DNA of 64,000 bases from assembly GCA_040877935.1 (NCBI GenBank), contig JBBDNB010000048.1, positions 124,001 to 188,000 of the forward strand, written 5' to 3'. Below, piece after piece: positions 1-64,000 of the stretch. The DNA comes from Chitinophagales bacterium. Lineage in GTDB: Bacteria; Bacteroidota; Bacteroidia; Chitinophagales; CAIOSU01. The stretch's first letter is position 1, and the number at the start of each line of letters is the position of its first letter. The translations under genes were made by a program, and so were the position numbers. A model generated the notes under the pieces. It was given only the letters and a program-made list of their open reading frames with translations, ran no database searches and had not been told where the DNA came from.

Positions 1-1710
1 TCTCCATTTTGGTTGCGCGAAAGATTACTGGCTTTGGGTGTACGCCCAATCAATAACATTGTAGATATTACCAATCTGGTTTTGCACGAATTTGGCCAAC
101 CACTCCACGCTTTTGATTTAAAAGCAATTAAAGGCTCAAAAATTGTGGTACAAAAATTAAAAAAGGGCAGTAAATTCATCACATTGGATGAAGCAGAGCG
201 CAAACTGCACGAGGATGATCTGATGATTTGCAATGCCAAAGAGCCTATGTGTATGGCAGGTGTTTTTGGCGGAATAAATTCAGGTGTAAAAGCTGAAACA
301 ACTGCTATATTTCTCGAAAGTGCCCATTTCGAAGCCATTGGAATAAGAAAGACTGCCAATCGTCATTTATTGCGTACCGATGCAGCTCAGAAATACGAAA
401 AATCAACAGATCCAGAAATCACCATAAAAGCTTTGGGACGTGCTGTGCAACTAATTACTGAAACAACAGGGGCACAGGTAAATGGTACTGCCTGTGATTA
501 TTATCCCAAGAAAATTAAACGAGCAAGTGTTGATCTGAAATTCTCTTATCTGGACAAACTTTGTGGCATAAGTATTGACAGAAAACACATTCATACCATA
601 TTGGACAAACTTGACATTGAAATTGTACTTGAAAAAAAAGATACACTGAACCTGAGTGTCCCCACTTACCGGGCAGATGTGAAAAGACCGGCAGATGTAG
701 TAGAAGAAATTATCCGTATCTACGGGCTCAACAATATTCCCGTTTCTGAAAAAATGCAGATGAATCTATCTTTTTCTGAAAAGCCCGATATTGAAAGTTT
801 CAGAAGAAAAACAAGTGAATTTTTGGCGGGAAAAGGATTCTCTGAAATGGTGAACAATTCCATTACCCAATCGGCTTATTATGAGAAAGCCAAAAGCCCT
901 GAGCGCAAACAACTGGTGAAACTGCTGAAACCTTCCAACAGTGAACTGGACACTTTGAGGAGCAATATGCTATTTCCTGTTTTGGAACGTATGGCATTTA
1001 ATCTGAACAGAAAAAACAGTCGGCTTAAGTTTTTTGAATTTGGGCATACTTATTTGCAAAAAGAAAAGCTGGCTTTTGCTGAAGAGGCACATTTAATATT
1101 AGCGACCACCGGTAATATTTATGATGAAAGCTGGATGCAGGATGAATTAAAAACTGATTTGTATTTTTTAAAACCGATTGTAGCATATATTCTGAGTTAT
1201 CTTCCCCAGGAATTTAAAGTGAAGCCATTGGAAAACAATCCTTATTACAATAGTGGACTGGATTATCTTATTGAGGGCAAATCAATTGCGCAACTGGCTG
1301 TTGTTGACAATGAATTGGCAGAACAGCTATTTGATATTGATACAGAGGTGACAGTTGCCGATATCAACTGGACTTTGCTTTGTGAAAAGCTTGGAGAAAC
1401 TAAAATTCGCTTTAAAGAATTGCCAAGGTATCCCTCAGTGCGCAGAGATTTGGCTTTGCTGCTTGATAAGGAAGTACATTTTGCAGATATTGAAAAAATT
1501 GCCAGAGAAGAAGGTAAACAACTTTTAAAAGCAGTAAATTTATTTGACATTTATGCAGATAAAAAACTGGGAAGCGGCAAGAAATCATATGCAGTGAGCT
1601 TTGTTTTCCAGGATAAGGATAAAACACTTACAGATAAAGCCATTGATAAAACGATGACCAAACTGATAAAGCGTTATGAGACTGAACTTTCAGCACAGTT
1701 AAGAACTTAA
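1..1710 (+). CDS. pheT: Phenylalanyl-tRNA synthetase beta subunit (5'-truncated by window edge)
   Basis: The protein is the beta subunit of the alpha2-beta2 enzyme that charges tRNA-Phe in the cytoplasm. The reading frame is open from base 1, so about the first 240 of the family's roughly 800 residues lie outside the window. The TTG at 13 is internal, not a start. The first visible residues carry the family signature around GVRPINNIVDITN. A B5-type domain follows, ending in PTYRADVKRPADVVEEI, and the C-terminal FDX-ACB anticodon-binding domain starts near RYPSVRRDLALLL. The next gene follows 3 bases after the stop, so this gene probably heads an operon running into zapA and rny. Identification is secure. 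Confidence 0.97.
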   Translation, partial: SPFWLRERLLALGVRPINNIVDITNLVLHEFGQPLHAFDLKAIKGSKIVVQKLKKGSKFITLDEAERKLHEDDLMICNAKEPMCMAGVFGGINSGVKAETTAIFLESAHFEAIGIRKTANRHLLRTDAAQKYEKSTDPEITIKALGRAVQLITETTGAQVNGTACDYYPKKIKRASVDLKFSYLDKLCGISIDRKHIHTILDKLDIEIVLEKKDTLNLSVPTYRADVKRPADVVEEIIRIYGLNNIPVSEKMQMNLSFSEKPDIESFRRKTSEFLAGKGFSEMVNNSITQSAYYEKAKSPERKQLVKLLKPSNSELDTLRSNMLFPVLERMAFNLNRKNSRLKFFEFGHTYLQKEKLAFAEEAHLILATTGNIYDESWMQDELKTDLYFLKPIVAYILSYLPQEFKVKPLENNPYYNSGLDYLIEGKSIAQLAVVDNELAEQLFDIDTEVTVADINWTLLCEKLGETKIRFKELPRYPSVRRDLALLLDKEVHFADIEKIAREEGKQLLKAVNLFDIYADKKLGSGKKSYAVSFVFQDKDKTLTDKAIDKTMTKLIKRYETELSAQLRT

Positions 1711-1713
1711 TTT

Positions 1714-2016
1714 ATGAATCAGGATTCCGAAATACGTCTAAAGGCATTGCGTGGCAAAATTTCTGATTTTGCAGAAAAATACAAAGAAAAAGAGCTTCGT
1801 ATCCATGCGCTTGAAAAAGAAAACCTTAATTTAAAGGCCGAATTGAAAAACAAGTTGGAATTCATTGCTGAAATGGAGGAGAAATTGAAAGTTGTGAAGC
1901 TTGCAGGGCAAGTAAGAGGAGAAGAAAAAGATAATTCGGCAAACAATATGCTTAAAAATAAGTTGAACGAATATATTAAAGAGATTGATAAATGTGTTGC
2001 CTTATTGAACAATTAA
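1714..2016 (+). CDS. Small coiled-coil protein between pheT and zapA
   Basis: This 100-residue protein is almost entirely charged heptad-like sequence rich in Lys, Glu and Leu, with KYKEKELRIHALEKENLNLKAE-type repeats from about residue 18 to 65. It has no signal peptide or membrane segment. It lies 3 bases after pheT and 5 bases before zapA, so it is almost certainly cotranscribed with both. I do not recognise a named family. Its size, coiled-coil character and place beside zapA suggest a division-associated partner comparable to ZapB, but that is inference from context only. Confidence 0.75.
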   Translation: MNQDSEIRLKALRGKISDFAEKYKEKELRIHALEKENLNLKAELKNKLEFIAEMEEKLKVVKLAGQVRGEEKDNSANNMLKNKLNEYIKEIDKCVALLNN

Positions 2017-2021
2017 GGTAG

Positions 2022-2312
2022 ATGGAAAATAAAGACTTAATCAATATAAATCTGTTAATTGCAGACCGCCCCTATCCCTTGAAAATAAAACCCGAGGAGG
2101 AGGAAATGGTCAGGAAAGTAGCGAAAGAGATCAATGAAAAAGTAAAACAATTTCAAAATCGCTACGCGGCAAAAGACAAACAAGATTACCTGGCCATGTG
2201 TGCCTTGATGATGGGCGTGGAAAAAGCTTCCAATGCTAAAAACAAGGATAGTCTGGGTACTGAAGTAGCGGAAACAATAGATGATATTGAGTCTTTAATA
2301 AACAGCTTGTAA
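2022..2312 (+). CDS. zapA: Cell division protein ZapA
   Basis: ZapA binds FtsZ and stabilises or bundles its protofilaments at the division ring. The 96-residue length is typical. The N-terminal part (residues 5-35) has the ZapA pattern of a short strand followed by PLKIKPEEEEMVRKVAKEIN, and the C-terminal part is a helix suited to the tetrameric coiled coil. It lies directly upstream of rny with a 70-base gap. I looked in that gap for a 6S-RNA-like structure and it is too short to hold one. Identification rests on length, pattern and neighbourhood. Confidence 0.88.
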   Translation: MENKDLININLLIADRPYPLKIKPEEEEMVRKVAKEINEKVKQFQNRYAAKDKQDYLAMCALMMGVEKASNAKNKDSLGTEVAETIDDIESLINSL

Positions 2313-2382
2313 GGCTGTTCCTTCCCTTAAGCCTATTGGGCAATACGATTTTTTATTACTGTATTAAAAAATAGAGAAAATT

Positions 2383-3945
2383 ATGACGTGGATAATTACA
2401 ATAGTCGTGGGACTTGTTGCGCTTGCAGCAGGTTTTTTTATTGGCAAAGCACTTTCGCAAAGTAAAGCCAGGATAGAAGAAGAGCAAGCTAAAATCAACG
2501 CACAAAGAATTACAGAAGAAGCCAAAAAAGATGCAGAAAATATTCTCAAAGACAAGCAACTTGAAGCCAAAGAAAAATTCTTTCAGAAAAAAGAGGAATA
2601 TGACAAATACCGCCAGGAGAAATCTAGGAAATTAGAAGACCGCGAGCGCAATCTCAAGCAAAAAGAAGATCAGGTGCGGAATCTGCGCGAAGAGCTAAAG
2701 CGCGATAAAGCTGCTTCAGACAAAATTAAAGAAAGCCTTAGCCAGCAATTGGAATTGGTCAATATTAAAAGAGAGGAGCTTGAAAAATCACAGGGTGAAA
2801 CCATCAAAAGACTGGAACAACTTTCAAAACTTTCGGCAGATGAAGCTCGCGAAAAAATGATGGAAGTCATCAAAGAAGAGGCGCGCTCTAAATCCATCAG
2901 TGTAGAAAAAGACATAGTGGATGAAGCTAAGCTAAAAGCTAAAAAAGAAGCCAAACGCATTGTGCTGCAAACCATTCAAAGAACAGCTGCAGAGCAAACC
3001 ATTGAAAATTGCGTTTCGGTGTTCAATCTCAAATCAGACGATCAGAAAGGACAGATAATCGGTCGTGAAGGTAGAAATATCCGTGCACTGGAATCAGTTA
3101 CCGGAGTTGAAATTATAGTGGATGATACACCCGAGGCCATAATTATTTCGGGATATAACCCTATCAATAGAGAAGTAGCCCGGCTCTCGCTTCAGAAACT
3201 GGTGGCAGACGGAAGAATTCACCCGGCACGTATTGAAGAAGTGGTAGGCAAAACCAAAAAATTATTAGACGAACAAATCCTTGAAATAGGAGAGCGAACA
3301 GTTATTGAAATGGGTATTAACGGCCTGCATCCTGAGCTGGTTAAGCAAATAGGAAGAATGCGTTTTCGTTCTTCTTACGGACAAAACCTCTTGCAACACT
3401 CTCGCGAAGTCGCTAACCTTTGTGCGACTATGGCGGCAGAACTCGGGCTTGATGCTAAGAAGGCAAAAAGAGCCGGAATGCTGCACGATATAGGTAAGGT
3501 GCCAACAGAAGAATCTGAATTGTCACATGCCCTGCTGGGAATGAAATGGTGTGAGAAATATGGTGAACACCCTGAAGTTTGCAATGCTGTGGGAGCACAC
3601 CACGATGAAGTAGAAATGACCGGATTGCTATCGCCTATTATCCAAGCTTGTGATGCTATTTCTGGTGCACGTCCTGGAGCGCGAAGAGAAATCATGGAAA
3701 GCTATATCCAAAGAATCAAAGACCTGGAGAACCTGGCGAAAAGCTATGATGGCGTACAGAATGCATATGCCATACAGGCGGGAAGAGAACTTCGCGTGAT
3801 TCTTTCTAGCGATTTAATGGATGATAAAAGTGCAGATTTGCTGGCCTATGAGATAGCACAAAAAATCCAAGACGAAATGGTTTACCCTGGCCAAATCAAG
3901 ATCACTGTGATTCGTGAGAAACGAGCAGTGGGCTATGCGAAATAG
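2383..3945 (+). CDS. rny: Ribonuclease Y
   Basis: RNase Y is a membrane-anchored endoribonuclease that starts mRNA decay. The 520-residue protein has the full family order: an N-terminal membrane helix (residues 2-21), a long charged coiled coil (about 28-190), a KH domain with the [13 protein letters not shown] loop (about 205-270), and an HD domain with the metal-binding pair in GMLHDIGKV (H368/D369). Length matches the family. It follows zapA, and tag begins 11 bases after its stop, so the block is probably one transcription unit. The assignment is secure. Confidence 0.97.
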
Positions 3946-3956
3946 AATGCTGAAAT

Positions 3957-4535
3957 ATGCCTGAAGAAAAACCCCGCTGCGAATGGTGCCTGAAAGACCA
4001 ACTTTATCGCGATTACCACGATAAAGAATGGGGCATTCCCCAGTACGACAACAAAAAGCTTTTTGAACTCCTAATTCTTGAAGGTGCACAAGCGGGGCTA
4101 AGTTGGCATACTGTATTGAAAAAAAGAGAAAGCTACCGCCAGGCTTTCGAGCAATGGGATATAGAAAAAATTGCCCGTTACGATGATGCAAAAAAAGCAG
4201 AATTACTCAATAACCCCGGTATTATTCGCAACAGGTTAAAAATAGCTGCAACCATCAGCAATGCGCAAGCATATTTGAAAATGCAGGAAAATGGCGAGGG
4301 TTTTTCTGAATTCATTTGGTCATTTACAGCGGGGAAGCCAATTGTCAATCATTTCAACAGTTTGAATGAGCTACCGGCTAAAACAACTCTTTCCGACAAA
4401 ATGAGCAAAGCCCTAAAACAAAAAGGCTTTCGTTTTGTAGGCAGCACTATTTGTTATGCTTTTATGCAGGCGGCAGGTTTGGTGGATGATCATATGCTTT
4501 ATTGCTGGAAACGCAGTACCAATCAATCAGGTTAA
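3957..4535 (+). CDS. tag: DNA-3-methyladenine glycosylase I
   Basis: TAG removes 3-methyladenine from alkylated DNA as the first step of base excision repair. The 192-residue protein shows the structural zinc site of the family: C8 and H21 near the N-terminus (RCEWCLKDQLYRDYHDKEWG region) and H179 and C183 near the C-terminus (DDHMLYC). The catalytic glutamate is likely E42 in LEGAQAGLSW, with W50 in the base pocket. It begins 11 bases after rny. A further gap of 86 bases separates it from the next gene, which probably has its own promoter. Confidence 0.95.
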   Translation: MPEEKPRCEWCLKDQLYRDYHDKEWGIPQYDNKKLFELLILEGAQAGLSWHTVLKKRESYRQAFEQWDIEKIARYDDAKKAELLNNPGIIRNRLKIAATISNAQAYLKMQENGEGFSEFIWSFTAGKPIVNHFNSLNELPAKTTLSDKMSKALKQKGFRFVGSTICYAFMQAAGLVDDHMLYCWKRSTNQSG

Positions 4536-4621
4536 CGCATTATTTAAATAAAAAACTTTAGTGTGTTTAAAACAAACTAAATTCAGCTTGTTTATATTAT
4601 TGGATTCTACATTTAGCCATA

Positions 4622-5527
4622 ATGATAAGTTACTACTTAAAAATTTTCTACAAAGCCATTAAGAAATTTCCGAGTGATGAACCTATGGAATATGCATCTT
4701 CTATAGGCTTCTATACTATTTTTTCGCTTCCCGCTATTTTGGTAATTGCAGTATATGTAGCAAGTGTAACCTATGAAGATGAACTTGTGCGGCAAAACTT
4801 AATGGAACAGATCCAGACCATAACAGGACCTCAAAGTGCGGTTGCAGTGGATAAAATATTAAGCAATGCCGGTACTATGGGCGATGATTTTTGGACCAAA
4901 GCTTTTGGGTTAGGTGTTTTAATATTTAGTGCCACTACTGTTTTTGTCTCTTTACAAGATGGGCTTAATAAAATATGGAGAATCAAAGCAAAGCCAAATA
5001 AAGAAGTAATTTCTTTTTTCATTAACAGACTATTGTCTTTAGCTATGGCCGTAAGTTTTGGGTTTTTGCTCCTGGTTACATTAGTCCTGGATACTGTAAT
5101 TGCAATCCTTAACTCTTTTATTACAGACCTGCTTTCGGGGGCTGCTTTTTTCGTTATTACAGGTATTAATCTCTTATTTTCATTTGGTGTGATAACCGTG
5201 ATGTTTGCTATAATTTTTAAAGTTTTGCCCGATGCGGTAATCAAATGGAAAGATGTATGGGCCGGAGCATTTGTTACTACCTTATTATTCACTATAGGTA
5301 AGTTTCTTATAGGATTTTATTTAGCCAATAGCCCTATTAGCACAACTTATGGTGCAGCTGGCTCCCTGGTATTATTGTTGGTCTGGGTGTATTACTCCTC
5401 TTTGATTGTGCTATTTGGAGCGGAATTCACATATACTCACGCATTGGAAAGAGGCCATAAAGTAATCCCTAAAAAACATGCAGTGGTAGTAAAAGAAACT
5501 GAAGGAAATACCAGTACTACTGAATGA
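4622..5527 (+). CDS. YihY/BrkB-family inner membrane protein
   Basis: This 301-residue polytopic membrane protein belongs to the YihY/BrkB family (formerly annotated as ribonuclease BN). The family is widespread and its function is unsettled; the RNase BN label is historical and should not be read as activity. I see about six hydrophobic segments, near residues 30-48, 95-112, 137-160, 178-200, 212-235 and 245-268. The family pattern GFYTIFSLPAILVI and SATTVFVSLQDGLNKIWRI are visible. The C-terminal tail is short and charged, likely cytoplasmic. The following DNA is on the opposite strand. Confidence 0.9.
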   Translation: MISYYLKIFYKAIKKFPSDEPMEYASSIGFYTIFSLPAILVIAVYVASVTYEDELVRQNLMEQIQTITGPQSAVAVDKILSNAGTMGDDFWTKAFGLGVLIFSATTVFVSLQDGLNKIWRIKAKPNKEVISFFINRLLSLAMAVSFGFLLLVTLVLDTVIAILNSFITDLLSGAAFFVITGINLLFSFGVITVMFAIIFKVLPDAVIKWKDVWAGAFVTTLLFTIGKFLIGFYLANSPISTTYGAAGSLVLLLVWVYYSSLIVLFGAEFTYTHALERGHKVIPKKHAVVVKETEGNTSTTE

Positions 5528-5572
5528 AAGCTTATGAATTTGAAGTGCATGTTGAGTTATAGCTGGGGCAAT

Positions 5573-5815
5573 TTATTGTGCTACCCAGCCACCATCTACA
5601 GTTAAGGCATGTCCGGTTACAAATGATGAGGCGTCAGAACAAAGCCAGATAATAGCTTCTGCCACTTCTTCAGGCTCGCCCATTCTACCAACAGGTTCCA
5701 TATCTTCAAACTGCTTTTCTACTTCTTTGACTTTTCCGGTAAACCGGTCAATCATTGGTGTTTTGATAATTCCGGGACAAACGGAATTTACACTTATGCC
5801 CTGTTTGGCATATTC
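5573..5815 (-). pseudogene. C-terminal remnant of a short-chain dehydrogenase/reductase
   Basis: About 80 codons of an SDR C-terminus remain. They include the segment YAKQGISVNSVCPGIIKTPM, the EPEEVAEAIIWLCSDASSFVTGHALTVDGG end typical of classical SDR enzymes, and a normal stop. The Rossmann fold, the TGxxxGIG cofactor motif and the catalytic YxxxK upstream are all missing. Homology stops just where the neighbouring small gene ends (about 5821), so the remainder was probably lost when that gene was joined here. An ATG at 5755 could in principle express a 60-residue fragment, but it could not be an active enzyme. Confidence 0.8.
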
Positions 5816-5820
5816 CGGGT

Positions 5821-6105
5821 TTAATTGCTGCCTTGCTTTACGCCCAGAGAATGGAATTCTTGACCATTAATCGTATAAGCTTTGTAATTTGCTGCATGCC
5901 AGCCATTGATCCATTTAAGATCTACATTTACATTGCCGGTAACAATAGAGTCTATTTGTCCGCCATGAACATAGGTGTCAACAGTGTTCACTACATTTAC
6001 TTTTTGATTGCCGGGCAATATGCCTGCATTTTGTAGTACTATGACCCAAATACCAGCTCCAATAACAGCTAATATTGCTTTAAGTGATAGGTTGTTCTTG
6101 TCCAT
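5821..6105 (-). CDS. Small single-pass membrane protein, function unknown
   Basis: The 94-residue protein has one N-terminal hydrophobic segment (about residues 8-27, ILAVIGAGIWVIVLQNAGIL) and then a short polar domain with valine/asparagine-rich strands (NVVNTVDTYV, GNVNVDLKWING). It resembles a family of small Bacteroidota proteins with the same layout, but I know of no function. Its last codons run directly into the SDR remnant, so its own C-terminus may not be original. Upstream lies a ~95-base AT-rich gap with a short stem-loop at 6176-6191. Confidence 0.6.
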   Translation of the reverse strand: MDKNNLSLKAILAVIGAGIWVIVLQNAGILPGNQKVNVVNTVDTYVHGGQIDSIVTGNVNVDLKWINGWHAANYKAYTINGQEFHSLGVKQGSN

Positions 6106-6201
6106 TGATTAAGCTATTTAATTCAAAAAAAATGTGGTAATATTCTTGTTTTTATGATATTTGATACACCTCCTGTATCTTTCTAAAGATAGAGTATTGA
6201 A

Positions 6202-6816
6202 TCAATATCTCCACCAATAATACAGTAGCTTTATGTACTCATTGTTGACATTGATCATGTCCTGTTCATTTTGCCACCAATAGGGAGGATCGTGTCTGCG
6301 TATATGTCCCCGCACTATAGTTTTTATACCCCGGTCTTTGAATTTTTCTTTAAAAGTTTGCTGAATTCTGCGCGTATGAAAAGCACTGCTTACAATGATC
6401 ACTGTTTTAAATCCCTGCTTTTGGCAGTAATCCAAAATGGCTGCTGATTCTTCAAAAGTGCTGCTCCCTTCAGGCAATATTTTAACATGCTGTTCGGGTA
6501 TTTGCATGCTGTGGATCAAAAAATGTTTGATCAGCTCAGATTCTTTGTAATTAAATCCCAGTGCACGAAGGTCTTGCGGTACCACTGAGCCCATGCAAAT
6601 AATAGTATCGGAGTAGCCCTGAAAATAAATATCCATTGCTGCCATACCGCGTTCGAATGGCCCTCCGGACAACACAAAAATAGCATCGGATTTTTCTAAG
6701 GGATCTTCGGCAATCAGGTAATTGCCGGTAGCATAAAGAATTTGAAATTTGAAAAGGTAAGCAGATAGAGGCAACAGGCTTATAAACAGAATTGCTATAA
6801 GTCCTTTCTTTTTCAT
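6202..6816 (-). CDS. YdcF/ElyC/SanA-family DUF218 protein
   Basis: This 204-residue protein has an N-terminal signal anchor (about residues 4-20) followed by a DUF218 domain. Recognisable DUF218 features are DAIFVLSGGPFERG at the start, the central PEGSSTFEESAAI segment and VIIVSSAFHTRRI near the end. Members such as SanA and ElyC act in envelope integrity or envelope polysaccharide metabolism, but no catalytic activity can be read from this sequence. The ATG lies at the edge of a 167-bp repeat (6814-6980) and overlaps the stop of a small frame inside that repeat (ATGA), so its translation may be coupled to it. Confidence 0.85.
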   Translation of the reverse strand: MKKKGLIAILFISLLPLSAYLFKFQILYATGNYLIAEDPLEKSDAIFVLSGGPFERGMAAMDIYFQGYSDTIICMGSVVPQDLRALGFNYKESELIKHFLIHSMQIPEQHVKILPEGSSTFEESAAILDYCQKQGFKTVIIVSSAFHTRRIQQTFKEKFKDRGIKTIVRGHIRRHDPPYWWQNEQDMINVNNEYIKLLYYWWRY

Positions 6817-6938
6817 GTGTTAAAAATTTTTCTGCGAGTACCAAAAATGCAGAAAAAATTTTGCACACATGCCTGCCCGAACTGGGACAGGCGGGGAACC
6901 GCTTCGCTCTCACATGAATTTATTTTAGTCATCCTCAT
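6813..6938 (-). CDS. Possible 41-codon leader peptide inside intergenic repeat (copy 1)
   Basis: An ATG-initiated frame of 41 codons (begins MRMTKINSCESEAVPRL) fills most of the intergenic repeat. Its TGA overlaps the ATG of the YdcF-like gene. The second copy of the repeat at 38834-38965 keeps the same frame open, with a 6-base in-frame length difference and the same ATGA overlap with tolC. Expression is unproven and the repeat may be non-coding. The case rests only on the conserved frame and overlap. Confidence 0.25.
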   Translation of the reverse strand: MRMTKINSCESEAVPRLSQFGQACVQNFFCIFGTRRKIFNT

Positions 6939-6980
6939 GTGTGAAGTTTTTGATTAAAAAAATTCATGTTCGTTTCATTT
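6814..6980 (-). repeat. Dispersed intergenic repeat A, copy 1
   Basis: This 167-bp segment is nearly the same as 38835-39007. It runs from the start codon of the YdcF-like gene back to the stop codon of the LspA fusion, so the whole gap between the two genes is repeat. It contains a G+C-rich stem-loop (CCGCCTG ... CGGGCAGG) in which the loop differs between copies. A short identical frame MNFFNQKLHT also occurs at its far end in both copies. Confidence 0.9.
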
Positions 6981-7945
6981 TAGTGACGAATTTCGAAATT
7001 GCTGAAATCTTCAGAAGCTTTATCCAGATTTTCTATAGTCACATTTTCCACTTCGGCATTTTCCGGCCCTTGTTTGCACCACTCTATCAACTGATCAATT
7101 TCTGTTTTTAATCCCAAAGCTTCAATAAATACTGTACCGCCTTCCAGGTTCTGAACATAGCCTTTTAATCCCAGTTCTGTTGCTTTATCCTGGGTTGATT
7201 TGCGAAAAAATACGCCCTGCACTTTTCCACTGATCTGAATAGTGACTGCTGTTTTTTCCATTGCTGCTTTTTCTTTTAGTTTCTTTTTTTCTTTTTCGCT
7301 CTCATCCTCAGCAAAAAAGGACTTTTGAAAAACAATGATGATAAAGACCCCTACTGTAATTGCTGCATCTGCAAAATTAAAAACCGGCCGGAAGAAAATA
7401 TAATATTCACCACCAAGAAAAGGCACCCAATCTGGTGCATATCCCTGTAATATAGGGAAGTAGAACATATCTACAACTTTGCCGTGAAAGTAATCGGAAT
7501 AGCCACCACCAGCTGGTAAAAATTCCGCTACCCTGTTGATGCTGTCAGAAAAGACAACACCGTAAAATACACTGTCGATGATATTGCCTATTGCTCCTGC
7601 CAAAACCAATGCAATGCTGTAAACCAATCCTTTGTGGATTTTGTCGCGAATAAGTGTATAGAGGTAAAAGCCAATAAGTGTTACGGCAACTATACGAAAA
7701 AGGCTCAATAGGAGTTTACCTGTTCCATCGCCAAAACTCATTCCGAAAGCCATGCCTTTGTTTTCGGTGAAATGTATCTTGGCCCATTCACCAAATAGCA
7801 CAAACTCCTGACCGAGGTACATATTGGTTTTGATCCAGATTTTAATAACCTGATCAATCAGTACTATAGCCAGAATTAAAGTTACCGGTTTGAGGTATTG
7901 TTTCAATGCTTTGCTAGTTTTTATTCTGAGCATTTTTAGCTTCAA
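6980..7945 (-). CDS. lspA: Lipoprotein signal peptidase (LspA) fused to acylphosphatase
   Basis: Residues 1-~212 form prolipoprotein signal peptidase II, the aspartic protease of the inner membrane that cleaves prolipoproteins. Four membrane segments are visible, with the two catalytic aspartates in GNIIDS (D124) and FNFADAAIT (D193); the long insert between them is usual in Bacteroidota. After a charged linker (SEKEKKKLKEKAAMEK), residues ~229-321 are a complete acylphosphatase: GKVQGVFFR gives the phosphate loop and catalytic R248, and N266 is the catalytic Asn. There is no stop or frameshift between the parts. An internal ATG (M229) could also produce free acylphosphatase. The start overlaps the DksA-like gene by 32 bases; a second ATG 4 codons on is possible. 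Confidence 0.93.
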   Translation of the reverse strand: MKLKMLRIKTSKALKQYLKPVTLILAIVLIDQVIKIWIKTNMYLGQEFVLFGEWAKIHFTENKGMAFGMSFGDGTGKLLLSLFRIVAVTLIGFYLYTLIRDKIHKGLVYSIALVLAGAIGNIIDSVFYGVVFSDSINRVAEFLPAGGGYSDYFHGKVVDMFYFPILQGYAPDWVPFLGGEYYIFFRPVFNFADAAITVGVFIIIVFQKSFFAEDESEKEKKKLKEKAAMEKTAVTIQISGKVQGVFFRKSTQDKATELGLKGYVQNLEGGTVFIEALGLKTEIDQLIEWCKQGPENAEVENVTIENLDKASEDFSNFEIRH

Positions 7946-8300
7946 TGCTCAAAGTAGCATGTGGTACAGCTTTTAGTCTTTCCTTGGAAATCAGCTTACC
8001 GGTTTCACGACAAATTCCATAGGTTTTATTGGCAATGCGCTCCAGTGCTTTTTCCAAATGGTCAACAAATTTCATTTGCCTTGCAGCCATTTGGTTCAGG
8101 TATTCTTTTTCCTGTGTGGCAGCACCATCTTCAACTCCACCAAATTTAAAATCACCTCCTATGGATGATTCCGAGGAAGTATTGATCTGGTCTTGCAAAA
8201 ATTTCAATTCTTTTCTTGCAGATTCAATCTTTTGCTCTATAAGTTCTTTAAATTCAGCCAATTCAGCGTCTGAATAGCGTGTTTTTTCTTTATCAGCCAT
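7914..8300 (-). CDS. DksA/TraR-like protein with reduced zinc finger
   Basis: DksA-type proteins bind RNA polymerase through its secondary channel and modulate transcription, often with ppGpp. The 128-residue protein has an N-terminal helical region (about 10-85) and the C-terminal zinc-finger-like block YGICRETGKLISKERLKAVPHATLSIEAK. Only the first of the four usual cysteines is present, so zinc binding is doubtful; this reduced form is common in Bacteroidota. It lies 3 bases after ileS and overlaps lspA, so the three are likely one operon. Confidence 0.88.
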   Translation of the reverse strand: MADKEKTRYSDAELAEFKELIEQKIESARKELKFLQDQINTSSESSIGGDFKFGGVEDGAATQEKEYLNQMAARQMKFVDHLEKALERIANKTYGICRETGKLISKERLKAVPHATLSIEAKNAQNKN

Positions 8301-8303
8301 TTC

Positions 8304-11300
8304 TTAATTTTTTGATATTTCAACAATTACAGGAACCCCATTTACATCAATAGTAGTTCCGTTTTTTATTTCTGAATTTTCCGACAGGTTTTCTGCCAAA
8401 ACTTCGGTGCAAATATACTCCTTAAATCGAATTAGTGCAGACTTGATTTCTGTTTGCCCATCTAATGTAATATTTATTCTGTCTGTTACCTCAAATTTTA
8501 GATCTTTCCGCAAATTTTGAATTTTATTCACAAATTCCCGGGCATGTCCTTCATCCACCAAATCATCAGTTAGATTGATGTCTAAAGCCACTGTAACACC
8601 TTCGTCAGAGGCAACCAGCCATCCGGGAATATCTTCCGAAGTAATTTCCACTTCTCCCCTCTTTAGATCAATTTCTTCGCCATCAATATCTAGTCGAGTA
8701 AAACCTTCTTGTTCTATTTTTGATATATCTTCTTGCGAAAAAGCCGCTAATGCCTGGCTCACCGCTTTCATTTTTGGCCCCAGTTTTTTGCCCAGTAATT
8801 TGAAATTGGGCTTGATGTTTTTGGTCACAATTCCACGGGTATTTTCAACATACTCGACCTCTTTTACATTCACTTCTGAAAGTATAAGGTCTTCTACTTT
8901 TTGAAAGCGCTGCATTTCTGCTTTATCAGCAACCGGAATCAATACCTTGTTGAGCGGTTGACGCACTTTTATATTTTCCCTCTTGCGCAATGAAAGTATC
9001 AGCGAGGAAGCTTTTTGTGCCAGGAACATGCGCTGTTCCAAATCAGTATCTATAATATTGGCATCGCTTTTCGGAAAATTACTTAGGTGAACAGAAATTT
9101 CATTTTCTTTTGCAGTAGTTTGGTTTAAGTTTTTAAACAGAAAATCTGCAAAAAATGGAGCTACAGGAGCAATTAAGCCCGAAAGTGTATTCAAACAGGT
9201 ATAAAGTGTCTGATATGCCGCGATTTTATCTTCGGAATATTCCCCTTTCCAGAACCTTCTTCTGCAAAGGCGCACATACCAATTGCTCAAATGCTCATCT
9301 ACAAAATATTGAATGGCACGTGCTGCATTTGTGGGTTCGTAATCATCATAAGCTTTTTGCACTTCTTCAATAAGTGTATGCAATGCGGACAAAATCCAAC
9401 AATCAATTTCAGGACGCTTTTCCAGGGGAATTTCATCCTCTTTGTATTCAAAACCATCAATATTGGCATAGAGGGCAAAAAAGCTGTAGGTATTGTAAAG
9501 GGTGCCAAAAAATTTGCGCTGTACTTCTTTTATACCCTCGGTATTAAAGCGCAAATTTTCCCAGGGTTTTGCATTGGAAATAATGTACCAGCGCGTGGCA
9601 TCTGCACCATATTTTGTAATGGTTTTAAAAGGGTCTACCGCATTGCCCAGGCGTTTGGACATTTTCTGGCCGTTTTTGTCTAAAAGCAGGCCATTGGAAA
9701 TCACATTTTTATAGGCTACAGAATCAAAACACATGGTGCCAATGGCATGTAAAGTAAAAAACCAACCCCTCGTCTGATCCACACCTTCGGCTATAAAATC
9801 TGCCGGAAAATTGGCTTTGAATTGTGGGTTGTCTTCCGATTTACTGTGCCATTGCGCAAAGGGCATAGCTCCTGAATCGAACCAAACATCTATCAAGTCG
9901 GCTTCTCGGGTCATTTTTCTGCCCGAAGGAGAAACTAAAATAATATCATCTACAAAAGGCTTGTGCAGGTCAAAATCTTTTGGCAAGTTTTCTTTCATAA
10001 AACCGGCCTCAATGGATTTCTCTATTTCTTTTTCCAATTCTTCTATTGAACCAATGCAAATTTCTTCCTCACCGTCTTCCGTACGCCAGATAGGTAGAGG
10101 AGTGCCCCAGTAGCGGGAGCGGGAAAGGTTCCAGTCTTGCAGGTTTTCCAGCCAATTTCCAAAGCGACCGGTGCCGGTACTTTCCGGTTTCCAGTTGATG
10201 GTTTTGTTCAGCTCAATAAGCCGATCTTTTATAGCTGTTGTTTTAATAAACCAACTGTCAAGCGGATAATACAATACAGGTTTATCGGTACGCCAGCAAT
10301 GCGGATAGCTGTGCTCGTATTTTTCTACATGAAAAGCTTTGTGCTGTTCTTTGAGCCAGATGGAAAGCAGTACATCGGTATTTTTCAGCTTTTTTTCATC
10401 TTCAACATCTTGTGCTTTCATTTCAGCTTGAAGTTCGCTGTCTGTGAGGTATTCTTGTTTTACATATCTACCTGCAAATTCGCCCATTTCCTCTACGAAT
10501 TTGCCTTGTCTATTTACCAGTGGCACCTCTGCTTTGCCACGGGTAACTGTGATTCCTGCAATTCCTGCAATTTTACCAACTCGTGCATCATCTGCACCAA
10601 AAGTGGGGGCAATGTGCACAATTCCGGTACCGTCATCTGTTGTCACAAAATCTCCGGCAATTACCCTGAACGCATCGCTTTTAGGAGCTACAAAGGGAAA
10701 CAGTTGTTTGTATTGAATATCAAGCAAATCTTTTCCTGTAAAGGTCTCGACTATAAATCCGGGTTTTTTCGAGCCTTTAAATGCCTGATCAATTTGTTGT
10801 AAAGTGTTTTCTCCCAGTGCTTCAAAACTTTTATTCTCAGGAAAATCAACAGGTGTATTTTCTTTATCGAGCTTTTCTGCATCGAGAAAATAAGTTGAAA
10901 AAAGTGCTTTTGCCAATACCACACTTACCGGCTCAAAATTGTATTTGTTGTAGGTTTTTACTTTTACGTATTCTATCTTTTCACCCACTGCCAATGCTGC
11001 ATTTGAAGGCAATGTCCAGGGCGTGGTGGTCCAGGCAAGCAAATAGACTTTATCTTCAGTATCAAATAATTTTTTGGATGCCGCATTCCTTTCCACTTCA
11101 AATTGTGCAGTTACAGAAGTGTCTTTTACATCGCGGTAGCAACCGGGTTGGTTGAGTTCATGCGAGCTTAGCCCAGTTCCTGCTGCCGGGGAATAAGGTT
11201 GAATAGTATAGCCTTTGTAGAGTAGGTTTTTGCTGTGCAGTTTTTTCAGTAAATACCAAAGGGATGCAATGTAGTCATTTTCATAAGTGACATAGGGATG

Positions 11301-11735
11301 GTCCATATCTACCCAATAGCCCATTTTTCGGGTCAGGTCATTCCACACATCAGTATAGCGCATTACAGCTTCGCGGCATTTCTGATTGTATTCTGCTACG
11401 CTTACTTTTTTGCCAATGTCTTCTTTGGTGATGCCCAGTTCCTTTTCTACGCCCAATTCTACGGGCAGACCATGCGTATCCCACCCAGCTTTGCGCTCTA
11501 CTTTATAGCCTTGCATGGTTTTATAGCGGCAAAAAATATCTTTTATGGTACGTGCCATCACATGGTGGATGCCCGGCATACCATTGGCAGAGGGTGGCCC
11601 TTCGTAAAAAACGAAATTCTCTGCATCAGACCTGTTTTGAATGCTTTTTTCAAAAACAGTTGCCTTCTTCCAGAATTCACTGATGGATTGATCAATTTCT
11701 GGCAAATTGAGTCCTTTAAACTCCTTGTACCCCAT
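8304..11735 (-). CDS. ileS: Isoleucyl-tRNA synthetase (eukaryote-like type)
   Basis: The 1143-residue class I synthetase attaches isoleucine to tRNA-Ile. The HIGH-type signature is in NGMPGIHHVMAR (GIHH at 55-58) and the KMSKR loop is at 691-695. The editing (CP1) domain lies between them, with TTPWTLPSNAAL and DDGTGIVHIAP visible. The C-terminal ~200 residues match the extended form of eukaryote-like (type 2) bacterial IleRS, not the zinc-finger end of E. coli IleRS. That type is often insensitive to mupirocin, which is family knowledge and not shown here. The start overlaps the end of the upstream transporter gene by 20 bases. Confidence 0.96.
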   Translation of the reverse strand: MGYKEFKGLNLPEIDQSISEFWKKATVFEKSIQNRSDAENFVFYEGPPSANGMPGIHHVMARTIKDIFCRYKTMQGYKVERKAGWDTHGLPVELGVEKELGITKEDIGKKVSVAEYNQKCREAVMRYTDVWNDLTRKMGYWVDMDHPYVTYENDYIASLWYLLKKLHSKNLLYKGYTIQPYSPAAGTGLSSHELNQPGCYRDVKDTSVTAQFEVERNAASKKLFDTEDKVYLLAWTTTPWTLPSNAALAVGEKIEYVKVKTYNKYNFEPVSVVLAKALFSTYFLDAEKLDKENTPVDFPENKSFEALGENTLQQIDQAFKGSKKPGFIVETFTGKDLLDIQYKQLFPFVAPKSDAFRVIAGDFVTTDDGTGIVHIAPTFGADDARVGKIAGIAGITVTRGKAEVPLVNRQGKFVEEMGEFAGRYVKQEYLTDSELQAEMKAQDVEDEKKLKNTDVLLSIWLKEQHKAFHVEKYEHSYPHCWRTDKPVLYYPLDSWFIKTTAIKDRLIELNKTINWKPESTGTGRFGNWLENLQDWNLSRSRYWGTPLPIWRTEDGEEEICIGSIEELEKEIEKSIEAGFMKENLPKDFDLHKPFVDDIILVSPSGRKMTREADLIDVWFDSGAMPFAQWHSKSEDNPQFKANFPADFIAEGVDQTRGWFFTLHAIGTMCFDSVAYKNVISNGLLLDKNGQKMSKRLGNAVDPFKTITKYGADATRWYIISNAKPWENLRFNTEGIKEVQRKFFGTLYNTYSFFALYANIDGFEYKEDEIPLEKRPEIDCWILSALHTLIEEVQKAYDDYEPTNAARAIQYFVDEHLSNWYVRLCRRRFWKGEYSEDKIAAYQTLYTCLNTLSGLIAPVAPFFADFLFKNLNQTTAKENEISVHLSNFPKSDANIIDTDLEQRMFLAQKASSLILSLRKRENIKVRQPLNKVLIPVADKAEMQRFQKVEDLILSEVNVKEVEYVENTRGIVTKNIKPNFKLLGKKLGPKMKAVSQALAAFSQEDISKIEQEGFTRLDIDGEEIDLKRGEVEITSEDIPGWLVASDEGVTVALDINLTDDLVDEGHAREFVNKIQNLRKDLKFEVTDRINITLDGQTEIKSALIRFKEYICTEVLAENLSENSEIKNGTTIDVNGVPVIVEISKN

Positions 11736-14082
11736 TTTTTCTTTGCTTTTTAAGTTCTTTCTTTCTTGCTGATTTACGTTTGATCTTATCGAATGACATC
11801 AGTAATGACGGCAAAAGTAAAAGATTGGCAAATAAGGAAGCTACCAATGTGATAGAAACCAATAGCCCCATATATTTGGTGCCGTCAAAACTGGAAGCGG
11901 TAAATGTAATAAATCCAAAAAACAGAATAAGTGAAGTGTAGATCATGCTCGGGCCAGTCTCCTGAATGGTATCGGCTACCGTTTTTGGAATATTCCAATC
12001 GTGGCGCGCCAGCTCCTGTTTGTATTTTGCCAAAAAGTGAATGGTGAAATCTACTGAGATACCAAATGCCACACTGAATACCAATACAGTAGATGGTTTT
12101 AGCGGAATATCAAAATAGCCCATAATTCCGGCTGTAAAAAACAAGGGGATTATATTGGGTATTAGTGAAATAATCAACATTCTGAACGAACGGAAAAGAT
12201 AAGCCATAATAAATGCTATCAGCACAAAAGCTATAGCGACACTATTGACCAGTCCATTGACCAGATATCGATAGCCTTCATATGCGACTATACTTGTTCC
12301 GGTAAATGAAATATCAAAATCTTCAGCAGGGAAAATAGGTGCAAAAATAGCCTCTAATGTCTGCATCAACTCGGGCAATTTATCGCTGCCAATATCCGGT
12401 ATTTTTGTGCTGATGCGCGCTATTTGTTTTGTGGAATCAACAAAATTATTAACCAGCCCCCTGTCGCCCTGTGAGTTTTTCAGATAAGTCATAATGAAGC
12501 TCATTTCAGGAGTCATGAAGTTGTCTTTGGGCAAACGATAATGGGCGGGGTTTCCATTAAAATAAGCCTGGGTAGAAAACTTGAGACCATTAACTATAGA
12601 TGTGGGTTTTGAAAACCACTGATGCGCAAAAAGACTGTCTTGAACCTGATTTACCTTATTGAGGAATTTAAGATCCATTGCCCCTTTCGGCTTTTTTGTA
12701 TCTACAAGGATTTCGAGCGGCATAATGCCTTTGAAGTTTTTCTCTACGAATTGTAAATCCTTGTAAACCTCACTTTCATGGGGCACATCATCCAGGATAA
12801 AGCCCCTGGTTTGAAGCAAAAGACTGCCCGAAATGGCAAAGGTTATTACAAGCGCGGCAATTAGATAAACTTTCTTGCGGTGACGTGTAGCAATACCGTT
12901 CAATGCTTTGAGAATACCGGCCAGTGCTTTTCGGTCTAAATGTTTCATTTGCCCTTCCATTGGATCGGGCAGGTAGCTGAAAATAATAGGAATGCAAATA
13001 AGCGAGATCAGGAAGATCGAAGAGATCATGATACCGGCAACTATACCAAATTCTCTAAGCAGTCCGCTGTCGGAAAAAGCAAAAACACCAAAGCCAATGG
13101 CAGTGGTCAGGTTGGCAAAAAAAGTTACATAGCCTATTTTCTGGATTACACGACTGAGCGCTCTTGCTTTGTTGCCGTGTTTTTTAAATTCCAGGTGATA
13201 TTTATTCAGCAGATATACACAATTTGGGATACCGATAATAACGATCAGATTGGGTACCAGGCTGGTAAGTACATTAATTTTGTAATCAAGGACGTGTAAA
13301 AGTCCGCCACACCATATTACGCCAATACCAACTACCAGCACAGGGAATATTACAGCATAAACTGAGCGAAAAAGGAAAAAGAGGATGCTGATCAAAATCA
13401 GTACGGAATAAACCAGTACAATGACCAGTTCAGCTTTCATGGTTTCCACCTTGTGATTGCGGATATAAGGCAGGCCGGAAATGTGTAAATTTAAATGATT
13501 GTTAGATTCGTACCTGTTGATTATCTCATCGAACTCTTTAAAAAAGGCAACCCGCACTTCAGAATCAATTTTTTCTTCATCCATAGTCAGAGCCATGAAT
13601 GTGATGCCTTTTTCTTCATCGAAGAGTAATTTATCGTAAAAGGGCCGATCTCTTAAAAGTTGTGCCAGAACTTTCATTTCTTCCTGTGTTTCAGGAATTT
13701 TAGTGGGGATATGAACCAGTTCAAACTTTTTTTCCTCCTTGTTTTTAACAAAATCATAGGCATTGCTAATACCAAGGAATTGTTCAATGCCATCCAGTTC
13801 TAAAAGTTCATTGCCCAGTGCTGCCCATTTTTGATAAAAATCGAGCTCAAAAAACCTTTTCTTTTCAACTGCTACAATGATTACATTGCCGTCTTCACCA
13901 AATTTTTTTCTGAAGTTTTGATAATCGATTAACTTTGGATGATCCTTTGGAACGACTTTGGACATTTTATAATCGATCTCTAAATCCCTGGCCAGGTAGC
14001 CCATCAACAAGGTGAATACCCCAATAACAATCAGGATAGGCAGACGGTATCGAAGGATTAATTTAGAGGATTTTAAAAGCAT
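11716..14082 (-). CDS. RND-superfamily (MMPL-type) transporter
   Basis: This 788-residue protein has the RND repeat layout: one membrane helix, a large periplasmic domain, five or six helices, and the same again. Helix groups lie at about 14-30, 215-370 and 405-425, 625-760. MMPL-like features include an SSD-like segment around VLVYSVLILISILFFLF and AFGISVDFTIHFLAKY near the end. The family exports lipids, hopanoids or hydrophobic compounds, and the substrate cannot be told from sequence. It is the first gene of the run into ileS, dksA-like and lspA. A candidate -7 box is at 14099-14106. Confidence 0.85.
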   Translation of the reverse strand: MLLKSSKLILRYRLPILIVIGVFTLLMGYLARDLEIDYKMSKVVPKDHPKLIDYQNFRKKFGEDGNVIIVAVEKKRFFELDFYQKWAALGNELLELDGIEQFLGISNAYDFVKNKEEKKFELVHIPTKIPETQEEMKVLAQLLRDRPFYDKLLFDEEKGITFMALTMDEEKIDSEVRVAFFKEFDEIINRYESNNHLNLHISGLPYIRNHKVETMKAELVIVLVYSVLILISILFFLFRSVYAVIFPVLVVGIGVIWCGGLLHVLDYKINVLTSLVPNLIVIIGIPNCVYLLNKYHLEFKKHGNKARALSRVIQKIGYVTFFANLTTAIGFGVFAFSDSGLLREFGIVAGIMISSIFLISLICIPIIFSYLPDPMEGQMKHLDRKALAGILKALNGIATRHRKKVYLIAALVITFAISGSLLLQTRGFILDDVPHESEVYKDLQFVEKNFKGIMPLEILVDTKKPKGAMDLKFLNKVNQVQDSLFAHQWFSKPTSIVNGLKFSTQAYFNGNPAHYRLPKDNFMTPEMSFIMTYLKNSQGDRGLVNNFVDSTKQIARISTKIPDIGSDKLPELMQTLEAIFAPIFPAEDFDISFTGTSIVAYEGYRYLVNGLVNSVAIAFVLIAFIMAYLFRSFRMLIISLIPNIIPLFFTAGIMGYFDIPLKPSTVLVFSVAFGISVDFTIHFLAKYKQELARHDWNIPKTVADTIQETGPSMIYTSLILFFGFITFTASSFDGTKYMGLLVSITLVASLFANLLLLPSLLMSFDKIKRKSARKKELKKQRKNGVQGV

Positions 14083-14098
14083 AGATTGAAAGTGGCTG

Positions 14099-14106
14099 CA
14101 AATTTA
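14099..14106 (-). promoter_or_regulatory. Candidate Bacteroidota -7 box upstream of the MMPL transporter
   Basis: Read on the - strand this is TAAATTTG, matching TAnnTTTG of the Bacteroidota primary sigma factor, 17 bases before the ATG at 14082. I see no convincing -33 TTG element at the right distance, so confidence is low. Confidence 0.3.
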
Positions 14107-14249
14107 AGGTTTTGACCATAAATATTTATATCCTTGTCAGTCCAATTTACAGTGCTTTATGCCAATGAAGAATGTGATTGTAATATTGTAGCAGCAAAAT
14201 AAGAAGGTGTAAATCGCAACATTGAATATAAGAAAAGCATTACTGTACT

Positions 14250-16622
14250 ATGCGCTGCAAACAATCGTTTTATAAATCAAAGTACAACAGATTGCTCAAA
14301 ACTATTTATACTTTATTATTGATCATTGGTATTCTTGGTTCTCTCGAAGCACAGCCTTTGGCTATTGGAGAATGGCGCTATCATGCTGCTTATGGAAATG
14401 TTCAGTCTATTGCTGTTGCTGAACAGGAAAATTTAGTTTATGCTTCCAGTCCCAATGCCATGTTTAGCTATGATACCGAAACCGAAGAAATTCAGCGCTT
14501 TAACAAAGTCAATGGCTTGAGTGATGTGGGAATTCAAAGAATAGATTATTCAACTGATGCTAAGACACTTGTTATTTCCTACTCTAATGGCAATATTGAT
14601 TTGTTGAAAGAAAATACAATTGTAAATATTTCCGCACTTAAACGTTCGCCAATTGCAAACACCAAGATTATAAATAATATTTATTTTAGCGACAGCCTCG
14701 CTTTTATGTCGTGCAGTTTTGGGATAATGGTGTTGGACTTAACCAATGAATTAATCAGGGCAACATACATTATTGGGCAAGGCGGACAACAAACTGCTGT
14801 TTCTGATTTTACAATTTTTGATGGCTATTACTGGGCGGCTACATCTGATGGATTAAAACGTGCAAATCCTGTTAATACCAATCTTCAGAATTTTGAGTTC
14901 TGGGAAACGGTAAGCTATCCCGGCAGCGATAGTATAAATATCTTAGAATTAGAAAACTGGAAGGAAAAGCTTGTAATTGCTACTGACAAAAGTGTTTATT
15001 CAGGAAACCTCAACTCCTGGAACCTCCTTGTTGAAAGAACGAATGCAGGGTATAGTTTTTTAAATTCCATGAGCGACCAACTGATAATGTTAGAAACCAA
15101 AAGTGATACAACAGGGGTCGAACGTCAATATATTTTATATCAATCTGAAACAGATTCATTGCATATTAATAGCAGATTTATATCTTTTCCAAGTGATCTT
15201 ATATTGAGTTCTAATGGCGAAATATGGGGCGGGGACAAAGGGCGTTCCTTATTGCATTTTGACGATTATGATATTGAACCGGAACGCATATCGCCCAGAT
15301 CGCCCTATACAGAAAAAGTATTTGACATGGATGCCGCTAATGGTAAACTCTGGGTTGCGACAGGGGGCTATAGCAGTACTTTTAATTATAATTACAATGC
15401 AGATGGCGCACTTAAATTAGACCAAAGCTCCTACTGGTCTTTTTACAATCAATTTTCCCATCCTGAATTCCAAGGTTTTTTAGATATAGTGACAGTGAAG
15501 ATGCATCCAAATCCCAACAGGGAAGATGTTTATTTTGGTTCATTTTATGCTGGACTAATGCATTTTGACGGGGAAAACTTTAAGCAGTATGATAATGAGA
15601 ACAGCATTCTGAAAACCAGATCAGGAGATAGCTTACGCACTGCAATTAACAAACTGAATTTTGATGCTTCAGAAAATCTTTGGATGACCTCATACGATAC
15701 AGAATTTCCAATCACAATTTTGACTGCCGATGATGAATGGTTGCAATTAAAACCATCGGTTACAGTGGCCAATAATTCTCTTACTGATTTTGTGTTTGAC
15801 GATGCAGGACAAGTCTGGTTTTTAATACGCAGATCAAATGAGCAGGGACTTCTAGTGCTCAATCATGGCAACACACTTGATGATCCTTCAGACGATGTGT
15901 ACAGGATATTGAGAAACGGAGAAGGCCTTGGCAATCTTCCCTCAAACCAGGTGCGCAGCATTGCTAAAGATAAAAATGGAGATATCTGGGTGGGAACTGA
16001 GCAGGGAATAGCGGTTTTCTATTGTGCAAGTTCTGCATTGACTGAAAATGGCTGCGATGCCCAACAAATATTTGTAGAACAGGATGGGCTGGGCGCGTTT
16101 CTTTTGGATGATCAGGCTATTAATGCCATTGCTGTGGATGGAGGAAACAGAAAATGGATCGGAACAAGCAATGGTCTCTGGCTTTTTTCTCCTGATGGAA
16201 CCCGGCAACTGGAATATTTTAATGAAGAGAATAGTCCACTGCCCTCTGACAATATTGTAAGTATTGCTATAGATGGAAAAACCGGTGAGGTATTTGCCGG
16301 AACAGAAAGAGGTATTATAAGTCTGAAAGGAGAAGCCACAGAAGGCGGTGAAGAACACAGCAATGTGTATGTATATCCCAATCCGGTGCGGCATGATTAT
16401 CACGGACCAATAGCGGTAAAGGGTTTGGTGGATGATGCTATTGTAAAATTCACGGATGTTAGTGGCCAACTGATTTATGAAACCCGTGCCTATGGTGGAC
16501 AGGCCATTTGGAACGGCAGAACCCCAAATGGGCAAAGGGCAAAATCCGGGGTTTATCTTGTTTTTTCTTCCAATGATGATGGCTCTGAAAAATTTGTGGC
16601 CAAATTTGTCCTCATAAAATAA
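14250..16622 (+). CDS. porZ: T9SS component PorZ-like two-domain beta-propeller protein
   Basis: PorZ is a surface beta-propeller protein of the type IX secretion system, linked to processing and A-LPS anchoring of cargo. The 790-residue protein has a signal peptide (hydrophobic 18-35, ending near LEAQ). Repeated propeller blades follow, with IWVGTEQGIAVF, KWIGTSNGLWLF and VFAGTERGIISL as clear two-component-regulator-type propeller strands. A type A T9SS C-terminal domain closes it (about 704-790: VYVYPNPV ... GVYLVF ... KFVLIK). The N-terminal segment from IGEWRYHAAYGNV to the first blades fits PorZ. It lies 6 bases before recO. Confidence 0.85.
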   Translation: MRCKQSFYKSKYNRLLKTIYTLLLIIGILGSLEAQPLAIGEWRYHAAYGNVQSIAVAEQENLVYASSPNAMFSYDTETEEIQRFNKVNGLSDVGIQRIDYSTDAKTLVISYSNGNIDLLKENTIVNISALKRSPIANTKIINNIYFSDSLAFMSCSFGIMVLDLTNELIRATYIIGQGGQQTAVSDFTIFDGYYWAATSDGLKRANPVNTNLQNFEFWETVSYPGSDSINILELENWKEKLVIATDKSVYSGNLNSWNLLVERTNAGYSFLNSMSDQLIMLETKSDTTGVERQYILYQSETDSLHINSRFISFPSDLILSSNGEIWGGDKGRSLLHFDDYDIEPERISPRSPYTEKVFDMDAANGKLWVATGGYSSTFNYNYNADGALKLDQSSYWSFYNQFSHPEFQGFLDIVTVKMHPNPNREDVYFGSFYAGLMHFDGENFKQYDNENSILKTRSGDSLRTAINKLNFDASENLWMTSYDTEFPITILTADDEWLQLKPSVTVANNSLTDFVFDDAGQVWFLIRRSNEQGLLVLNHGNTLDDPSDDVYRILRNGEGLGNLPSNQVRSIAKDKNGDIWVGTEQGIAVFYCASSALTENGCDAQQIFVEQDGLGAFLLDDQAINAIAVDGGNRKWIGTSNGLWLFSPDGTRQLEYFNEENSPLPSDNIVSIAIDGKTGEVFAGTERGIISLKGEATEGGEEHSNVYVYPNPVRHDYHGPIAVKGLVDDAIVKFTDVSGQLIYETRAYGGQAIWNGRTPNGQRAKSGVYLVFSSNDDGSEKFVAKFVLIK

Positions 16623-16628
16623 GCTGCT

Positions 16629-17339
16629 GTGCTGCTGCAAACCCGCGGATTGGTTTTAAGAATCACCAAATACTCTGAGAGCAGTATTATAGCCCGCGTA
16701 TTTACCAGGGAAAGAGGCGTGCAATCCATTATATTGAAAGGAGTACGTTCCTCAAAAGCCAAAAACAAAGCAGCAATTTGGCATCCGGGGAATTTACTTG
16801 ACATGATCATTTATTTCCAATCCGGGAAAAACCTGAAAAACATAAAAGAGTGCAGACTTCACCATATATACAATCGCGTACAGGGAAATATGCTCAGAAG
16901 TGCCATGCTGATGTTTTTAACAGAGGTCTTGAATGCAGTGCTTAAAGAAGAGGATGAATTGGAGAACACTGTGGCTTATGAATTTGTAGAGCAGCAATTC
17001 TTAAAACTTGATGAAGCTGAACTGCCCGATAAAAATTTTCACATCCGCTTTTTGCTTCGCCTGAGCAATCATTTTGGAATTTATCCCAAAGACAATTATT
17101 CGCATGTAGCACCTTACTTTAAATTTTCAGAAGGAGCATTTTCTTCAGTAAAAGGCAATGACGTGCTAAATGCTGAAATAAGCAAGCAGCTTTTCAGAAT
17201 TATGAATGGCGAAAATTTCAACATTACTACGGCTCAAAGAGCACAGTTGATAGAAGCACTACTCAATTACTACCGGGTGCAAATAGGGGGTTTTGGAACC
17301 ATTCGTTCGCATTTAATTTTGCATCAGGTTTTTGCTTGA
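16629..17339 (+). CDS. recO: DNA repair protein RecO
   Basis: RecO works with RecF and RecR to load RecA on SSB-coated DNA. The 236-residue protein starts at a GTG and opens with the OB-fold pattern TRGLVLRITKYSESSIIARVFTRERG, then has a helical C-terminal domain ending in IRSHLILHQVF. The zinc-binding cysteines of E. coli-type RecO are absent, as in many Bacteroidota. It begins 6 bases after porZ, so the two are probably cotranscribed, and it converges with the M20 amidohydrolase 32 bases downstream. Confidence 0.93.
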   Translation: MLLQTRGLVLRITKYSESSIIARVFTRERGVQSIILKGVRSSKAKNKAAIWHPGNLLDMIIYFQSGKNLKNIKECRLHHIYNRVQGNMLRSAMLMFLTEVLNAVLKEEDELENTVAYEFVEQQFLKLDEAELPDKNFHIRFLLRLSNHFGIYPKDNYSHVAPYFKFSEGAFSSVKGNDVLNAEISKQLFRIMNGENFNITTAQRAQLIEALLNYYRVQIGGFGTIRSHLILHQVFA

Positions 17340-17371
17340 TTGTTTTTCCCCTTTAGTGCATTCGTGTCCAT

Positions 17372-18562
17372 TCACTCCAAATCCTTCAAAGCCAAATAGG
17401 CCATCCATCCGGGGCTTTGTTCCAGGGCTTTTTTATCGATGTCAAAGTGTGGGGAATGTACGGGATAGCTAATGCCCTTTTCGGGATTGCCCACGCCCAG
17501 GCGGTAAAACAGTGCAGGTGCTTTTTGTGAAAAATAGGCAAAATCTTCGGCTGTCATGCGCATTTCCAGTTCGTGTACATTCTCTGCTCCCCAGAAATCC
17601 TTGGCCCACTGCATGGCCTTTTCGGTCAATTCTTCATCATTATATACAAAGGGGTATCCTCTTCTGATTTCTAAATTAAACGTAGCTCCTGTTGCCAATT
17701 CAATGCCCTTGGCCACTTCCCGAATACGCTCATGCGCCTTTTCGCGCCATTCCTCGTCAAAAGTCCTAAAAGTGCCTTCTACATGTACTTTTTCGGGGAT
17801 TACATTGGTAGCACCGCCATCGGAATTTATTTTGCCAAAACTCAATACCGTGGGAACAACGGGCGGTGCATTTCTACTGATTACCTGCTGTACCGTTATC
17901 AAAAACTGTGCAGTGGCAATGATGGGGTCAATATTGTAATGCGGCAATGCGCCATGTCCGCCCTTGCCGACTACTTCCAAATAGACTTCATCGGCAGAGG
18001 CCATATAGCTTCCGGGCCGCATCCCAATTTGTCCGGCAGGCAACTCGGGATAAACATGCTGCCCAAAAATATGCTCTACCTTGGGATTTTCCATCACGCC
18101 TTCTTTGATCATCACGGAAGCACCACCGGGCAGTTTTTCCTCAGAAGGCTGAAAAAACAATTTGATGGTTCCGCTCCATTCGTCCTTTAGTTCATTCAAA
18201 ATCCAGGCCGTACCGAGCAAGCTGGAAGTGTGCACATCATGACCACAGGCATGCATCAATCCTTTGGTTTTCGATTTATAAGGCACATCATTTTTTTCCT
18301 CAATCGGCAAGGCATCCATATCGCCACGCAGGGCAATGGTCCTCGATTCAGGATTTTTGCCTTTCAGGTAGGCCACTATTCCTGTTTTGGCCACACCAGA
18401 TTTATAGGGAATTCCCCACTCGTCTAATTTTTCGGTGACTTTTTGGGAAGTGCGGTTTTCGTTAAATGCCAATTCAGGATGCATATGCATGTCTTCCCTG
18501 AATGCCAGCACTTCTGGGAAAATTTTTTTTGAAAGCGTTTTTATTTCATTGATATCAATCAT
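17372..18562 (-). CDS. M20-family amidohydrolase (N-acyl amino acid hydrolase type)
   Basis: The 396-residue metallopeptidase belongs to the M20D amidohydrolases, which remove acyl groups from N-acyl amino acids or related amides. Metal-binding motifs are visible: MHACGHDVHTS (C106, H108), then FQPSEEKLPGGA with the catalytic glutamates, FGQHVYPELPAG, and a late His near VHSPHFDID. The dimerisation lid lies between about residues 185 and 295. No signal peptide is present, so it is cytoplasmic. The ATG overlaps the stop of the SPOR gene (ATGA). Substrate cannot be chosen from sequence. Confidence 0.92.
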   Translation of the reverse strand: MIDINEIKTLSKKIFPEVLAFREDMHMHPELAFNENRTSQKVTEKLDEWGIPYKSGVAKTGIVAYLKGKNPESRTIALRGDMDALPIEEKNDVPYKSKTKGLMHACGHDVHTSSLLGTAWILNELKDEWSGTIKLFFQPSEEKLPGGASVMIKEGVMENPKVEHIFGQHVYPELPAGQIGMRPGSYMASADEVYLEVVGKGGHGALPHYNIDPIIATAQFLITVQQVISRNAPPVVPTVLSFGKINSDGGATNVIPEKVHVEGTFRTFDEEWREKAHERIREVAKGIELATGATFNLEIRRGYPFVYNDEELTEKAMQWAKDFWGAENVHELEMRMTAEDFAYFSQKAPALFYRLGVGNPEKGISYPVHSPHFDIDKKALEQSPGWMAYLALKDLE

Positions 18563-18972
18563 AAATCCTCCAAAGGTATGTCGTCTTGAATAATAAAAGC
18601 ATCCGGAAACTCTCTCTGGATCAGAATCAACTCCCTGTAGGCATCAATCTTGCTGCGGTAAGCACCTTCCCTGAGTTTGAAATTGGGTTGCTGATAGATC
18701 ATTGTTGAACGCTTTTCGGGGAATGCTTTGTAAAAATCAGATTTGAAATTTAGAATGGCTTGCCTGTTTGTTCCGGCAATCAATTGAATCCGATAACCAG
18801 AAAAAACAGCTTTTTGCTTATTATTAATAATAAAGTTTTTGATTAGCGTGTCTAATTTTGCGGGATAATGATATGTGATTTTCCCCACTTTCACACTGTC
18901 TTTTTCGCCAGCTTGAACGGCAAATGCGCACATTGCTAAAGCAAAAATCAAAATACCTTTTAAAATTTTCAT
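18559..18972 (-). CDS. Secreted SPOR-like domain protein
   Basis: The 137-residue protein has a clear signal peptide (residues 1-21, ending VQAG). Its C-terminal half (about 58-135) resembles a SPOR domain: GYRIQLIAGTNRQAI, the central FPEKRSTMIYQQPNFKLREGAYRSKIDAY, and a final beta/alpha segment. SPOR domains bind denuded peptidoglycan glycan at division sites. It overlaps deoC upstream and the amidohydrolase downstream by 4 bases each, so translation is likely coupled, although the three functions are not obviously related. Confidence 0.75.
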   Translation of the reverse strand: MKILKGILIFALAMCAFAVQAGEKDSVKVGKITYHYPAKLDTLIKNFIINNKQKAVFSGYRIQLIAGTNRQAILNFKSDFYKAFPEKRSTMIYQQPNFKLREGAYRSKIDAYRELILIQREFPDAFIIQDDIPLEDL

Positions 18973-19634
18973 TTCCCTATAATTTTCAACCCGGAAGAAG
19001 TGCCGATTCTGTCAGCACCGGCAGCAATTAATTTGTTTGCAAATGCAGCGTCTTTAATGCCTCCGGAAGCTTTTATTTTGATGCTTTTAGGCAAAAGCTC
19101 GCGCATCAATGCCACAGCTTTTTCACTAGCTCCTCCGGCAGGGTGCAATCCTGTAGAAGTTTTTACGAAATCTACTTGTAGTTCGGCACACAAAGCGCAG
19201 GCTTTTTCTATTTCCTCATCGCTAAGGGCAGCAGATTCAATAATGACTTTAAGCACTTTATTGCTCCAGCGTGCAGCCGTCAAAACACTGTCGATATCAT
19301 TGCGCAAAAATTTGAAATCATTGTTTTTCAATGCCGCAATATTGATGACCATATCCAATTCATCCACTCCATCATTCACAGCTTTTTTCACTTCTTCAAC
19401 TTTAGCAGAAGTGGATGTGTAGCCCATAGGAAATCCTACAACGGAAATGATTTTGACATCTGAATTGGCTAAAAACAGCTTTGCTTTATGAATATAATAG
19501 GGAGGCACACATACACCAAAAAAGTTGTTTGCTTGTGCCTCTTCACACAAAGCCTTGATATCACCTTCCAGAGCATCAGACTTCAAAAGTGTATGCTCAA
19601 TTTTTTTTGCTATTTCTTCATTATGCTTTGCCAT
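18969..19634 (-). CDS. deoC: Deoxyribose-phosphate aldolase
   Basis: DeoC splits 2-deoxyribose-5-phosphate into glyceraldehyde-3-phosphate and acetaldehyde in deoxynucleoside catabolism. I chose the ATG at 19634 (221 residues) over an upstream start at 19688, because the family begins near [14 protein letters not shown]. That start overlaps the end of secA by 14 bases. Catalytic features are the Schiff-base lysine in DFVKTSTG and the second lysine in IKIKASGGI, with [10 protein letters not shown] in the barrel. The stop overlaps the SPOR gene start (ATGA). Confidence 0.94.
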
Positions 19635-22600
19635 GGCAATGTTTATATTTCTTCCCGCTTCCGCAGGGACAAGGATCATTTCTACCAATTTTTTCTCCCA
19701 CTCTTACCGGTTCGGGCTTTTTCTGCTCCTGCTGTTGTGGCTGATTGCCCCCGGCATTTGAATTGCCTCCTACGAGTGCATTGTTGCTGTCCCTTCCGGC
19801 TTTCATCTTGGACATGTCCGTTTTCTGTTGACGCGCCTCCCGCACTTTATCGGGATCGCTTACGGGAATATTTCCCTTAAACAAGAAAGCACTTACCTCT
19901 GCATTCATTCTGGCCACCAAAGCCTTGAACAGATTGAAAGCTTCCAATTTGTATATCAAAAGCGGATCTTTTTGCTCGTACACGGCTGATTGAACGGACT
20001 GTTTCAATTCATCCATTTGGCGCAGGTGATCTTTCCATGCATTGTCAATAATGGCCAATGTTATGGATTTTTCAAAAGCGCGCATCAGGTTTTTGCCCTC
20101 ATTTTCCATCACTTCATCCAATACGATGGGCACATTCAGTTCCTTGCTGCCATCGGTAAATGGAATGACCACTCGCTTGATTACCTCGCCCCTGTTTTCA
20201 TAAATATTTTTCAATACCGGAAATGCCGTTTTAGAAAGCATTTCGCCTTTTCTTTTGTAAAATTCCTGGGCTTGGGCATAGAGTTTTTCTGTCAGTTCAT
20301 TGATATTTCCCTTTAAAAACTCCTCCTCCTCAATATTGGTCTCCATGGAGAAATTGCGAATCACATCCATTTTGAAGTTTTCGTAATCTTCTACTTCGTG
20401 ATTGTTTGCAACAACTTCCTCTGCCAAATCAAAGAACATATTGTTCAAATCAACGGAAAGCCTTTCTCCAAAAAGTGCGTGTTTTCTCTTTTTGTAAACT
20501 ACTTCACGCTGCGCATTCATTATATCATCGTATTCCAGCAAGCGCTTCCTAATCCCGAAATTGTTTTCCTCTACTTTTTTCTGCGCCCGCTCCAATGATT
20601 TGGAAACCATGGAATGTTGGATCACTTCGCCTTCCTCGTAGCCCATTCTGTCCATCAGTTTGGCAATCCTGTCGGAACCAAAGAGGCGCATCAAATTGTC
20701 TTCTAGCGAGACAAAAAACTGTGATGAACCCGGATCTCCCTGACGACCTGAACGACCGCGCAACTGCCTATCTACCCTTCGGGACTCGTGGCGTTCACTG
20801 CCTACAATGGCCAAACCTCCGGCTTCTTTTACTTCCTTGCCAATTTTAATATCCGTACCACGACCAGCCATGTTGGTGGCAATGGTTACCGCTCCGGGAC
20901 GACCAGCCTCAGCCACGATATCCGCCTCACTTTGGTGCTGCTTGGCATTCAATACTTTGTGCTTGATGCCTTTCATTTTTAGCATTCTGCTCAGCAATTC
21001 AGAAATATCCACAGTAGTAGTACCTACCAAAACAGGTCTTCCCGCTTTTACCAATTCCTCAGTGTGACTGATAATAGCGTTGAATTTTTCACGATTGGTC
21101 TTATAAACCATATCGTCTTTATCATCCCGAACAATGGGTTTGTTGGTAGGAATCACAACCACATCGAGTTCGTAAATTTCCCAAAACTCCCCTGCTTCTG
21201 TTTCGGCAGTACCCGTCATACCGGCCAACTTGTGGTACATGCGGAAAAAATTCTGCAAAGTAACCGTGGCAAAAGTCTGTGTAGCGGCCTCCACTTTCAC
21301 GTTTTCCTTGGCCTCAATGGCCTGGTGCAATCCATCGGAATACCTGCGGCCTTCCATGATACGGCCTGTGTTTTCATCCACAATTTTCACCTTGCCATCC
21401 ATTACCACATATTCCACATCGTGCTCAAAAAGCGTGTAGGCTTTCAGCAATTGGGAAATGGAGTGAATGCGCTCGGATTTTACTGCAAAATCCTGCATCA
21501 ACTTGTCCTTGCGCTCCATTTTTTCTTCTGAAGTAAGCTCTGCTTTTTCTATTGTGGCAATTTCACCGCCCACATCGGGCATAATGAAGAAGTTGGGATC
21601 TTCACCACTTCCGGTAATCAGCTCAATGCCTTTTTCGGTCAATTCAACTGAATTGTTTTTTTCATCAATTACAAAATACAGTTCCTGATCTACCTTGGGC
21701 ATATTCTTTGCCTGATCTTGCAGGTAGTGGTTTTCCGTTTTTTGCATAATGAGCTTATTGCCCTGCTCACTCAGGAATTTTATCAGGGGCTTGTGCTTGG
21801 GCATTGCCCTATTGGCACGCAATAAAGCCAAACCGCCCTCGCCTTCCTCCGGACCGGTTTTGCCTTCTTTTATCAATCTTTTGGCATCGGTCAAAAACTG
21901 GGTAACGGCTTTTTTCTGCACATCTACCAATCTTTCGATGCGGGGTTTCAATTCGTGGAACTCATGCTGATCGCCTTTTGGAACGGGGCCGGAAATGATC
22001 AATGGCGTACGCGCATCATCAACTAAAACCGAATCCACCTCATCCACCATAGCGAAATGCAGCTTTTGCTGAACCAGCTCTTCGGTTTGTCCAGACATAT
22101 TGTCCCTCAAATAATCAAAGCCAAACTCGTTGTTGGTACCATAGGCAATATCGGACTTGTAAGCTTTTTTCCGTCCATCGGAATGCGGTTGGTATTTGTC
22201 GATGCAATCGCAGGTTAGCCCCAAAAAGTTAAAGATGGGCGCCATCCATTCGGAGTCACGTCTGGCCAAATAATCATTCACGGTAACAATGTGCACGCCC
22301 AATCCGGTCAAGCCATTGAGATAAGCCGGAAGCGTTGCCACCAAGGTTTTACCCTCGCCTGTGGCCATCTCCGCGATTTTCCCTTGGTGCAGCACAATTC
22401 CACCGACCAACTGAACATCATAATGCAGCATGTCCCAAGTGATTTCGGTGCCTGCTGCCAACCATTTGTTGTAATAAGTAACAGAATCGCCATTGATCTG
22501 GATGTGATCGCCAAGCGTGGAAAGTTCTTTGTCCAGCTCTGTTGCCGTAGATTCCAACTTTTCGTTTTCCTTGAATCTGCGGGCGGTTTCCTTCACTACC

Positions 22601-22950
22601 GCAAAGGCATCGGGCAGAATTTCCATCAGCACTTCTTCCAATTGCTTGTCGCGCGTTTCCTTGAGCTTATCCACTTGCTCGTAAACGGCTTCTTTCTCGT
22701 CCACATCCATATCCGGATTGTCGCTCACGCTTTTGAGCAGGGCATCAATTTCATCATCGGTTTCCTTGACGTATTCGCTTATGCGCTGGCGAAATTCCTT
22801 GGTTTTATTCCTCAACTCATCATTGCTGATACTGGAGAGCCCACTGTAAATTTCATTGGTTTTCTCCACCAAAGGCATAATGGATTTGATGTCTTTCTCT
22901 GATTTATTGCCGAAAATTTTCTCTACGGCTTTATTTATAAATTTCAACAT
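19621..22950 (-). CDS. secA: Preprotein translocase ATPase SecA
   Basis: SecA drives post-translational export through SecYEG. I chose the ATG at 22950 (1109 residues), where [22 protein letters not shown] matches Bacteroidota SecA; a start 12 codons upstream is possible. Visible features are Walker [16 protein letters not shown], Walker [15 protein letters not shown], helicase motifs [11 protein letters not shown] and [14 protein letters not shown], and the C-terminal zinc-binding SEC-C motif [14 protein letters not shown]. The protein is longer than E. coli SecA because of inserts typical of the phylum. The 281-base gap upstream marks the edge of an accessory island. Confidence 0.97.
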
Positions 22951-23142
22951 AGTGTATAAACTGGGATTATTTTTTCTATTGCCCAAAAATAAGGTTTATG
23001 GGCGAAATAGTTGACTGCTTGCTTAGCTGACTAGAGAATTTGTTGCTTAGGGAGTGGGCTTGGTTTTGGCTATTGGTTTAGAGGGATTGGGTGACTGGGT
23101 TTGAAAACTGTAAACATTAAATGACAAGTGTGCAAATCATTT

Positions 23143-23157
23143 CAAGTTACAAACTTG
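23143..23157. repeat. Dispersed 15-bp palindrome, copy 1
   Basis: CAAGTTACAAACTTG has 6-base arms around ACA. It recurs at 36723-36737, sharing about 15 further bases (a T-rich run then TTTGCCAG), and with one arm base changed at 33462-33476. All three sit at the edges of accessory genes. Confidence 0.8.
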
Positions 23158-23231
23158 ATTTTGTTTGCCAGAGGATGTGATCTTGGGGAAGGTTAGGTTC
23201 GAGTGGGGAAGGTTAGGGTGACATTATTAGT

Positions 23232-24560
23232 TTATGAACTTCTAAAATAACCTAAATCCTCACCCATCTTTTTAAACAATTTGTTTTGCAGGCCTAAACT
23301 GCCCGCCCCTGAAAAGTCGCTGTCAGGAGAAAAATATTTTTTCCCTTTAGAAGAAATTTTTTCAAAAATTGAATCAAATTTAGCTGTTAGATCATCTTCA
23401 GTAATATTATGTAGATCAACATCACTTCTTTGTAAGTCCCTGTATATTGGGTTAATAAGCTTAATTAATGCCCCCATACCCGTAGTTTTACATAATATAT
23501 TCTTGTAACTTCTTGAGGTAGTTTCATGATCTTTTGGCCAAAATTCATAGAAAGATTTTTTTATTGACCTAAAATATGCTTTGAAAAACTTGGGTAATAT
23601 TTTATGTTTTTCACCTCCATTTAGATAATCTAAAGGGAGACTTCCCCAAACTCCTTTAGGTCTAAAATGATCTACTATCGCTTCTACAAAAAATGCTTGT
23701 GAAAAATAACCAGAGCCAGCTCCCAGCATTTTTATAAATCCATTTATTGGTGATTTAGAACTATTGTTTAAATGCATCGCCAACATATGAGCTAAAAAGA
23801 TATCGTTTTTATCTGGGTTAGGAAAGGAACCAAAAATGTCATAATACAAGGATTTATTCACTGGTTTTTGATTAAAATTTACATCAGCAAATACCTTCCC
23901 TTGTTCCCATCTGTCAAAACCTATCAATAATGTACAATTAAACTCAAATTTTTCTAATGAGGTAATAATTAACTCATTTGTTAAATCAGGGTATTCATGT
24001 TCTAACTTATTCCTACCAATCTTGATTGAGTTTGATTTAGCATCCTGATATAGTTTTGTCATAGCAGCTAATCTATGCTGTCCATCAACTATTAGTGAAA
24101 CTTTTCTATTTGGCACATATAATTCGATGTCATTCCCATTGACCTTATAAAATGCACCACTATATTCTGAAGATTCTAAGCCTTCAAAAAAAGTTTTAAA
24201 ACCTTCCACGTTCTCAAATTCTTCATTTAGATCCATAGACAAAATAATTGCTGTTGGGAAAGATCCTAAAGCATTATTTCTTTTAGTATTTACATTGTTT
24301 ATTTCAGCAAGAATAAAGTTGTAAATATCCTTAACCCTTTTCTCATTAGTTAATCTTTGATAATAGATCTTGTTAGCGTTATCCGCAATTTGACTTATAT
24401 CATGATATGGATTAAAGGGGTCATAACTATCAACCTTTCGAGCTGTAAACTTTATTATTTCCAATAAATCGGTAAAATTTATTGATGTTGTAGCTATGGG
24501 CTTGAAAGTTAATTGGTTAACCAAAAAGCCTTTGACATAAATTATTCTGTTAATCTTCAT
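23232..24560 (-). CDS. DGQHR-domain protein (DndB-like fold), function unknown
   Basis: The protein has about 442 residues when started at the ATG at 24560 (or 24563); an upstream start at 24617 would lie wholly inside the previous gene. It contains SLIVDGQHRLAAM (DGQHR at 159-163 from 24560) and, about 60 residues on, VFADVNFNQKPVNKSL, which together define the DGQHR superfamily. The superfamily includes DndB and DpdB, found with DNA phosphorothioation and 7-deazaguanine DNA modification. No dnd or dpd genes are nearby. The start overlaps the membrane-protein gene by about 11 bases, so the two form a coupled pair. A role in DNA modification or defence is plausible but inferred. It is AT-richer than secA. 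Confidence 0.75.
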   Translation of the reverse strand: MKINRIIYVKGFLVNQLTFKPIATTSINFTDLLEIIKFTARKVDSYDPFNPYHDISQIADNANKIYYQRLTNEKRVKDIYNFILAEINNVNTKRNNALGSFPTAIILSMDLNEEFENVEGFKTFFEGLESSEYSGAFYKVNGNDIELYVPNRKVSLIVDGQHRLAAMTKLYQDAKSNSIKIGRNKLEHEYPDLTNELIITSLEKFEFNCTLLIGFDRWEQGKVFADVNFNQKPVNKSLYYDIFGSFPNPDKNDIFLAHMLAMHLNNSSKSPINGFIKMLGAGSGYFSQAFFVEAIVDHFRPKGVWGSLPLDYLNGGEKHKILPKFFKAYFRSIKKSFYEFWPKDHETTSRSYKNILCKTTGMGALIKLINPIYRDLQRSDVDLHNITEDDLTAKFDSIFEKISSKGKKYFSPDSDFSGAGSLGLQNKLFKKMGEDLGYFRSS

Positions 24561-25176
24561 CATCAAAAGGTCGTTTTGGTTCACTATTTTCTTCTTCAGT
24601 TTCTTTGGTTTCTTCACTTTCTACTTCCGTTGAATTTTCCAAATTGGTGACTCTAGAATCTAAATCACCAATTTCATTTCTAATTAATTCAGTAACGGCA
24701 CTTGTGCATTCCTGAAAAACAGATGCTTTATAAGTATCATTGAAAATCTTAGCAAATTGTTTTTGTGCTATTATATTAGCTTCTTCTTTAGCATCTTTTA
24801 CAGCTCTTTCTTGTATTTCAGTAACGGATTTAAAACCGAAAAATCCAGCTAAAGCTAATATTATGGCTATAATTGCTGTATAAAGTCTGTTAAAGAAATT
24901 ATCATTCTCTTTTTCTTTAACCAAATTTAATTGACGGTTTTGTATTTCATTCGAAGTTTTCTGAATTCCATGCAGTAGTGAATCAATTTTTCTTATTTCA
25001 ATTATACTCAAATGGTTAACACTATCTAACTTTACTTCATGATACTCAATCTTAATTGTTTTGATTTCATCTGGTTTTTTAGATAGGTTCTTAAAACTAA
25101 TTAAAAGAACTCCAATCACGGTTATTCCGATGATAGTAGCCGCAATAAAGTTTAAATATGAGCTAAATTTTTGCAT
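24550..25176 (-). CDS. Two-helix membrane protein with coiled coil, partner of the DGQHR protein
   Basis: The 208-residue protein has two membrane segments (about 8-28 and 97-116). A roughly 70-residue soluble loop with heptad-like repeats lies between them, and a long helical, acidic C-terminal region follows (Glu-rich from about 180, ending FDDED). The loop SLLHGIQKTSNEIQNRQLNLVKEKEN and the segment ERAVKDAKEEANIIAQKQFAKIF are likely coiled coils. I recognise no family. It overlaps the DGQHR gene, and no other gene is in the unit. It could anchor or gate a membrane response, but nothing in the sequence proves it. Confidence 0.7.
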   Translation of the reverse strand: MQKFSSYLNFIAATIIGITVIGVLLISFKNLSKKPDEIKTIKIEYHEVKLDSVNHLSIIEIRKIDSLLHGIQKTSNEIQNRQLNLVKEKENDNFFNRLYTAIIAIILALAGFFGFKSVTEIQERAVKDAKEEANIIAQKQFAKIFNDTYKASVFQECTSAVTELIRNEIGDLDSRVTNLENSTEVESEETKETEEENSEPKRPFDDED

Positions 25177-25273
25177 TTACAATTTAATTTTTCATTAAGC
25201 CATGCTTATAGTATATTATATATGACTAGCTATCGATAGTTGTGCAAGCATGATAAATGCTTTTTTTAATTTC

Positions 25274-25468
25274 CAAGATTGATAAAGATAAAAATTATTA
25301 TAAATTATCAGATGGATTTTGGTGCTTAGGAGTAGGAAATCTTCTAGTGTCAAGTCAAATAATAACAAGGGATGGCAAATAAATAGTGTCAAGGTTTACA
25401 ACCGTTTTCAAACCCGGCATTTCTACTGCCCGCCAGAATGAATTCTTTCGGGCGGGCGCTCAATGACC
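25274..25468. repeat. 195-bp direct repeat R2 downstream of fic
   Basis: The segment matches 27171-27367 at nearly nine bases in ten by eye, in the same orientation. It ends in a stem-loop of GCCCGCC ... GGGCGGGC around an AGAATGAATTCT core. The two copies bracket the Fic gene. Confidence 0.88.
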
Positions 25469-25579
25469 CCATTAACACAAATCCGCATAAGGGATGACTC
25501 CGATAGCTATCGGAGCGTCAGACCTTAGCGTTGGGGCAAGCAAATGTGCCTATTTGCGCGTTGGCTTTTTTTTGCATGC

Positions 25580-25950
25580 TGCACAACAAAACGCTATTTC
25601 TTGTGCATTACAAATTCTCGTGGACAAGAATTGCTACTTCTTTGTGCATGAAGTTTTAACGTGGATAAAAAAGTCGGCTTTTTTATCCATGACAAAAGAA
25701 CGTGGTCAAAAACCTTTACTTTCTTATCCATATTGTTTGTTCTTGTACAAGAAAAGTCCTTTTTCTATACACGTTATCCTTATGTGTATAAGAAATGTCC
25801 TTTTCTTATACATGTTATCTTTCCTTTAATATTTTCAAGAGTGGTTCATTTATATAGTAATTACTCCGCCTTATTTTAATGCGCACAACAAAACGCTATT
25901 TCTTATGCAGACTTTGATTCTATGCACAACAAAACACTATTTCTTGTGCA
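25580..25950. repeat. Array of seven related stem-loops
   Basis: Seven imperfect versions of one hairpin design, about 28 bases each, lie at 25580-25607, 25621-25648, 25662-25689, 25744-25772, 25785-25812, 25880-25909 and 25923-25950. The common form is TGCACAA-AAA..TTTCTTGTGCA with changes that keep pairing (for example TGGATAAAAAAG with CTTTTTTATCCA, loop TCGG). Three copies share the loop region ACAAAACGCTATTTCTT. Spacers are irregular, unlike CRISPR. Confidence 0.75.
25815..25877 (-). pseudogene. Fossil C-terminal tail of a second fic gene
   Basis: Read on the - strand, this stretch gives RRSNYYINEPLLKILKER followed by TAA. The end of the intact neighbouring Fic protein is GNRNYYMNEPLLKLLKER and stop. 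The match covers about 17 residues and the stop position, but nothing of the Fic domain remains. This indicates that another fic allele once ended here. Confidence 0.75.
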
Positions 25951-25966
25951 TACTTTGATTTATCCA

Positions 25967-27052
25967 TCATCTCTCTTTTAACAATTTCAACAGTGGTTCA
26001 TTCATGTAATAATTTCTATTTCCCACTTTCACTTTGGTGAGCAATCCTGCTTCTGCCAGGGTGTTCAAGTAGCTTGATGCGGTGTTTCTATGAATTTTTA
26101 ATTCTCGTTCCAAAAAACTGTTCTTGGTATAAGGATACTTAAAAAGGATGTTGATTAAATCGTGGCTGTAAAAACTAAAGTTGCTGCGGATTTCCCTTTT
26201 GTATTCGTCCATTAGCAGTTTTATTTTGTTTACCACTACAATGGTTTCTTTAGCGGTAATTTCTACGCCTTTTAGCATCCAAACAATCCACTCTTCCCAA
26301 CTTCCTTTGGTGCGAACTTCTTGCAATAAGCGGTAATAATCGCTTTTGTTTTTAATGATGTAACTACTTAGATACAGAACAGGAATGTCTAACAACCCTT
26401 GTTGCACCAAGTATAGAATATTTAACAAACGACCCGTTCTGCCATTACCATCTAAAAAAGGATGAATGCTTTCAAATTGAAAGTGGATGATGGGCATTTT
26501 TATCAAAGCATCTATATCGTGAAATTCGGCCACGTTGATGTAACGCTCCAAATTATCGAGTAAGCCCTGGATTTCATCATAATGTTGCGGTGGTGTGTAA
26601 ACAACTTCTTGCGTTTTGGGATTTTTTAAAACAGTTCCCGGTATTTTCCGAATAGGGTGATTGGGTGAAATTAATTCCTGAATGCGTTTTATATCATTGA
26701 CTGTTAGCAATCCTTTATTTCTAACAATATCCAACCCTAATTTTATGGCCTTGGAATAGTTAAGCGCCTCTTTTGCCGTAACCGAAGCCACCGTTTCATC
26801 AATGCTAGCTTGGTACATTTCATCATCTGTAGTTACTATATTCTCAATTTCATTACTGTCTTTTGCTTCTTGTAGGGTAAGTGTATCGAGCAAAATTTGA
26901 GAATTTGGTATTTTAGAAACCTCTCCTTTAAGTTGACCTAATGCTCGTGAAGCTTTATTGAGCTGCTTTAAAATTGCCACAGATTCAGTATCTACTTTAG
27001 GCGGGAGTGGGTAAATGATGAATGTAGAATTATGAGTGTTGGATTTACTCAT
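25967..27052 (-). CDS. Fic-family protein (AMP-transferase type) with built-in inhibitory motif
   Basis: Fic enzymes usually transfer AMP from ATP to hydroxyl groups of target proteins. The 361-residue protein has an N-terminal Fic_N-type region, a Fic core with the complete HPFLDGNGRTGR motif (H197 catalytic), and a C-terminal winged-helix-like domain (about 295-350: KNSFLERELKIHRNTASSYLNTLAEAGLL). The inhibitory helix motif (S/T)xxxE(G/N) is present upstream as SNEIEN (S66-N71), so it is the self-inhibited class II form and needs no separate antitoxin. It stands alone between ~195-bp direct repeats. The target is unknown. Confidence 0.93.
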   Translation of the reverse strand: MSKSNTHNSTFIIYPLPPKVDTESVAILKQLNKASRALGQLKGEVSKIPNSQILLDTLTLQEAKDSNEIENIVTTDDEMYQASIDETVASVTAKEALNYSKAIKLGLDIVRNKGLLTVNDIKRIQELISPNHPIRKIPGTVLKNPKTQEVVYTPPQHYDEIQGLLDNLERYINVAEFHDIDALIKMPIIHFQFESIHPFLDGNGRTGRLLNILYLVQQGLLDIPVLYLSSYIIKNKSDYYRLLQEVRTKGSWEEWIVWMLKGVEITAKETIVVVNKIKLLMDEYKREIRSNFSFYSHDLINILFKYPYTKNSFLERELKIHRNTASSYLNTLAEAGLLTKVKVGNRNYYMNEPLLKLLKER

Positions 27053-27170
27053 TTTTTTAAGTTTTGTTTTACCGTTAGAACTGAGCTTTTGATGATTTTT
27101 TAAAGTTCTATCGCATTTTCATTTATACTTTCAAATTCACTTTGTATAATAAATTCTGTTTTCATCTTTT

Positions 27171-27367
27171 CAAGATTGATGAAGATAAAAAATATTATAA
27201 ATTATCAGATGGATTTTGGTGCTTAGGAATAGAAAATCTTCTAGTGTCAAGTCAAATAACAAACAAGGGATGGCAAATTAAATAGCTGCAATGATTACCA
27301 CCGTTTTCAATCCCGGCATTTCGACTTCCCGCCAGAATGAATTCTTTCGAGCTGGCGCTCAATGTCC
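27171..27367. repeat. 197-bp direct repeat R1 upstream of fic
   Basis: This is the partner of 25274-25468. The terminal stem-loop is altered here (GCCAG ... CTGGC arms in place of the GCCCGCC arms) but the EcoRI-like core GAATGAATTC is kept. Confidence 0.88.
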
Positions 27368-27391
27368 TCGCTTTCGGCTACCTGACCGAAC

Positions 27392-27415
27392 TACAATGGG
27401 TCATGACCCATTGTA
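27392..27415. repeat. Perfect 24-bp palindrome
   Basis: The arms TACAATGGGTCA and TGACCCATTGTA are exact reverse complements with no loop. It lies 24 bases beyond repeat R1. It may be a protein-binding site, a terminator stem or a recombination scar. Confidence 0.7.
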
Positions 27416-27668
27416 AAAAGCAAAGAGCGAAAGGCCAAACAAAGATGTCATCTCTTGCGCGAACACTGGCAGCAAAGCCCTTTAAGAATTATCTCCCGTT
27501 TGGTTGGCAATTTCCAAATTGGAAAACTTCTTATAACCCGAGTAGTTTTCACTAGTCATATATCAATATTTTAAATTTAAATTATAAGATAGGGTTTATA
27601 ATTGGATGTGTATTGCTGAATTCAAGAAAGCCAAGGTACAATATCAGTTAAACGGGAAACTCAGGTAT

Positions 27669-28283
27669 TCATACTGTTTTTCTAAACCTCATCATTATTT
27701 TTTCCATGCTGACTATCAACTTTTGAAAACTCTTTGAATTACCATATATCATACTTCCCTGCATGATTGAATAATCAGTTTCCCAATCTTTTATTACTTC
27801 TGTTGGTGGTATCAGGTTCACCTTGTGTGGCTGGTGATTGGCATGGTCAATTCTTTTTACGGGATTGAAAATTTGTCGGTGTTCGATAATGGATTGATAT
27901 AATTTTGTGTCCGTCATAGCTTCCTTGCTATGGTCAGTAGCCGCTAACCTGTCAAGATCAAAGAGATGGCGACTTAGCCTATCAACTTTGATATGCTCAG
28001 ACGGTTTTTGAAATTCTTCGTGCAGCAGAAATGCTTTTTCAAGAAAAGTCCGTTTTGGCAACACCGTGGGTATAAGCTGTGGCTTATCTGCAAAAACCTG
28101 GTCTGTAAAGTTTTCACCTACAATAGAAAGGATTTCTCTTTCCGTGCTTGGCTCCATTAGCGACCGTGCTCCGGCTTCAATCAGAACTCTCGGTTGTAAA
28201 TAGGATATTTTTTCTGTCAGTGGCTTATAATGTAATTCCAATGACAAAGGATCGGTATTGGATGCTTTGAAGTCAGGTATATT
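27669..28283 (-). pseudogene. 5'-truncated AbiEii-like nucleotidyltransferase toxin
   Basis: About 200 codons remain that resemble the C-terminal two thirds of AbiEii/AbiGii-family nucleotidyltransferase toxins: DPLSLELHYKPL, YLQPRVLIEAGARSL, LPKRTFLEKAFLLHEEF, and the closing DWETDYSIMQGSMIYG segment. The N-terminal nucleotidyltransferase core with its GG-type NTP-binding motif is missing. The frame is open upstream only to a stop near 28284, with no ATG; the first usable start is a TTG at 28247. No AbiEi-like antitoxin gene is adjacent. I read it as the remnant of an abortive-infection or toxin-antitoxin gene cut at its 5' end. Confidence 0.7.
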
Positions 28284-28300
28284 TGGGTTATGAAATCACT

Positions 28301-28618
28301 TCACTCCTTCAAAAACTTCCCCTCAGCCGTTTTGCCATCATGCATTTTTACCCGATAAAAGTAAATGCCATTCATCAAGTCATCCATGCCAATTTCAGAT
28401 TCGGAAGTCTTTAAGATCACTTCGCCTTTGGTGTCGATCAGGTCAATGGATTCTACATTTTCAATAGAATAAAAATTCAGGGTATTGCTTACCGGGTTGA
28501 GTTGGGGCTCAATTTTATCGTGGTAAATAATATTGATATCCTTTGGATTTCGGTTTTGTTGCGAAGCGCCTTGAATGGATATCGAAATAAGAATAACAAG
28601 AAAAAATGCTTGTTTCAT
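28301..28618 (-). CDS. Very short T9SS-targeted protein (signal peptide plus type A CTD)
   Basis: Starting at the ATG at 28618 gives 105 residues, with a signal peptide (about 1-20, ending QGASQ). Nearly all the rest resembles a T9SS type A sorting domain: LNPVSNTLNFYS, VESIDLIDTKGEVILKTSESE, MNGIYFYRVKMHDGKTAEGKFLK. There is little room for a cargo domain. It starts 28 bases from the divergent GH3-like gene, so the two promoters overlap. It may be a remnant of a larger secreted protein or a small surface protein in its own right. Confidence 0.72.
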   Translation of the reverse strand: MKQAFFLVILISISIQGASQQNRNPKDINIIYHDKIEPQLNPVSNTLNFYSIENVESIDLIDTKGEVILKTSESEIGMDDLMNGIYFYRVKMHDGKTAEGKFLKE

Positions 28619-28646
28619 GACCAAGGGGTTATTTTTACATTCCATT

Positions 28647-30146
28647 ATGCTCAATTCCATTCTAAAAATCTATTTAAAAAAACGCGCTCAGCGTTTTGCC
28701 CATTTCAGTGATTCGCCAGAAAAAATACAGCAGGCTGTTTTGGAAAAAATATTGAATTCAGCTTCTAAAACTGTTTTTGCAAAAAAATACGAATTCAATT
28801 CCAATACAAGTTACAAGGAATTTCAACAGCAAGTTCCACTTTTCACCTATGATGCCCTCAAACCTTTTATCGAAAAAGCCATCGCAGGAGAAAGCTCGGT
28901 TTTATGGCCCGGAAAATTAAAATGGCTGGCGAAATCTTCCGGCACCAGTTCCGATAGAAGTAAATTCATTCCCGTTACCGATCAGTTTTTGAACGACACA
29001 CTTCTGCAAGGCGGCAGGGATGCACTGGCACTTTATACTTTACAAAGACCCAATCACAAATTGTTCAAGGGCAAGGGCTTGATCATGGGTGGCGGTCATG
29101 AATTGGTGGAACAGAATCATCAAATCAGAACGGGTGATATTTCGGCCGTGATGATGCAGAATATGCCCGCCATTGCCCGCTATTTTCTCACGCCAAATTT
29201 GCAAACTGCTTTGCTGGGCAATTGGGAGCAAAAGCTAGAAACCATGCTACAATGTGGCAAAGAAAAAGTCAGCAATATTTCTGGCGTCCCTACTTGGACA
29301 TTGGTCTTGATACGCCAATTATTGAAAAAGTACAATGCGCAAAACTTGAGTGAAATATGGCCTGAGCTGGAGCTTTATATTCACGGGGGTGTAAATTTTC
29401 AGCCCTACATGGATGAGTTCGAGCATCTAATGGGCCAGAAAATTGATTTTTTGGAAGTGTATAATGCCTCAGAAGGGTTTTTTGCCATTCAGGATAATTT
29501 GCGCAATCCGGGCTTGTTGCTGATGTTGGATTATGGGATTTTCTATGAATTTGTGCCAATAGAGGAGTTGGCAAATAAAAATCCAAAAGTGCTTAGCATA
29601 TCGGAAGTTGAGCTGCAAAAGGAATATGCGCTATACATTACCACAACTGCCGGACTTTGGCGCTACCAAGTGGGTGATGTAGTTCGTTTTACTTCTTTGC
29701 TGCCTCCCAGAATTCAAATCAGCGGCCGTGTACAGTCCTTTATCAATGCTTTTGGCGAAGAGCTGATGTTGCATCAAAGCGACAAGGCCCTATTGGAAGT
29801 TTGTCGTCAGCAGGGCTATTTTTTAAGGGATTACAGTGCTGCACCTCTCTATATGGAAGGGGGCAAAAAAGGCGGACATGAATGGATCATCGAGCTCGAC
29901 CGCATACCTGAGGATAAAGCATTTTGGATCGAAGCACTGGATGCAGAGCTTCAAAAGCTCAATTCAGATTATGCTGCCAAGCGCAGTGGGAATATTGCGC
30001 TCAGCCTTCCCAAAATCCATTTTGTAGAAAAAGGCTTTTTCGATAATTGGCTAAAACAAAAAGGAAAATTAGGCGGGCAGCACAAAGTCCCTCGATTGAG
30101 GAATGATAGGGAGTTGATAGAGGAAATGTTGGAGAATAAAGACTAA
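28647..30146 (+). CDS. GH3-superfamily acyl-adenylate-forming protein
   Basis: GH3 proteins belong to the acyl-adenylate-forming superfamily; plant members conjugate amino acids to hormones, while bacterial members have no settled role. Starting at the ATG at 28647 gives 499 residues (MLNSILKIYLKKRAQRFAHF); a start further upstream would overlap the divergent gene. Family motifs are WLAKSSGTSSDRSKFIPVT (ATP loop), YNASEGFFAIQD and LYITTTAGLWRYQVGDVVRF, followed by the GRVQSFINAFGEEL hinge. It is cytoplasmic and converges with the DUF2490 gene 30 bases downstream. The substrate is unknown. Confidence 0.88.
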   Translation: MLNSILKIYLKKRAQRFAHFSDSPEKIQQAVLEKILNSASKTVFAKKYEFNSNTSYKEFQQQVPLFTYDALKPFIEKAIAGESSVLWPGKLKWLAKSSGTSSDRSKFIPVTDQFLNDTLLQGGRDALALYTLQRPNHKLFKGKGLIMGGGHELVEQNHQIRTGDISAVMMQNMPAIARYFLTPNLQTALLGNWEQKLETMLQCGKEKVSNISGVPTWTLVLIRQLLKKYNAQNLSEIWPELELYIHGGVNFQPYMDEFEHLMGQKIDFLEVYNASEGFFAIQDNLRNPGLLLMLDYGIFYEFVPIEELANKNPKVLSISEVELQKEYALYITTTAGLWRYQVGDVVRFTSLLPPRIQISGRVQSFINAFGEELMLHQSDKALLEVCRQQGYFLRDYSAAPLYMEGGKKGGHEWIIELDRIPEDKAFWIEALDAELQKLNSDYAAKRSGNIALSLPKIHFVEKGFFDNWLKQKGKLGGQHKVPRLRNDRELIEEMLENKD

Positions 30147-30176
30147 ATCCCCCTATCCGCAGCGGTTTTGGTGGGT

Positions 30177-30872
30177 TTATTTTGTTTTAGATAAGCTCAC
30201 ATACCAACCTGCTTTGGCCCAAATTCTATGCCGGCTGCCGCCATCAAGGAAATCATCCGTACGGTAATCTATCCCAAATTCGGCTTTGTGTTTTCGGTTG
30301 AAAAATTTGCCAACGGAAAATGCCAATCTGTTTTCAATTCCGAAGTCACCGCCTTCATAACTAAAAATAGCTTCATCGGAGCTGACCATGTAAAATTCGC
30401 CCGGATCCAATGATTTTCCCTGCATGGGTATTTCAAATCCAATTCTGTATCGAATCCGGTATTCGCCAGGCTCAGCAGGGGTAAATTTTTGATCGGTCCT
30501 AAGTCTGTGTGCCATTCTAAACCCCGCTTTTTTCTGCAAAAAAGATATTTGCTGAATGCTTCGGTGGCTGTTGCTTGCGCCTCCTTCCCAGCGGTATTGG
30601 TAACCTCCGGCTATGGAAATAAAGGGGTTGATCCTGGTGCCAATAAAGAACTGAAAATCCGTTCTATCGTGCATGTATTTTAAATTGGCATCAGTGGCTT
30701 CTTCCTTGCTCAGCAATACATGTTGCGACTCGATTTTGCCCGTGAATTTCAATTTGTTTTGAGTGGTATAGCTCACTTGCGCCTCTGGAAATAATCCTGA
30801 AAATGCGCTGTGATTTTGGGCAAACAATTGGCCAGCAATGAATGGTATTAATAGTAGAAATAAAACGCGCAT
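30177..30872 (-). CDS. DUF2490-type outer-membrane beta-barrel protein
   Basis: The 231-residue protein has a signal peptide (about 1-18, ending LFAQ) and a series of amphipathic strands alternating aromatic and polar residues, typical of a small outer-membrane barrel: KFTGKIESQHVLL, TDFQFFIGTRI, SIAGGYQYRWEGG, RYRIGFEIPM, HRIWAKAGWYVSL. The pattern agrees with DUF2490, whose function is unknown. The start codon overlaps the preceding stop by one base (TAATG), so it is translated with the PepSY-like gene. Confidence 0.8.
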   Translation of the reverse strand: MRVLFLLLIPFIAGQLFAQNHSAFSGLFPEAQVSYTTQNKLKFTGKIESQHVLLSKEEATDANLKYMHDRTDFQFFIGTRINPFISIAGGYQYRWEGGASNSHRSIQQISFLQKKAGFRMAHRLRTDQKFTPAEPGEYRIRYRIGFEIPMQGKSLDPGEFYMVSSDEAIFSYEGGDFGIENRLAFSVGKFFNRKHKAEFGIDYRTDDFLDGGSRHRIWAKAGWYVSLSKTK

Positions 30873-31441
30873 TAGTAGCTCAGGTTATCTGCGGGGTTGA
30901 GGGTGATCTTTCTTTTCTCCAGCAACTTACCTTTTTCATCAAAAAGTCCTTCCCACAATGTTTTTTCATTGTCGTCATTTCCATAAAATTCTATTTCATA
31001 TTGGATGGTAATTCCTTCCATTTCATTTTCATCTAAATAGTCTTCCAAATCATCTGAATGGCCGCTGAGCTGTTTTTGTATCTTCCTGATTTTATAGCGT
31101 TTGTAGCTTGTTTCAAAGTATTTTTCTAATTGCTCGGTCAATTCTGGCGAAAGTGCTTCCCATTTTTCAACAATCTCAATGTCCTCAATATTTCCAAGTG
31201 TATCAAACTCTACGCTGTATTGTTTTTCTTCCCATTTCAGCTTGGCTTCGTAGCTTTTTTTGTCCGAAGTTTCCTCGTAATGCCATTTGATTTTTTTCCT
31301 GCCTTCAAAAGCATCCTTCATCCATTCTATGGCAGGGCTGGGAACTTCTTGCTTTTTTACGGGACGCTCTATTTCACTTTTTTCCTGCGCTAGCACAAGA
31401 GTTGAGAAAAGTGACACAATCAATAAGTAATACACCTTCAT
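30872..31441 (-). CDS. Secreted PepSY-like protein
   Basis: Starting at the ATG at 31441 gives 189 residues with a signal peptide (MKVYYLLIVSLFSTLVLAQ). The mature part looks like two PepSY/BLIP-type alpha-beta units: a helix containing PAIEWMKDAFEGRKKIKW, then strand pairs YEAKLKWEEKQYSVEFDTLGNIEDIEI, repeated near ITIQYEIEFYGNDDNEKTLWEGLFDEKGKLL. Such proteins are periplasmic and of unclear function in Bacteroidota. It is the first gene of a pair with the DUF2490 barrel, which suggests an envelope role. Confidence 0.75.
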   Translation of the reverse strand: MKVYYLLIVSLFSTLVLAQEKSEIERPVKKQEVPSPAIEWMKDAFEGRKKIKWHYEETSDKKSYEAKLKWEEKQYSVEFDTLGNIEDIEIVEKWEALSPELTEQLEKYFETSYKRYKIRKIQKQLSGHSDDLEDYLDENEMEGITIQYEIEFYGNDDNEKTLWEGLFDEKGKLLEKRKITLNPADNLSY

Positions 31442-31530
31442 GTTGAAATATTTATACTGCAAATTTACTGATTAATGGCAAAAAACAGGCCTCTCTTTCT
31501 GTAGCTTCCTCGCTACGGATTGTTAAAACT

Positions 31531-31956
31531 TCATGTCCTCTTATCCAACACCCCCAATATGCTTTCGATCATATACCCGAAAGCTGCCCACAGCGGAAAA
31601 TAGTCGAGCCGGATATAGCCCATAATGTGCCAGCCGCTGGTATATTCCCAGGGACATTGGCCGGTGAAAAAATCCAGTGCTGCACCAGCGATAAACTCAA
31701 CAGCTAAAATCCCAACGCCATAAATACTGACCCGCAGCAGCACATGAAAATGGCCAATGTATTTCAGAACAATGGGGAAAAGCAAACCTGCCAGACCATA
31801 AATGGGAAACATCCAAATGTAGGATTGCCCTTTGAGCCGCCAGTCAATCGGCTGATTGTTTTGAAAGGCCGTGATGTTATCGGTAATGGCAGTAAAGAAA
31901 ATCTCTGTGGTGATGCCCACACAGGCAAAGGCGCAAAAAAGAAATAGTTTTTTCAT
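31531..31956 (-). CDS. Four-helix membrane protein, possibly ABC_trans_CmpB-like
   Basis: The 141-residue protein has four hydrophobic segments (about 3-20, 47-66, 72-95, 113-134) and a conserved-looking CPWEYTSGWHIMGYIRLDYFPLWAAFGYMIE end. The WEY ... G.I.L.Y.P.W pattern recalls the small putative permease family PF06541, but I could not test this. No transport partner gene is nearby. The gene is alone on its strand, with a ~70-base gap to the PepSY-like pair. Confidence 0.65.
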   Translation of the reverse strand: MKKLFLFCAFACVGITTEIFFTAITDNITAFQNNQPIDWRLKGQSYIWMFPIYGLAGLLFPIVLKYIGHFHVLLRVSIYGVGILAVEFIAGAALDFFTGQCPWEYTSGWHIMGYIRLDYFPLWAAFGYMIESILGVLDKRT

Positions 31957-32371
31957 TGTCTTAATGTGAATAATATTTAACCATTACCCGGTATGGCAAG
32001 CAAAATACAGTAGCAAAGGATTCAACCCGGAATATGCATTAGGAAATCTATTGCAGCATGAAATCACTTCAAAATCAGATACTTCGTTGCTGTTTTCAAT
32101 TTCACCATAGCGATGCTATGCTAAAATTTCCAAACAGCCTGATTTTATTGTGCTTTCAAGCTTCCTGCCCGACTAAAGTCATTCAGGCGGGCATGACAAA
32201 GTCCCAATGCATAATCCGGGTACAAAATACAACTGGCTTTGATCTCTTATTTTTTTACTCGATAATCGAGGTTTAAATGCTCCGAGGCTTGCCTCGTAAT
32301 CAAAAGTATTTTTTCCAAATAAATGCCTCGTGGGCTTGTCCCGAAGTTGTTTACTCACCTGTTTGAGAAAT
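31957..32371. other. 415-bp intergenic stretch at the left edge of the second accessory island
   Basis: No credible gene. It contains a stem-loop CATAGCGATGCTATG (near 32108), a G+C-rich stem-loop with arms CCTGCCCG and CGGGC around ACTAAAGTCATTCAGG (near 32165-32193; the same design occurs in repeat A), and a CGAGG/CCTCG pair near 32283-32299. The rest is AT-rich. Confidence 0.65.
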
Positions 32372-32839
32372 TTATTTTTTCAATCTTTTATCAAATTTCA
32401 TTGGGATCTTGCCAATAAGCCTAACCTTTTTAGAATCCGGATGAAGCGGGTTTATAAGGTAATTGTACTCCTGCGGTACAATACTACTGGGAACTTTGAG
32501 AATTGCGGCTTGATTTTTTCGAACGAAATCGTCACCTATTATTTGAGTTACACGCAATGGAGGTTTTGAATCCCAATTTTCTGGTAAATCAGCCAATTCA
32601 ACTTCTAGGGCGGAAATATCATCAGGTATTTCAATTTCAATAATATACCTGTCATTAGGTAAATCTTCGCTAAGATCTAAATGAACTGAAACTTCCAGTA
32701 TAGCAAGGGCTCTGGTTTCAGCGGTATATACCAGCCTAGTATCTTCACTGTTCCACCTGAAACCTTTCGATTTTGAAGCGCCAATCCCTGATAAACTTGT
32801 TTTGAGGTATTTTTCGCGTTCAATTCGGTAAAGCTTCAT
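32372..32839 (-). CDS. RES-domain toxin
   Basis: RES toxins of type II toxin-antitoxin systems degrade or modify NAD+ in known members. The 155-residue protein has the whole short RES domain: GFRWNSEDTRLVYTAETRALAILEVSVHL holds the conserved Arg (R28) and Glu (E49), and VPSSIVPQEYNYLINP holds the conserved Ser. Its ATG meets the stop of the antitoxin gene with a one-base overlap, which is the usual antitoxin-first operon. The identification is good by pattern and context. Confidence 0.9.
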   Translation of the reverse strand: MKLYRIEREKYLKTSLSGIGASKSKGFRWNSEDTRLVYTAETRALAILEVSVHLDLSEDLPNDRYIIEIEIPDDISALEVELADLPENWDSKPPLRVTQIIGDDFVRKNQAAILKVPSSIVPQEYNYLINPLHPDSKKVRLIGKIPMKFDKRLKK

Positions 32840-33336
32840 TAGGCAAAATTTCCATGTTCGATTCTATTCAGGCTGGATTTCACCTCGTTGATACCACTGA
32901 TTGTATCAAGGAAATTGATTGGCGGAGATCCTCCTAATGAAAGGTTTGGTTTGTTTAACCATCGTTGGAATTTTTCTTGCTCTTTGTTGAATACGTCAAT
33001 TCCAAAATCAATTAACTCAGAAATGCGCAGCACAAGCTCGCTGTCCCGACTGTCCAAAAGAGAATGACTGCCCTTCTTTTTATTGTAAGTAGTTTGAGGA
33101 ATACCAACAATATTTAAAACCGATTTAACAGGGCTGTTGATTTTCTTACTTATTATTTCCAATGAAGCATAAGGGATGCCTTTGCGAATAAGCTGGACTC
33201 TTTCCAGCCTATTTGACCAGTTAAAAGTTTTTCCATCAGTATTTAAAGTCCATTTCCGAATATTCCTTTTTCGAAGCTTGGCTTTGTCAATACTGTCTCT
33301 GGTATCAAATCGAGATGTTTTAAGTGATTGGGCCAT
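32839..33336 (-). CDS. Xre/MbcA/ParS-type antitoxin of the RES toxin
   Basis: Starting at the ATG at 33336 gives 165 residues; a start 9 codons upstream is possible. The N-terminal part has a degenerate helix-turn-helix (RLERVQLIRKGIPYASLEIISKKINSP ... IPQTTYNKKK). The C-terminal part is the toxin-binding DUF2384 domain ending LNKPNLSLGGSPPINFLDTISGINEVKSSLNRIEHG. These antitoxins neutralise RES toxins and repress their own operon. It overlaps the toxin gene by one base. It differs from most by a basic N-terminal extension of about 40 residues. Confidence 0.88.
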   Translation of the reverse strand: MAQSLKTSRFDTRDSIDKAKLRKRNIRKWTLNTDGKTFNWSNRLERVQLIRKGIPYASLEIISKKINSPVKSVLNIVGIPQTTYNKKKGSHSLLDSRDSELVLRISELIDFGIDVFNKEQEKFQRWLNKPNLSLGGSPPINFLDTISGINEVKSSLNRIEHGNFA

Positions 33337-33461
33337 TGCAGCAGATTTGTTGTGAATATACAAGCAAATTGTTGGATTGGCAATTTTTTAATTGCCAAAA
33401 AGTTCGGGATTTGCGGGAATGTCTTTCAAGATCGTATCTTGTTTCATTTCCAAAACCATTT

Positions 33462-33476
33462 TAAGTTACAAACTTG
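33462..33476. repeat. Dispersed 15-bp palindrome, copy 2 (one arm base changed)
   Basis: TAAGTTACAAACTTG ends directly against the stop codon of the Xre gene. It is related to 23143-23157 and 36723-36737. Confidence 0.7.
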
Positions 33477-33767
33477 TTAAGCTATTTGAATATTCAGTTG
33501 TTTCCCAAGTCCTATCTCTATCAATTTGTGATAGGTTGAAACCTGAATATCGCTCAATCCACGCTCGATTCTGGAAATATAACTTTTCTTTGTGCCAGTT
33601 CTTTGTGCCAGTTCATCTTGTGTGAGATTTGCCTCTTTTCGAGCTTCTTTAAGCATTACGCCAAGCCGGAAAGCAAGAGAGTCAGCGTCATATTTATCAC
33701 GCTTTTCAGTTCCTTTCTTTCCGTATTTTTCAATGAGTATGTCCTCAAAATCTGTTATATTTTTCAT
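33477..33767 (-). CDS. Orphan Xre-family helix-turn-helix protein (HigA-like)
   Basis: The 96-residue protein has a standard Xre helix-turn-helix at about 46-80 (LTQDELAQRTGTKKSYISRIERG). The N-terminal segment FEDILIEKYGKKGTEKRDKYDADSLAFRLG resembles antitoxins paired with RelE/HigB toxins in Bacteroidota. No toxin gene lies on either side: the upstream 160 bases carry a hairpin repeat and the downstream 110 bases are empty. It is either a solitary regulator or an antitoxin that has lost its toxin. Confidence 0.85.
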   Translation of the reverse strand: MKNITDFEDILIEKYGKKGTEKRDKYDADSLAFRLGVMLKEARKEANLTQDELAQRTGTKKSYISRIERGLSDIQVSTYHKLIEIGLGKQLNIQIA

Positions 33768-33790
33768 ATCAACTGTTTTTGTCTTTTAGA

Positions 33791-33846
33791 TATCACCACA
33801 CTCGTTCGCTATGCTACAAATGCCAGGCGGTAAACGAGTGAGTGGG
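33791..33846. repeat. Hairpin repeat C, copy 1
   Basis: This ~56-bp element has arms CACTCGTT and AACGAGTG around a conserved core (CGCTATGCTACAAATG). Related copies are at 35444-35500 and 36351-36405, each between the stop of one - strand gene and the start of the next. Confidence 0.85.
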
Positions 33847-33928
33847 GTATCTTTATCCAGAAAGGCTACCTCAAACTGCACCGCGCTCCTATCACACTGT
33901 ATTAGCGTTTAATTGTTATATTCTATTT

Positions 33929-35248
33929 TTATTGAGTTTTAGGTGATTTATCTAGTCTTCCACTATCATAATGTCCTATCAGTGCTATTGTATTCTCACC
34001 ATCTATCTCAAATTCAATTCTAAAATAACCTAAACCGTCTAGCATAAACCAGTGATTACCCATTGGAATCAGTTTAAACTTGTTCCTTCCTTCAATTTGA
34101 TAGAACAGCTTCCCGTTCTCCAACATAATGGTTCGGGTGCCATACGTTCCCTCATATTGTTCAAGGTTTAATTCTTCAGAATTAACTGGATTCATTTTTG
34201 TTTTAATCCCTTCCAGATGCCAACTGAAGTAGCTTTTCCGTTCATTGTCTTCGGTGGTATTAATTAAATTATTGAGCGCCTCAAGTTGCGCGGTTAGTAA
34301 AGCATCATCCGGTGAAACTTTTATATGAGGTTCTACACCGGTTCCTTCCCAGTTGGTATTGGTGTTGGGGTTAATTGCCCTGCCTTGTGGAATCCAAACC
34401 ATAAATTTGTCGGTTACATTGATGAAATCACCGGGATGTGCACCTCCTCCTGTCGTTTCTCCAATCAATGTGGCCCGTTTCAGGTTTTTAAGGTTATAGG
34501 AGAATTCTTCCGCAGCAGAAAAGGTCCGTTTGCTTGTCAAAATATAAACCGGAATAGTGGGCATGCGCTCGCCCTGTACGTGAGGTAAGGTCCAGCTTTG
34601 AGTGTATTCATCACTGGGTCGCCAGTAAAAGTTGTTCAAATGAACAGGTTCCGATTCGTACAGGTAGCTTGTTATCAACTGGATCATTGCCGGTTCACCT
34701 CCCCCATTTAGCCTCAAATCAATGATCAACGCATCGGTGTTACTTAAAAAATTCATAGCAGCTACAGCCGTTTCACCTGCGTATTGAGGATCATAAAACC
34801 CTCTCAGATCCAGATAGCCTGTGTTTCCTTGCAAAATCTTAACTTCCTGAAAGCCGAAATTACTCCTTTTCATTTGTTCAATCCTTCGCTTTTCCAATAC
34901 TTCATTGTCTGCCTCAGAGACGGCATTATTTTGTTCAGCGATTCGGTCTGGTGCGTACATGACTCTGAGATGGAGGTCATTGCTAACTGATTGGAGGTCT
35001 TGGGTTAGTTGTTCAGCAAATTGAAACGGATCAGTAATCGATTTGTACTCTTTCTTTTTGAATTTTTTGATTATCAGTTTATTCATTTTCTCTGCCATAT
35101 CAGGAAATACGTAATTGGCTTTCAAGTTAGAACTGATGGAATCAATGGTTCTTTTTTGTTCCTGTGAATCTATTTTGTAATCAGTTGATTGAGCAAATAA
35201 GCCACTAATAAGCAAGAGGAATAGAAGGGTTATGGTGTGTTTTTTCAT
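33929..35248 (-). CDS. S41-family peptidase (IRBP/TSPc type), secreted
   Basis: The 439-residue protein has a signal peptide (1-19, ending LFAQ), an N-terminal helical domain (about 28-95), and an S41 protease core (about 135-320) with LIIDLRLNGGGEP, the nucleophile serine in SKRTFSAAEEFSY (likely S244), and LIGETTGGGAHPG. A C-terminal beta-rich domain of ~90 residues (YEGTYGTRTIMLENGKLFYQ) follows. No PDZ domain is apparent. It should act in the periplasm or at the cell surface. It lies between two copies of hairpin repeat C in the accessory island, apart from any operon. Confidence 0.92.
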   Translation of the reverse strand: MKKHTITLLFLLLISGLFAQSTDYKIDSQEQKRTIDSISSNLKANYVFPDMAEKMNKLIIKKFKKKEYKSITDPFQFAEQLTQDLQSVSNDLHLRVMYAPDRIAEQNNAVSEADNEVLEKRRIEQMKRSNFGFQEVKILQGNTGYLDLRGFYDPQYAGETAVAAMNFLSNTDALIIDLRLNGGGEPAMIQLITSYLYESEPVHLNNFYWRPSDEYTQSWTLPHVQGERMPTIPVYILTSKRTFSAAEEFSYNLKNLKRATLIGETTGGGAHPGDFINVTDKFMVWIPQGRAINPNTNTNWEGTGVEPHIKVSPDDALLTAQLEALNNLINTTEDNERKSYFSWHLEGIKTKMNPVNSEELNLEQYEGTYGTRTIMLENGKLFYQIEGRNKFKLIPMGNHWFMLDGLGYFRIEFEIDGENTIALIGHYDSGRLDKSPKTQ

Positions 35249-35443
35249 TTTTAAGGTATTTACATATTACGGCAGTCCGTCTAAAAACCTCCTGAACTGC
35301 CTGTTTTTTGCCTCAAAATAAGGCTTTCTAAGCTACTTTGAAATTTATCCGGAAAAAGTTCTTGATTTTTTGGTGTGCCTGAAAGGTGTTTAGTTCTTTC
35401 CGCTAAAATATTGCTTTCTCTTATATCACATCATAGTATTCTG

Positions 35444-35500
35444 TCACCGCACTCGTTCGCTATGCTACAAATGTCAAGCGGCAAACGAGCGTGAACGGGG
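35444..35500. repeat. Hairpin repeat C, copy 2
   Basis: The copy shares CACTCGTTCGCTATGCTACA with copy 1. The right arm is changed to AACGAGCG. Confidence 0.85.
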
Positions 35501-35553
35501 AAGATTTTGTTGAGAAATCTCCTTAGCAAATAAACTTAAAGTTGCTAGTTTAA

Positions 35554-35596
35554 TTATAACGTAGGTGAACTTCATATTACTCACCTCTGTTGTACA
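35554..35596. other. attC-like palindromic site (possible integron cassette end)
   Basis: Read on the - strand: TGTACAAC, AG, AGGTGA, a 12-base loop, TCACCT, AC, GTTATAA. This follows the attC order of R'' (ending AAC), L'', L' and R' (starting GTT). The TGTACAAC box is the exact reverse complement of GTTGTACA at 36248-36255, at the other end of the same gene segment, as in real gene cassettes. No integrase is in the window. Confidence 0.4.
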
Positions 35597-35604
35597 TCAT
35601 TTTT

Positions 35605-36231
35605 TTAATTAAATTTATTATTGTCATTTATCCAATCATATTCAGTTTTGAATGATTTTCCAAATTCATCCTGATATTTTGAAATTATCTTCATATCCTT
35701 TAATAAAATATCAGCATTTTCTTCTAGGTATTTATCCGCATCCAAATGATTTCCAACAACATTCTGTGTCAGTTTGAAGGTGAATTCAAATTTGTCATCC
35801 GGTTTAATTGGTTGAATTTTTCCGATTTCGCCTTCTAATTCAGTATTGGCTGGTTTGTTTTCATATTCAATAATATTGCTATAAGCAGTTACAGAAGAGT
35901 TGTTTCTTATCTCCAAAGTATATGTCCAATCCAAATACCAATATTGTTCAACTTTGTCGATTCCAACTCTAATAACTCTCGGATTATTTGCTGTGTAATA
36001 ACCTAAAGGTCCCCGCCCAGAAATATTCTTTTTTCTGTGAAAAACTATTTTTGGTCTTGGTTTTTCTGTTTTATCAAATATTTTTGTCAAAACACTTGCA
36101 ATCAAAAATCCACCAGAACCAATCATAACAATTAAAGGTTCTTCTTCTTTAGTTCTTAAATACCAAATAAGACCTAGAAAAAATATTGCTACTTCAACTA
36201 CGATTGTTACTACGTTTTTTAAAATTTTCAT
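35605..36231 (-). CDS. Membrane-anchored protein of unknown function, cassette-like context
   Basis: Starting at the ATG at 36231 gives 208 residues; a longer open frame upstream runs through the repeat and is not likely coding. Two hydrophobic segments near the N-terminus (about 6-22 and 33-49) form a membrane hairpin. The rest is a beta-rich soluble domain (WYLDWTYTLEIRNNSSVTAYSNIIEYE, FEFTFKLTQNVVG) and a C-terminal helix. I recognise no family. Both ends carry GTTGTACA boxes in opposite orientation, which is the main reason to suspect a mobile gene cassette. Confidence 0.75.
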   Translation of the reverse strand: MKILKNVVTIVVEVAIFFLGLIWYLRTKEEEPLIVMIGSGGFLIASVLTKIFDKTEKPRPKIVFHRKKNISGRGPLGYYTANNPRVIRVGIDKVEQYWYLDWTYTLEIRNNSSVTAYSNIIEYENKPANTELEGEIGKIQPIKPDDKFEFTFKLTQNVVGNHLDADKYLEENADILLKDMKIISKYQDEFGKSFKTEYDWINDNNKFN

Positions 36232-36247
36232 TGGACTTGTCAGATTG

Positions 36248-36255
36248 TGTACAAC
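36248..36255. other. GTTGTACA box at the start side of the cassette-like gene
   Basis: On the - strand GTTGTACA lies 16 bases before the ATG at 36231. It is the exact reverse complement of the TGTACAAC box found after the same gene's stop (35589-35596). Confidence 0.45.
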
Positions 36256-36350
36256 GGTTCTGGCTATGGGCTGTATTTGGAACACATCACTGTCCCTTCT
36301 CACTGGCGCGCATTTGCAGCCCAGCCAGTGTTTTGCATGTGTGCCTACCT

Positions 36351-36405
36351 CACACCGCACTCGTTCGCCATGCTGCAAATGCCGGGCTACAAACGAGTGA
36401 GTGGA
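36351..36405. repeat. Hairpin repeat C, copy 3
   Basis: The element CACTCGTTCGCCATGCTGCAA ... AAACGAGTGAGTGG directly follows the stop of the 89-residue gene. Next to it (36278-36350) is a larger imperfect stem-loop with CACTGGC and GCCAGTG arms nested in AACACAT and ATGTGT. Confidence 0.85.
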
Positions 36406-36675
36406 TTAAGCTTGCCGAAAACCAATGCTATTGTTTAAAAACTTTCTAATTATTTCTAAACCACTTTTAGTGTACGCATTTTGATTTTCTAAGTAAAGGT
36501 TAAATTCTTTAATATAGTCTTTTCTTCCTATTAACTTACTTTTTTCATTTAATGCACTAAAATGATATTTTTCAATCATTTTCATTATGTCCTCAACTAT
36601 TTGCTTCCTTTCTTCTTTAGTTGCGGCATCGTACAATTCTTTAAAGTGGTTATTTAATTGGTCAACCTTATTCAT
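36406..36675 (-). CDS. Small helical protein of unknown function
   Basis: The 89-residue protein is predicted to be mostly helical and charged: KVDQLNNHFKELYDAATKEERKQIVEDIMKMIEKYHFSALNEK, then DYIKEFNLYLENQNAYTKSGLEIIRKFLN. It has no signal peptide or membrane segment. I recognise no family. It sits between hairpin repeat C and a palindrome, so it may be another accessory cassette gene. The size and the ATG are credible, but without homologues this remains a moderate call. Confidence 0.6.
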   Translation of the reverse strand: MNKVDQLNNHFKELYDAATKEERKQIVEDIMKMIEKYHFSALNEKSKLIGRKDYIKEFNLYLENQNAYTKSGLEIIRKFLNNSIGFRQA

Positions 36676-36722
36676 TTTTTAAATTTTAGCGAATCTAATC
36701 TTGTTCCATTCAGAAAGTATTC

Positions 36723-36737
36723 CAAGTTACAAACTTG
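36723..36737. repeat. Dispersed 15-bp palindrome, copy 3
   Basis: CAAGTTACAAACTTG followed by a T-rich run and TTTGCCAG, as at 23143. It lies in the gap before the ParE-type toxin-antitoxin pair. Confidence 0.8.
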
Positions 36738-36873
36738 TTTTTATTTGCCAGTAGATTAGAGGAAGCCTGTTAAAGCTTTGATAATCAAAAAACATCATCA
36801 AAAGAACTCAAATCTGCAATGAATAGGTTATAGAAAATAGGATTTTTAAACATCAATTTATTAAATTCAAAGT

Positions 36874-37065
36874 ATGAAAAAAGTAGCCTTAAAAAAGTAC
36901 CTAATTGAGATAGCAGACAATTTAACTTCCGAATCAACCTTGGAAGATGTTTATGAGCAACTCTCTCTTCTTGCTGATATTGATGAATCTGAACTAGAAG
37001 AGCAAGATGGTGAGGTCTTAACTCAAAATGAAGTTGTAGAAAAATCTAAAGAATGGCTAAAGTAA
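36874..37065 (+). CDS. Small antitoxin of a ParE-type pair
   Basis: The 63-residue acidic protein (LTSESTLEDVYEQLSLLADIDESELEEQDGEVLTQNEVVEKSKEWL) has no obvious DNA-binding motif. Its C-terminal tail QNEVVEKSKEWLK resembles the toxin-wrapping ends of small antitoxins. Its stop overlaps the toxin gene by 13 bases. It is assigned mainly from its position in front of a recognisable toxin. Confidence 0.78.
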   Translation: MKKVALKKYLIEIADNLTSESTLEDVYEQLSLLADIDESELEEQDGEVLTQNEVVEKSKEWLK

Positions 37066-37358
37066 TTTGGACCAAAAAAGCATTTGGCCAATTAGAACGA
37101 GCCATTAAATACATCAAAGAAGAGCAAGGTAGATCTTATGCGGAAATTGTTCTCAATAAAATTTTAACAACTACTGAGACGCTTGAACATTCTACAAAAG
37201 CAGGAACTGTTGAGCCTTTACTTAAGCATAAAAAATCTGAATATAGGTTTCTTGTAGTCTGGAGCTATAAAATTATTTATCGATTAGGTAAAGATAAAGT
37301 CGTCATCTCCAGAGTATTTCACACTTCAAGAAATCCTAAATATTTAAAAGGCATATAG
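37053..37358 (+). CDS. RelE/ParE-superfamily toxin
   Basis: The 101-residue protein has the fold pattern of ParE-like toxins: VIWTKKAFGQLERAIKYIKEEQG (strand and two helices), then ATTETL-type helix TTTETLEHSTKAGTVEPL and the strands YRFLVVWSYKIIYRLGKDKVVISRVFHTSRNP. The closing RVFHTSRNP agrees with the family. Members of the superfamily act on gyrase or ribosome-bound mRNA, and the target here is not predictable. It overlaps the antitoxin gene and converges with tolC. Confidence 0.88.
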   Translation: MAKVIWTKKAFGQLERAIKYIKEEQGRSYAEIVLNKILTTTETLEHSTKAGTVEPLLKHKKSEYRFLVVWSYKIIYRLGKDKVVISRVFHTSRNPKYLKGI

Positions 37359-37508
37359 TATTAACTATTCAGCCACCTCCTTGTGTCTTTTTAAAAATCA
37401 TCCTAAAACCCACCAGATTTCTCAAAATCCACTCCTTTCGGAGCTATATTTTATCAAAATGACGACATTGATTTTAGATTTTGCGAACGCAAGTGGGATA
37501 TCAATAAA

Positions 37509-38837
37509 TTAAGGCGCAGCGCTTTCTTCCAGTAATTTTCCGCTTAAGCGCAACAGTACAGTCTCGGCCAGTTTGGCTCGGTAGCGGCTATTGATGTATC
37601 GGTTTCTGGCCTCTAGCAAATTGCTCTGCACATTTCTAAAATCTATGCCAGAAATCAGGCCGTTTTTGTAGGTCTCATAGGCCAGTTCCAGGTTTTCCGC
37701 TGCCGATTGTATATTTTCCTGCTCCAATTCGGCAATTTCCCTACTGGAACTGTAGTTTTTATAGGCTTTCCACAGTTCGCTGTTCAGTTCCAACTCCAGA
37801 TTTTCGCGCATCAACTGGCTGTTTTCCACCGTAATCCGCGCATTTTTTATTTGTTGGTTCAGTTGCAAACCATTGAACAGATTCACACTGGCATTGAGTC
37901 CGTAGTAGGGGCCAAAAGATTGACTGGTGGTCAAAAATCCGGCATCGGAACTTTGCTGTGCGTAATCGTATCCACCCCTAAAATTCAAAACGGGCGATCT
38001 TTGTCTTTTGAAATTTTTCAATTGATACAGCGCAATTTCCCTTTCCGTATCCTGTACTTTCAAATTGGTGTTTTCAGCTTCCAGCGCCATTTTCAATGGG
38101 CCGTATTCCAGGGCTGCATTTAAAGAAATGGTATCGTGAACAGGCAGGATTTCCGTATCCACACTTCGGCTCAGCAAAGTATTCAAATTTGACTGCGCAA
38201 TGGACAATATTTCATTCAATTCTATCAATGCAGATCGATCTGCATTCCAATCTACACGCGCTTGCAGGTATTCCACTTTTGAGCTGCTGCCCGCCTCCAA
38301 TCGCAATTCGGCCAAGTCCATCCTTTCTTTTGAAAGGGCAATGATTTCCTCGGTACTGCGAATATTTTCCTTGATGCGAATGATTTCATAATACAGACTG
38401 ATCACATCCTGAATGGTATTTTCCACTTCCAGCCGAGCTTCCAATGCGCCCTTTGCCTCAAAGCTTTTCAACTGTTTGTAGGTGGTAAACATTTTCAGGC
38501 CATCGAATAGCGTCCAGTTCATTTCGGCCACGCCACCAAATTGAGCGCTTTTTGCACTGGGGTTGGTGTTTTCGTCTCCACTTAAAAATTGCTGTTGGAT
38601 ATTATTCACGCTATTGTTCCAATTTCCGCTCAGATCAAGGGAGGGCAGCATTCCCGCATTTCCAACATGGGCATTATTGCTTTCTATGGCCGCATTGTTC
38701 CTGGCAATTTTAATTTGGTAATTGTTTTCCAAAGCCAATTCAATTACCTGCTCCAAGCTCAATTTTTCTTGGGCCAATACTTGAAAATTCGCCAGCAGCA
38801 AAAAAGCGATAAATGAGGTAAGCAGCGTATTGTTCAT
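37509..38837 (-). CDS. TolC-family outer-membrane efflux protein
   Basis: Starting at the ATG at 38837 gives 442 residues with a signal peptide (about 1-22, ending VLAQ). Two repeated OEP helical-barrel units are visible, with LSLEQVIELALENNYQIKIARNNAAIESN at the first and YGPLKMALEAENTNLKVQDTEREIAL at the second, plus barrel strands near YGLNASVNLFNGLQL. It forms the outer-membrane channel of the tripartite pump coded upstream. The start codon lies at the edge of repeat A copy 2, so it is separated from the pump gene by that repeat. Confidence 0.93.
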   Translation of the reverse strand: MNNTLLTSFIAFLLLANFQVLAQEKLSLEQVIELALENNYQIKIARNNAAIESNNAHVGNAGMLPSLDLSGNWNNSVNNIQQQFLSGDENTNPSAKSAQFGGVAEMNWTLFDGLKMFTTYKQLKSFEAKGALEARLEVENTIQDVISLYYEIIRIKENIRSTEEIIALSKERMDLAELRLEAGSSSKVEYLQARVDWNADRSALIELNEILSIAQSNLNTLLSRSVDTEILPVHDTISLNAALEYGPLKMALEAENTNLKVQDTEREIALYQLKNFKRQRSPVLNFRGGYDYAQQSSDAGFLTTSQSFGPYYGLNASVNLFNGLQLNQQIKNARITVENSQLMRENLELELNSELWKAYKNYSSSREIAELEQENIQSAAENLELAYETYKNGLISGIDFRNVQSNLLEARNRYINSRYRAKLAETVLLRLSGKLLEESAAP

Positions 38838-38965
38838 GTGTTTAAAATTTTTACTACGGCTCCCAAAATGCAGAAAAATTTCTGCACACATGCCTGCCCG
38901 ACCAAATGGCCATTCAGGCGGGGAACCGCTTCGCTCTCACATGAATTTATTTTAATCATCCTCAT
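38834..38965 (-). CDS. Possible 43-codon leader peptide inside intergenic repeat (copy 2)
   Basis: This ATG frame (begins MRMIKINSCESEAVPRL) is the counterpart of 6813-6938. It is open throughout, and its TGA overlaps the ATG of tolC. Relative to copy 1 it has a 6-base in-frame insertion and several amino acid changes. There is no proof of translation. Confidence 0.25.
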   Translation of the reverse strand: MRMIKINSCESEAVPRLNGHLVGQACVQKFFCILGAVVKILNT

Positions 38966-39007
38966 GTGTGAAGTTTTTGATTAAAAAAATTCATGTTCGT
39001 TTCATTT
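38835..39007 (-). repeat. Dispersed intergenic repeat A, copy 2
   Basis: This 173-bp segment is nearly identical to 6814-6980. It fills the gap between the RND pump stop and the tolC start. Differences cluster in the stem-loop loop and near the tolC start. Confidence 0.9.
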
Positions 39008-39009
39008 GA

Positions 39010-42000
39010 TTAAGCATTTTCGTTTTCCAATTCATCAGCATCCAAATTAGTCACTTCCTTATCTGCCTCTGAGATATAGGAGTACATGGCCGGAATCACA
39101 AAAAGGGTGAGCAATGAGGCAAAAGTCAATCCGCCAATGATGGCCACTCCCATTGATACCCGGGATTCTGAACCCGCACCCAATGCCAATGCAATGGGCA
39201 ATGTGCCCAGAATAGTCGAGAGGCTGGTCATTAAAATGGGGCGGAAACGAGCAGCGGAAGCATCTTTAATGGCTTCCATCCTACTTAGGCCCGCAGCTTT
39301 ACGCTGATTGGCAAATTCAACGATCAGAATGCCGTTTTTACTCACCAAACCGACCAACATAATCATTCCTATTTGACTGAAAATATTGAGCGATTCGTGA
39401 TAAAACCAAAGCGTAAGCATGGCTCCTGCCAATGCCAAAGGAACGGTAAACATAATGATCAAGGGATCCCTGAAACTTTCAAACTGTGCTGCCAATACCA
39501 AATAAATCAGCACCAAAGCCAGTAAAAAAGCAAATATCAAACTGGAAGAGCTTTCTGCAAAATCCTTGGATTCGCCAGCCAATGCCGTACTGAAATTATC
39601 ATTTAAAACCTCTGCCGCAATGGCATCCATTTCCTCTATACCATCGCTCAGGGTATAGCCTTTGTTCAAAGCTGCGGAAACTGTGGCCGAAACATATCTA
39701 TTGTAGCGATAAAGCTGCGGGGGCGTAACGGTCTCCTCTAATTGCACAAAATTATCCAACTGTACCATTTCGCCTTTGGCACTGCGCACATACAGCGATT
39801 TCAAATCCAATGGATCGTTGCGGTTTTCCCGATTGACTTGGCCGATGACCTGGTATTGTTTTCCATTCATAATGAAATAGCCAAAACGCTGCCCACTGAA
39901 TGCCAAAAGCAGGGTTTCGGAAATGTCCTTTACCGAGACACCGATATTTCTGGCTTTTTCACGGTCAATGCTCACCTGGATTTCCGGTTTGTTGAATTGC
40001 AAATCAACATCGACAAAGCCAAATACATCAGACTTATTGGCGGCCTCTAAAAATGGCGGGATTTTTTCTTTCAGCTCGTCCAAATTGGGTGCTTGAAGCA
40101 CATACTGCACGGGCAATCCACCAAATTTACTGCCAATAGTTGGTTCTTGGGAAACATAGGTGGTGGCCTCTGGCATCTGTTTTACAATTCCACTCAACTC
40201 GTTTGCTATCTCCTGCTGACTGCGCTTTCTATCAGAGGCATCTACCAATTTTAAACGAACAAAACCGGAATTGATCGAAGTAGAAGCTCCAAAACCTGGA
40301 GAGGTAACGGAAATAATGGCTTCACTTTCAGGCACCTCCTCCTGAATGGTAGCTACCAATTCGGTCATAAACCGATCCATATAATCAAATGTAGCGCCCT
40401 CTTGTGCCTTGGAAAACAATCGCAAACTTCCACGATCTTCTAGGGGTGCCAATTCAGAAGGCAATGTGAAAGCGAAAACCGCAATCAAAGCACCGGAAAT
40501 CAAAATCACCACAAATGCCAGCCATCTTTTTTCCATAAAACCACTGAGGGCATTGCGGTACCATTCATTTAATTTCAAAAAACCAGGCTCGGTCAAATTG
40601 TAAAAGGCATTTTGTTTCTTCCTTTTTTTCAATAATCTGCTGCTCAACATGGGCGTAAGCGTCAATGCCACAAAAGAGGAAATGACCACTGCACCTGCCA
40701 ATACTACTCCAAATTCGCGGAACAATCGACCAATGATTCCCTCCAGGAAAATTACGGGCAAAAACACGGCCACCAAGGAAATGGTAGTGGCTATTACAGC
40801 AAAGAATATTTCGGCAGCACCTTGAAGCCCCGCTTCTTTGGGATCCATGCCCTGTTCTATTTTCGTGTAAATATTTTCGAGCACCACAATGGCATCGTCC
40901 ACTACCAGGCCAATGGCCAAAACCAAGCCCAATAAGGTGAGTACATTGATGGAAAAATCTGAAATGTACATGACAAAGAAAGAACCAATCAAGGCGATGG
41001 GAATTACTGCCACGGGAATGATGGTGGTGCGCCAATCCCTTAAAAAGAAGAAAATCACCAGAATGACAAGGGCAAATGCCAAATAAATGGTCTGCTGCAC
41101 TTCACTGATGGAATCGCGAATGTATTTGGTGGTATCAAAGCCAATTCCGATTTCAATATCCTCGGGCAAGTTCTTTTTGATTTGCTCCAATCGAACATAA
41201 AATTCATCTGCAATTTCAATGTGATTGGAACCGGGCTGTGGAATAATGGCATTTCCCACCATAGGAATATTGTCCCTTTTCAAAATGGTGCGCAATTCCT
41301 CGGGACCCAATTCCGCTTTTCCTATATCCTTGAAATAAACCGTTCTGTTATCGGATTCGCGAATGATCATATTGTTGAATTCCTCGGTGGTGGTCAATCG
41401 GCCAAGTGTTCTTACCGTCAATTCAATATTATCGCCTTCTACCGAGCCAGAGGGCAATTCCAGATTTTGCTCCTCCAAGGCAATTTGCACATCCCTGGCA
41501 GTGACATCATTTGCCGCCATTTTTTGTGGATCGAGCCACAGGCGCATGGCGTATTTTTTCGAGCCCCAAATACGGATTTCACTCACCCCGTTGATGGTTT
41601 GCAATCGCTCCTTGAATGTTCGCTCTGCTATATCGGTCAATTCCAATAAAGACCTTTTTTCGCTTTTAATATTCAGGAAAATAATGGGACTGGAATCGGC
41701 ATCTGCCTTGGAAACAATCGGTGGATCGGCATCTTCGGGAATATTGCGCACCGCTCCCGAAACTTTGTCGCGCACATCATTGGCAGCAGTTTCCAAATCC
41801 ACTTCCAAATCAAACTCTACTTTGATGGTACTTCTTCCATCCCTGCTGGTGGAAGTCAAGGTTCGCACACCTGAAATTCCGTTGATGGCTTCTTCTAGCG
41901 GTTCAGTTATCTGCGATTCAATAATATCGGCATTGGCACCCACATAATTGGTGGTAACGGTTATCTCAGGCGGGTCAACACTTGGATATTCGCGCACGCC

Positions 42001-42096
42001 CAAATAAGTCAAGCCAATGATTCCAAACAGTACAATCACAATGGAAAATACCGTAGCCATTACCGGCCTGGATATGCTTAATGACGATAAACTCAT
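39010..42096 (-). CDS. RND efflux pump inner-membrane subunit (HAE1 family)
   Basis: The 1028-residue pump has the AcrB-like layout: one N-terminal membrane helix (about 10-30), a large periplasmic domain, helices 2-6 (about 333-530 with the ILVIFFFLRDWRTTIIP and GLVVDDAIVVLENIYTKIE motifs), a second periplasmic domain and the final helices (about 850-1010). The proton-relay aspartate pair of helix 4 is present in LVVDDAIVV. It uses proton flow to export hydrophobic toxic compounds through TolC. Its ATG overlaps the membrane fusion protein stop by 4 bases. Confidence 0.96.
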   Translation of the reverse strand: MSLSSLSISRPVMATVFSIVIVLFGIIGLTYLGVREYPSVDPPEITVTTNYVGANADIIESQITEPLEEAINGISGVRTLTSTSRDGRSTIKVEFDLEVDLETAANDVRDKVSGAVRNIPEDADPPIVSKADADSSPIIFLNIKSEKRSLLELTDIAERTFKERLQTINGVSEIRIWGSKKYAMRLWLDPQKMAANDVTARDVQIALEEQNLELPSGSVEGDNIELTVRTLGRLTTTEEFNNMIIRESDNRTVYFKDIGKAELGPEELRTILKRDNIPMVGNAIIPQPGSNHIEIADEFYVRLEQIKKNLPEDIEIGIGFDTTKYIRDSISEVQQTIYLAFALVILVIFFFLRDWRTTIIPVAVIPIALIGSFFVMYISDFSINVLTLLGLVLAIGLVVDDAIVVLENIYTKIEQGMDPKEAGLQGAAEIFFAVIATTISLVAVFLPVIFLEGIIGRLFREFGVVLAGAVVISSFVALTLTPMLSSRLLKKRKKQNAFYNLTEPGFLKLNEWYRNALSGFMEKRWLAFVVILISGALIAVFAFTLPSELAPLEDRGSLRLFSKAQEGATFDYMDRFMTELVATIQEEVPESEAIISVTSPGFGASTSINSGFVRLKLVDASDRKRSQQEIANELSGIVKQMPEATTYVSQEPTIGSKFGGLPVQYVLQAPNLDELKEKIPPFLEAANKSDVFGFVDVDLQFNKPEIQVSIDREKARNIGVSVKDISETLLLAFSGQRFGYFIMNGKQYQVIGQVNRENRNDPLDLKSLYVRSAKGEMVQLDNFVQLEETVTPPQLYRYNRYVSATVSAALNKGYTLSDGIEEMDAIAAEVLNDNFSTALAGESKDFAESSSSLIFAFLLALVLIYLVLAAQFESFRDPLIIMFTVPLALAGAMLTLWFYHESLNIFSQIGMIMLVGLVSKNGILIVEFANQRKAAGLSRMEAIKDASAARFRPILMTSLSTILGTLPIALALGAGSESRVSMGVAIIGGLTFASLLTLFVIPAMYSYISEADKEVTNLDADELENENA

Positions 42097-43160
42097 AGTG
42101 CTGGTGATTTAGAAACCGCTTTTACGGGCAATCCTTCTTTTAACTGGGCAATACCGCTCGTTATCACCGAATCGCCTACGGAAAGCCCTTCTGTAATTTC
42201 TACTTGGCTGTCGTTCCGAATACCGGTTTTTACTTTTTTGGAAGTGCAAAGTCCTTTTTCGATTACGTATGCTTTTTCTGAGCCCAGCTCCAAAGCCACT
42301 GCCTGAGCGGGAATTTGAAGGGCTTCGTCTTTTTCGCTCAATACCACTTGCACATTGGCAAAGGCACCTGCTTTGAGGGAATCTTTGCGATTGTCATATA
42401 TTGCGCGAATTTGAATCGTTCTTGTAGATTGGTCAATTTGCGGATTGATGGCGTAAACTTTAGCTTTTCTCAATTTTTCATCGCCCGATACATTGAACAA
42501 TACTTCCTGTCCATTTCTCACTTCCATGGCAAAGCGTTCAGAAATTGAAAACTGGACTTTCAATTGATTTACATTTACCAATGTGGCAATGGATGTGCCG
42601 CTGCTCACATATGCGCCCGGGCTTACATTTCTCAAGCCAACCTGTCCGCTGAACGGTGCCCGCAGTGTGGTTTTTTGAATGCGTGCGGCTACCAATGCCG
42701 AATCTGCCTTTAGGGTCAAAACCTGAGTTTTTGCTTGGTCAAATTCACTTTGGCTTACGGCCTCTCGATCCAGTAATTTCTCATAGCGTTTGAGCTGGAT
42801 ATTTGCCAATTCTATTTCCTGTTTTATTTTGTTCAGTTCGGCTTGCAAATCTGCATCATTGATGCGCACCAGCAAATCTCCCTTGCTGACCTGCTCTCCT
42901 TCCTTGAAATAAATCCCGGTAATCATCCCTGCCGTTTCGGTGGTCAACTCTACCGACTCGTCCGCTAAAATGCTTCCGGTGGCTTTTATTTTTTTCTGAA
43001 TGGATTCTGCTTCCAACACTTTTATGGAAACGGGCAATTCTTTTTGGGCCGTGCTCTGTTGGGCAGATGCTTTTTTTGAGCCTTCAAAAACGCCCAATCG
43101 CCATGCCACCAAAGCAGCTATTATCAATGCAATAATGGTCCAACTGATGTATTTTATCAT
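42093..43160 (-). CDS. Efflux membrane fusion protein (HlyD/AcrA family)
   Basis: The 355-residue periplasmic adaptor links the RND pump to TolC. It has an N-terminal membrane anchor (about 5-22) and no lipobox. A barrel-sandwich hybrid follows, split around a coiled-coil hairpin (GMITGIYFKEGEQVSKGDLLVRINDADLQAELNKIKQEIE ... VSQSEFDQAKTQV ... IQKTTLRAPFSGQVGLRNVSPGAYVSSG), then the beta-barrel and membrane-proximal domains. It overlaps marR upstream and the pump gene downstream by 4 bases each. Confidence 0.95.
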   Translation of the reverse strand: MIKYISWTIIALIIAALVAWRLGVFEGSKKASAQQSTAQKELPVSIKVLEAESIQKKIKATGSILADESVELTTETAGMITGIYFKEGEQVSKGDLLVRINDADLQAELNKIKQEIELANIQLKRYEKLLDREAVSQSEFDQAKTQVLTLKADSALVAARIQKTTLRAPFSGQVGLRNVSPGAYVSSGTSIATLVNVNQLKVQFSISERFAMEVRNGQEVLFNVSGDEKLRKAKVYAINPQIDQSTRTIQIRAIYDNRKDSLKAGAFANVQVVLSEKDEALQIPAQAVALELGSEKAYVIEKGLCTSKKVKTGIRNDSQVEITEGLSVGDSVITSGIAQLKEGLPVKAVSKSPAL

Positions 43161-43666
43161 TTTAGGGATGCTTTTAAGGATGCTTTGCTAATATTGATTT
43201 TATTAAAATCCAGAAATATATTGTCTCCGGGCTCTTGGGATAAATTGCATATCATTTTGCCAAAAACATTGAAAAATACTTCCTGTTCTTCTTTGCCTAC
43301 CTGCTGCAACAATTTTTCATTTACGCCTTCAAAGGCTTTTTCTATTTCGGGAATGTGATTTTCTGCCAATTTGGTGAGCACCAAATAATGGGAGCGCCTA
43401 TCATCGGGCTTCACTTTTCGTTTCAGCATTTTATTTTCCTGCAAATAATCCAGCAACCTAACCGTAGAAGTTTTGTCAATTTCCAGCATTTCCGACAAAT
43501 CCTTTTGGGTCAGCGGTTTTTCAGTTTTGTGAATCAGCAATAAAACATAGAAATACCGCTCTATGGGAAGATCTTCCAATTGCTTGGTAATAAAGCCAAT
43601 ATAGAGCTTGGTGAGTTTGCCAAAGAGGCGGCCAATGTGTAAAAGTTGAGGTTCTGTTTCAATCAT
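43157..43666 (-). CDS. MarR-family regulator of the efflux operon
   Basis: The 169-residue protein has the MarR winged helix: helix-turn-helix LTQKDLSEMLEIDKTSTVRLLDYLQENKML and wing RKVKPDDRRSHYLVLTKLAE. It is the first gene of marR-MFP-RND-tolC, overlapping the next by 4 bases. It probably represses the operon and releases it when a ligand binds, as known for MarR-type pump regulators. A palindrome at 43707-43720, 41 bases upstream of the start, is a reasonable operator. The last 20 residues form an unusual Lys/Ser/Ala tail. Confidence 0.93.
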   Translation of the reverse strand: MIETEPQLLHIGRLFGKLTKLYIGFITKQLEDLPIERYFYVLLLIHKTEKPLTQKDLSEMLEIDKTSTVRLLDYLQENKMLKRKVKPDDRRSHYLVLTKLAENHIPEIEKAFEGVNEKLLQQVGKEEQEVFFNVFGKMICNLSQEPGDNIFLDFNKINISKASLKASLK

Positions 43667-43670
43667 TTAG

Positions 43671-43678
43671 CAAAAGTA
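43671..43678 (-). promoter_or_regulatory. Candidate -7 box of the marR efflux operon
   Basis: On the - strand TACTTTTG fits TAnnTTTG, but it lies only 5 bases before the ATG, which would give a near-leaderless transcript. No clear -33 element is present. Confidence 0.25.
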
Positions 43679-43701
43679 AATTTAATTGTAAGGGCATTAG
43701 T

Positions 43702-43725
43702 ACACATTAACAACTGTTAACGGTG
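43702..43725. promoter_or_regulatory. Candidate MarR operator palindrome
   Basis: The core TTAACAACTGTTAA (43707-43720) is an exact palindrome. TACAC on the left and GTGTA on the right extend it with one base of asymmetry. The site lies 41-60 bases upstream of marR and about 135 bases before the divergent toxin-antitoxin genes. Confidence 0.5.
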
Positions 43726-43859
43726 TAAACTTTATTAGTGAGACGCAAGCATAAAAAAAATATCAAGTTGAACCATTAGCAATTATAATTTGATTGATTA
43801 AATGCAATATTTGCAATTACGTTTAAGGCAGGTTACTTTTATAAGGTAAATTTTTCAAT

Positions 43860-44087
43860 ATGGGATTAGCAATCAAAAAGGAATTATTAGAAAACATACT
43901 TCGCTTAAGCAATTCAGGTCAAGACCAAGCTCTAGGTTATATCAAAGCATTGTTGGAAGATCAGGAAATGGAGCAGAGGACGCTCGCATCAGAACAAGAC
44001 ATTGAAAAAGGCAAAGTGAAATCTATTAAAAAATTCAAAAGTGATTTTGAAGCTTGGAAAAAACAGAAACGCCAGAATATGAAGTAA
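43860..44087 (+). CDS. Small antitoxin-like protein
   Basis: The 75-residue protein has a helical N-terminus (LAIKKELLENILRLSNSGQDQALGYIKALLED) and a basic tail, EKGKVKSIKKFKSDFEAWKKQKRQ. The tail resembles the segment by which small antitoxins wrap their ParE-like toxins (short helix, G.V.S..E F..D...W). It overlaps the next gene by 34 bases, typical of such pairs. It is not strongly recognisable on its own. Confidence 0.75.
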   Translation: MGLAIKKELLENILRLSNSGQDQALGYIKALLEDQEMEQRTLASEQDIEKGKVKSIKKFKSDFEAWKKQKRQNMK

Positions 44088-44413
44088 TAATTACAGATAC
44101 GGCTGAAATTTACTTTTACGAATTAGCTGAATATTTGTATGAATATTATTCTCTCAATAGAGCTGAAGATATTTTAGAAGATATTCAGCATACTACCGAA
44201 AGCCTTAGTTTTTTTCCTGAAAAAGGTAGTGTAGAAAGTAAATTAGCTCATCTAAAAAACAAGTACAGATTTATTCTATATAGAAGAACTTCAACCACTA
44301 CGATAAAAATCATTTATTACATTGACAAGGTTGTTAAGAAAGTTTTTGTGACCGATTTTTTCCCAACCGAAAAAGATGATCAAGAAATCCTAAAAAGAAA
44401 CAAAGGGGAATAG
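44054..44413 (+). CDS. RelE/ParE-superfamily toxin
   Basis: The protein has 119 residues (a start a few codons later is possible). The order of elements fits ParE-like toxins: YEVIITDTAEIYFYELAEYLYEYYSLNRAEDILEDI (strand, two helices), TTESLSFFPEKGSVES, YRFILYRRTSTTTIKIIYYIDKVVKKVFVTDFFPTEKD (strand bundle). The second half is rich in Ile and Lys as in the family. It is the second such pair in the window; this toxin and the one at 37053 are not close relatives. Its molecular target cannot be predicted. Confidence 0.85.
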   Translation: MEKTETPEYEVIITDTAEIYFYELAEYLYEYYSLNRAEDILEDIQHTTESLSFFPEKGSVESKLAHLKNKYRFILYRRTSTTTIKIIYYIDKVVKKVFVTDFFPTEKDDQEILKRNKGE

Positions 44414-44609
44414 GCAATTATTGTATTGCTCACGGCCACAGCTCGCGTTCCCAACTTGAAGTGCGGGACAGGCTCCGCGAGTGGATAATTGGTCAGCCTC
44501 CGGCTGAATGTTTAAATATTTTGCGGGACGCAATTCAAATCCTCACTCGCTGGAAGCGGAGCGAGGGCAAAACTTTCGATTTGGGTATGCTCAAAAAGGT
44601 ATTGAAATC

Positions 44610-47030
44610 CTAAAAATCCATCATATCATCACCATCTGGTCTTCCTCCGGATTTTTTATTGGGATTTTGGTTGATCCTGTAGGTGAATGACAGCAAATAC
44701 TGGCGCACTCGCCATTGGTATTCATATTCGCGATAAAAATCTTCATTGTCTATTACGCCCCTCCATTTCCTGCTATTGAACACATCTTGTACACTGAAAG
44801 TGAGGGTGGCTTTTTTCTTTAAAAAATCCTTTGAGATACTTAAATCCAAAACATTGAGCGCCAACAAATCGCTTTGGGTATCGGTGTATGGCGAGCGGAA
44901 ACGCCAATTGGCCTGTGCATTGAAATCCTTGGGCAATTTCCATTGAGAATTCAACCTGAAAGTCCACCTAAATGTAGAGGCTTCAAAGCTCTGTCCCTCG
45001 TATTCGCCATCTCGGGTAAACCAAAACAGATTCACATTGAAATTAAACTTCCACCACTTAAATATATTTTGGCTAACGGTAGCCTCATATCCCCCAGAAC
45101 TTTCGGTAGATAAATTGATGGGAAATCGAACGGAATTTCCTGTGCTATCTACAAAAACAACCCTATCAACAGCACCCGTGCTGTAGCGGTAATAAAGCGA
45201 GGAGAAAAAGGAACCGGTTTCCCAATATTTCAAATAGCCCATTTCTATAGAATTTGTAAAAGTGGGATCTAAATCAGGATTGCCTCGATAGAAATTTCGC
45301 GAATCGCTGTAATTGGAAAAAGGCAGCAACGAACGATAGTGCGGTCGGCTGACACGGTAACTATAACTGAGCTGAAGGGAATTTTTATCATTAAATTCAT
45401 AAGACAAATGCGCACTTGGAAACCAGTTTAAATATTGCTTTTTATTGGTGCTCGCATCACTTTCAGAGCTGAGGGTTATGTCGGTATATTCTGCACGAAT
45501 ACCTCCTTGATAGGAGAGTTTTCCATTTTTGTTTCCCGCCATGGCATAGGCCGCAAAAATATTTTCCTGATAAGTGAAATCATCTTGAAAACCGCCAAAA
45601 ACCTGCCATTCTCCATTATTGAATTGCTCTACTTTATAATCATTGTTTACAGTTCTGATGGTCGTTCTCACCCCTGTTTCAAACTTTCCGTTTTTGGCAA
45701 ATGGTTGAACATAATCGCTTTGAAAAAGCCAATTTTGCCCGCCTTCCAAATTGCTCACCCGCTGCTCGGTCTCTGATCCAGTATTCAGGTTTTTTTCAAT
45801 TACATCCGATTCCTCTAAATCATTGGATATGCTCCACTGCGCATCAAAAGTGAATTTCTGTTCTTCTTTTTTAAAAGTTTTTACATAATTCAAATTGGCT
45901 TCATAATCTCTTTTGGTCTCCGTTTCATTATCATCGCGTGTAACTTCCTGCACCAAATCACCGGCCTCATTAAAATCCAAATAGCGCAAATTGGTTTCGT
46001 TGTTTCTGCCAGCAGGACGAATGGTTCCAGAAACAGTAAGGGTGTTTTTGTCATTGAGATAAAAATCCGTTCCAAATTGAAAAGTATTGCCCAAACCTCC
46101 TCTGGTTCTGTCCCTTATTTGCTCGGAAATCTCGGTAGTGTTCGCATTGTAAACTTCCTGATACAAATAGCCAGTGCCAGGTGATTTTCTATAATTCACG
46201 CTGTAGCCTCCAAATAAATTAAACTTTCCCTTTCTGTAATTTAGGTTTACCCCCAAGCTGTGGTTGTGCGGAAAACCAGTAGTTGCCGTTACCGCACCAT
46301 TGATTCCCTGCTTTTTGTTCTTTTTCAAAATGATATTGATAATCCCCACATCGCCTTCGGCCTCATAGCGCGAAGAGGGATTGGTTACCACTTCTACCCT
46401 TTCAATCATATCGCCCTGAAGCAACAACAATGCATCAGAGCCACTCATGCCCAGCATTGCAGAAGGTTTTCCATCTATTAAAATCCGTACATTTTCACTG
46501 CCTCTTAAACTCACACCGCCTTCCTGATCTACTTCTACCGAGGGGATATTGTCCAAAATTTCCACTGCATTGGCTCCTGTATTCGACAAATCTTTCCCCA
46601 CATTGAATATGCGCTTGTCCAGCTTTAATTGCATCTGGGATTTTTCACCAATCACCTCAACCTCTTCCAAACTTTCGGAATCTTCATTCAAAATAATTTC
46701 TCCAGCATTTACTCTTTTTTGGTTTTCCCCGGGAGAAAATGCTTTGGTGTTTTTACTCAAATAGCCCAGAAACCTTATTTCCAAATAAAAGGGTGCTGAC
46801 TTGGCATCAATTGAAAAATCCCCTTTTTCATTGCTTATCCCACCTCCGATAATAGTAGAGTCATTTATGCTATATGCACTAATGGATGCATATTCAAGGG
46901 GACTGTCAGTCCCACCGTCAATGATTTTCCCTGTGATCTGGATTTTTTCATTCGACTGGGAATAGCTTTTGCTAAAAGGGGATACAAATAGTAATAAGAT
47001 AAGGAGGGCAGGAATAGTAGAGCAGTTCAT
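44610..47030 (-). CDS. Outer-membrane beta-barrel protein with carboxypeptidase-regulatory-like and plug domains
   Basis: Starting at the ATG at 47030 gives about 806 residues with a signal peptide (MNCSTIPALLILLLFVSPFSKSYSQ). A CarboxypepD_reg-like domain (about 30-115, ITGKIIDGGTDSPLEYASISAY) precedes a TonB-type plug (about 125-225: DILDNIPSVEVDQEGGVSLRGSENVRILIDGKPS) and a long barrel of aromatic-rich strands that ends in YLLSFTYRI plus a short polar tail. It belongs to the outer-membrane beta-barrel family of Bacteroidota and is TonB-dependent-receptor-like. No TonB box is obvious, and a substrate cannot be predicted. A terminator separates it from the cyclophilin-FKBP gene. Confidence 0.9.
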   Translation of the reverse strand: MNCSTIPALLILLLFVSPFSKSYSQSNEKIQITGKIIDGGTDSPLEYASISAYSINDSTIIGGGISNEKGDFSIDAKSAPFYLEIRFLGYLSKNTKAFSPGENQKRVNAGEIILNEDSESLEEVEVIGEKSQMQLKLDKRIFNVGKDLSNTGANAVEILDNIPSVEVDQEGGVSLRGSENVRILIDGKPSAMLGMSGSDALLLLQGDMIERVEVVTNPSSRYEAEGDVGIINIILKKNKKQGINGAVTATTGFPHNHSLGVNLNYRKGKFNLFGGYSVNYRKSPGTGYLYQEVYNANTTEISEQIRDRTRGGLGNTFQFGTDFYLNDKNTLTVSGTIRPAGRNNETNLRYLDFNEAGDLVQEVTRDDNETETKRDYEANLNYVKTFKKEEQKFTFDAQWSISNDLEESDVIEKNLNTGSETEQRVSNLEGGQNWLFQSDYVQPFAKNGKFETGVRTTIRTVNNDYKVEQFNNGEWQVFGGFQDDFTYQENIFAAYAMAGNKNGKLSYQGGIRAEYTDITLSSESDASTNKKQYLNWFPSAHLSYEFNDKNSLQLSYSYRVSRPHYRSLLPFSNYSDSRNFYRGNPDLDPTFTNSIEMGYLKYWETGSFFSSLYYRYSTGAVDRVVFVDSTGNSVRFPINLSTESSGGYEATVSQNIFKWWKFNFNVNLFWFTRDGEYEGQSFEASTFRWTFRLNSQWKLPKDFNAQANWRFRSPYTDTQSDLLALNVLDLSISKDFLKKKATLTFSVQDVFNSRKWRGVIDNEDFYREYEYQWRVRQYLLSFTYRINQNPNKKSGGRPDGDDMMDF

Positions 47031-47070
47031 GAAATTAGCAGCAAATTTGATCGAATAACAACAGTAATAA

Positions 47071-47103
47071 AAAAAGCCCGATCTGTGTATGATCAGGCTT
47101 TTT
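47071..47103. terminator. Bidirectional-looking terminator
   Basis: AAAAAGCCCGATC and GATCAGGCTTTTT form a 13-base-pair stem with one mismatch and a 7-base loop. It lies 23 bases after the stop of the cyclophilin-FKBP gene and has T-runs on both strands, so it could also work for transcription from the other side. Confidence 0.75.
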
Positions 47104-47125
47104 AGACGCATTTTTTTGTTAAGGT

Positions 47126-48175
47126 TTAATTCACCTCGATTAATTCCACATCAAAAATCAAAGTGGCTTTTGGAGGGATTACAGGTGCTCTTCCCTGTTC
47201 TCCATATGCAAGATAATATGGGATAATCAATTTGGCTTTACCGCCTTCTTTTAGCAGGGCAATACCTTCGTCCCATCCTGGAATAACCATGCCCTGGCCC
47301 AGAGGAAATTCAATAGGCTCACCGCGATCTACAGAAGAATCGAATTTTTTACCATCTTGTAAATAGCCTGAGTAGTGTACTTTCACTGTCTTTCCGGCTG
47401 CTGCTTGATTACCTGATCCTTCTTCTTCGATAATATAATGCAGACCGGAATTGGTGGATTTAGCATCGGGGTATTCCTTTTTTACAAGGTTTTCAAAAGA
47501 TTCGCGAGCGGCAGCTTGTGTTTTTTCTTTTTCAGCTTCTAATTCAGCCTGAGCCTCTTCAAAAGTTTTAGCAGCATCAAAGTTTTTGGCTTCTTTGCCT
47601 TCTCTGTGAATAATTACTTTTTCCATCACATCATCCTGGGCTATGGAGTTTACCACATCCATTCCTTTAATCACTTTTCCAAACACAGTGTGTTTGCCAT
47701 CCAAATGAGGCGTGGCTTTGTGTGTAATGAAAAACTGGCTGCCATTGGTGCCGGGACCGGCATTGGCCATGGAAAGAATGCCAGAAGTGTCGTGTTTTAA
47801 TTCAGGAACAATTTCATCGGCAAATTTATAGCCGGGTCCACCTCTGCCCGTTCCTTCAGGATCTCCGGTTTGGATCATAAAATCAGCAATTACACGGTGA
47901 AATTTAATGCCATCGTAAAAAGGTGTGCCGAGCTCTTTGGCTTCGTTTTCAATTTTACCTTCTGCCAAACCTACAAAGTTGGCAACTGTCATAGGTGTTT
48001 TGTCATGGTACAATTCCAGGAAAATGGTTCCTTTATTGGTAACGATTTCTGCATAAATACCATCTTCTACTTCATGTCCGAGTTTCTTTTCCAAGGCGCT
48101 GTTTTTCATTGAGTTACAAGAGAAAAGGCTGATAAGCACAAAGCCAAAAGCCAATATTTTAATACTGTTTTTCAT
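47126..48175 (-). CDS. Lipoprotein with cyclophilin and FKBP peptidyl-prolyl isomerase domains
   Basis: The 349-residue protein speeds proline isomerisation in folding of secreted proteins. The N-terminus has a lipoprotein signal with lipobox LISLFSC. A full cyclophilin domain follows (about 40-195: [25 protein letters not shown] ... [23 protein letters not shown]). A helical linker (about 205-245) leads to a full FKBP domain (about 262-349: [18 protein letters not shown] ... [27 protein letters not shown]). Two isomerase families in one protein, in this order, are known from some Bacteroidota. Active sites look complete. Confidence 0.94.
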
Positions 48176-48198
48176 GTGATTGATTTTTTTACTTTTTT

Positions 48199-48552
48199 CT
48201 AAAGTGCATCAAAGTAACGAATTATATATTGTTTGAGCAAATACTCTTGATCCTCTCCATTCAGCTTTGGCAGGGGTTTTTTAGCTTTCCAGTGGGGCCA
48301 TCCATCTTCATCTGTGCCTTCCAGTTGATAATAGCCATCTTCACTCATCAGCCGGCACACAGCTATATGCATCAGGTATGTTTTCTCTTCTTTATTAAAT
48401 TTTATTTTTAACTGTCCCAGTTCTCGCATACCAATGATAAAAAGGCAGGCATCTACATCCGGGTTTTTCTTGAATTGCTTGTAGATGCGCTTGCGGACTT
48501 TTACAAAGTCTTGGTCTATTTGTCTTTTGTCTAATTCTATTGATTTGTTCAT
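48199..48552 (-). CDS. Conserved-looking small cytoplasmic protein, function unknown
   Basis: Starting at the ATG at 48552 gives 117 residues with charged helices near the N-terminus ([23 protein letters not shown]) and a mixed alpha-beta end ([28 protein letters not shown]). I recognise no family. It begins 6 bases downstream of the nitrilase stop and ends 24 bases before the cyclophilin-FKBP gene, so it may be part of the same transcription unit as the omega-amidase. Confidence 0.7.
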
Positions 48553-48557
48553 TTTTC

Positions 48558-49328
48558 TCAATTTATTTCAAACTCATCCCTATCCCTCAAAAAACCAAAA
48601 CGCTCTCTTGATTCTATGAGTTTTCCTTTTGAAAGGTTAATGGTTTTTACTGCTTGTTTGTCAGCTTCCTCCCATAGTATTTCACCCAATGGATCAAGTA
48701 CTATGCTGTTGCCGGAATGATAAACTCCTTTTTTATCTTCTCCTATTCGATTCACCCCTATGGTATAAGCCATATTTTCAATGGCTCTGGCTATGAGCAA
48801 ATGCCGCCAGGCATAGGTTCTACGAGCGGGCCAGTTGGCTATAAAAAAAAGGAGATCATAATCTTCCTGGTTTCTGTTCCAGGCTGGAAAACGCAAATCA
48901 TAACAAACCTGTGGGCAAATTTTCCAACCCTTCAATTCTGTAATTAATTTCTCTTTTCCGGCACTGTATGTTTTTTCTTCGCCAGCATAAGTGAATAGAT
49001 GTCGTTTATCGTATTTTTCAAAATCCCCGTTTGGTTTTACCCAAAATAAGCGATTGTAATATTTCCCACCATCCTCAATAATCAAACTGCCGCAAACAAC
49101 TGCTTTGGTTTTTTTTGCTCGCTCTTGCATCCACTGCAAACCCTGCCCGTTTTCGGGTTCAGCCATTTTTTGGGCATTCATGCTAAAACCTGTGCTGAAC
49201 ATTTCGGGAAGTATGATCAAATCAGGATTCTCAGTAGTTTCAATCAATTCGGCAAGCTGTTTGAAATTAGCCGCTTTATCTTCCCATACTAAATCACTTT
49301 GAATCAATGCTATTCGGAGATCTTCCAT
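48558..49328 (-). CDS. Nitrilase-superfamily omega-amidase
   Basis: Starting at the ATG at 49328 gives 256 residues, and a longer frame would lie inside the aminotransferase. The catalytic triad of the carbon-nitrogen hydrolases is clear: Glu in LIILPEMFSTGF, Lys in YDKRHLFTYAGE and Cys in KICPQVCYDLRFPAW. Closest in pattern are omega-amidases (YafV/Nit2), which turn alpha-keto acid amides such as ketoglutaramate into keto acids and ammonia. It overlaps the upstream aminotransferase by 19 bases. Together they fit glutamine-dependent transamination of 4-methylthio-2-oxobutyrate in methionine salvage. Confidence 0.9.
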   Translation of the reverse strand: MEDLRIALIQSDLVWEDKAANFKQLAELIETTENPDLIILPEMFSTGFSMNAQKMAEPENGQGLQWMQERAKKTKAVVCGSLIIEDGGKYYNRLFWVKPNGDFEKYDKRHLFTYAGEEKTYSAGKEKLITELKGWKICPQVCYDLRFPAWNRNQEDYDLLFFIANWPARRTYAWRHLLIARAIENMAYTIGVNRIGEDKKGVYHSGNSIVLDPLGEILWEEADKQAVKTINLSKGKLIESRERFGFLRDRDEFEIN

Positions 49329-50470
49329 AATTTTTCTATTGCTTTTCCCAGGGTTTCTTGTTTTTTGGCAAAACAAAATCTAATCAATTTTTGATCAAAA
49401 TGCGGGTGATACAATACCGATGTGGGCACCGCAGACACTCCAATATCTTTTGTAAGCCATTCACAGAATTCAATATCTCCCTTTTCTGAAAGCGCAGAAT
49501 AATCAGCCAACAGAAAATAGCTGCCCGCACATGAAAGTGGCTTGAAACCAATTTCGGCTATGGCTTTTGAAAAATAATTCCTTTTTTGTTCGTAGTCATC
49601 TTTAAAGTCCAGGCTGTTTCCTCCTTTCTGCATAAATTTTGCCAATGCAAATTGAGAAGGCGTGTGCACCGAAAAAATCTGGAATTGATGGACTTTTCTA
49701 AAAACATCCAGCAGTTGCGGGGCTCCTGCCAGATAACCAATTTTCCAACCGGTGATGTTAAATGCTTTTCCAAAAGAGAAAATGGCCAGGCTTCTATGAA
49801 ACACTTCTGGAAAATGCAGTAAGCTAAGGTGTGATTTTCCGTCAAAAACCAGTGGTTCATAAACCTCATCACTAATCAAAATGATATTTTGTTCAGAGGT
49901 TAGTCGAATCAGTGTTTTCCAGTCTTCTTCACTAAAACATCTGCCTGAAGGATTGTGTGGAGTATTGACTAAAACCGCTTTTGTTTTAGGAGAAATTGCA
50001 GCTTCAAATTTTTCCCAATCGGGTTCAAAATCAGGTTTGTAGGTAGGCACAACAACCGCCTTCCCACCTGCCAGTTTAATACCGGGAATAAAACTGTCGT
50101 ATGCCGGTGTAAAGACAATCACCTCATCACCGGGATGAACCAGTGCTTGAAGGGCCGTGAAAATAGCCTGGGTAGCTCCTGGGCTTATTTGAATATTTTC
50201 TTTAGGATCGAGTTGAATGCCATATTCTTTTTGCCATTTATCAGCTATGGCTTTATTCAGTCCAGGCAATCCGGTCATTGGGGCATACTGATTAAATCCT
50301 TTTTGGGCAGCTTCCCCAAGAAATTGAAGCAATTCGGGTGGGCCGTCTTCTTCAGGAAAACCCTGTGCAAGGTTTATGGCATTGTGCGCATTTGCAAAAA
50401 ATGTCATTTGAGCAAATATACTTTGCCCGTATTCGGGCAGTTTGTCCTTTATGTTGTGTGTTCTATTCAA
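49310..50470 (-). CDS. Methionine aminotransferase (YbdL/KAT type)
   Basis: This is a 386-residue PLP-dependent class I/II aminotransferase with NLAQGFPEEDGPPELL at the N-terminus, substrate loop NTPHNPSGRCFSEEDW, ISDEVYEPLVF and the Schiff-base lysine in FSFGKAFNITGWKIGYL. It resembles YbdL and the glutamine transaminase K group, which aminate 4-methylthio-2-oxobutyrate to methionine. Its end overlaps the omega-amidase start, supporting a coupled glutamine-transaminase/omega-amidase module. It starts 4 bases downstream of the mannose-1-phosphate guanylyltransferase stop. Confidence 0.9.
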   Translation of the reverse strand: MNRTHNIKDKLPEYGQSIFAQMTFFANAHNAINLAQGFPEEDGPPELLQFLGEAAQKGFNQYAPMTGLPGLNKAIADKWQKEYGIQLDPKENIQISPGATQAIFTALQALVHPGDEVIVFTPAYDSFIPGIKLAGGKAVVVPTYKPDFEPDWEKFEAAISPKTKAVLVNTPHNPSGRCFSEEDWKTLIRLTSEQNIILISDEVYEPLVFDGKSHLSLLHFPEVFHRSLAIFSFGKAFNITGWKIGYLAGAPQLLDVFRKVHQFQIFSVHTPSQFALAKFMQKGGNSLDFKDDYEQKRNYFSKAIAEIGFKPLSCAGSYFLLADYSALSEKGDIEFCEWLTKDIGVSAVPTSVLYHPHFDQKLIRFCFAKKQETLGKAIEKLWKISE

Positions 50471-50474
50471 ATGC

Positions 50475-51554
50475 TCAGAGATATTTTTCTCCTTTTCGTT
50501 TTTTTACTTCAGCTGTAATTTCTTTTATCTCCTGCTCCTTTTCTTTCTGGCAAATCAGTAGTACATCTCCAGTATCAATCACACAATATCCGTCCAGCCC
50601 CTGCAAAACAACCAATTTGTTATCAGGCACCATTACCATGCTGTTGGCTGCATCTCGTACCAATACATTTGACCCCGAAACTGCATTTCCGAGATAGTCT
50701 TTCTCATATTTTTCATAAAGCGATTGCCAGGTGCCCAGATCTGACCATCCAAAATCTGCGGGCAATACATACACATTGTCGGATTTTTCCATAATGGCGT
50801 AATCAATAGATTCATTGGTGCACTGAGTATATGCTTTTTTTATGAAGACTGCTTCTTTATCTGTGTTGTAATATTCTGCTCCTTCGGCAAAAATTTCATG
50901 CATTTCCGGTTCCAGCTTTTCAAAAGCTTTGTATATGCTTTTTGCACTCCAAATAAAAATGCCTGAATTCCAAAGAAAATCACCGCTATTGAGAAATTCT
51001 TTAGCAATTTCCAGCGTGGGTTTTTCAGTGAAAGTTTTCACTTTGTATATGCGTTCTTTATTTTGATCTTCTATAAATTGTATGTACCCATAGCCGGTAT
51101 CAGGCCTTGTAGGTACTATGCCCAGCGTAAGCAAAGCATCGTTTTTGCCTGCAAAATCAAGTCCGCGCAACATCATTTCATTAAAAACATCTTTACGCTC
51201 AACAAAATGATCAGAAGGGGAGACGATCATTCTGGCATCCGGGTTAGTGGCCAGAATTTTATGTGCAGCATAGGCTACACAAGGTGCAGTGTTTCTTCTA
51301 AGTGGTTCTTTAATGATTTGTTTATCATCCAATTGAGGAAGGTGCGCTTTTACTAATCCTGAATAACTTTCATTGGTAATCACATAAATATTTTCAGGAG
51401 GGCAAATATCCTTAAACCGATCATATGTCATCTGAATAAGGGACTGACCGGTACCTAGTATATCAATAAATTGTTTGGGCAGTGCAACCCGGCTTTTAGG
51501 CCAGAATCTACTCCCAATTCCACCGGCCATTATTATTACAAAATTGTTCTCCAT
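50475..51554 (-). CDS. manC: Mannose-1-phosphate guanylyltransferase
   Basis: The enzyme makes GDP-mannose from mannose-1-phosphate and GTP for cell-surface glycans. The 359-residue protein begins with the nucleotidyltransferase loop IIMAGGIGSRFWPKSR and has QFIDILG, KEPLRRNTAPCVAYAA, VSPSDHFV and FTEKPTLEIA as family motifs. The C-terminal left-handed helix region is short, and there is no fused phosphomannose isomerase domain, unlike the longer dual-function type. The symbol follows the usual use for this enzyme. Confidence 0.92.
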   Translation of the reverse strand: MENNFVIIMAGGIGSRFWPKSRVALPKQFIDILGTGQSLIQMTYDRFKDICPPENIYVITNESYSGLVKAHLPQLDDKQIIKEPLRRNTAPCVAYAAHKILATNPDARMIVSPSDHFVERKDVFNEMMLRGLDFAGKNDALLTLGIVPTRPDTGYGYIQFIEDQNKERIYKVKTFTEKPTLEIAKEFLNSGDFLWNSGIFIWSAKSIYKAFEKLEPEMHEIFAEGAEYYNTDKEAVFIKKAYTQCTNESIDYAIMEKSDNVYVLPADFGWSDLGTWQSLYEKYEKDYLGNAVSGSNVLVRDAANSMVMVPDNKLVVLQGLDGYCVIDTGDVLLICQKEKEQEIKEITAEVKKRKGEKYL

Positions 51555-51558
51555 CGCT

Positions 51559-51566
51559 TATCTTTG
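51559..51566 (+). promoter_or_regulatory. Weak candidate -7 box upstream of recQ
   Basis: TATCTTTG fits TAnnTTTG on the + strand. It would imply a 5' leader of over 200 bases, so it may be coincidental. The rest of the 245-base gap before recQ is AT-rich with no other clear signal. Confidence 0.2.
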
Positions 51567-51799
51567 TAGTAGGCAGAATTTATTGCTGCCATGCTTTATA
51601 TAGGTTTTTTTGTTAAAAAACTGTATTGTCTGACTTTCAACACAATTTTAAATGTAGTGCAAAGTTAAGAGGCTAATTCAATCTTTCTAATCCACTTTTG
51701 ATTAAAAATTGCAGAAATATGTGTAATGCTATGTTTCCTTCCCTTTTTTTGATTAAATTAGTTTGAAATACGTCAGGAAAGAAAAATTTAATATAAAAT

Positions 51800-54013
51800 A
51801 TGATAACCGCAGAAAAGAATCTAAAAAGTACCCTTAAGGAATATTTCGGCTTTTCAGAATTCAAAGACAATCAGGAGAAAATAATACAAAGTGTGCTGGC
51901 GGGTAAAGATACTTTTGTGATCATGCCTACAGGTGGAGGTAAATCCCTATGTTACCAGCTTCCGGCTTTAATGAGTGAAGGAACAGCTCTTGTAGTTTCA
52001 CCACTTATTGCCCTGATGAAAAATCAGGTGGATCTTGTAAGGGGTTATAGTCAAAACGAAAGCGTAGCTCATTTTTTAAACTCCTCACTGACCAGGGCAC
52101 AATCCACAAAAGTGAAGCAGGATGTTGTTTCCGGAGTGACTAAGTTACTTTATGTAGCTCCTGAAACTTTGAACAAACCTGACAATCGCAGATTTTTCGA
52201 GAAAATAAATTTATCCTTTGTTGCAGTGGATGAAGCGCATTGTATTTCAGAGTGGGGCCACGATTTCAGACCGGAATACCGCAAAATAAAACAAACCATC
52301 AAAAGCCTGGGAGAAAATGTGCCGATCATAGCACTTACTGCAACTGCCACACCTAAGGTAAGAGAGGATATCAAGAAAAACCTGGACCTCAATAATCCCA
52401 ATATCTTTCTCTCTTCATTCAATCGGCCCAATCTCTATTATGAAGTTCGGCCTAAAGGAAAAAAAGGCAATGCTGAAAGACAGATTATACAATTTCTAAA
52501 ACAAAAGGAGGGGAAATCAGGCATTATATATGTACTCACCAGAAGAGACACTCATGAAGTTGCCAAATTACTCAATGTAAACGGCATAAAAGCAGCACCT
52601 TATAATGCCGGACTTGAGTCACAGGTAAGGGCAGATACCCAGGATGCTTTTCTCAAAGAAGATATTGATGTAATTGTTGCCACCATTGCCTTTGGAATGG
52701 GAATTGACAAGCCCGATGTACGCTTTGTGATTCACTACAGCATTCCAAAAAGTATTGAAAATTATTACCAGGAAACCGGCCGTGCCGGAAGAGATGGATT
52801 GGAGGGGCATTGCATTGCTTTTTACAGCTACAAAGATGTGCAGAAACTGGAAAAACTGATGAAAGACAAACCTGTGGCAGAAAGGGAAATGAACGCTCAA
52901 CTGCTACAGGAAATGATTGCTTATGCTGAAACAGCCATTTGCAGGCGTAAATTTTTGCTGCATTACTTTGGTGAAGATTTTGATGAGGAAAATGGACCTG
53001 GAGCAAAACTTGATGACAACTCGCGCTACCCGAAAAAAGAACAGGAGTCCAAAGAAGACCTCTTAAAAATCCTAAAAGTAGTAGAAGAATCTAAAGAAGC
53101 GCATATTTTAAAGAACATAGTGCGCATTGTTATGGGGCGCAAAAATCAGGACATTGAAGATTATCAATTAAATGAACTGAAATCATTCGGATCAGGTGCT
53201 GAACAAAGCGAAACATACTGGAACTCTGTAATAAGGCAAGGCATACTTGCTGGTTATATCACCAAAAGCATACAGAATTTTGGAGTTTTGAAACTTACAG
53301 ATGCAGGACGCAGCTTTCTGAAAAAACCTGTCTCCTTTAAACTGGTTATCAACCACAATTTTATACAGGAAGAAGCCGATCAGGAAAAGGCGTTCATGGA
53401 GAGTAGCAAATCAGGGGTGCTGGATCAGGACTTATTGAAATTGCTGAAAGATTTGAGAAAAAAGGAAGCAAAAAAACGAGAATTGCCCCCCTACGTTATT
53501 TTCCAGGATCCATCGCTGGAAGAAATGGCTTCCCAATACCCGATCAGCAGTGATGAATTTGCCAATATTACCGGAGTTAGCAAGGGAAAGGCCATAAAAT
53601 ACGGGAAGAAATTCTCTGAATTGATCAAGGAATATGTAGAGGAAAATGAAATTGACCGCCCGCAGGATTTTGTAATGAAATCGGTGGTGAATAAATCGGG
53701 GATTAAAGTTTTCATCATACAGAATATCGATAAGAAAATTCCATTGGAAGATATAGCTTCAGAAAAAGGCATGAAATTAGAAGAGCTGCTCAAGGAAATA
53801 GAAACCATTGTAATGTCTGGCACCAAGCTGAATATTCAATATGATATTGACCAGTATCTGGACGAATACCAGCAGGAGGATATTTATGATTATTTCAGTG
53901 AGTCGGAAACCGGCTCGCTTGACGAAGCATATCTCGAATTTGAAGATGAGGGCATCACTATGAACGAACTTCAAATGATGAAAATCAAGTTTTTATCGGA
54001 AGTGGCAAATTGA
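51800..54013 (+). CDS. recQ: ATP-dependent DNA helicase RecQ
   Basis: RecQ unwinds DNA 3' to 5' in recombination and replication-fork repair. The 737-residue protein has helicase motifs PTGGGKSLCYQLPA (Walker A), DEAHCISEWGHDFRPEY, ATATPKVREDI and YQETGRAGRDG. An RQC winged-helix region follows (about 355-530), and a C-terminal region contains an HRDC-like segment (about 570-650). In the zinc-binding part only the first cysteine (AICRRKFLLHYFGEDF) remains; the CxxC/C of E. coli RecQ is replaced by KLDDNSRYPK. This looks like a lineage feature, as the helicase core is intact. Confidence 0.95.
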   Translation: MITAEKNLKSTLKEYFGFSEFKDNQEKIIQSVLAGKDTFVIMPTGGGKSLCYQLPALMSEGTALVVSPLIALMKNQVDLVRGYSQNESVAHFLNSSLTRAQSTKVKQDVVSGVTKLLYVAPETLNKPDNRRFFEKINLSFVAVDEAHCISEWGHDFRPEYRKIKQTIKSLGENVPIIALTATATPKVREDIKKNLDLNNPNIFLSSFNRPNLYYEVRPKGKKGNAERQIIQFLKQKEGKSGIIYVLTRRDTHEVAKLLNVNGIKAAPYNAGLESQVRADTQDAFLKEDIDVIVATIAFGMGIDKPDVRFVIHYSIPKSIENYYQETGRAGRDGLEGHCIAFYSYKDVQKLEKLMKDKPVAEREMNAQLLQEMIAYAETAICRRKFLLHYFGEDFDEENGPGAKLDDNSRYPKKEQESKEDLLKILKVVEESKEAHILKNIVRIVMGRKNQDIEDYQLNELKSFGSGAEQSETYWNSVIRQGILAGYITKSIQNFGVLKLTDAGRSFLKKPVSFKLVINHNFIQEEADQEKAFMESSKSGVLDQDLLKLLKDLRKKEAKKRELPPYVIFQDPSLEEMASQYPISSDEFANITGVSKGKAIKYGKKFSELIKEYVEENEIDRPQDFVMKSVVNKSGIKVFIIQNIDKKIPLEDIASEKGMKLEELLKEIETIVMSGTKLNIQYDIDQYLDEYQQEDIYDYFSESETGSLDEAYLEFEDEGITMNELQMMKIKFLSEVAN

Positions 54014-54055
54014 TATCTGGTTATTCAGCACATAATTGATTAAGACAGCAACGCC

Positions 54056-54511
54056 CTATCGCAGCATCTCCACATGCGGAATGCCGTCTTCCAGGTATGC
54101 TTCTCCTTGCTTAGCAAATCCAAAACTTCCGTAGAAATCGCGCAAATATTCCTGTGCGGAAATGCGAATGGACTGTCCGGGAAAATCTACTTGCATTTGT
54201 TCCAGGCATTTTTGCATCAGCATTTTTCCGACACCACTTCTGCGTACTGAAATTGCTGTCACAAAACGGCCAATAGAAGCATCTTTGTAGCTGATACCAG
54301 GTGGAAGCAATCGCGCGTAAGCCACAAGCTGATTATTATTCCAGGCCATTAAATGTTTGGCCTGAAAATCTTTATCATCTGTATCCAGATAAGGACAGTT
54401 TTGCTCTACCACAAACACTTTTTCGCGCAATTGGATGATTTTATAGAGCTGTGTATTGTTCAGTTGTTCAAAAGGCAGGCACTCCCAGCGAAGTGTATTC
54501 AAAGCCATCAA
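54056..54511 (-). CDS. GNAT-family N-acetyltransferase (ElaA-like)
   Basis: The 151-residue protein has the GNAT acetyl-CoA site in VTAISVRRSGVGKMLMQKCLE. It also has the ElaA-type N-terminal half, with QLYKIIQLREKVFVVEQNCPYLDTDDKDFQAKHLMAWNNNQLVAYARLLPP. The substrate is unknown. The start overlaps the VWA gene stop by 4 bases (ATGA), so translation is coupled. An alternative start one codon later is possible. Confidence 0.9.
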   Translation of the reverse strand: MMALNTLRWECLPFEQLNNTQLYKIIQLREKVFVVEQNCPYLDTDDKDFQAKHLMAWNNNQLVAYARLLPPGISYKDASIGRFVTAISVRRSGVGKMLMQKCLEQMQVDFPGQSIRISAQEYLRDFYGSFGFAKQGEAYLEDGIPHVEMLR

Positions 54512-55743
54512 CTTCTTCCGGTTTTAGCACCGAGAAATTCTGTGTTTTGCTGATGCTTAATTTTAGTGTCTTTCAATGCTTTCATTGCTTTCTGCAATCC
54601 ACTTAAAGTCATCGGGAACATGCGGTTTTCCATTATTTCCTGCAGAATTTGTGTGCTCTGGAAATACTCCCACGAATATTCTGGGTTGGGATTGATCCAA
54701 ATAAAATTGGGGAAATGTTCCTTCATCCGTTCCAACCAAACCATACCCGATTCGGGATTGTAATGCTCAACACTCCCTCCTTCTGCTACTACTTCATAGG
54801 GCGACATAGCCGCATCGCCTACAAAAATAACTTTATAATCCTTGTTGTATTTATTGAGTATATCCCAAGTGGGAATGCGTTCTTCAAACCTGAGTTTATT
54901 GTCTTTCCATACCGATTCGTAAAGGCAATTGTGGAAATAGTAAAACTCAAGATGTTTGAACTGATGCCGAGCTGCTGAAAATAAGCGGGAACACAATTCA
55001 ACATGATCATCCATAGATCCACCAACATCCATCAGCATCAAAACCTTTACCCGGTTTTTCTTTGTGGCCTGCATTTTGATGTCCAGCATTCCGGCATTTT
55101 CTGAAGTTTTACGAATAGTACCGTCCATGTCCAATTCTTCTTCAGCACCTTCTCTTGTCAGCTCACGCAATCTTTTCAGCACCATTTTCATATTGCGGGT
55201 GTCCAGTTCTACGGAATCATCCAGGTCGGCAAAATTTCTTTTGTCCCAGACTTTTACCGCCCTGCGATTGCGACTGCCCTCCTGCCCTACCCGAAATCCT
55301 TCGGGATTATAACCATAAGCTCCAAAAGGAGAAGTGCCTCCAGTGCCTATCCATTTGTTTCCGCCTTCGTGTCTTTCATTTTGTTCTTTCATCAACTCTT
55401 TGAAGCGCTCCATGAGTTTGTCCATGCCGCCCATGGCTTCTATCATGGCTTTTTCTTCTTCGCTAAGTTGATTCACAAGATTTTTGCGCAACCAATCTTC
55501 AGGAATTTGTTCAAAAAAATCATTGGGAATGGCTTCCATGCCCTGGAAATACTGCCCAAACAATTGATCGAAACGATCGAGCTGATTTTCATGCTTGATC
55601 AAAATAGTTTTACTCAATGCATAAAAATCATCCAGGTTATAATTGGCCAGTCCTTTTTTTACCGCTTCCAAAAGGGCAAGATATTCGTGCAAGGTAACCT
55701 TGATACCGTCATTGCGCAATAAGTAAAAAAAATCGATAAACAT
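54508..55743 (-). CDS. CoxE-like protein with VWA domain
   Basis: This 411-residue protein of the MoxR-associated VWA class works with AAA ATPases in metal insertion or complex assembly. The N-terminal half is helical (IKVTLHEYLALLEAVKKG, VNQLSEEEKAMIEAM). The VWA-like domain (about 240-400) contains the MIDAS-type motif LMDVGGSMD and continues with FHNCLYESVWKD and VIFVGDAAMSPYE. It lies 2 bases downstream of the MoxR gene and overlaps the acetyltransferase gene. The client complex is not evident. Confidence 0.9.
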   Translation of the reverse strand: MFIDFFYLLRNDGIKVTLHEYLALLEAVKKGLANYNLDDFYALSKTILIKHENQLDRFDQLFGQYFQGMEAIPNDFFEQIPEDWLRKNLVNQLSEEEKAMIEAMGGMDKLMERFKELMKEQNERHEGGNKWIGTGGTSPFGAYGYNPEGFRVGQEGSRNRRAVKVWDKRNFADLDDSVELDTRNMKMVLKRLRELTREGAEEELDMDGTIRKTSENAGMLDIKMQATKKNRVKVLMLMDVGGSMDDHVELCSRLFSAARHQFKHLEFYYFHNCLYESVWKDNKLRFEERIPTWDILNKYNKDYKVIFVGDAAMSPYEVVAEGGSVEHYNPESGMVWLERMKEHFPNFIWINPNPEYSWEYFQSTQILQEIMENRMFPMTLSGLQKAMKALKDTKIKHQQNTEFLGAKTGRS

Positions 55744-55745
55744 AT

Positions 55746-56582
55746 TTATCTGAATCTGCTTTTAGCTAAATTTTGCAGCCAGGAAAGGTCCTGTTCATTT
55801 TTAATCAAAGCATGCACATGAGGAGGCACATCTTCACCTACTTTTATCGCATCCAGCTCCTCAGGTGTCATTTGCTCCATAAGTAAAAGCTTAATCCAGT
55901 CAATCAGTTCACTGGTACTTGGTTTTTTCTTGATGCCCTTGATTTCCCTGATTTGATAAAAAACATTCATAGCAGAGCGCATAAGTTCACCTGCCAGGTT
56001 TGGATAATGCACATTGATTATTTCTTTCATGGTTTCGGGTTCCGGAAAGCGTATATAGTGAAAAAGACAACGCCTCAAAAAAGCATCGGGCAGTTCTTTT
56101 TCATTATTTGAAGTAATTATAACTATAGGCCGGGTTTTTGCACAAATGGTTTTTTGCAATTCGTAGCAGTAAAATTCCATTTTATCCAATTCAAGCAATA
56201 GGTCATTGGGAAATTCAATATCTGCTTTGTCGATTTCATCAATAAGTAAAACCACTTGCTCATCGGCTTCAAAAGCCTCCCAAAGCTTTCCTTTTTTAAT
56301 GTAGTTGGAAATATCCTGCACCCGATCAGAACCGAGCTGCGAATCGCGCAAGCGTGAAACAGCATCGTATTCATAAAGTCCTTGCTGGGCAACTGTTGTT
56401 GATTTAATATACCAGGTCAGGAGTTTTTTATCCATTGCTTTGGCCACTTCTTCTGCCAGCAAAGTTTTACCCGTTCCGGGCTCTCCTTTTATAATGATTG
56501 GTTTTTCGAGCAACATTGCAGCATTTACTGCTACCTGCAATTCATCGGTAGCTACATAGTTATCTGTTCCTTTAAATGACAT
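55746..56582 (-). CDS. MoxR-family AAA+ ATPase
   Basis: Starting at the ATG at 56582 gives 278 residues ([28 protein letters not shown]). Walker A is [19 protein letters not shown], Walker B [20 protein letters not shown], sensor 1 [28 protein letters not shown]. MoxR ATPases act as chaperones with VWA proteins, and the CoxE-like partner begins 2 bases after its stop. A candidate -7 box is at 56599-56606. Confidence 0.94.
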   Translation of the reverse strand: [278 protein letters not shown]

Positions 56583-56598
56583 GTACTTTGTTTTTTTG

Positions 56599-56606
56599 CA
56601 AAAGTA
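56599..56606 (-). promoter_or_regulatory. Candidate -7 box of the moxR-coxE-elaA unit
   Basis: On the - strand TACTTTTG fits TAnnTTTG, 17 bases before the ATG at 56582. The spacing is similar to that at 14099. No sure -33 element was seen. Confidence 0.3.
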
Positions 56607-56695
56607 AAACAATTCAGACAGTCGGCTAAAGATTCGATCAAGCTGCGAAGACTAAATCAAAAGTAATTAAAAAATATAATGTATAGGATTTTTTA

Positions 56696-59600
56696 ATGCC
56701 ATTTAGTAATTTAACATCTTTTATGTTGAAAAAGGCTTGTATGAGGGCGGTTATCACATTTAGGACTATTTTATTCATTTTCTTATTTTTTTGTTGTTTA
56801 AAAACTAATGCGCAGATAAGTGTATTCGATGTATTGAGTGATCAGCAACTGGCCCAATCACTTGCCGGAAACGGAGTGACTATCAGTAATGTACAAGTCA
56901 ATTGTCACTCCGATTCTTATGGGAGTTTTGCAAATAACAATACAGCTTTGGAAATTGACAGTGGCTTAGTGCTCTCCACTGGTTTGATAAGTGATATTCC
57001 TAATCCAGCATTTTCTTTTTCATCTACACCAATGTTGACCCTGGGAGATCAAGACCTTGCCAATACTACCGGTATTCCAGTTGACAGTATTTTTGATGCA
57101 TGTTCTATGGAATTTGACATTGAGCCCCTATCTGATACCTTGAAGTTTAAATACGTTTTTTCTTCAGAAGAATACCATCAATGGGTTTGTTCAAATTTTA
57201 ATGATGCATTTGCATTTCTTATTTCCGGTCCAGACCCATCTGGCGGAAATTATAACAATAAAAATATTGCGCTTATTCCCGGATCTACACAACCTGTGGC
57301 AATTAATAGTGTAAATAATGGGGTTGAGCTTTTTCCGGGCTTTGGATCTGGATCTCCATGTACATGGGGGGCTAATTCATGCCCCTGTAATAGCCAGTAT
57401 TTTATTGATAATGAAGCACTCAATACCGATATAGCTTACAATGGATTAACGGTAACTTTTGAAGCAGTAATTCCCGTAATTCCCTGTAATTCATACCACC
57501 TAAAATTAGTTATAGCAGATGTATATGATGGATATTATGATTCAGGCGTATTTATTGAAGCTGGCAGTATTGAAAGCTCAGGTGTTTCACTTGAAGCATA
57601 CAACAATGTTGGAGGCAATTATCCGGATACTATAGCAATAAGGTCTTGCGTAGATGCTTATATCGATTTTATTATTGATGACCCAATACAAAACGACCAG
57701 GTTTTATACTTCAATATTGGGGGAACTGCAGTGAATGGCGTTGATTATAGCACAATACCGGATAGTGTAATTATTCCGGCAGGAGATACTATCGCTGAGC
57801 TTCTTATCAATCCTTTACCCGGTGGAAATGGCTCCCCTGAAACAATCGTAATCGGACTGATAAATCTATGTTCCACAACTGTATATGACAGCGTTGTCAT
57901 TACTATACTAGATTCTCTACCCCTTGCCATTATCGGGCCTGATACCATAAGTTATTGCCAGGGCGGTTCTGCCCAACTTTTAGCTACTGGATCCAACAAT
58001 TATACTTGGTCTCCTTCAAATGGACTGAGCGATCCTAATATTGCCGATCCAGATGTTTTTACAAACACCAATACAACCTATACAGTAACTACTACACTTG
58101 GATCTTGTACCGCTTCCGACAGTGTAACGGTTACTATTGATTCAAAATTGAACTTAGACCTCGGATTTGATCATATCGGATGCAGCGGAAATGCTTTTGG
58201 AACTGCGTGGTTAAATAGCACTACAGGCACACAGCCCTTTACTTTGCTTTGGAGCACCAATGAAAATACAGATACAATTAATAACCTAAGTGCCGGCACC
58301 TATACATTAACAGTAACAGATGCTGGTGGCTGCGAGGGAATTGACAGTGTTACTATCTTACAGACTTCATCAATTAATATAGATAGTATTACAGGCAATG
58401 CTATTTCTTGTTATAATGGCAATGACGGTTCAGCAACTGTGTTTTATTCGGATGGTACTCCGCCCTATCAAGTAGTGTGGAACAATCAACAAACCGGGAA
58501 TACTGCAAATAACCTTAGTGCGGGAATATATACTGTAAATGTTACCGATAGTAACGGTTGCAACAATTCAACTTCTATAACAATTGAGCAAGCAGATTCT
58601 ATTGAAGTAGCAGTCAATACTACAGATGTTGCTTGTTCGGGTTCGGCCAATGGCACTGCAGAAGCAAATATTATTGGCCAGTTTCCACCCTATCTTATAG
58701 AATGGAGCAATGGAGATATTGGCAGCATAGCCGATGGGCTATCTTCAGGAACCCACCAGCTTACTGTTACAGATTCTAATGCATGTAGCATTGTCCGCAG
58801 TTTTAATATTTCAGACATGAACCCTATTTTATTTAACCTTAGTGCAACAGATGTGTCTTGTGCCGGCAGAGCTGATGGCGCAGCATTGCTCAGCCAGGTT
58901 TCAGGGGGTACTACTCCATATCAATATGAATGGAGTACATCTGATACCCTTAATACAATTGATTCATTAAGTGCGGGCAATTATTTAGTTACCATTACAG
59001 ATGACAGTGGTTGTTTTGTAATAGACAGTGTAATTGTTGATGCGCCAATGCCCCTTGATTTTACAAGTGATATTAGCGATGCTGACTGTGCAGGTGGAGA
59101 CAATGGCATGGCAAGTATTACGGCAAGCGGTGGCACGGCTCCTTATGATTTCTTATGGGAAAATGGGCAAACAGGCAATACTATAACCGGGTTGCTTGCC
59201 GGAGAATATCCATTTACAATAACTGACGATAACAATTGTGAACTTGTGGATACAATATCAATTATAACAACAGAACTCACACTTGATGAATTGACTGTGA
59301 ATGATGAAAGTTGCCCAGGTGAAGAAGACGGTGCTGTCTTTGTATCGGCAGCGGGAGGTACGGAACCATACACTTATACACTGATTGGGGTTGACTCCCT
59401 TTCTGAAGGTGTTTTTACGGGTTTATCGGGAGGCGCCACTTATCAATTGCAAGTTACAGACGCTGCATCCTGTGTATTTCATCAAGAGATTATTATTAAT
59501 CAATCCGATGAAATTACGGTTGACTTTGTTGAGGAAGAACTCAATATTGAACTTGGTGAAAGTATAGAAATAGAGCCAGTTATATTACCGGAAGACAATG

Positions 59601-60055
59601 GTACATACAATTATATATGGGAGCCTTCTACCGGATTGAATTGTACAGATTGCAGTACGCCAATTGCAACACCCCCGGGTGAAAGCATTTATCAACTCAC
59701 TGTTTACGATTCATTTGGATGTGCGTATTCTAATGAAATTAAGGTGAATGTTGAGTTTCCGACAGCACAGGTACATCTTCCCAATGTCTTTTCACCCAAT
59801 AATGATGGCATTAATGATGTAGTGAGTATTTATGGAAATACAGCAAAGGTCAAATCAATACATTTGATGATTTTTGACGCCTGGGGAGAAAAAATATTTG
59901 ATACAAGAGATCTAACTACAGCAATAAAAGGCTGGGATGGAACTTATAAAGGACAGGCTTTATCGCCCGGGGTATATACATACAGCTTAAATACAATTTT
60001 TGAGCATCAAATTAAAGCAGATAAAAAACATGGAAGTATTACATTAATACGCTAA
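56696..60055 (+). CDS. Large SprB-repeat adhesin with choice-of-anchor L and gliding-type C-terminal domain
   Basis: The protein has 1119 residues if started at 56696; ATGs at 56723 or 56741 would give more normal signal peptides (hydrophobic ILFIFLFFCCLKTNAQ). The N-terminal third (about 45-290) resembles a choice-of-anchor L domain (VFDVLSDQQLAQSLAGNGVTIS, FKYVFSSEEYHQW). A Calx-beta-like segment follows (about 325-400). Six SprB repeats lie from about 485 to 935, each with a SC.G..DG.A pattern and ..L.AGTY.LTVTD..GC. The C-terminus is the gliding-motility-associated T9SS type B domain (PNVFSPNNDGINDVV ... GWDGTYKGQALSPGVYTY). It should be exported by the T9SS. Confidence 0.92.
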   Translation: MPFSNLTSFMLKKACMRAVITFRTILFIFLFFCCLKTNAQISVFDVLSDQQLAQSLAGNGVTISNVQVNCHSDSYGSFANNNTALEIDSGLVLSTGLISDIPNPAFSFSSTPMLTLGDQDLANTTGIPVDSIFDACSMEFDIEPLSDTLKFKYVFSSEEYHQWVCSNFNDAFAFLISGPDPSGGNYNNKNIALIPGSTQPVAINSVNNGVELFPGFGSGSPCTWGANSCPCNSQYFIDNEALNTDIAYNGLTVTFEAVIPVIPCNSYHLKLVIADVYDGYYDSGVFIEAGSIESSGVSLEAYNNVGGNYPDTIAIRSCVDAYIDFIIDDPIQNDQVLYFNIGGTAVNGVDYSTIPDSVIIPAGDTIAELLINPLPGGNGSPETIVIGLINLCSTTVYDSVVITILDSLPLAIIGPDTISYCQGGSAQLLATGSNNYTWSPSNGLSDPNIADPDVFTNTNTTYTVTTTLGSCTASDSVTVTIDSKLNLDLGFDHIGCSGNAFGTAWLNSTTGTQPFTLLWSTNENTDTINNLSAGTYTLTVTDAGGCEGIDSVTILQTSSINIDSITGNAISCYNGNDGSATVFYSDGTPPYQVVWNNQQTGNTANNLSAGIYTVNVTDSNGCNNSTSITIEQADSIEVAVNTTDVACSGSANGTAEANIIGQFPPYLIEWSNGDIGSIADGLSSGTHQLTVTDSNACSIVRSFNISDMNPILFNLSATDVSCAGRADGAALLSQVSGGTTPYQYEWSTSDTLNTIDSLSAGNYLVTITDDSGCFVIDSVIVDAPMPLDFTSDISDADCAGGDNGMASITASGGTAPYDFLWENGQTGNTITGLLAGEYPFTITDDNNCELVDTISIITTELTLDELTVNDESCPGEEDGAVFVSAAGGTEPYTYTLIGVDSLSEGVFTGLSGGATYQLQVTDAASCVFHQEIIINQSDEITVDFVEEELNIELGESIEIEPVILPEDNGTYNYIWEPSTGLNCTDCSTPIATPPGESIYQLTVYDSFGCAYSNEIKVNVEFPTAQVHLPNVFSPNNDGINDVVSIYGNTAKVKSIHLMIFDAWGEKIFDTRDLTTAIKGWDGTYKGQALSPGVYTYSLNTIFEHQIKADKKHGSITLIR

Positions 60056-60075
60056 CGGAGTCTTGAAAAAATAGA

Positions 60076-60083
60076 TAGCTTTG
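60076..60083 (+). promoter_or_regulatory. Candidate -7 box upstream of the TonB-dependent receptor
   Basis: TAGCTTTG fits TAnnTTTG, 48 bases before the chosen ATG at 60132. The -33 element is not clear. Confidence 0.28.
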
Positions 60084-60131
60084 CAGATTGAAGCAATACA
60101 AAGCTTCCAACTGAAACCAATCTACTTCATT

Positions 60132-62465
60132 ATGAAAAATTGTTGCTCCACTCTGCTAACAATGTTTCTTGTGTTTTTTTGTTTTTATGCTGTTGCACAA
60201 GAGAAAGCTATAATAAAGGGAACTGTTAAAGACAAAGCCAGCGATGAAGTATTGCTGGGCGTAAATGTTGCTGTATTGGGTGAAAGTGCCGGTGCCTCTA
60301 CAGATATTGAAGGGAATTATTCACTAAAACTTGATCCCGGTACTTACAGGTTGAAATTTTCATTCCTCGGCTATGATCAGGAAATCCAAAAAATAAGTTT
60401 GGCGGCAGGTGAGGAACGCACATTTGACATAGCTTTAGGCGAAAGTGAAGAACAACTCAATATAGTAGTTGTTTCTGGTAGTAAGTACGAACGCAATCTT
60501 TCAGAAGAAACATTTTCCATAGAAGTACTCAAAACCGACCTGATTGAAAATTCAAACAATGTCACTTTAAGGGAAGGTATAGACAAATTATCCGGTGTAA
60601 CGATTTATGACAACCAGGCCAATATCAGAGGTGGAAGTGGTTTTACCTACAGTGTTGGCAGCAGGGTGCTTACCTTGATAGATGGCTTACCAATATTAAG
60701 TGTTGATAGAAGTGAAATACGTTGGAGCCAAATGCCATTGGAAATCAGTGACCAGGTAGAGGTCATCAAGTCTGCATCTTCAGCACTATACGGAGCTTCA
60801 GCATTGAATGGTGTTATAAATGTGAGAACTGCATGGGCAAAATCAAAGCCGGAAACAAAGGCTATGATCTATTACAATGGCTATGCAAAGCCAAGAAATA
60901 AAGAACTTGCCTGGTGGGATAATTCCGAAGAGCCTCCAATGCGCTATGGAGCTCAATTCTCCCATAAGCAGAAATTTGGCAGGCATGATTTTGTAGTTGG
61001 AGGAAATTACAATAAATCTATCGGTTATATCAGAAGGGCCAATTCCGGATTTCACAGGCTATCGTTAAAATACAGACATCGCCCCGAAAAAGTAGAAGGG
61101 CTTTCTTATGGATTGGGAGCATACCTGATGGAAACGGATGAAGTGGATTATATCTTTTGGTACGATTCAGGAGATAATAAGTATGTGCCCTTCGGTGCTG
61201 ATCTAAACAACTGGAGAAGTGAAGGGACCCTGACTACCAGTAATAGAAAAGTGATACTCCTGGATCCCTTTGTGAAATACTATCATGGCAACAGCAAGCA
61301 CAGCTTGAAAGGAAGAATGTACAGGACCAGGTTGCGTTTCTCCAGCAAAAACCTGGATACCTACCTGTATATGGGAGAGTATCAATTTCAACACTCATTT
61401 GATTTTGGAATGAATATTACAGCCGGTTTCCTGGGGCAAAAGGCTACTATGGCCGATAAGGATTTGGGCAACCACCAGGCCCACAATGTCGCTCCGTACA
61501 TTCAGTTGGATCAAAAAATTGGACGGCTTTCATTCAATATTGGGGGCAGATATGAGCATTTTAATCTCGACAGTATTTACAACGCAGGCCGACCAGTTGG
61601 ATCGGCAGGTTTGAATTTTCAGGCAGCTAAGAAAACTTATTTGCGTTTTTCCGTTGGACAGGGATTTCGGTTTCCAGGTATAGCCGAGCGTTTCGTTGAT
61701 GAACAACTTCTTGACAATCCTCCAATTGGAGCATATCCTAATCATAACCTACAGCCCGAGTATGGCTACAATGCAGAGATTGGAATAAAACAAGGTGTAA
61801 AAATCAAAAAGTGGCTGGGCTATGCCGACCTGGCATTTTTCTGGATGGATTACTGGAATATGGTCGTTTTCGAATTTGGAAGCCAGACCACAGGAGAAAA
61901 CCCCGGGCTCGGTTTTTCTGCAAAAAACCTGACAAGGGCGCGTGTAGCAGGACTTGAAGCTACTTTGGTGGGCGAGGGAAAAATCGGCAAGATTCCTGTT
62001 AGAGTTCAGGGAGGTTATACTTATAGTTACGCAGCTGACCTGAGTAATGATACCACTTTAAGAAAATTTGGGCCTTTTGTCAGTAATATGTTCAAGGCAT
62101 TTGTGCTAAATGAAGAAGATGAGGCGCTGCCAATGCTGACCTATAGAATGCGACACTTAGTGAAAATGGATATAGAATTCGACTGGAAAAAATTCACCAT
62201 AGGAAATGAATTCCGCATTTATGGCAAAATCGACCAAATAGACAAGGTCTTTGAATTATTCATTCCCGGCCTTACAGAATACAGGGAAGCACAACCCCGC
62301 TCCTCTTTTTTGTGGAATTTCAGGGCTGCTTATAATTTCGGGAAATTTGGAACCCTGGGCGTAATTATCAATAATGTGCTCAATTCTGAATATACTGTCA
62401 GGGTTGCACGTCTTGAGCCACCCATGAATTATACCTTACAATACAAAATAAATATTGGAGGGTAA
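60132..62465 (+). CDS. TonB-dependent receptor with carboxypeptidase-regulatory-like domain
   Basis: Starting at the ATG at 60132 gives 777 residues with a signal peptide (MKNCCSTLLTMFLVFFCFYAVAQ). A CarboxypepD_reg-like domain (about 28-105: IIKGTVKDKASDEVLLGVNVAVLGESAGASTDIEGNYSL) precedes the plug (about 120-235: DKLSGVTIYDNQANIRGGSGFTYSVGSRVLTLIDGLP) and the barrel, ending in YTLQYKINIGG. The plug and barrel are complete. The substrate is unknown. It lies between two T9SS adhesin genes. Confidence 0.93.
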   Translation: MKNCCSTLLTMFLVFFCFYAVAQEKAIIKGTVKDKASDEVLLGVNVAVLGESAGASTDIEGNYSLKLDPGTYRLKFSFLGYDQEIQKISLAAGEERTFDIALGESEEQLNIVVVSGSKYERNLSEETFSIEVLKTDLIENSNNVTLREGIDKLSGVTIYDNQANIRGGSGFTYSVGSRVLTLIDGLPILSVDRSEIRWSQMPLEISDQVEVIKSASSALYGASALNGVINVRTAWAKSKPETKAMIYYNGYAKPRNKELAWWDNSEEPPMRYGAQFSHKQKFGRHDFVVGGNYNKSIGYIRRANSGFHRLSLKYRHRPEKVEGLSYGLGAYLMETDEVDYIFWYDSGDNKYVPFGADLNNWRSEGTLTTSNRKVILLDPFVKYYHGNSKHSLKGRMYRTRLRFSSKNLDTYLYMGEYQFQHSFDFGMNITAGFLGQKATMADKDLGNHQAHNVAPYIQLDQKIGRLSFNIGGRYEHFNLDSIYNAGRPVGSAGLNFQAAKKTYLRFSVGQGFRFPGIAERFVDEQLLDNPPIGAYPNHNLQPEYGYNAEIGIKQGVKIKKWLGYADLAFFWMDYWNMVVFEFGSQTTGENPGLGFSAKNLTRARVAGLEATLVGEGKIGKIPVRVQGGYTYSYAADLSNDTTLRKFGPFVSNMFKAFVLNEEDEALPMLTYRMRHLVKMDIEFDWKKFTIGNEFRIYGKIDQIDKVFELFIPGLTEYREAQPRSSFLWNFRAAYNFGKFGTLGVIINNVLNSEYTVRVARLEPPMNYTLQYKINIGG

Positions 62466-62559
62466 CAAAATATATTTGTCTGGAATATTGCCAAAGGCAA
62501 ATACATACTTTGATTTTCTTTGCCGAAAAAGCTAACTTTATTTGTTAAGCACGGAAATT

Positions 62560-64000
62560 ATGAGGAGTTACCTATTCATTATTTTGCTACTTTATTTACC
62601 TATAAGCGAGCTTTTAGCACAGACTTATAATGATGGGCCGGTTGAGGTTGAGGCGCGTGTAAGAGAGGTAAATGTAAATTTTGCTGCAACAGATGAAGGA
62701 GTTTTTGGTGTGGGGTTTATTCCGGATGAGCTTACCTTTTATATCTGGGGTAGAGACGTAGCAGATGTAGATGGTGCAGGCTGGACAGGAGGCACTTGCC
62801 TCACTGACGATTTTGACCCCCCCGGATTGAGTGCTGATTTGAATTATACATTTTTCAACTTTACCTATGGTGCTACAGTACCCCAATTTCTGGATATTAA
62901 ATTAGAAGCCTGGGAAGACAACTGTGGTTCTGATGGTGCACTTGGATTTAACTGTCCCGGAACACGCTGTACCTATGAAACCAATTGCTGTTGCGCAAAT
63001 ATTTTTGGAGGCTGTGTTTTTTCTACATCCGATGGCAGGTATTGCGATGCAGAACCATTTCTTTCTGGTATGGACTATCGCGATGGCCCGCCTTGCGAAT
63101 ATTATAATCATGGCCTTATTGGTGGTGGCTGCCCTGGCAACAACTACGAACCACGCATTGAAACATTTTGGAGATATACACTTGGAACAGGCTTTAATGC
63201 TGCTATTGATTTTGGTGCCTTAAGCCCTGGAAATGCTCTGGAACATTACAACAGCAATGTCTGCTATTCCAACAATTACGCAGGCAGTCCCGGAAATGAT
63301 GTGTTTTATCAATTTACCATCAACAATCCCCTGGGTGTAATGGCTTCACTTTGTGGAGCACAGGGTGCCCAATTCGACAGCTACATCTATATTGTCAACA
63401 GCGATGGAACTACAGTAGAAGCATTTAATGATGATGCTTGTACTGACCAATCTCAAGTTTCAACTTTTTTGTGTGAACCCGGAACGTATTATATAGTAGT
63501 AGATGCTACTGCTCCTGCCGAGCAAGGTACATTTACACTTCAGCTTAGCGAAGACACTTCTTTTGTATTTGAGGCAGAAATCTCCAAAGAAGATATTTCT
63601 TGTCACGGTGAAACAGATGGAACAGCTAAAGTAGATGTAATCGGTGGCGTAAGTCCATTTGACTATGCATGGAGTGTTTCTGCTTCCACTGATGATTCAA
63701 TTTTTGGTTTGTCTGCCGGAGAAGTGATCGTAAGTGTAACAGATAATGACAACTGTGTAGTTACCGATACTGTAGAAATCATTGAGCCTGCCCCATTATC
63801 TGTCAATGTCACTTCCACTGATGTAAGTTGCAGTGGAGCCAATGATGGCACTGCTACAGCAAATGTAAGCGGGGGAACACCAAACCCTAATTTTCCTGCA
63901 CCAAATAATTACAGCTATACCTGGAATACCATTCCCCAACAAAGTTTACCCACAGCAGTATTTCTGGGTGCAGGTAGTTATTCTGTAGTTGTAACGGACG
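62560..64000 (+). CDS. SprB-repeat surface protein, 3' end beyond the window
   Basis: The frame is open from the ATG at 62560 to the window end (480 codons, no stop). It has a signal peptide (MRSYLFIILLLYLPISELLAQ). A Cys-rich region follows (about 75-205, with CPGTRCTYETNCCCANIFGGC), then a segment like pre-peptidase or bacterial Ig-type domains (about 215-340: NDVFYQFTINNPLG, CEPGTYYIVVDAT). SprB repeats start near residue 343 (KEDISCHGETDGTAKVDVIGG and TSTDVSCSGANDGTATANVSGG). Two are visible and more are likely beyond. It is presumably another T9SS-exported adhesin, but its C-terminal sorting domain is out of view. Confidence 0.88.
   Translation, partial: MRSYLFIILLLYLPISELLAQTYNDGPVEVEARVREVNVNFAATDEGVFGVGFIPDELTFYIWGRDVADVDGAGWTGGTCLTDDFDPPGLSADLNYTFFNFTYGATVPQFLDIKLEAWEDNCGSDGALGFNCPGTRCTYETNCCCANIFGGCVFSTSDGRYCDAEPFLSGMDYRDGPPCEYYNHGLIGGGCPGNNYEPRIETFWRYTLGTGFNAAIDFGALSPGNALEHYNSNVCYSNNYAGSPGNDVFYQFTINNPLGVMASLCGAQGAQFDSYIYIVNSDGTTVEAFNDDACTDQSQVSTFLCEPGTYYIVVDATAPAEQGTFTLQLSEDTSFVFEAEISKEDISCHGETDGTAKVDVIGGVSPFDYAWSVSASTDDSIFGLSAGEVIVSVTDNDNCVVTDTVEIIEPAPLSVNVTSTDVSCSGANDGTATANVSGGTPNPNFPAPNNYSYTWNTIPQQSLPTAVFLGAGSYSVVVTD

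Follow-up and report, generated by a model that had tools for sequence, protein, structure and literature searches.

A repeated element between genes of the window

Two copies of an intergenic repeat, 89% identical and both on the minus strand, lie at positions 6813-6980 and 38834-39007 of the window, by which we mean the whole stretch of 64,000 nucleotides analyzed. Each copy separates two genes of the same strand, and the features recognized at the two sites are as follows.

6202-6816, minus strand: gene downstream of copy 1, DUF218/YdcF-like, beginning MKKKG at the right-hand ATGA of the element
6813-6978, minus strand: copy 1 of the element, 166 bp including the ATGA at both ends, 5' of the YdcF-like gene (genome search and alignment; covariance-model match of 155.5 bits)
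6813-6938, minus strand: 41-codon frame of copy 1, ending in the TGA of the ATGA, judged non-coding
6814-6871, minus strand: hairpin 2 of copy 1, whose 3' foot ACACATG holds the start codon of the next gene (alignment and covariation)
6872-6895, minus strand: nested palindromic insert of copy 1, CCCGCCTG..GGGCAGG, 24 bp (genome search and alignment)
6896-6909, minus strand: small conserved middle hairpin of copy 1, GAGCGAAGCGGTTC (folding and covariation)
6912-6969, minus strand: hairpin 1 of copy 1, CATGAATTT...AAATTCATG (folding and covariation)
6975-6978, minus strand: left ATGA of copy 1, marking the original start-codon position and opening the conserved left end ATGAAACGAACATGA (alignment and the G226/G061 empty site described below)
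6980-7945, minus strand: gene upstream of copy 1, a single ORF for LspA (signal peptidase II) followed by an acylphosphatase domain
37509-38837, minus strand: gene downstream of copy 2, outer membrane efflux protein (TolC/OEP), beginning MNNTLLTSF at the ATGA of the element
38834-39005, minus strand: copy 2 of the element, 172 bp including both ATGA, between the AcrB-type transporter gene and the TolC-like gene
38834-38965, minus strand: 43-codon frame of copy 2, judged non-coding
38835-38892, minus strand: hairpin 2 of copy 2, which includes the start codon of tolC (38835-38837)
38893-38922, minus strand: nested palindromic insert of copy 2, 30 bp (alignment)
38939-38996, minus strand: hairpin 1 of copy 2 (folding and covariation)
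39010-42096, minus strand: gene upstream of copy 2, AcrB/AcrD/AcrF family transporter

The window also holds another palindromic repeat in three copies (33794-33845, 35445-35496 and 36353-36404; CACCRCACTCGTTCGCYATGCTRCAAATG..CAAACGAG) and a direct duplication of ~200 bp, at 25270-25468 and 27167-27367, about 1.9 kb apart.

An earlier note on this DNA had described a ~170-bp repeat occurring twice. Both of these copies are present, but the genome as a whole (4.03 Mb in 63 contigs) contains 12 full ones, a count with which a covariance-model search agrees. The same model found at least 8 further copies of a shorter sister form (102-137 bp) outside the window, at C43:258566, C43:125930, C48:119271, C48:237363, C1:41311, C8:50913, C8:102322 and C27:89997; this form has the left end ATGAAACGAACATG and the hairpin 2 foot of the element, with a different hairpin 1 (CAAAAAAATTTG). 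Across the family, the element measures ~100-190 bp. The repeat had also been said to fill exactly the space from the upstream stop codon to the downstream ATG, which describes the window copies well (1-4 nt to spare), but over the copies as a whole the distance from the upstream stop codon to the element is 1-217 nt.

In the orientation of the downstream gene, the element consists of ATGA-AACGARCATGA, hairpin 1, the small middle hairpin, and hairpin 2, the 3' foot of which is the start codon ATGA. Copies in the own genome start with ATGAAACGA[A/G]CATG, the first bases being missing in one of them, and finish with AAAC[A/G]NATGA. Both RNA and DNA folding return the two long hairpins and the small middle one, with a z-score of about -6.7. 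In an alignment of 73 copies, 88.5% of the cells in paired columns pair, two-sided changes occur in 36 of 49 pairs, and 355 cells are compensated, vs 121 after shuffling and no more than 70 when the partners are slid; these pair counts are inflated and part of the excess is built in, given that the alignment was fitted to the structure of the model. The foot of hairpin 2 covaries together with the start codon itself, being found as CATGTGT/ACACATG, CATCTGT/ACAGATG, CATACGT/ACGTATG, CATATGT/ACATATG, CATTTGT/ACAAATG, CATTCGT/ACGAATG, CATAGGT/ACCTATG and CATCCGT/ACGGATG, and the TTG start of the copy before SbcD goes with CAA at this foot. With a few fixed G-T columns set aside, G-T and A-C cells in paired columns are nearly balanced (76 vs 68), so the sequences do not tell whether the fold works on RNA or on DNA, or on which strand.

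The 6-bp length difference between the window copies, described previously as an in-frame indel, is real but belongs to the nested palindrome (24 vs 30 bp). Palindromes of this CCTGCC..GGCAGG type are absent from 7 of the 12 own-genome copies and 28 bp long in others. They sit at two different points of the element (in the window, in L008 and in many copies of the genome G320) and also occur alone elsewhere in the genome; they are a second, REP-like repeat living within the element.

Gene starts at the right end of the element

In all 12 full copies of the own genome, a real gene starts at the final ATG of the element (TTG in one case). With the sister form, for which 7 of the 8 copies read end in this way, the start codon of a same-strand gene forms the exact end of 19 of 20 copies. 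The claim of the earlier note that the repeat is placed exactly at gene starts thus holds for 12/12 own copies and extends over many genera; no full copy in this genome lies far from a start codon. The 12 downstream genes encode a YdcF/DUF218 protein, TolC, a 451-aa membrane protein, an NAD epimerase, a 133-aa protein, a 75-aa protein, AroA, a dUTPase, a secreted protein of 501+ aa, PorP/SprF, KdsB and SbcD, the last assigned from its N-terminus KILHTSDWHLGK.

All 12 copies precede starts of the form [A/T]TGAA. In the own genome, ATGAA opens only 25% of called genes, and of 797 ATGAA sites that fall outside called genes in 1.17 Mb sampled as stretches, 256 are gene starts, approximate values that come from a home-made gene caller. 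If the element could use each of these 797 sites equally, 12 out of 12 at such gene starts would have p ~1e-6, and a chance origin of the placement is excluded. The preference extends beyond the start codon: on the gene side, the ATGA is followed by A in 98 of 101 cases and then by a second A in 89 of 101, vs 60% and 46% for ATGA starts in general.

The left end remains ATGAAA where the right end reads ATGAAC or ATGAAT. Because the left side is constant while the gene side varies, the left copy of ATGAAA is part of the element rather than a true duplication. Bases outside the ATGA are unlike between the two sides in 53 of 82 non-tandem copies, and in tandem copies one ATGA is common to neighboring units. 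In well-formed gene pairs, the upstream stop codon never lies past the left ATGA; in L007, L011 and L101 it is the TGA, or a mutated TAA, of the left ATGA itself.

The genes behind the element are unrelated and include AroA, KdsB, dUTPase, TolC, SbcD, rpmH and MnmA; 73 downstream proteins matched 98 Pfam families, none of them dominant. This does not support the suggestion that the repeat is placed before envelope genes, and it argues against both an envelope regulon and a riboswitch. Start codons are favored as the insertion site without being exclusive, since about 11 of 25 G320 copies and one sister-form copy of the own genome end without a clear gene start.

Empty site and distribution of the element

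In the genome G226, a FecR-like gene and a TonB-type receptor gene are separated by the element. Two congeners, G061 and G184, share this gene order without an element before the orthologous receptor gene, and in the closer one the empty site reads straight through the start codon as AAG/ATGAAA (a slash marks the junction). Around this point, G061 reads ...TTTAAAAAGTAGAAG/ATGAAATTAATT and G226 ...TTTAAAAAGATGAAG/ATGAAACG...ACACAG/ATGAAATTAATT; over a fuller stretch, TAATTTAAAAAGTAGAAG/ATGAAATTAATTAAACTT in G061 corresponds to TAATTTAAAAAGATGAAG/ATGAAACGAGCATGA...TTTTACACAG/ATGAAATTAATTAAATTT in G226. Since the site of the closer congener is uninterrupted, the element is an insertion, and the comparison places host sequence up to the base before the left ATGA, the gene resuming at the right ATGA. 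A directly alignable empty site was obtained at this single locus; at the flippase-dut gene pair, relatives of the own genome lack the element. Together with the 12 own-genome copies and the occurrence in many genera, the empty site strongly supports the description of the repeat as mobile.

In the copies of G320 (L104-L146), any base (G, C, T or A) can precede the right ATG although the element is otherwise conserved and the hairpin partner of this base is mostly T, a freedom that is unexplained by simple copying. The idea drawn from it, insertion one base before the ATG, is disfavored by the empty site and by the upstream stop codons that use the left TGA.

We searched relatives with a covariance model built from the 12 own copies. 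A DNA search of six available members of the same family gave no copy of the element, and the model detected copies in other families of the order, namely in G198, G226, G308 and G320 (Saprospiraceae MAG ALOHA_ZT_62). A clear gene start forms the end of every copy in G308, G198 and G226 and of about 14 of the 25 in G320, the genes including rpmH and a response regulator. An exact-pattern scan of 84,980 genomes returned at least 120 stretches, and nearly all of the matches listed come from Bacteroidota: Saprospiraceae, Flavobacteriaceae (Galbibacter, Croceivirga, Ulvibacterium, Sinomicrobium), Prolixibacteraceae, Bacteroidales, Crocinitomicaceae and Chitinophagales, along with one Methanohalobium MAG that is possibly mis-binned. 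The pattern fixes the left end only, and the 80 loci of this collection carry its exact-pattern bias; at 48 of the 69 right ends resolvable among the matches listed, the sequence continues into an ORF that either has at least 50 aa or runs off the locus. No plasmid or phage sequence matched (PLSDB, INPHARED, IMG/VR), and spread by such carriers was rejected.

Mobilization, alternative readings and meaning

Taken together, we consider it probable, at about 0.72, that the repeat belongs to a Bacteroidota family of non-autonomous palindromic mobile elements of ~100-190 bp that integrate at ATGAA(A), overwhelmingly where it serves as a start codon, and likely through a single-stranded DNA type of transposition. 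The element would bring its own ATGA at one end, and insertion 3' of an ATGA target would rebuild ATGA at the right end, giving host 5'UTR-ATGA-[element]-ATGA-gene. An upstream gene overlapping the target would keep its TGA stop and the downstream gene would regain its ATG.

Single-strand transposition, established for IS608 and ISDra2, is the comparison for this mechanism, because the anatomy and junctions of the ends fit the IS200/IS605 layout: the left end would comprise the cleavage site ATGA, a guide CAT and hairpin 1, and the right end a guide CAT, hairpin 2 and the cleavage site ATGA. CAT at both hairpin feet can pair with ATG, and it is also part of the stems. By analogy, a Y1 HUH transposase of the IS200/IS605 or REP type may move the element in trans. 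More tentatively, an ATGAA used as start codon may be a safe target in which neither neighbor is damaged, leading to enrichment; intergenic ATGAA sites away from starts outnumber those at starts about twofold, yet are rarely used. Single-stranded DNA exposed at transcribed gene starts might, as a guess, be the preferred target.

No transposase was found inside the element or reproducibly beside it, nor was an autonomous version found. Y1 genes are present in all five carrier genomes tested (the own genome, G320, G308, G198 and G226), but none of these loci is flanked by or carries a copy, and a linked Y1 transposase was rejected on this ground. The own genome encodes RAYT-like Y1 proteins with a resemblance to the subclass 2.6 motif (NHIH, YIHQNP), G198, G308 and G226 have partial ORFs of this kind, and subclass-1.2-like Y1 proteins are present in G226 and G308. 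Subclass 2.6 of the Bacteroidetes RAYTs has been described as having 'atypical secondary structures' (PMC6006769). Two further loci of the own genome, L039 (C12) and L040 (C55), have Y1_Tnp Pfam matches in frame within long ORFs resembling restriction-modification enzymes.

Among known systems, PATEs and IS200/IS605 ends share with the element a hairpin near each end, a short fixed host motif at the insertion point and the lack of inverted terminal repeats and of true target duplication, and the triplet beside each hairpin of the element is a possible counterpart of their guides. The element has hairpins near both ends and a precise empty site next to an ATGAA motif without duplication, as PATEs do; it differs from them in targeting ATGAA mainly as a start codon, in a hairpin 2 that swallows the right site, and in that no linked TnpA/TnpB was found. 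REP/REPIN sequences with TnpA-REP (RAYT) are likewise palindromic, intergenic and multi-copy, but REPs are defined as palindromes of 20-40 bp whose foot bears a GTAG or CGTC tag (PMC3733652). Alignment of the element shows no such tag, and the element has a fixed orientation and gene junction and two unlike hairpins over ~140 bp. Moreover, the RAYT-like Y1 gene of the own genome (L038, C43:40320) lies amid other palindromes, of the CGTAGC type, e.g. GTTCGTAGCAAGGGTGCTACGAAC. MITEs (ERIC, Correia/NEMIS, RUP) resemble the element in being short, non-autonomous, foldable, situated between genes and able to join mRNAs. Unlike them, it inserts at start codons and has neither variable target duplication, no host-copied target-site duplication having been found, nor terminal inverted repeats: its left end ATGAAACGAACATGAATTT does not match the reverse complement of its right end TCATCTGTTTAAAATTTTT beyond CAT.

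An alternative, which we regard as unlikely, is that IS110-family (bridge-RNA) recombinases mobilize the element as their own non-coding end. IS110 genes directly follow four G320 copies (L115, L118, L120 and L128), in some cases with ~65 nt between that part-match the element. However, the three IS110 copies of the own genome that were searched lack the element, PF01548 was not matched in the carriers G308 or G198, and the flanks left of the ATGA vary, unlike a bridge-RNA target. The copies, at 100-190 bp, contain no gene and hence no DEDD recombinase, and IS110 adjoins these four G320 copies only, junctions that are explained equally well if the element is an IS110 target; by analogy, they appear to resemble the targeting of REPs by IS110 more than ownership. 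The transposase genes in question are L148 (G320:C35), L147 (G320:C74), L149 (G320:C135) and L150 (G320:C160). In C35, AAAATCATATACAGAT is found on both sides of IS110, the far side being the start of rdgB, as if IS110 targeted the right end of the element.

We likewise regard as unlikely a cis-regulatory RNA leader, similar to a thermosensor or a riboswitch, in which hairpin 2 would conceal the start codon and which many genes would have acquired for common control. The strong covariation that includes the start codon, the fold z-score and the fixed sense orientation and position would all suit such a leader, but the downstream genes share no function, near-identical copies precede unrelated genes while congeners lack the element, and Rfam gave no match. 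The Bacteroidota -7 box TAnnTTTG is not enriched inside the element, which also speaks against this reading; a mobile promoter was rejected for the same reason. A regulatory effect after insertion is possible and compatible with mobility. Very unlikely, in our view, is a substrate of a site-specific tyrosine or serine recombinase with ATGA(AA) as core, like a minimal integrative element: the ATGAAA core at both ends, the precise insertion and the tandem arrays with a common core fit this, but the core is just 4-6 bp, the host flanks lack arm homology and no recombinase is linked to the element.

The earlier note had proposed a translational-coupling leader on the basis of a conserved frame of 41 or 43 codons, in which case a ribosome on the ~33-43-codon frame would melt hairpin 2 and reinitiate at the ATGA, possibly by way of a chain of ATGA-linked short ORFs (MKR[TAV]-stop, MNFFNQKLHT-stop, then the long frame). 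The frame does exist in both window copies, an ATG-begun ORF of at least 33 codons ends at the ATGA of the gene in 7 of the 12 own copies, the start codon is in a stem, and most copies have the 4-codon frame MKR[TAV]-stop from the left ATG. However, the long frame is not kept in most copies at large, as had been expected: it is broken freely, by indels or stops, in 5 of the 12 (L003, L005, L008, L011 and L012), and in other genomes only few copies have it, most lacking the ATG. Fewer nonsynonymous than synonymous changes had also been predicted, and the opposite was found among five intact copies (53 vs 10 pairwise codon differences; variable sites at codon positions 1/2/3 of 2/8/5, thus mostly position 2). 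The short frame overlies DNA that is conserved in any event, being a hairpin foot and the end of the element. Coupled gene pairs with ATGA overlaps share the ATGA junction and the start codon in a stem, but the element lacks a conserved upstream frame and its ATGA is an insertion target. The long frame appears, from these sequence comparisons, to be a non-coding by-product of a sequence selected for structure, and the coupling leader is highly improbable.

Returning to a mobile element inserted at start codons, the location of the start codon within hairpin 2 in the folding model implies that insertion probably alters the translation of the downstream gene. A bolder form of this reading is that the elements constitute a phylum-wide class whose integration machinery seeks and rebuilds start codons, giving unrelated genes, including essential ones, a common foldable leader that hides the start and changes translation; we consider this possible, though doubtful. 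We found no description of the element in the literature searched, which covered little subscription literature. To our knowledge, no known mobile element has gene start codons as its main, regenerated insertion site.

If the machinery sets the start-codon bias, the family would represent a new kind of target choice, which might operate through the single-stranded DNA of transcribed gene starts, and would provide a natural tool to install 5' leaders. The family accounts for many puzzling repeats between genes and for odd N-terminal extensions in the annotation of Bacteroidota genomes, e.g. the overlong tolC ORF of the window. Even if selection sets the bias, the translation starts of essential genes would have been rewired across a major phylum, and the element family is a natural experiment on start-codon sequestration.
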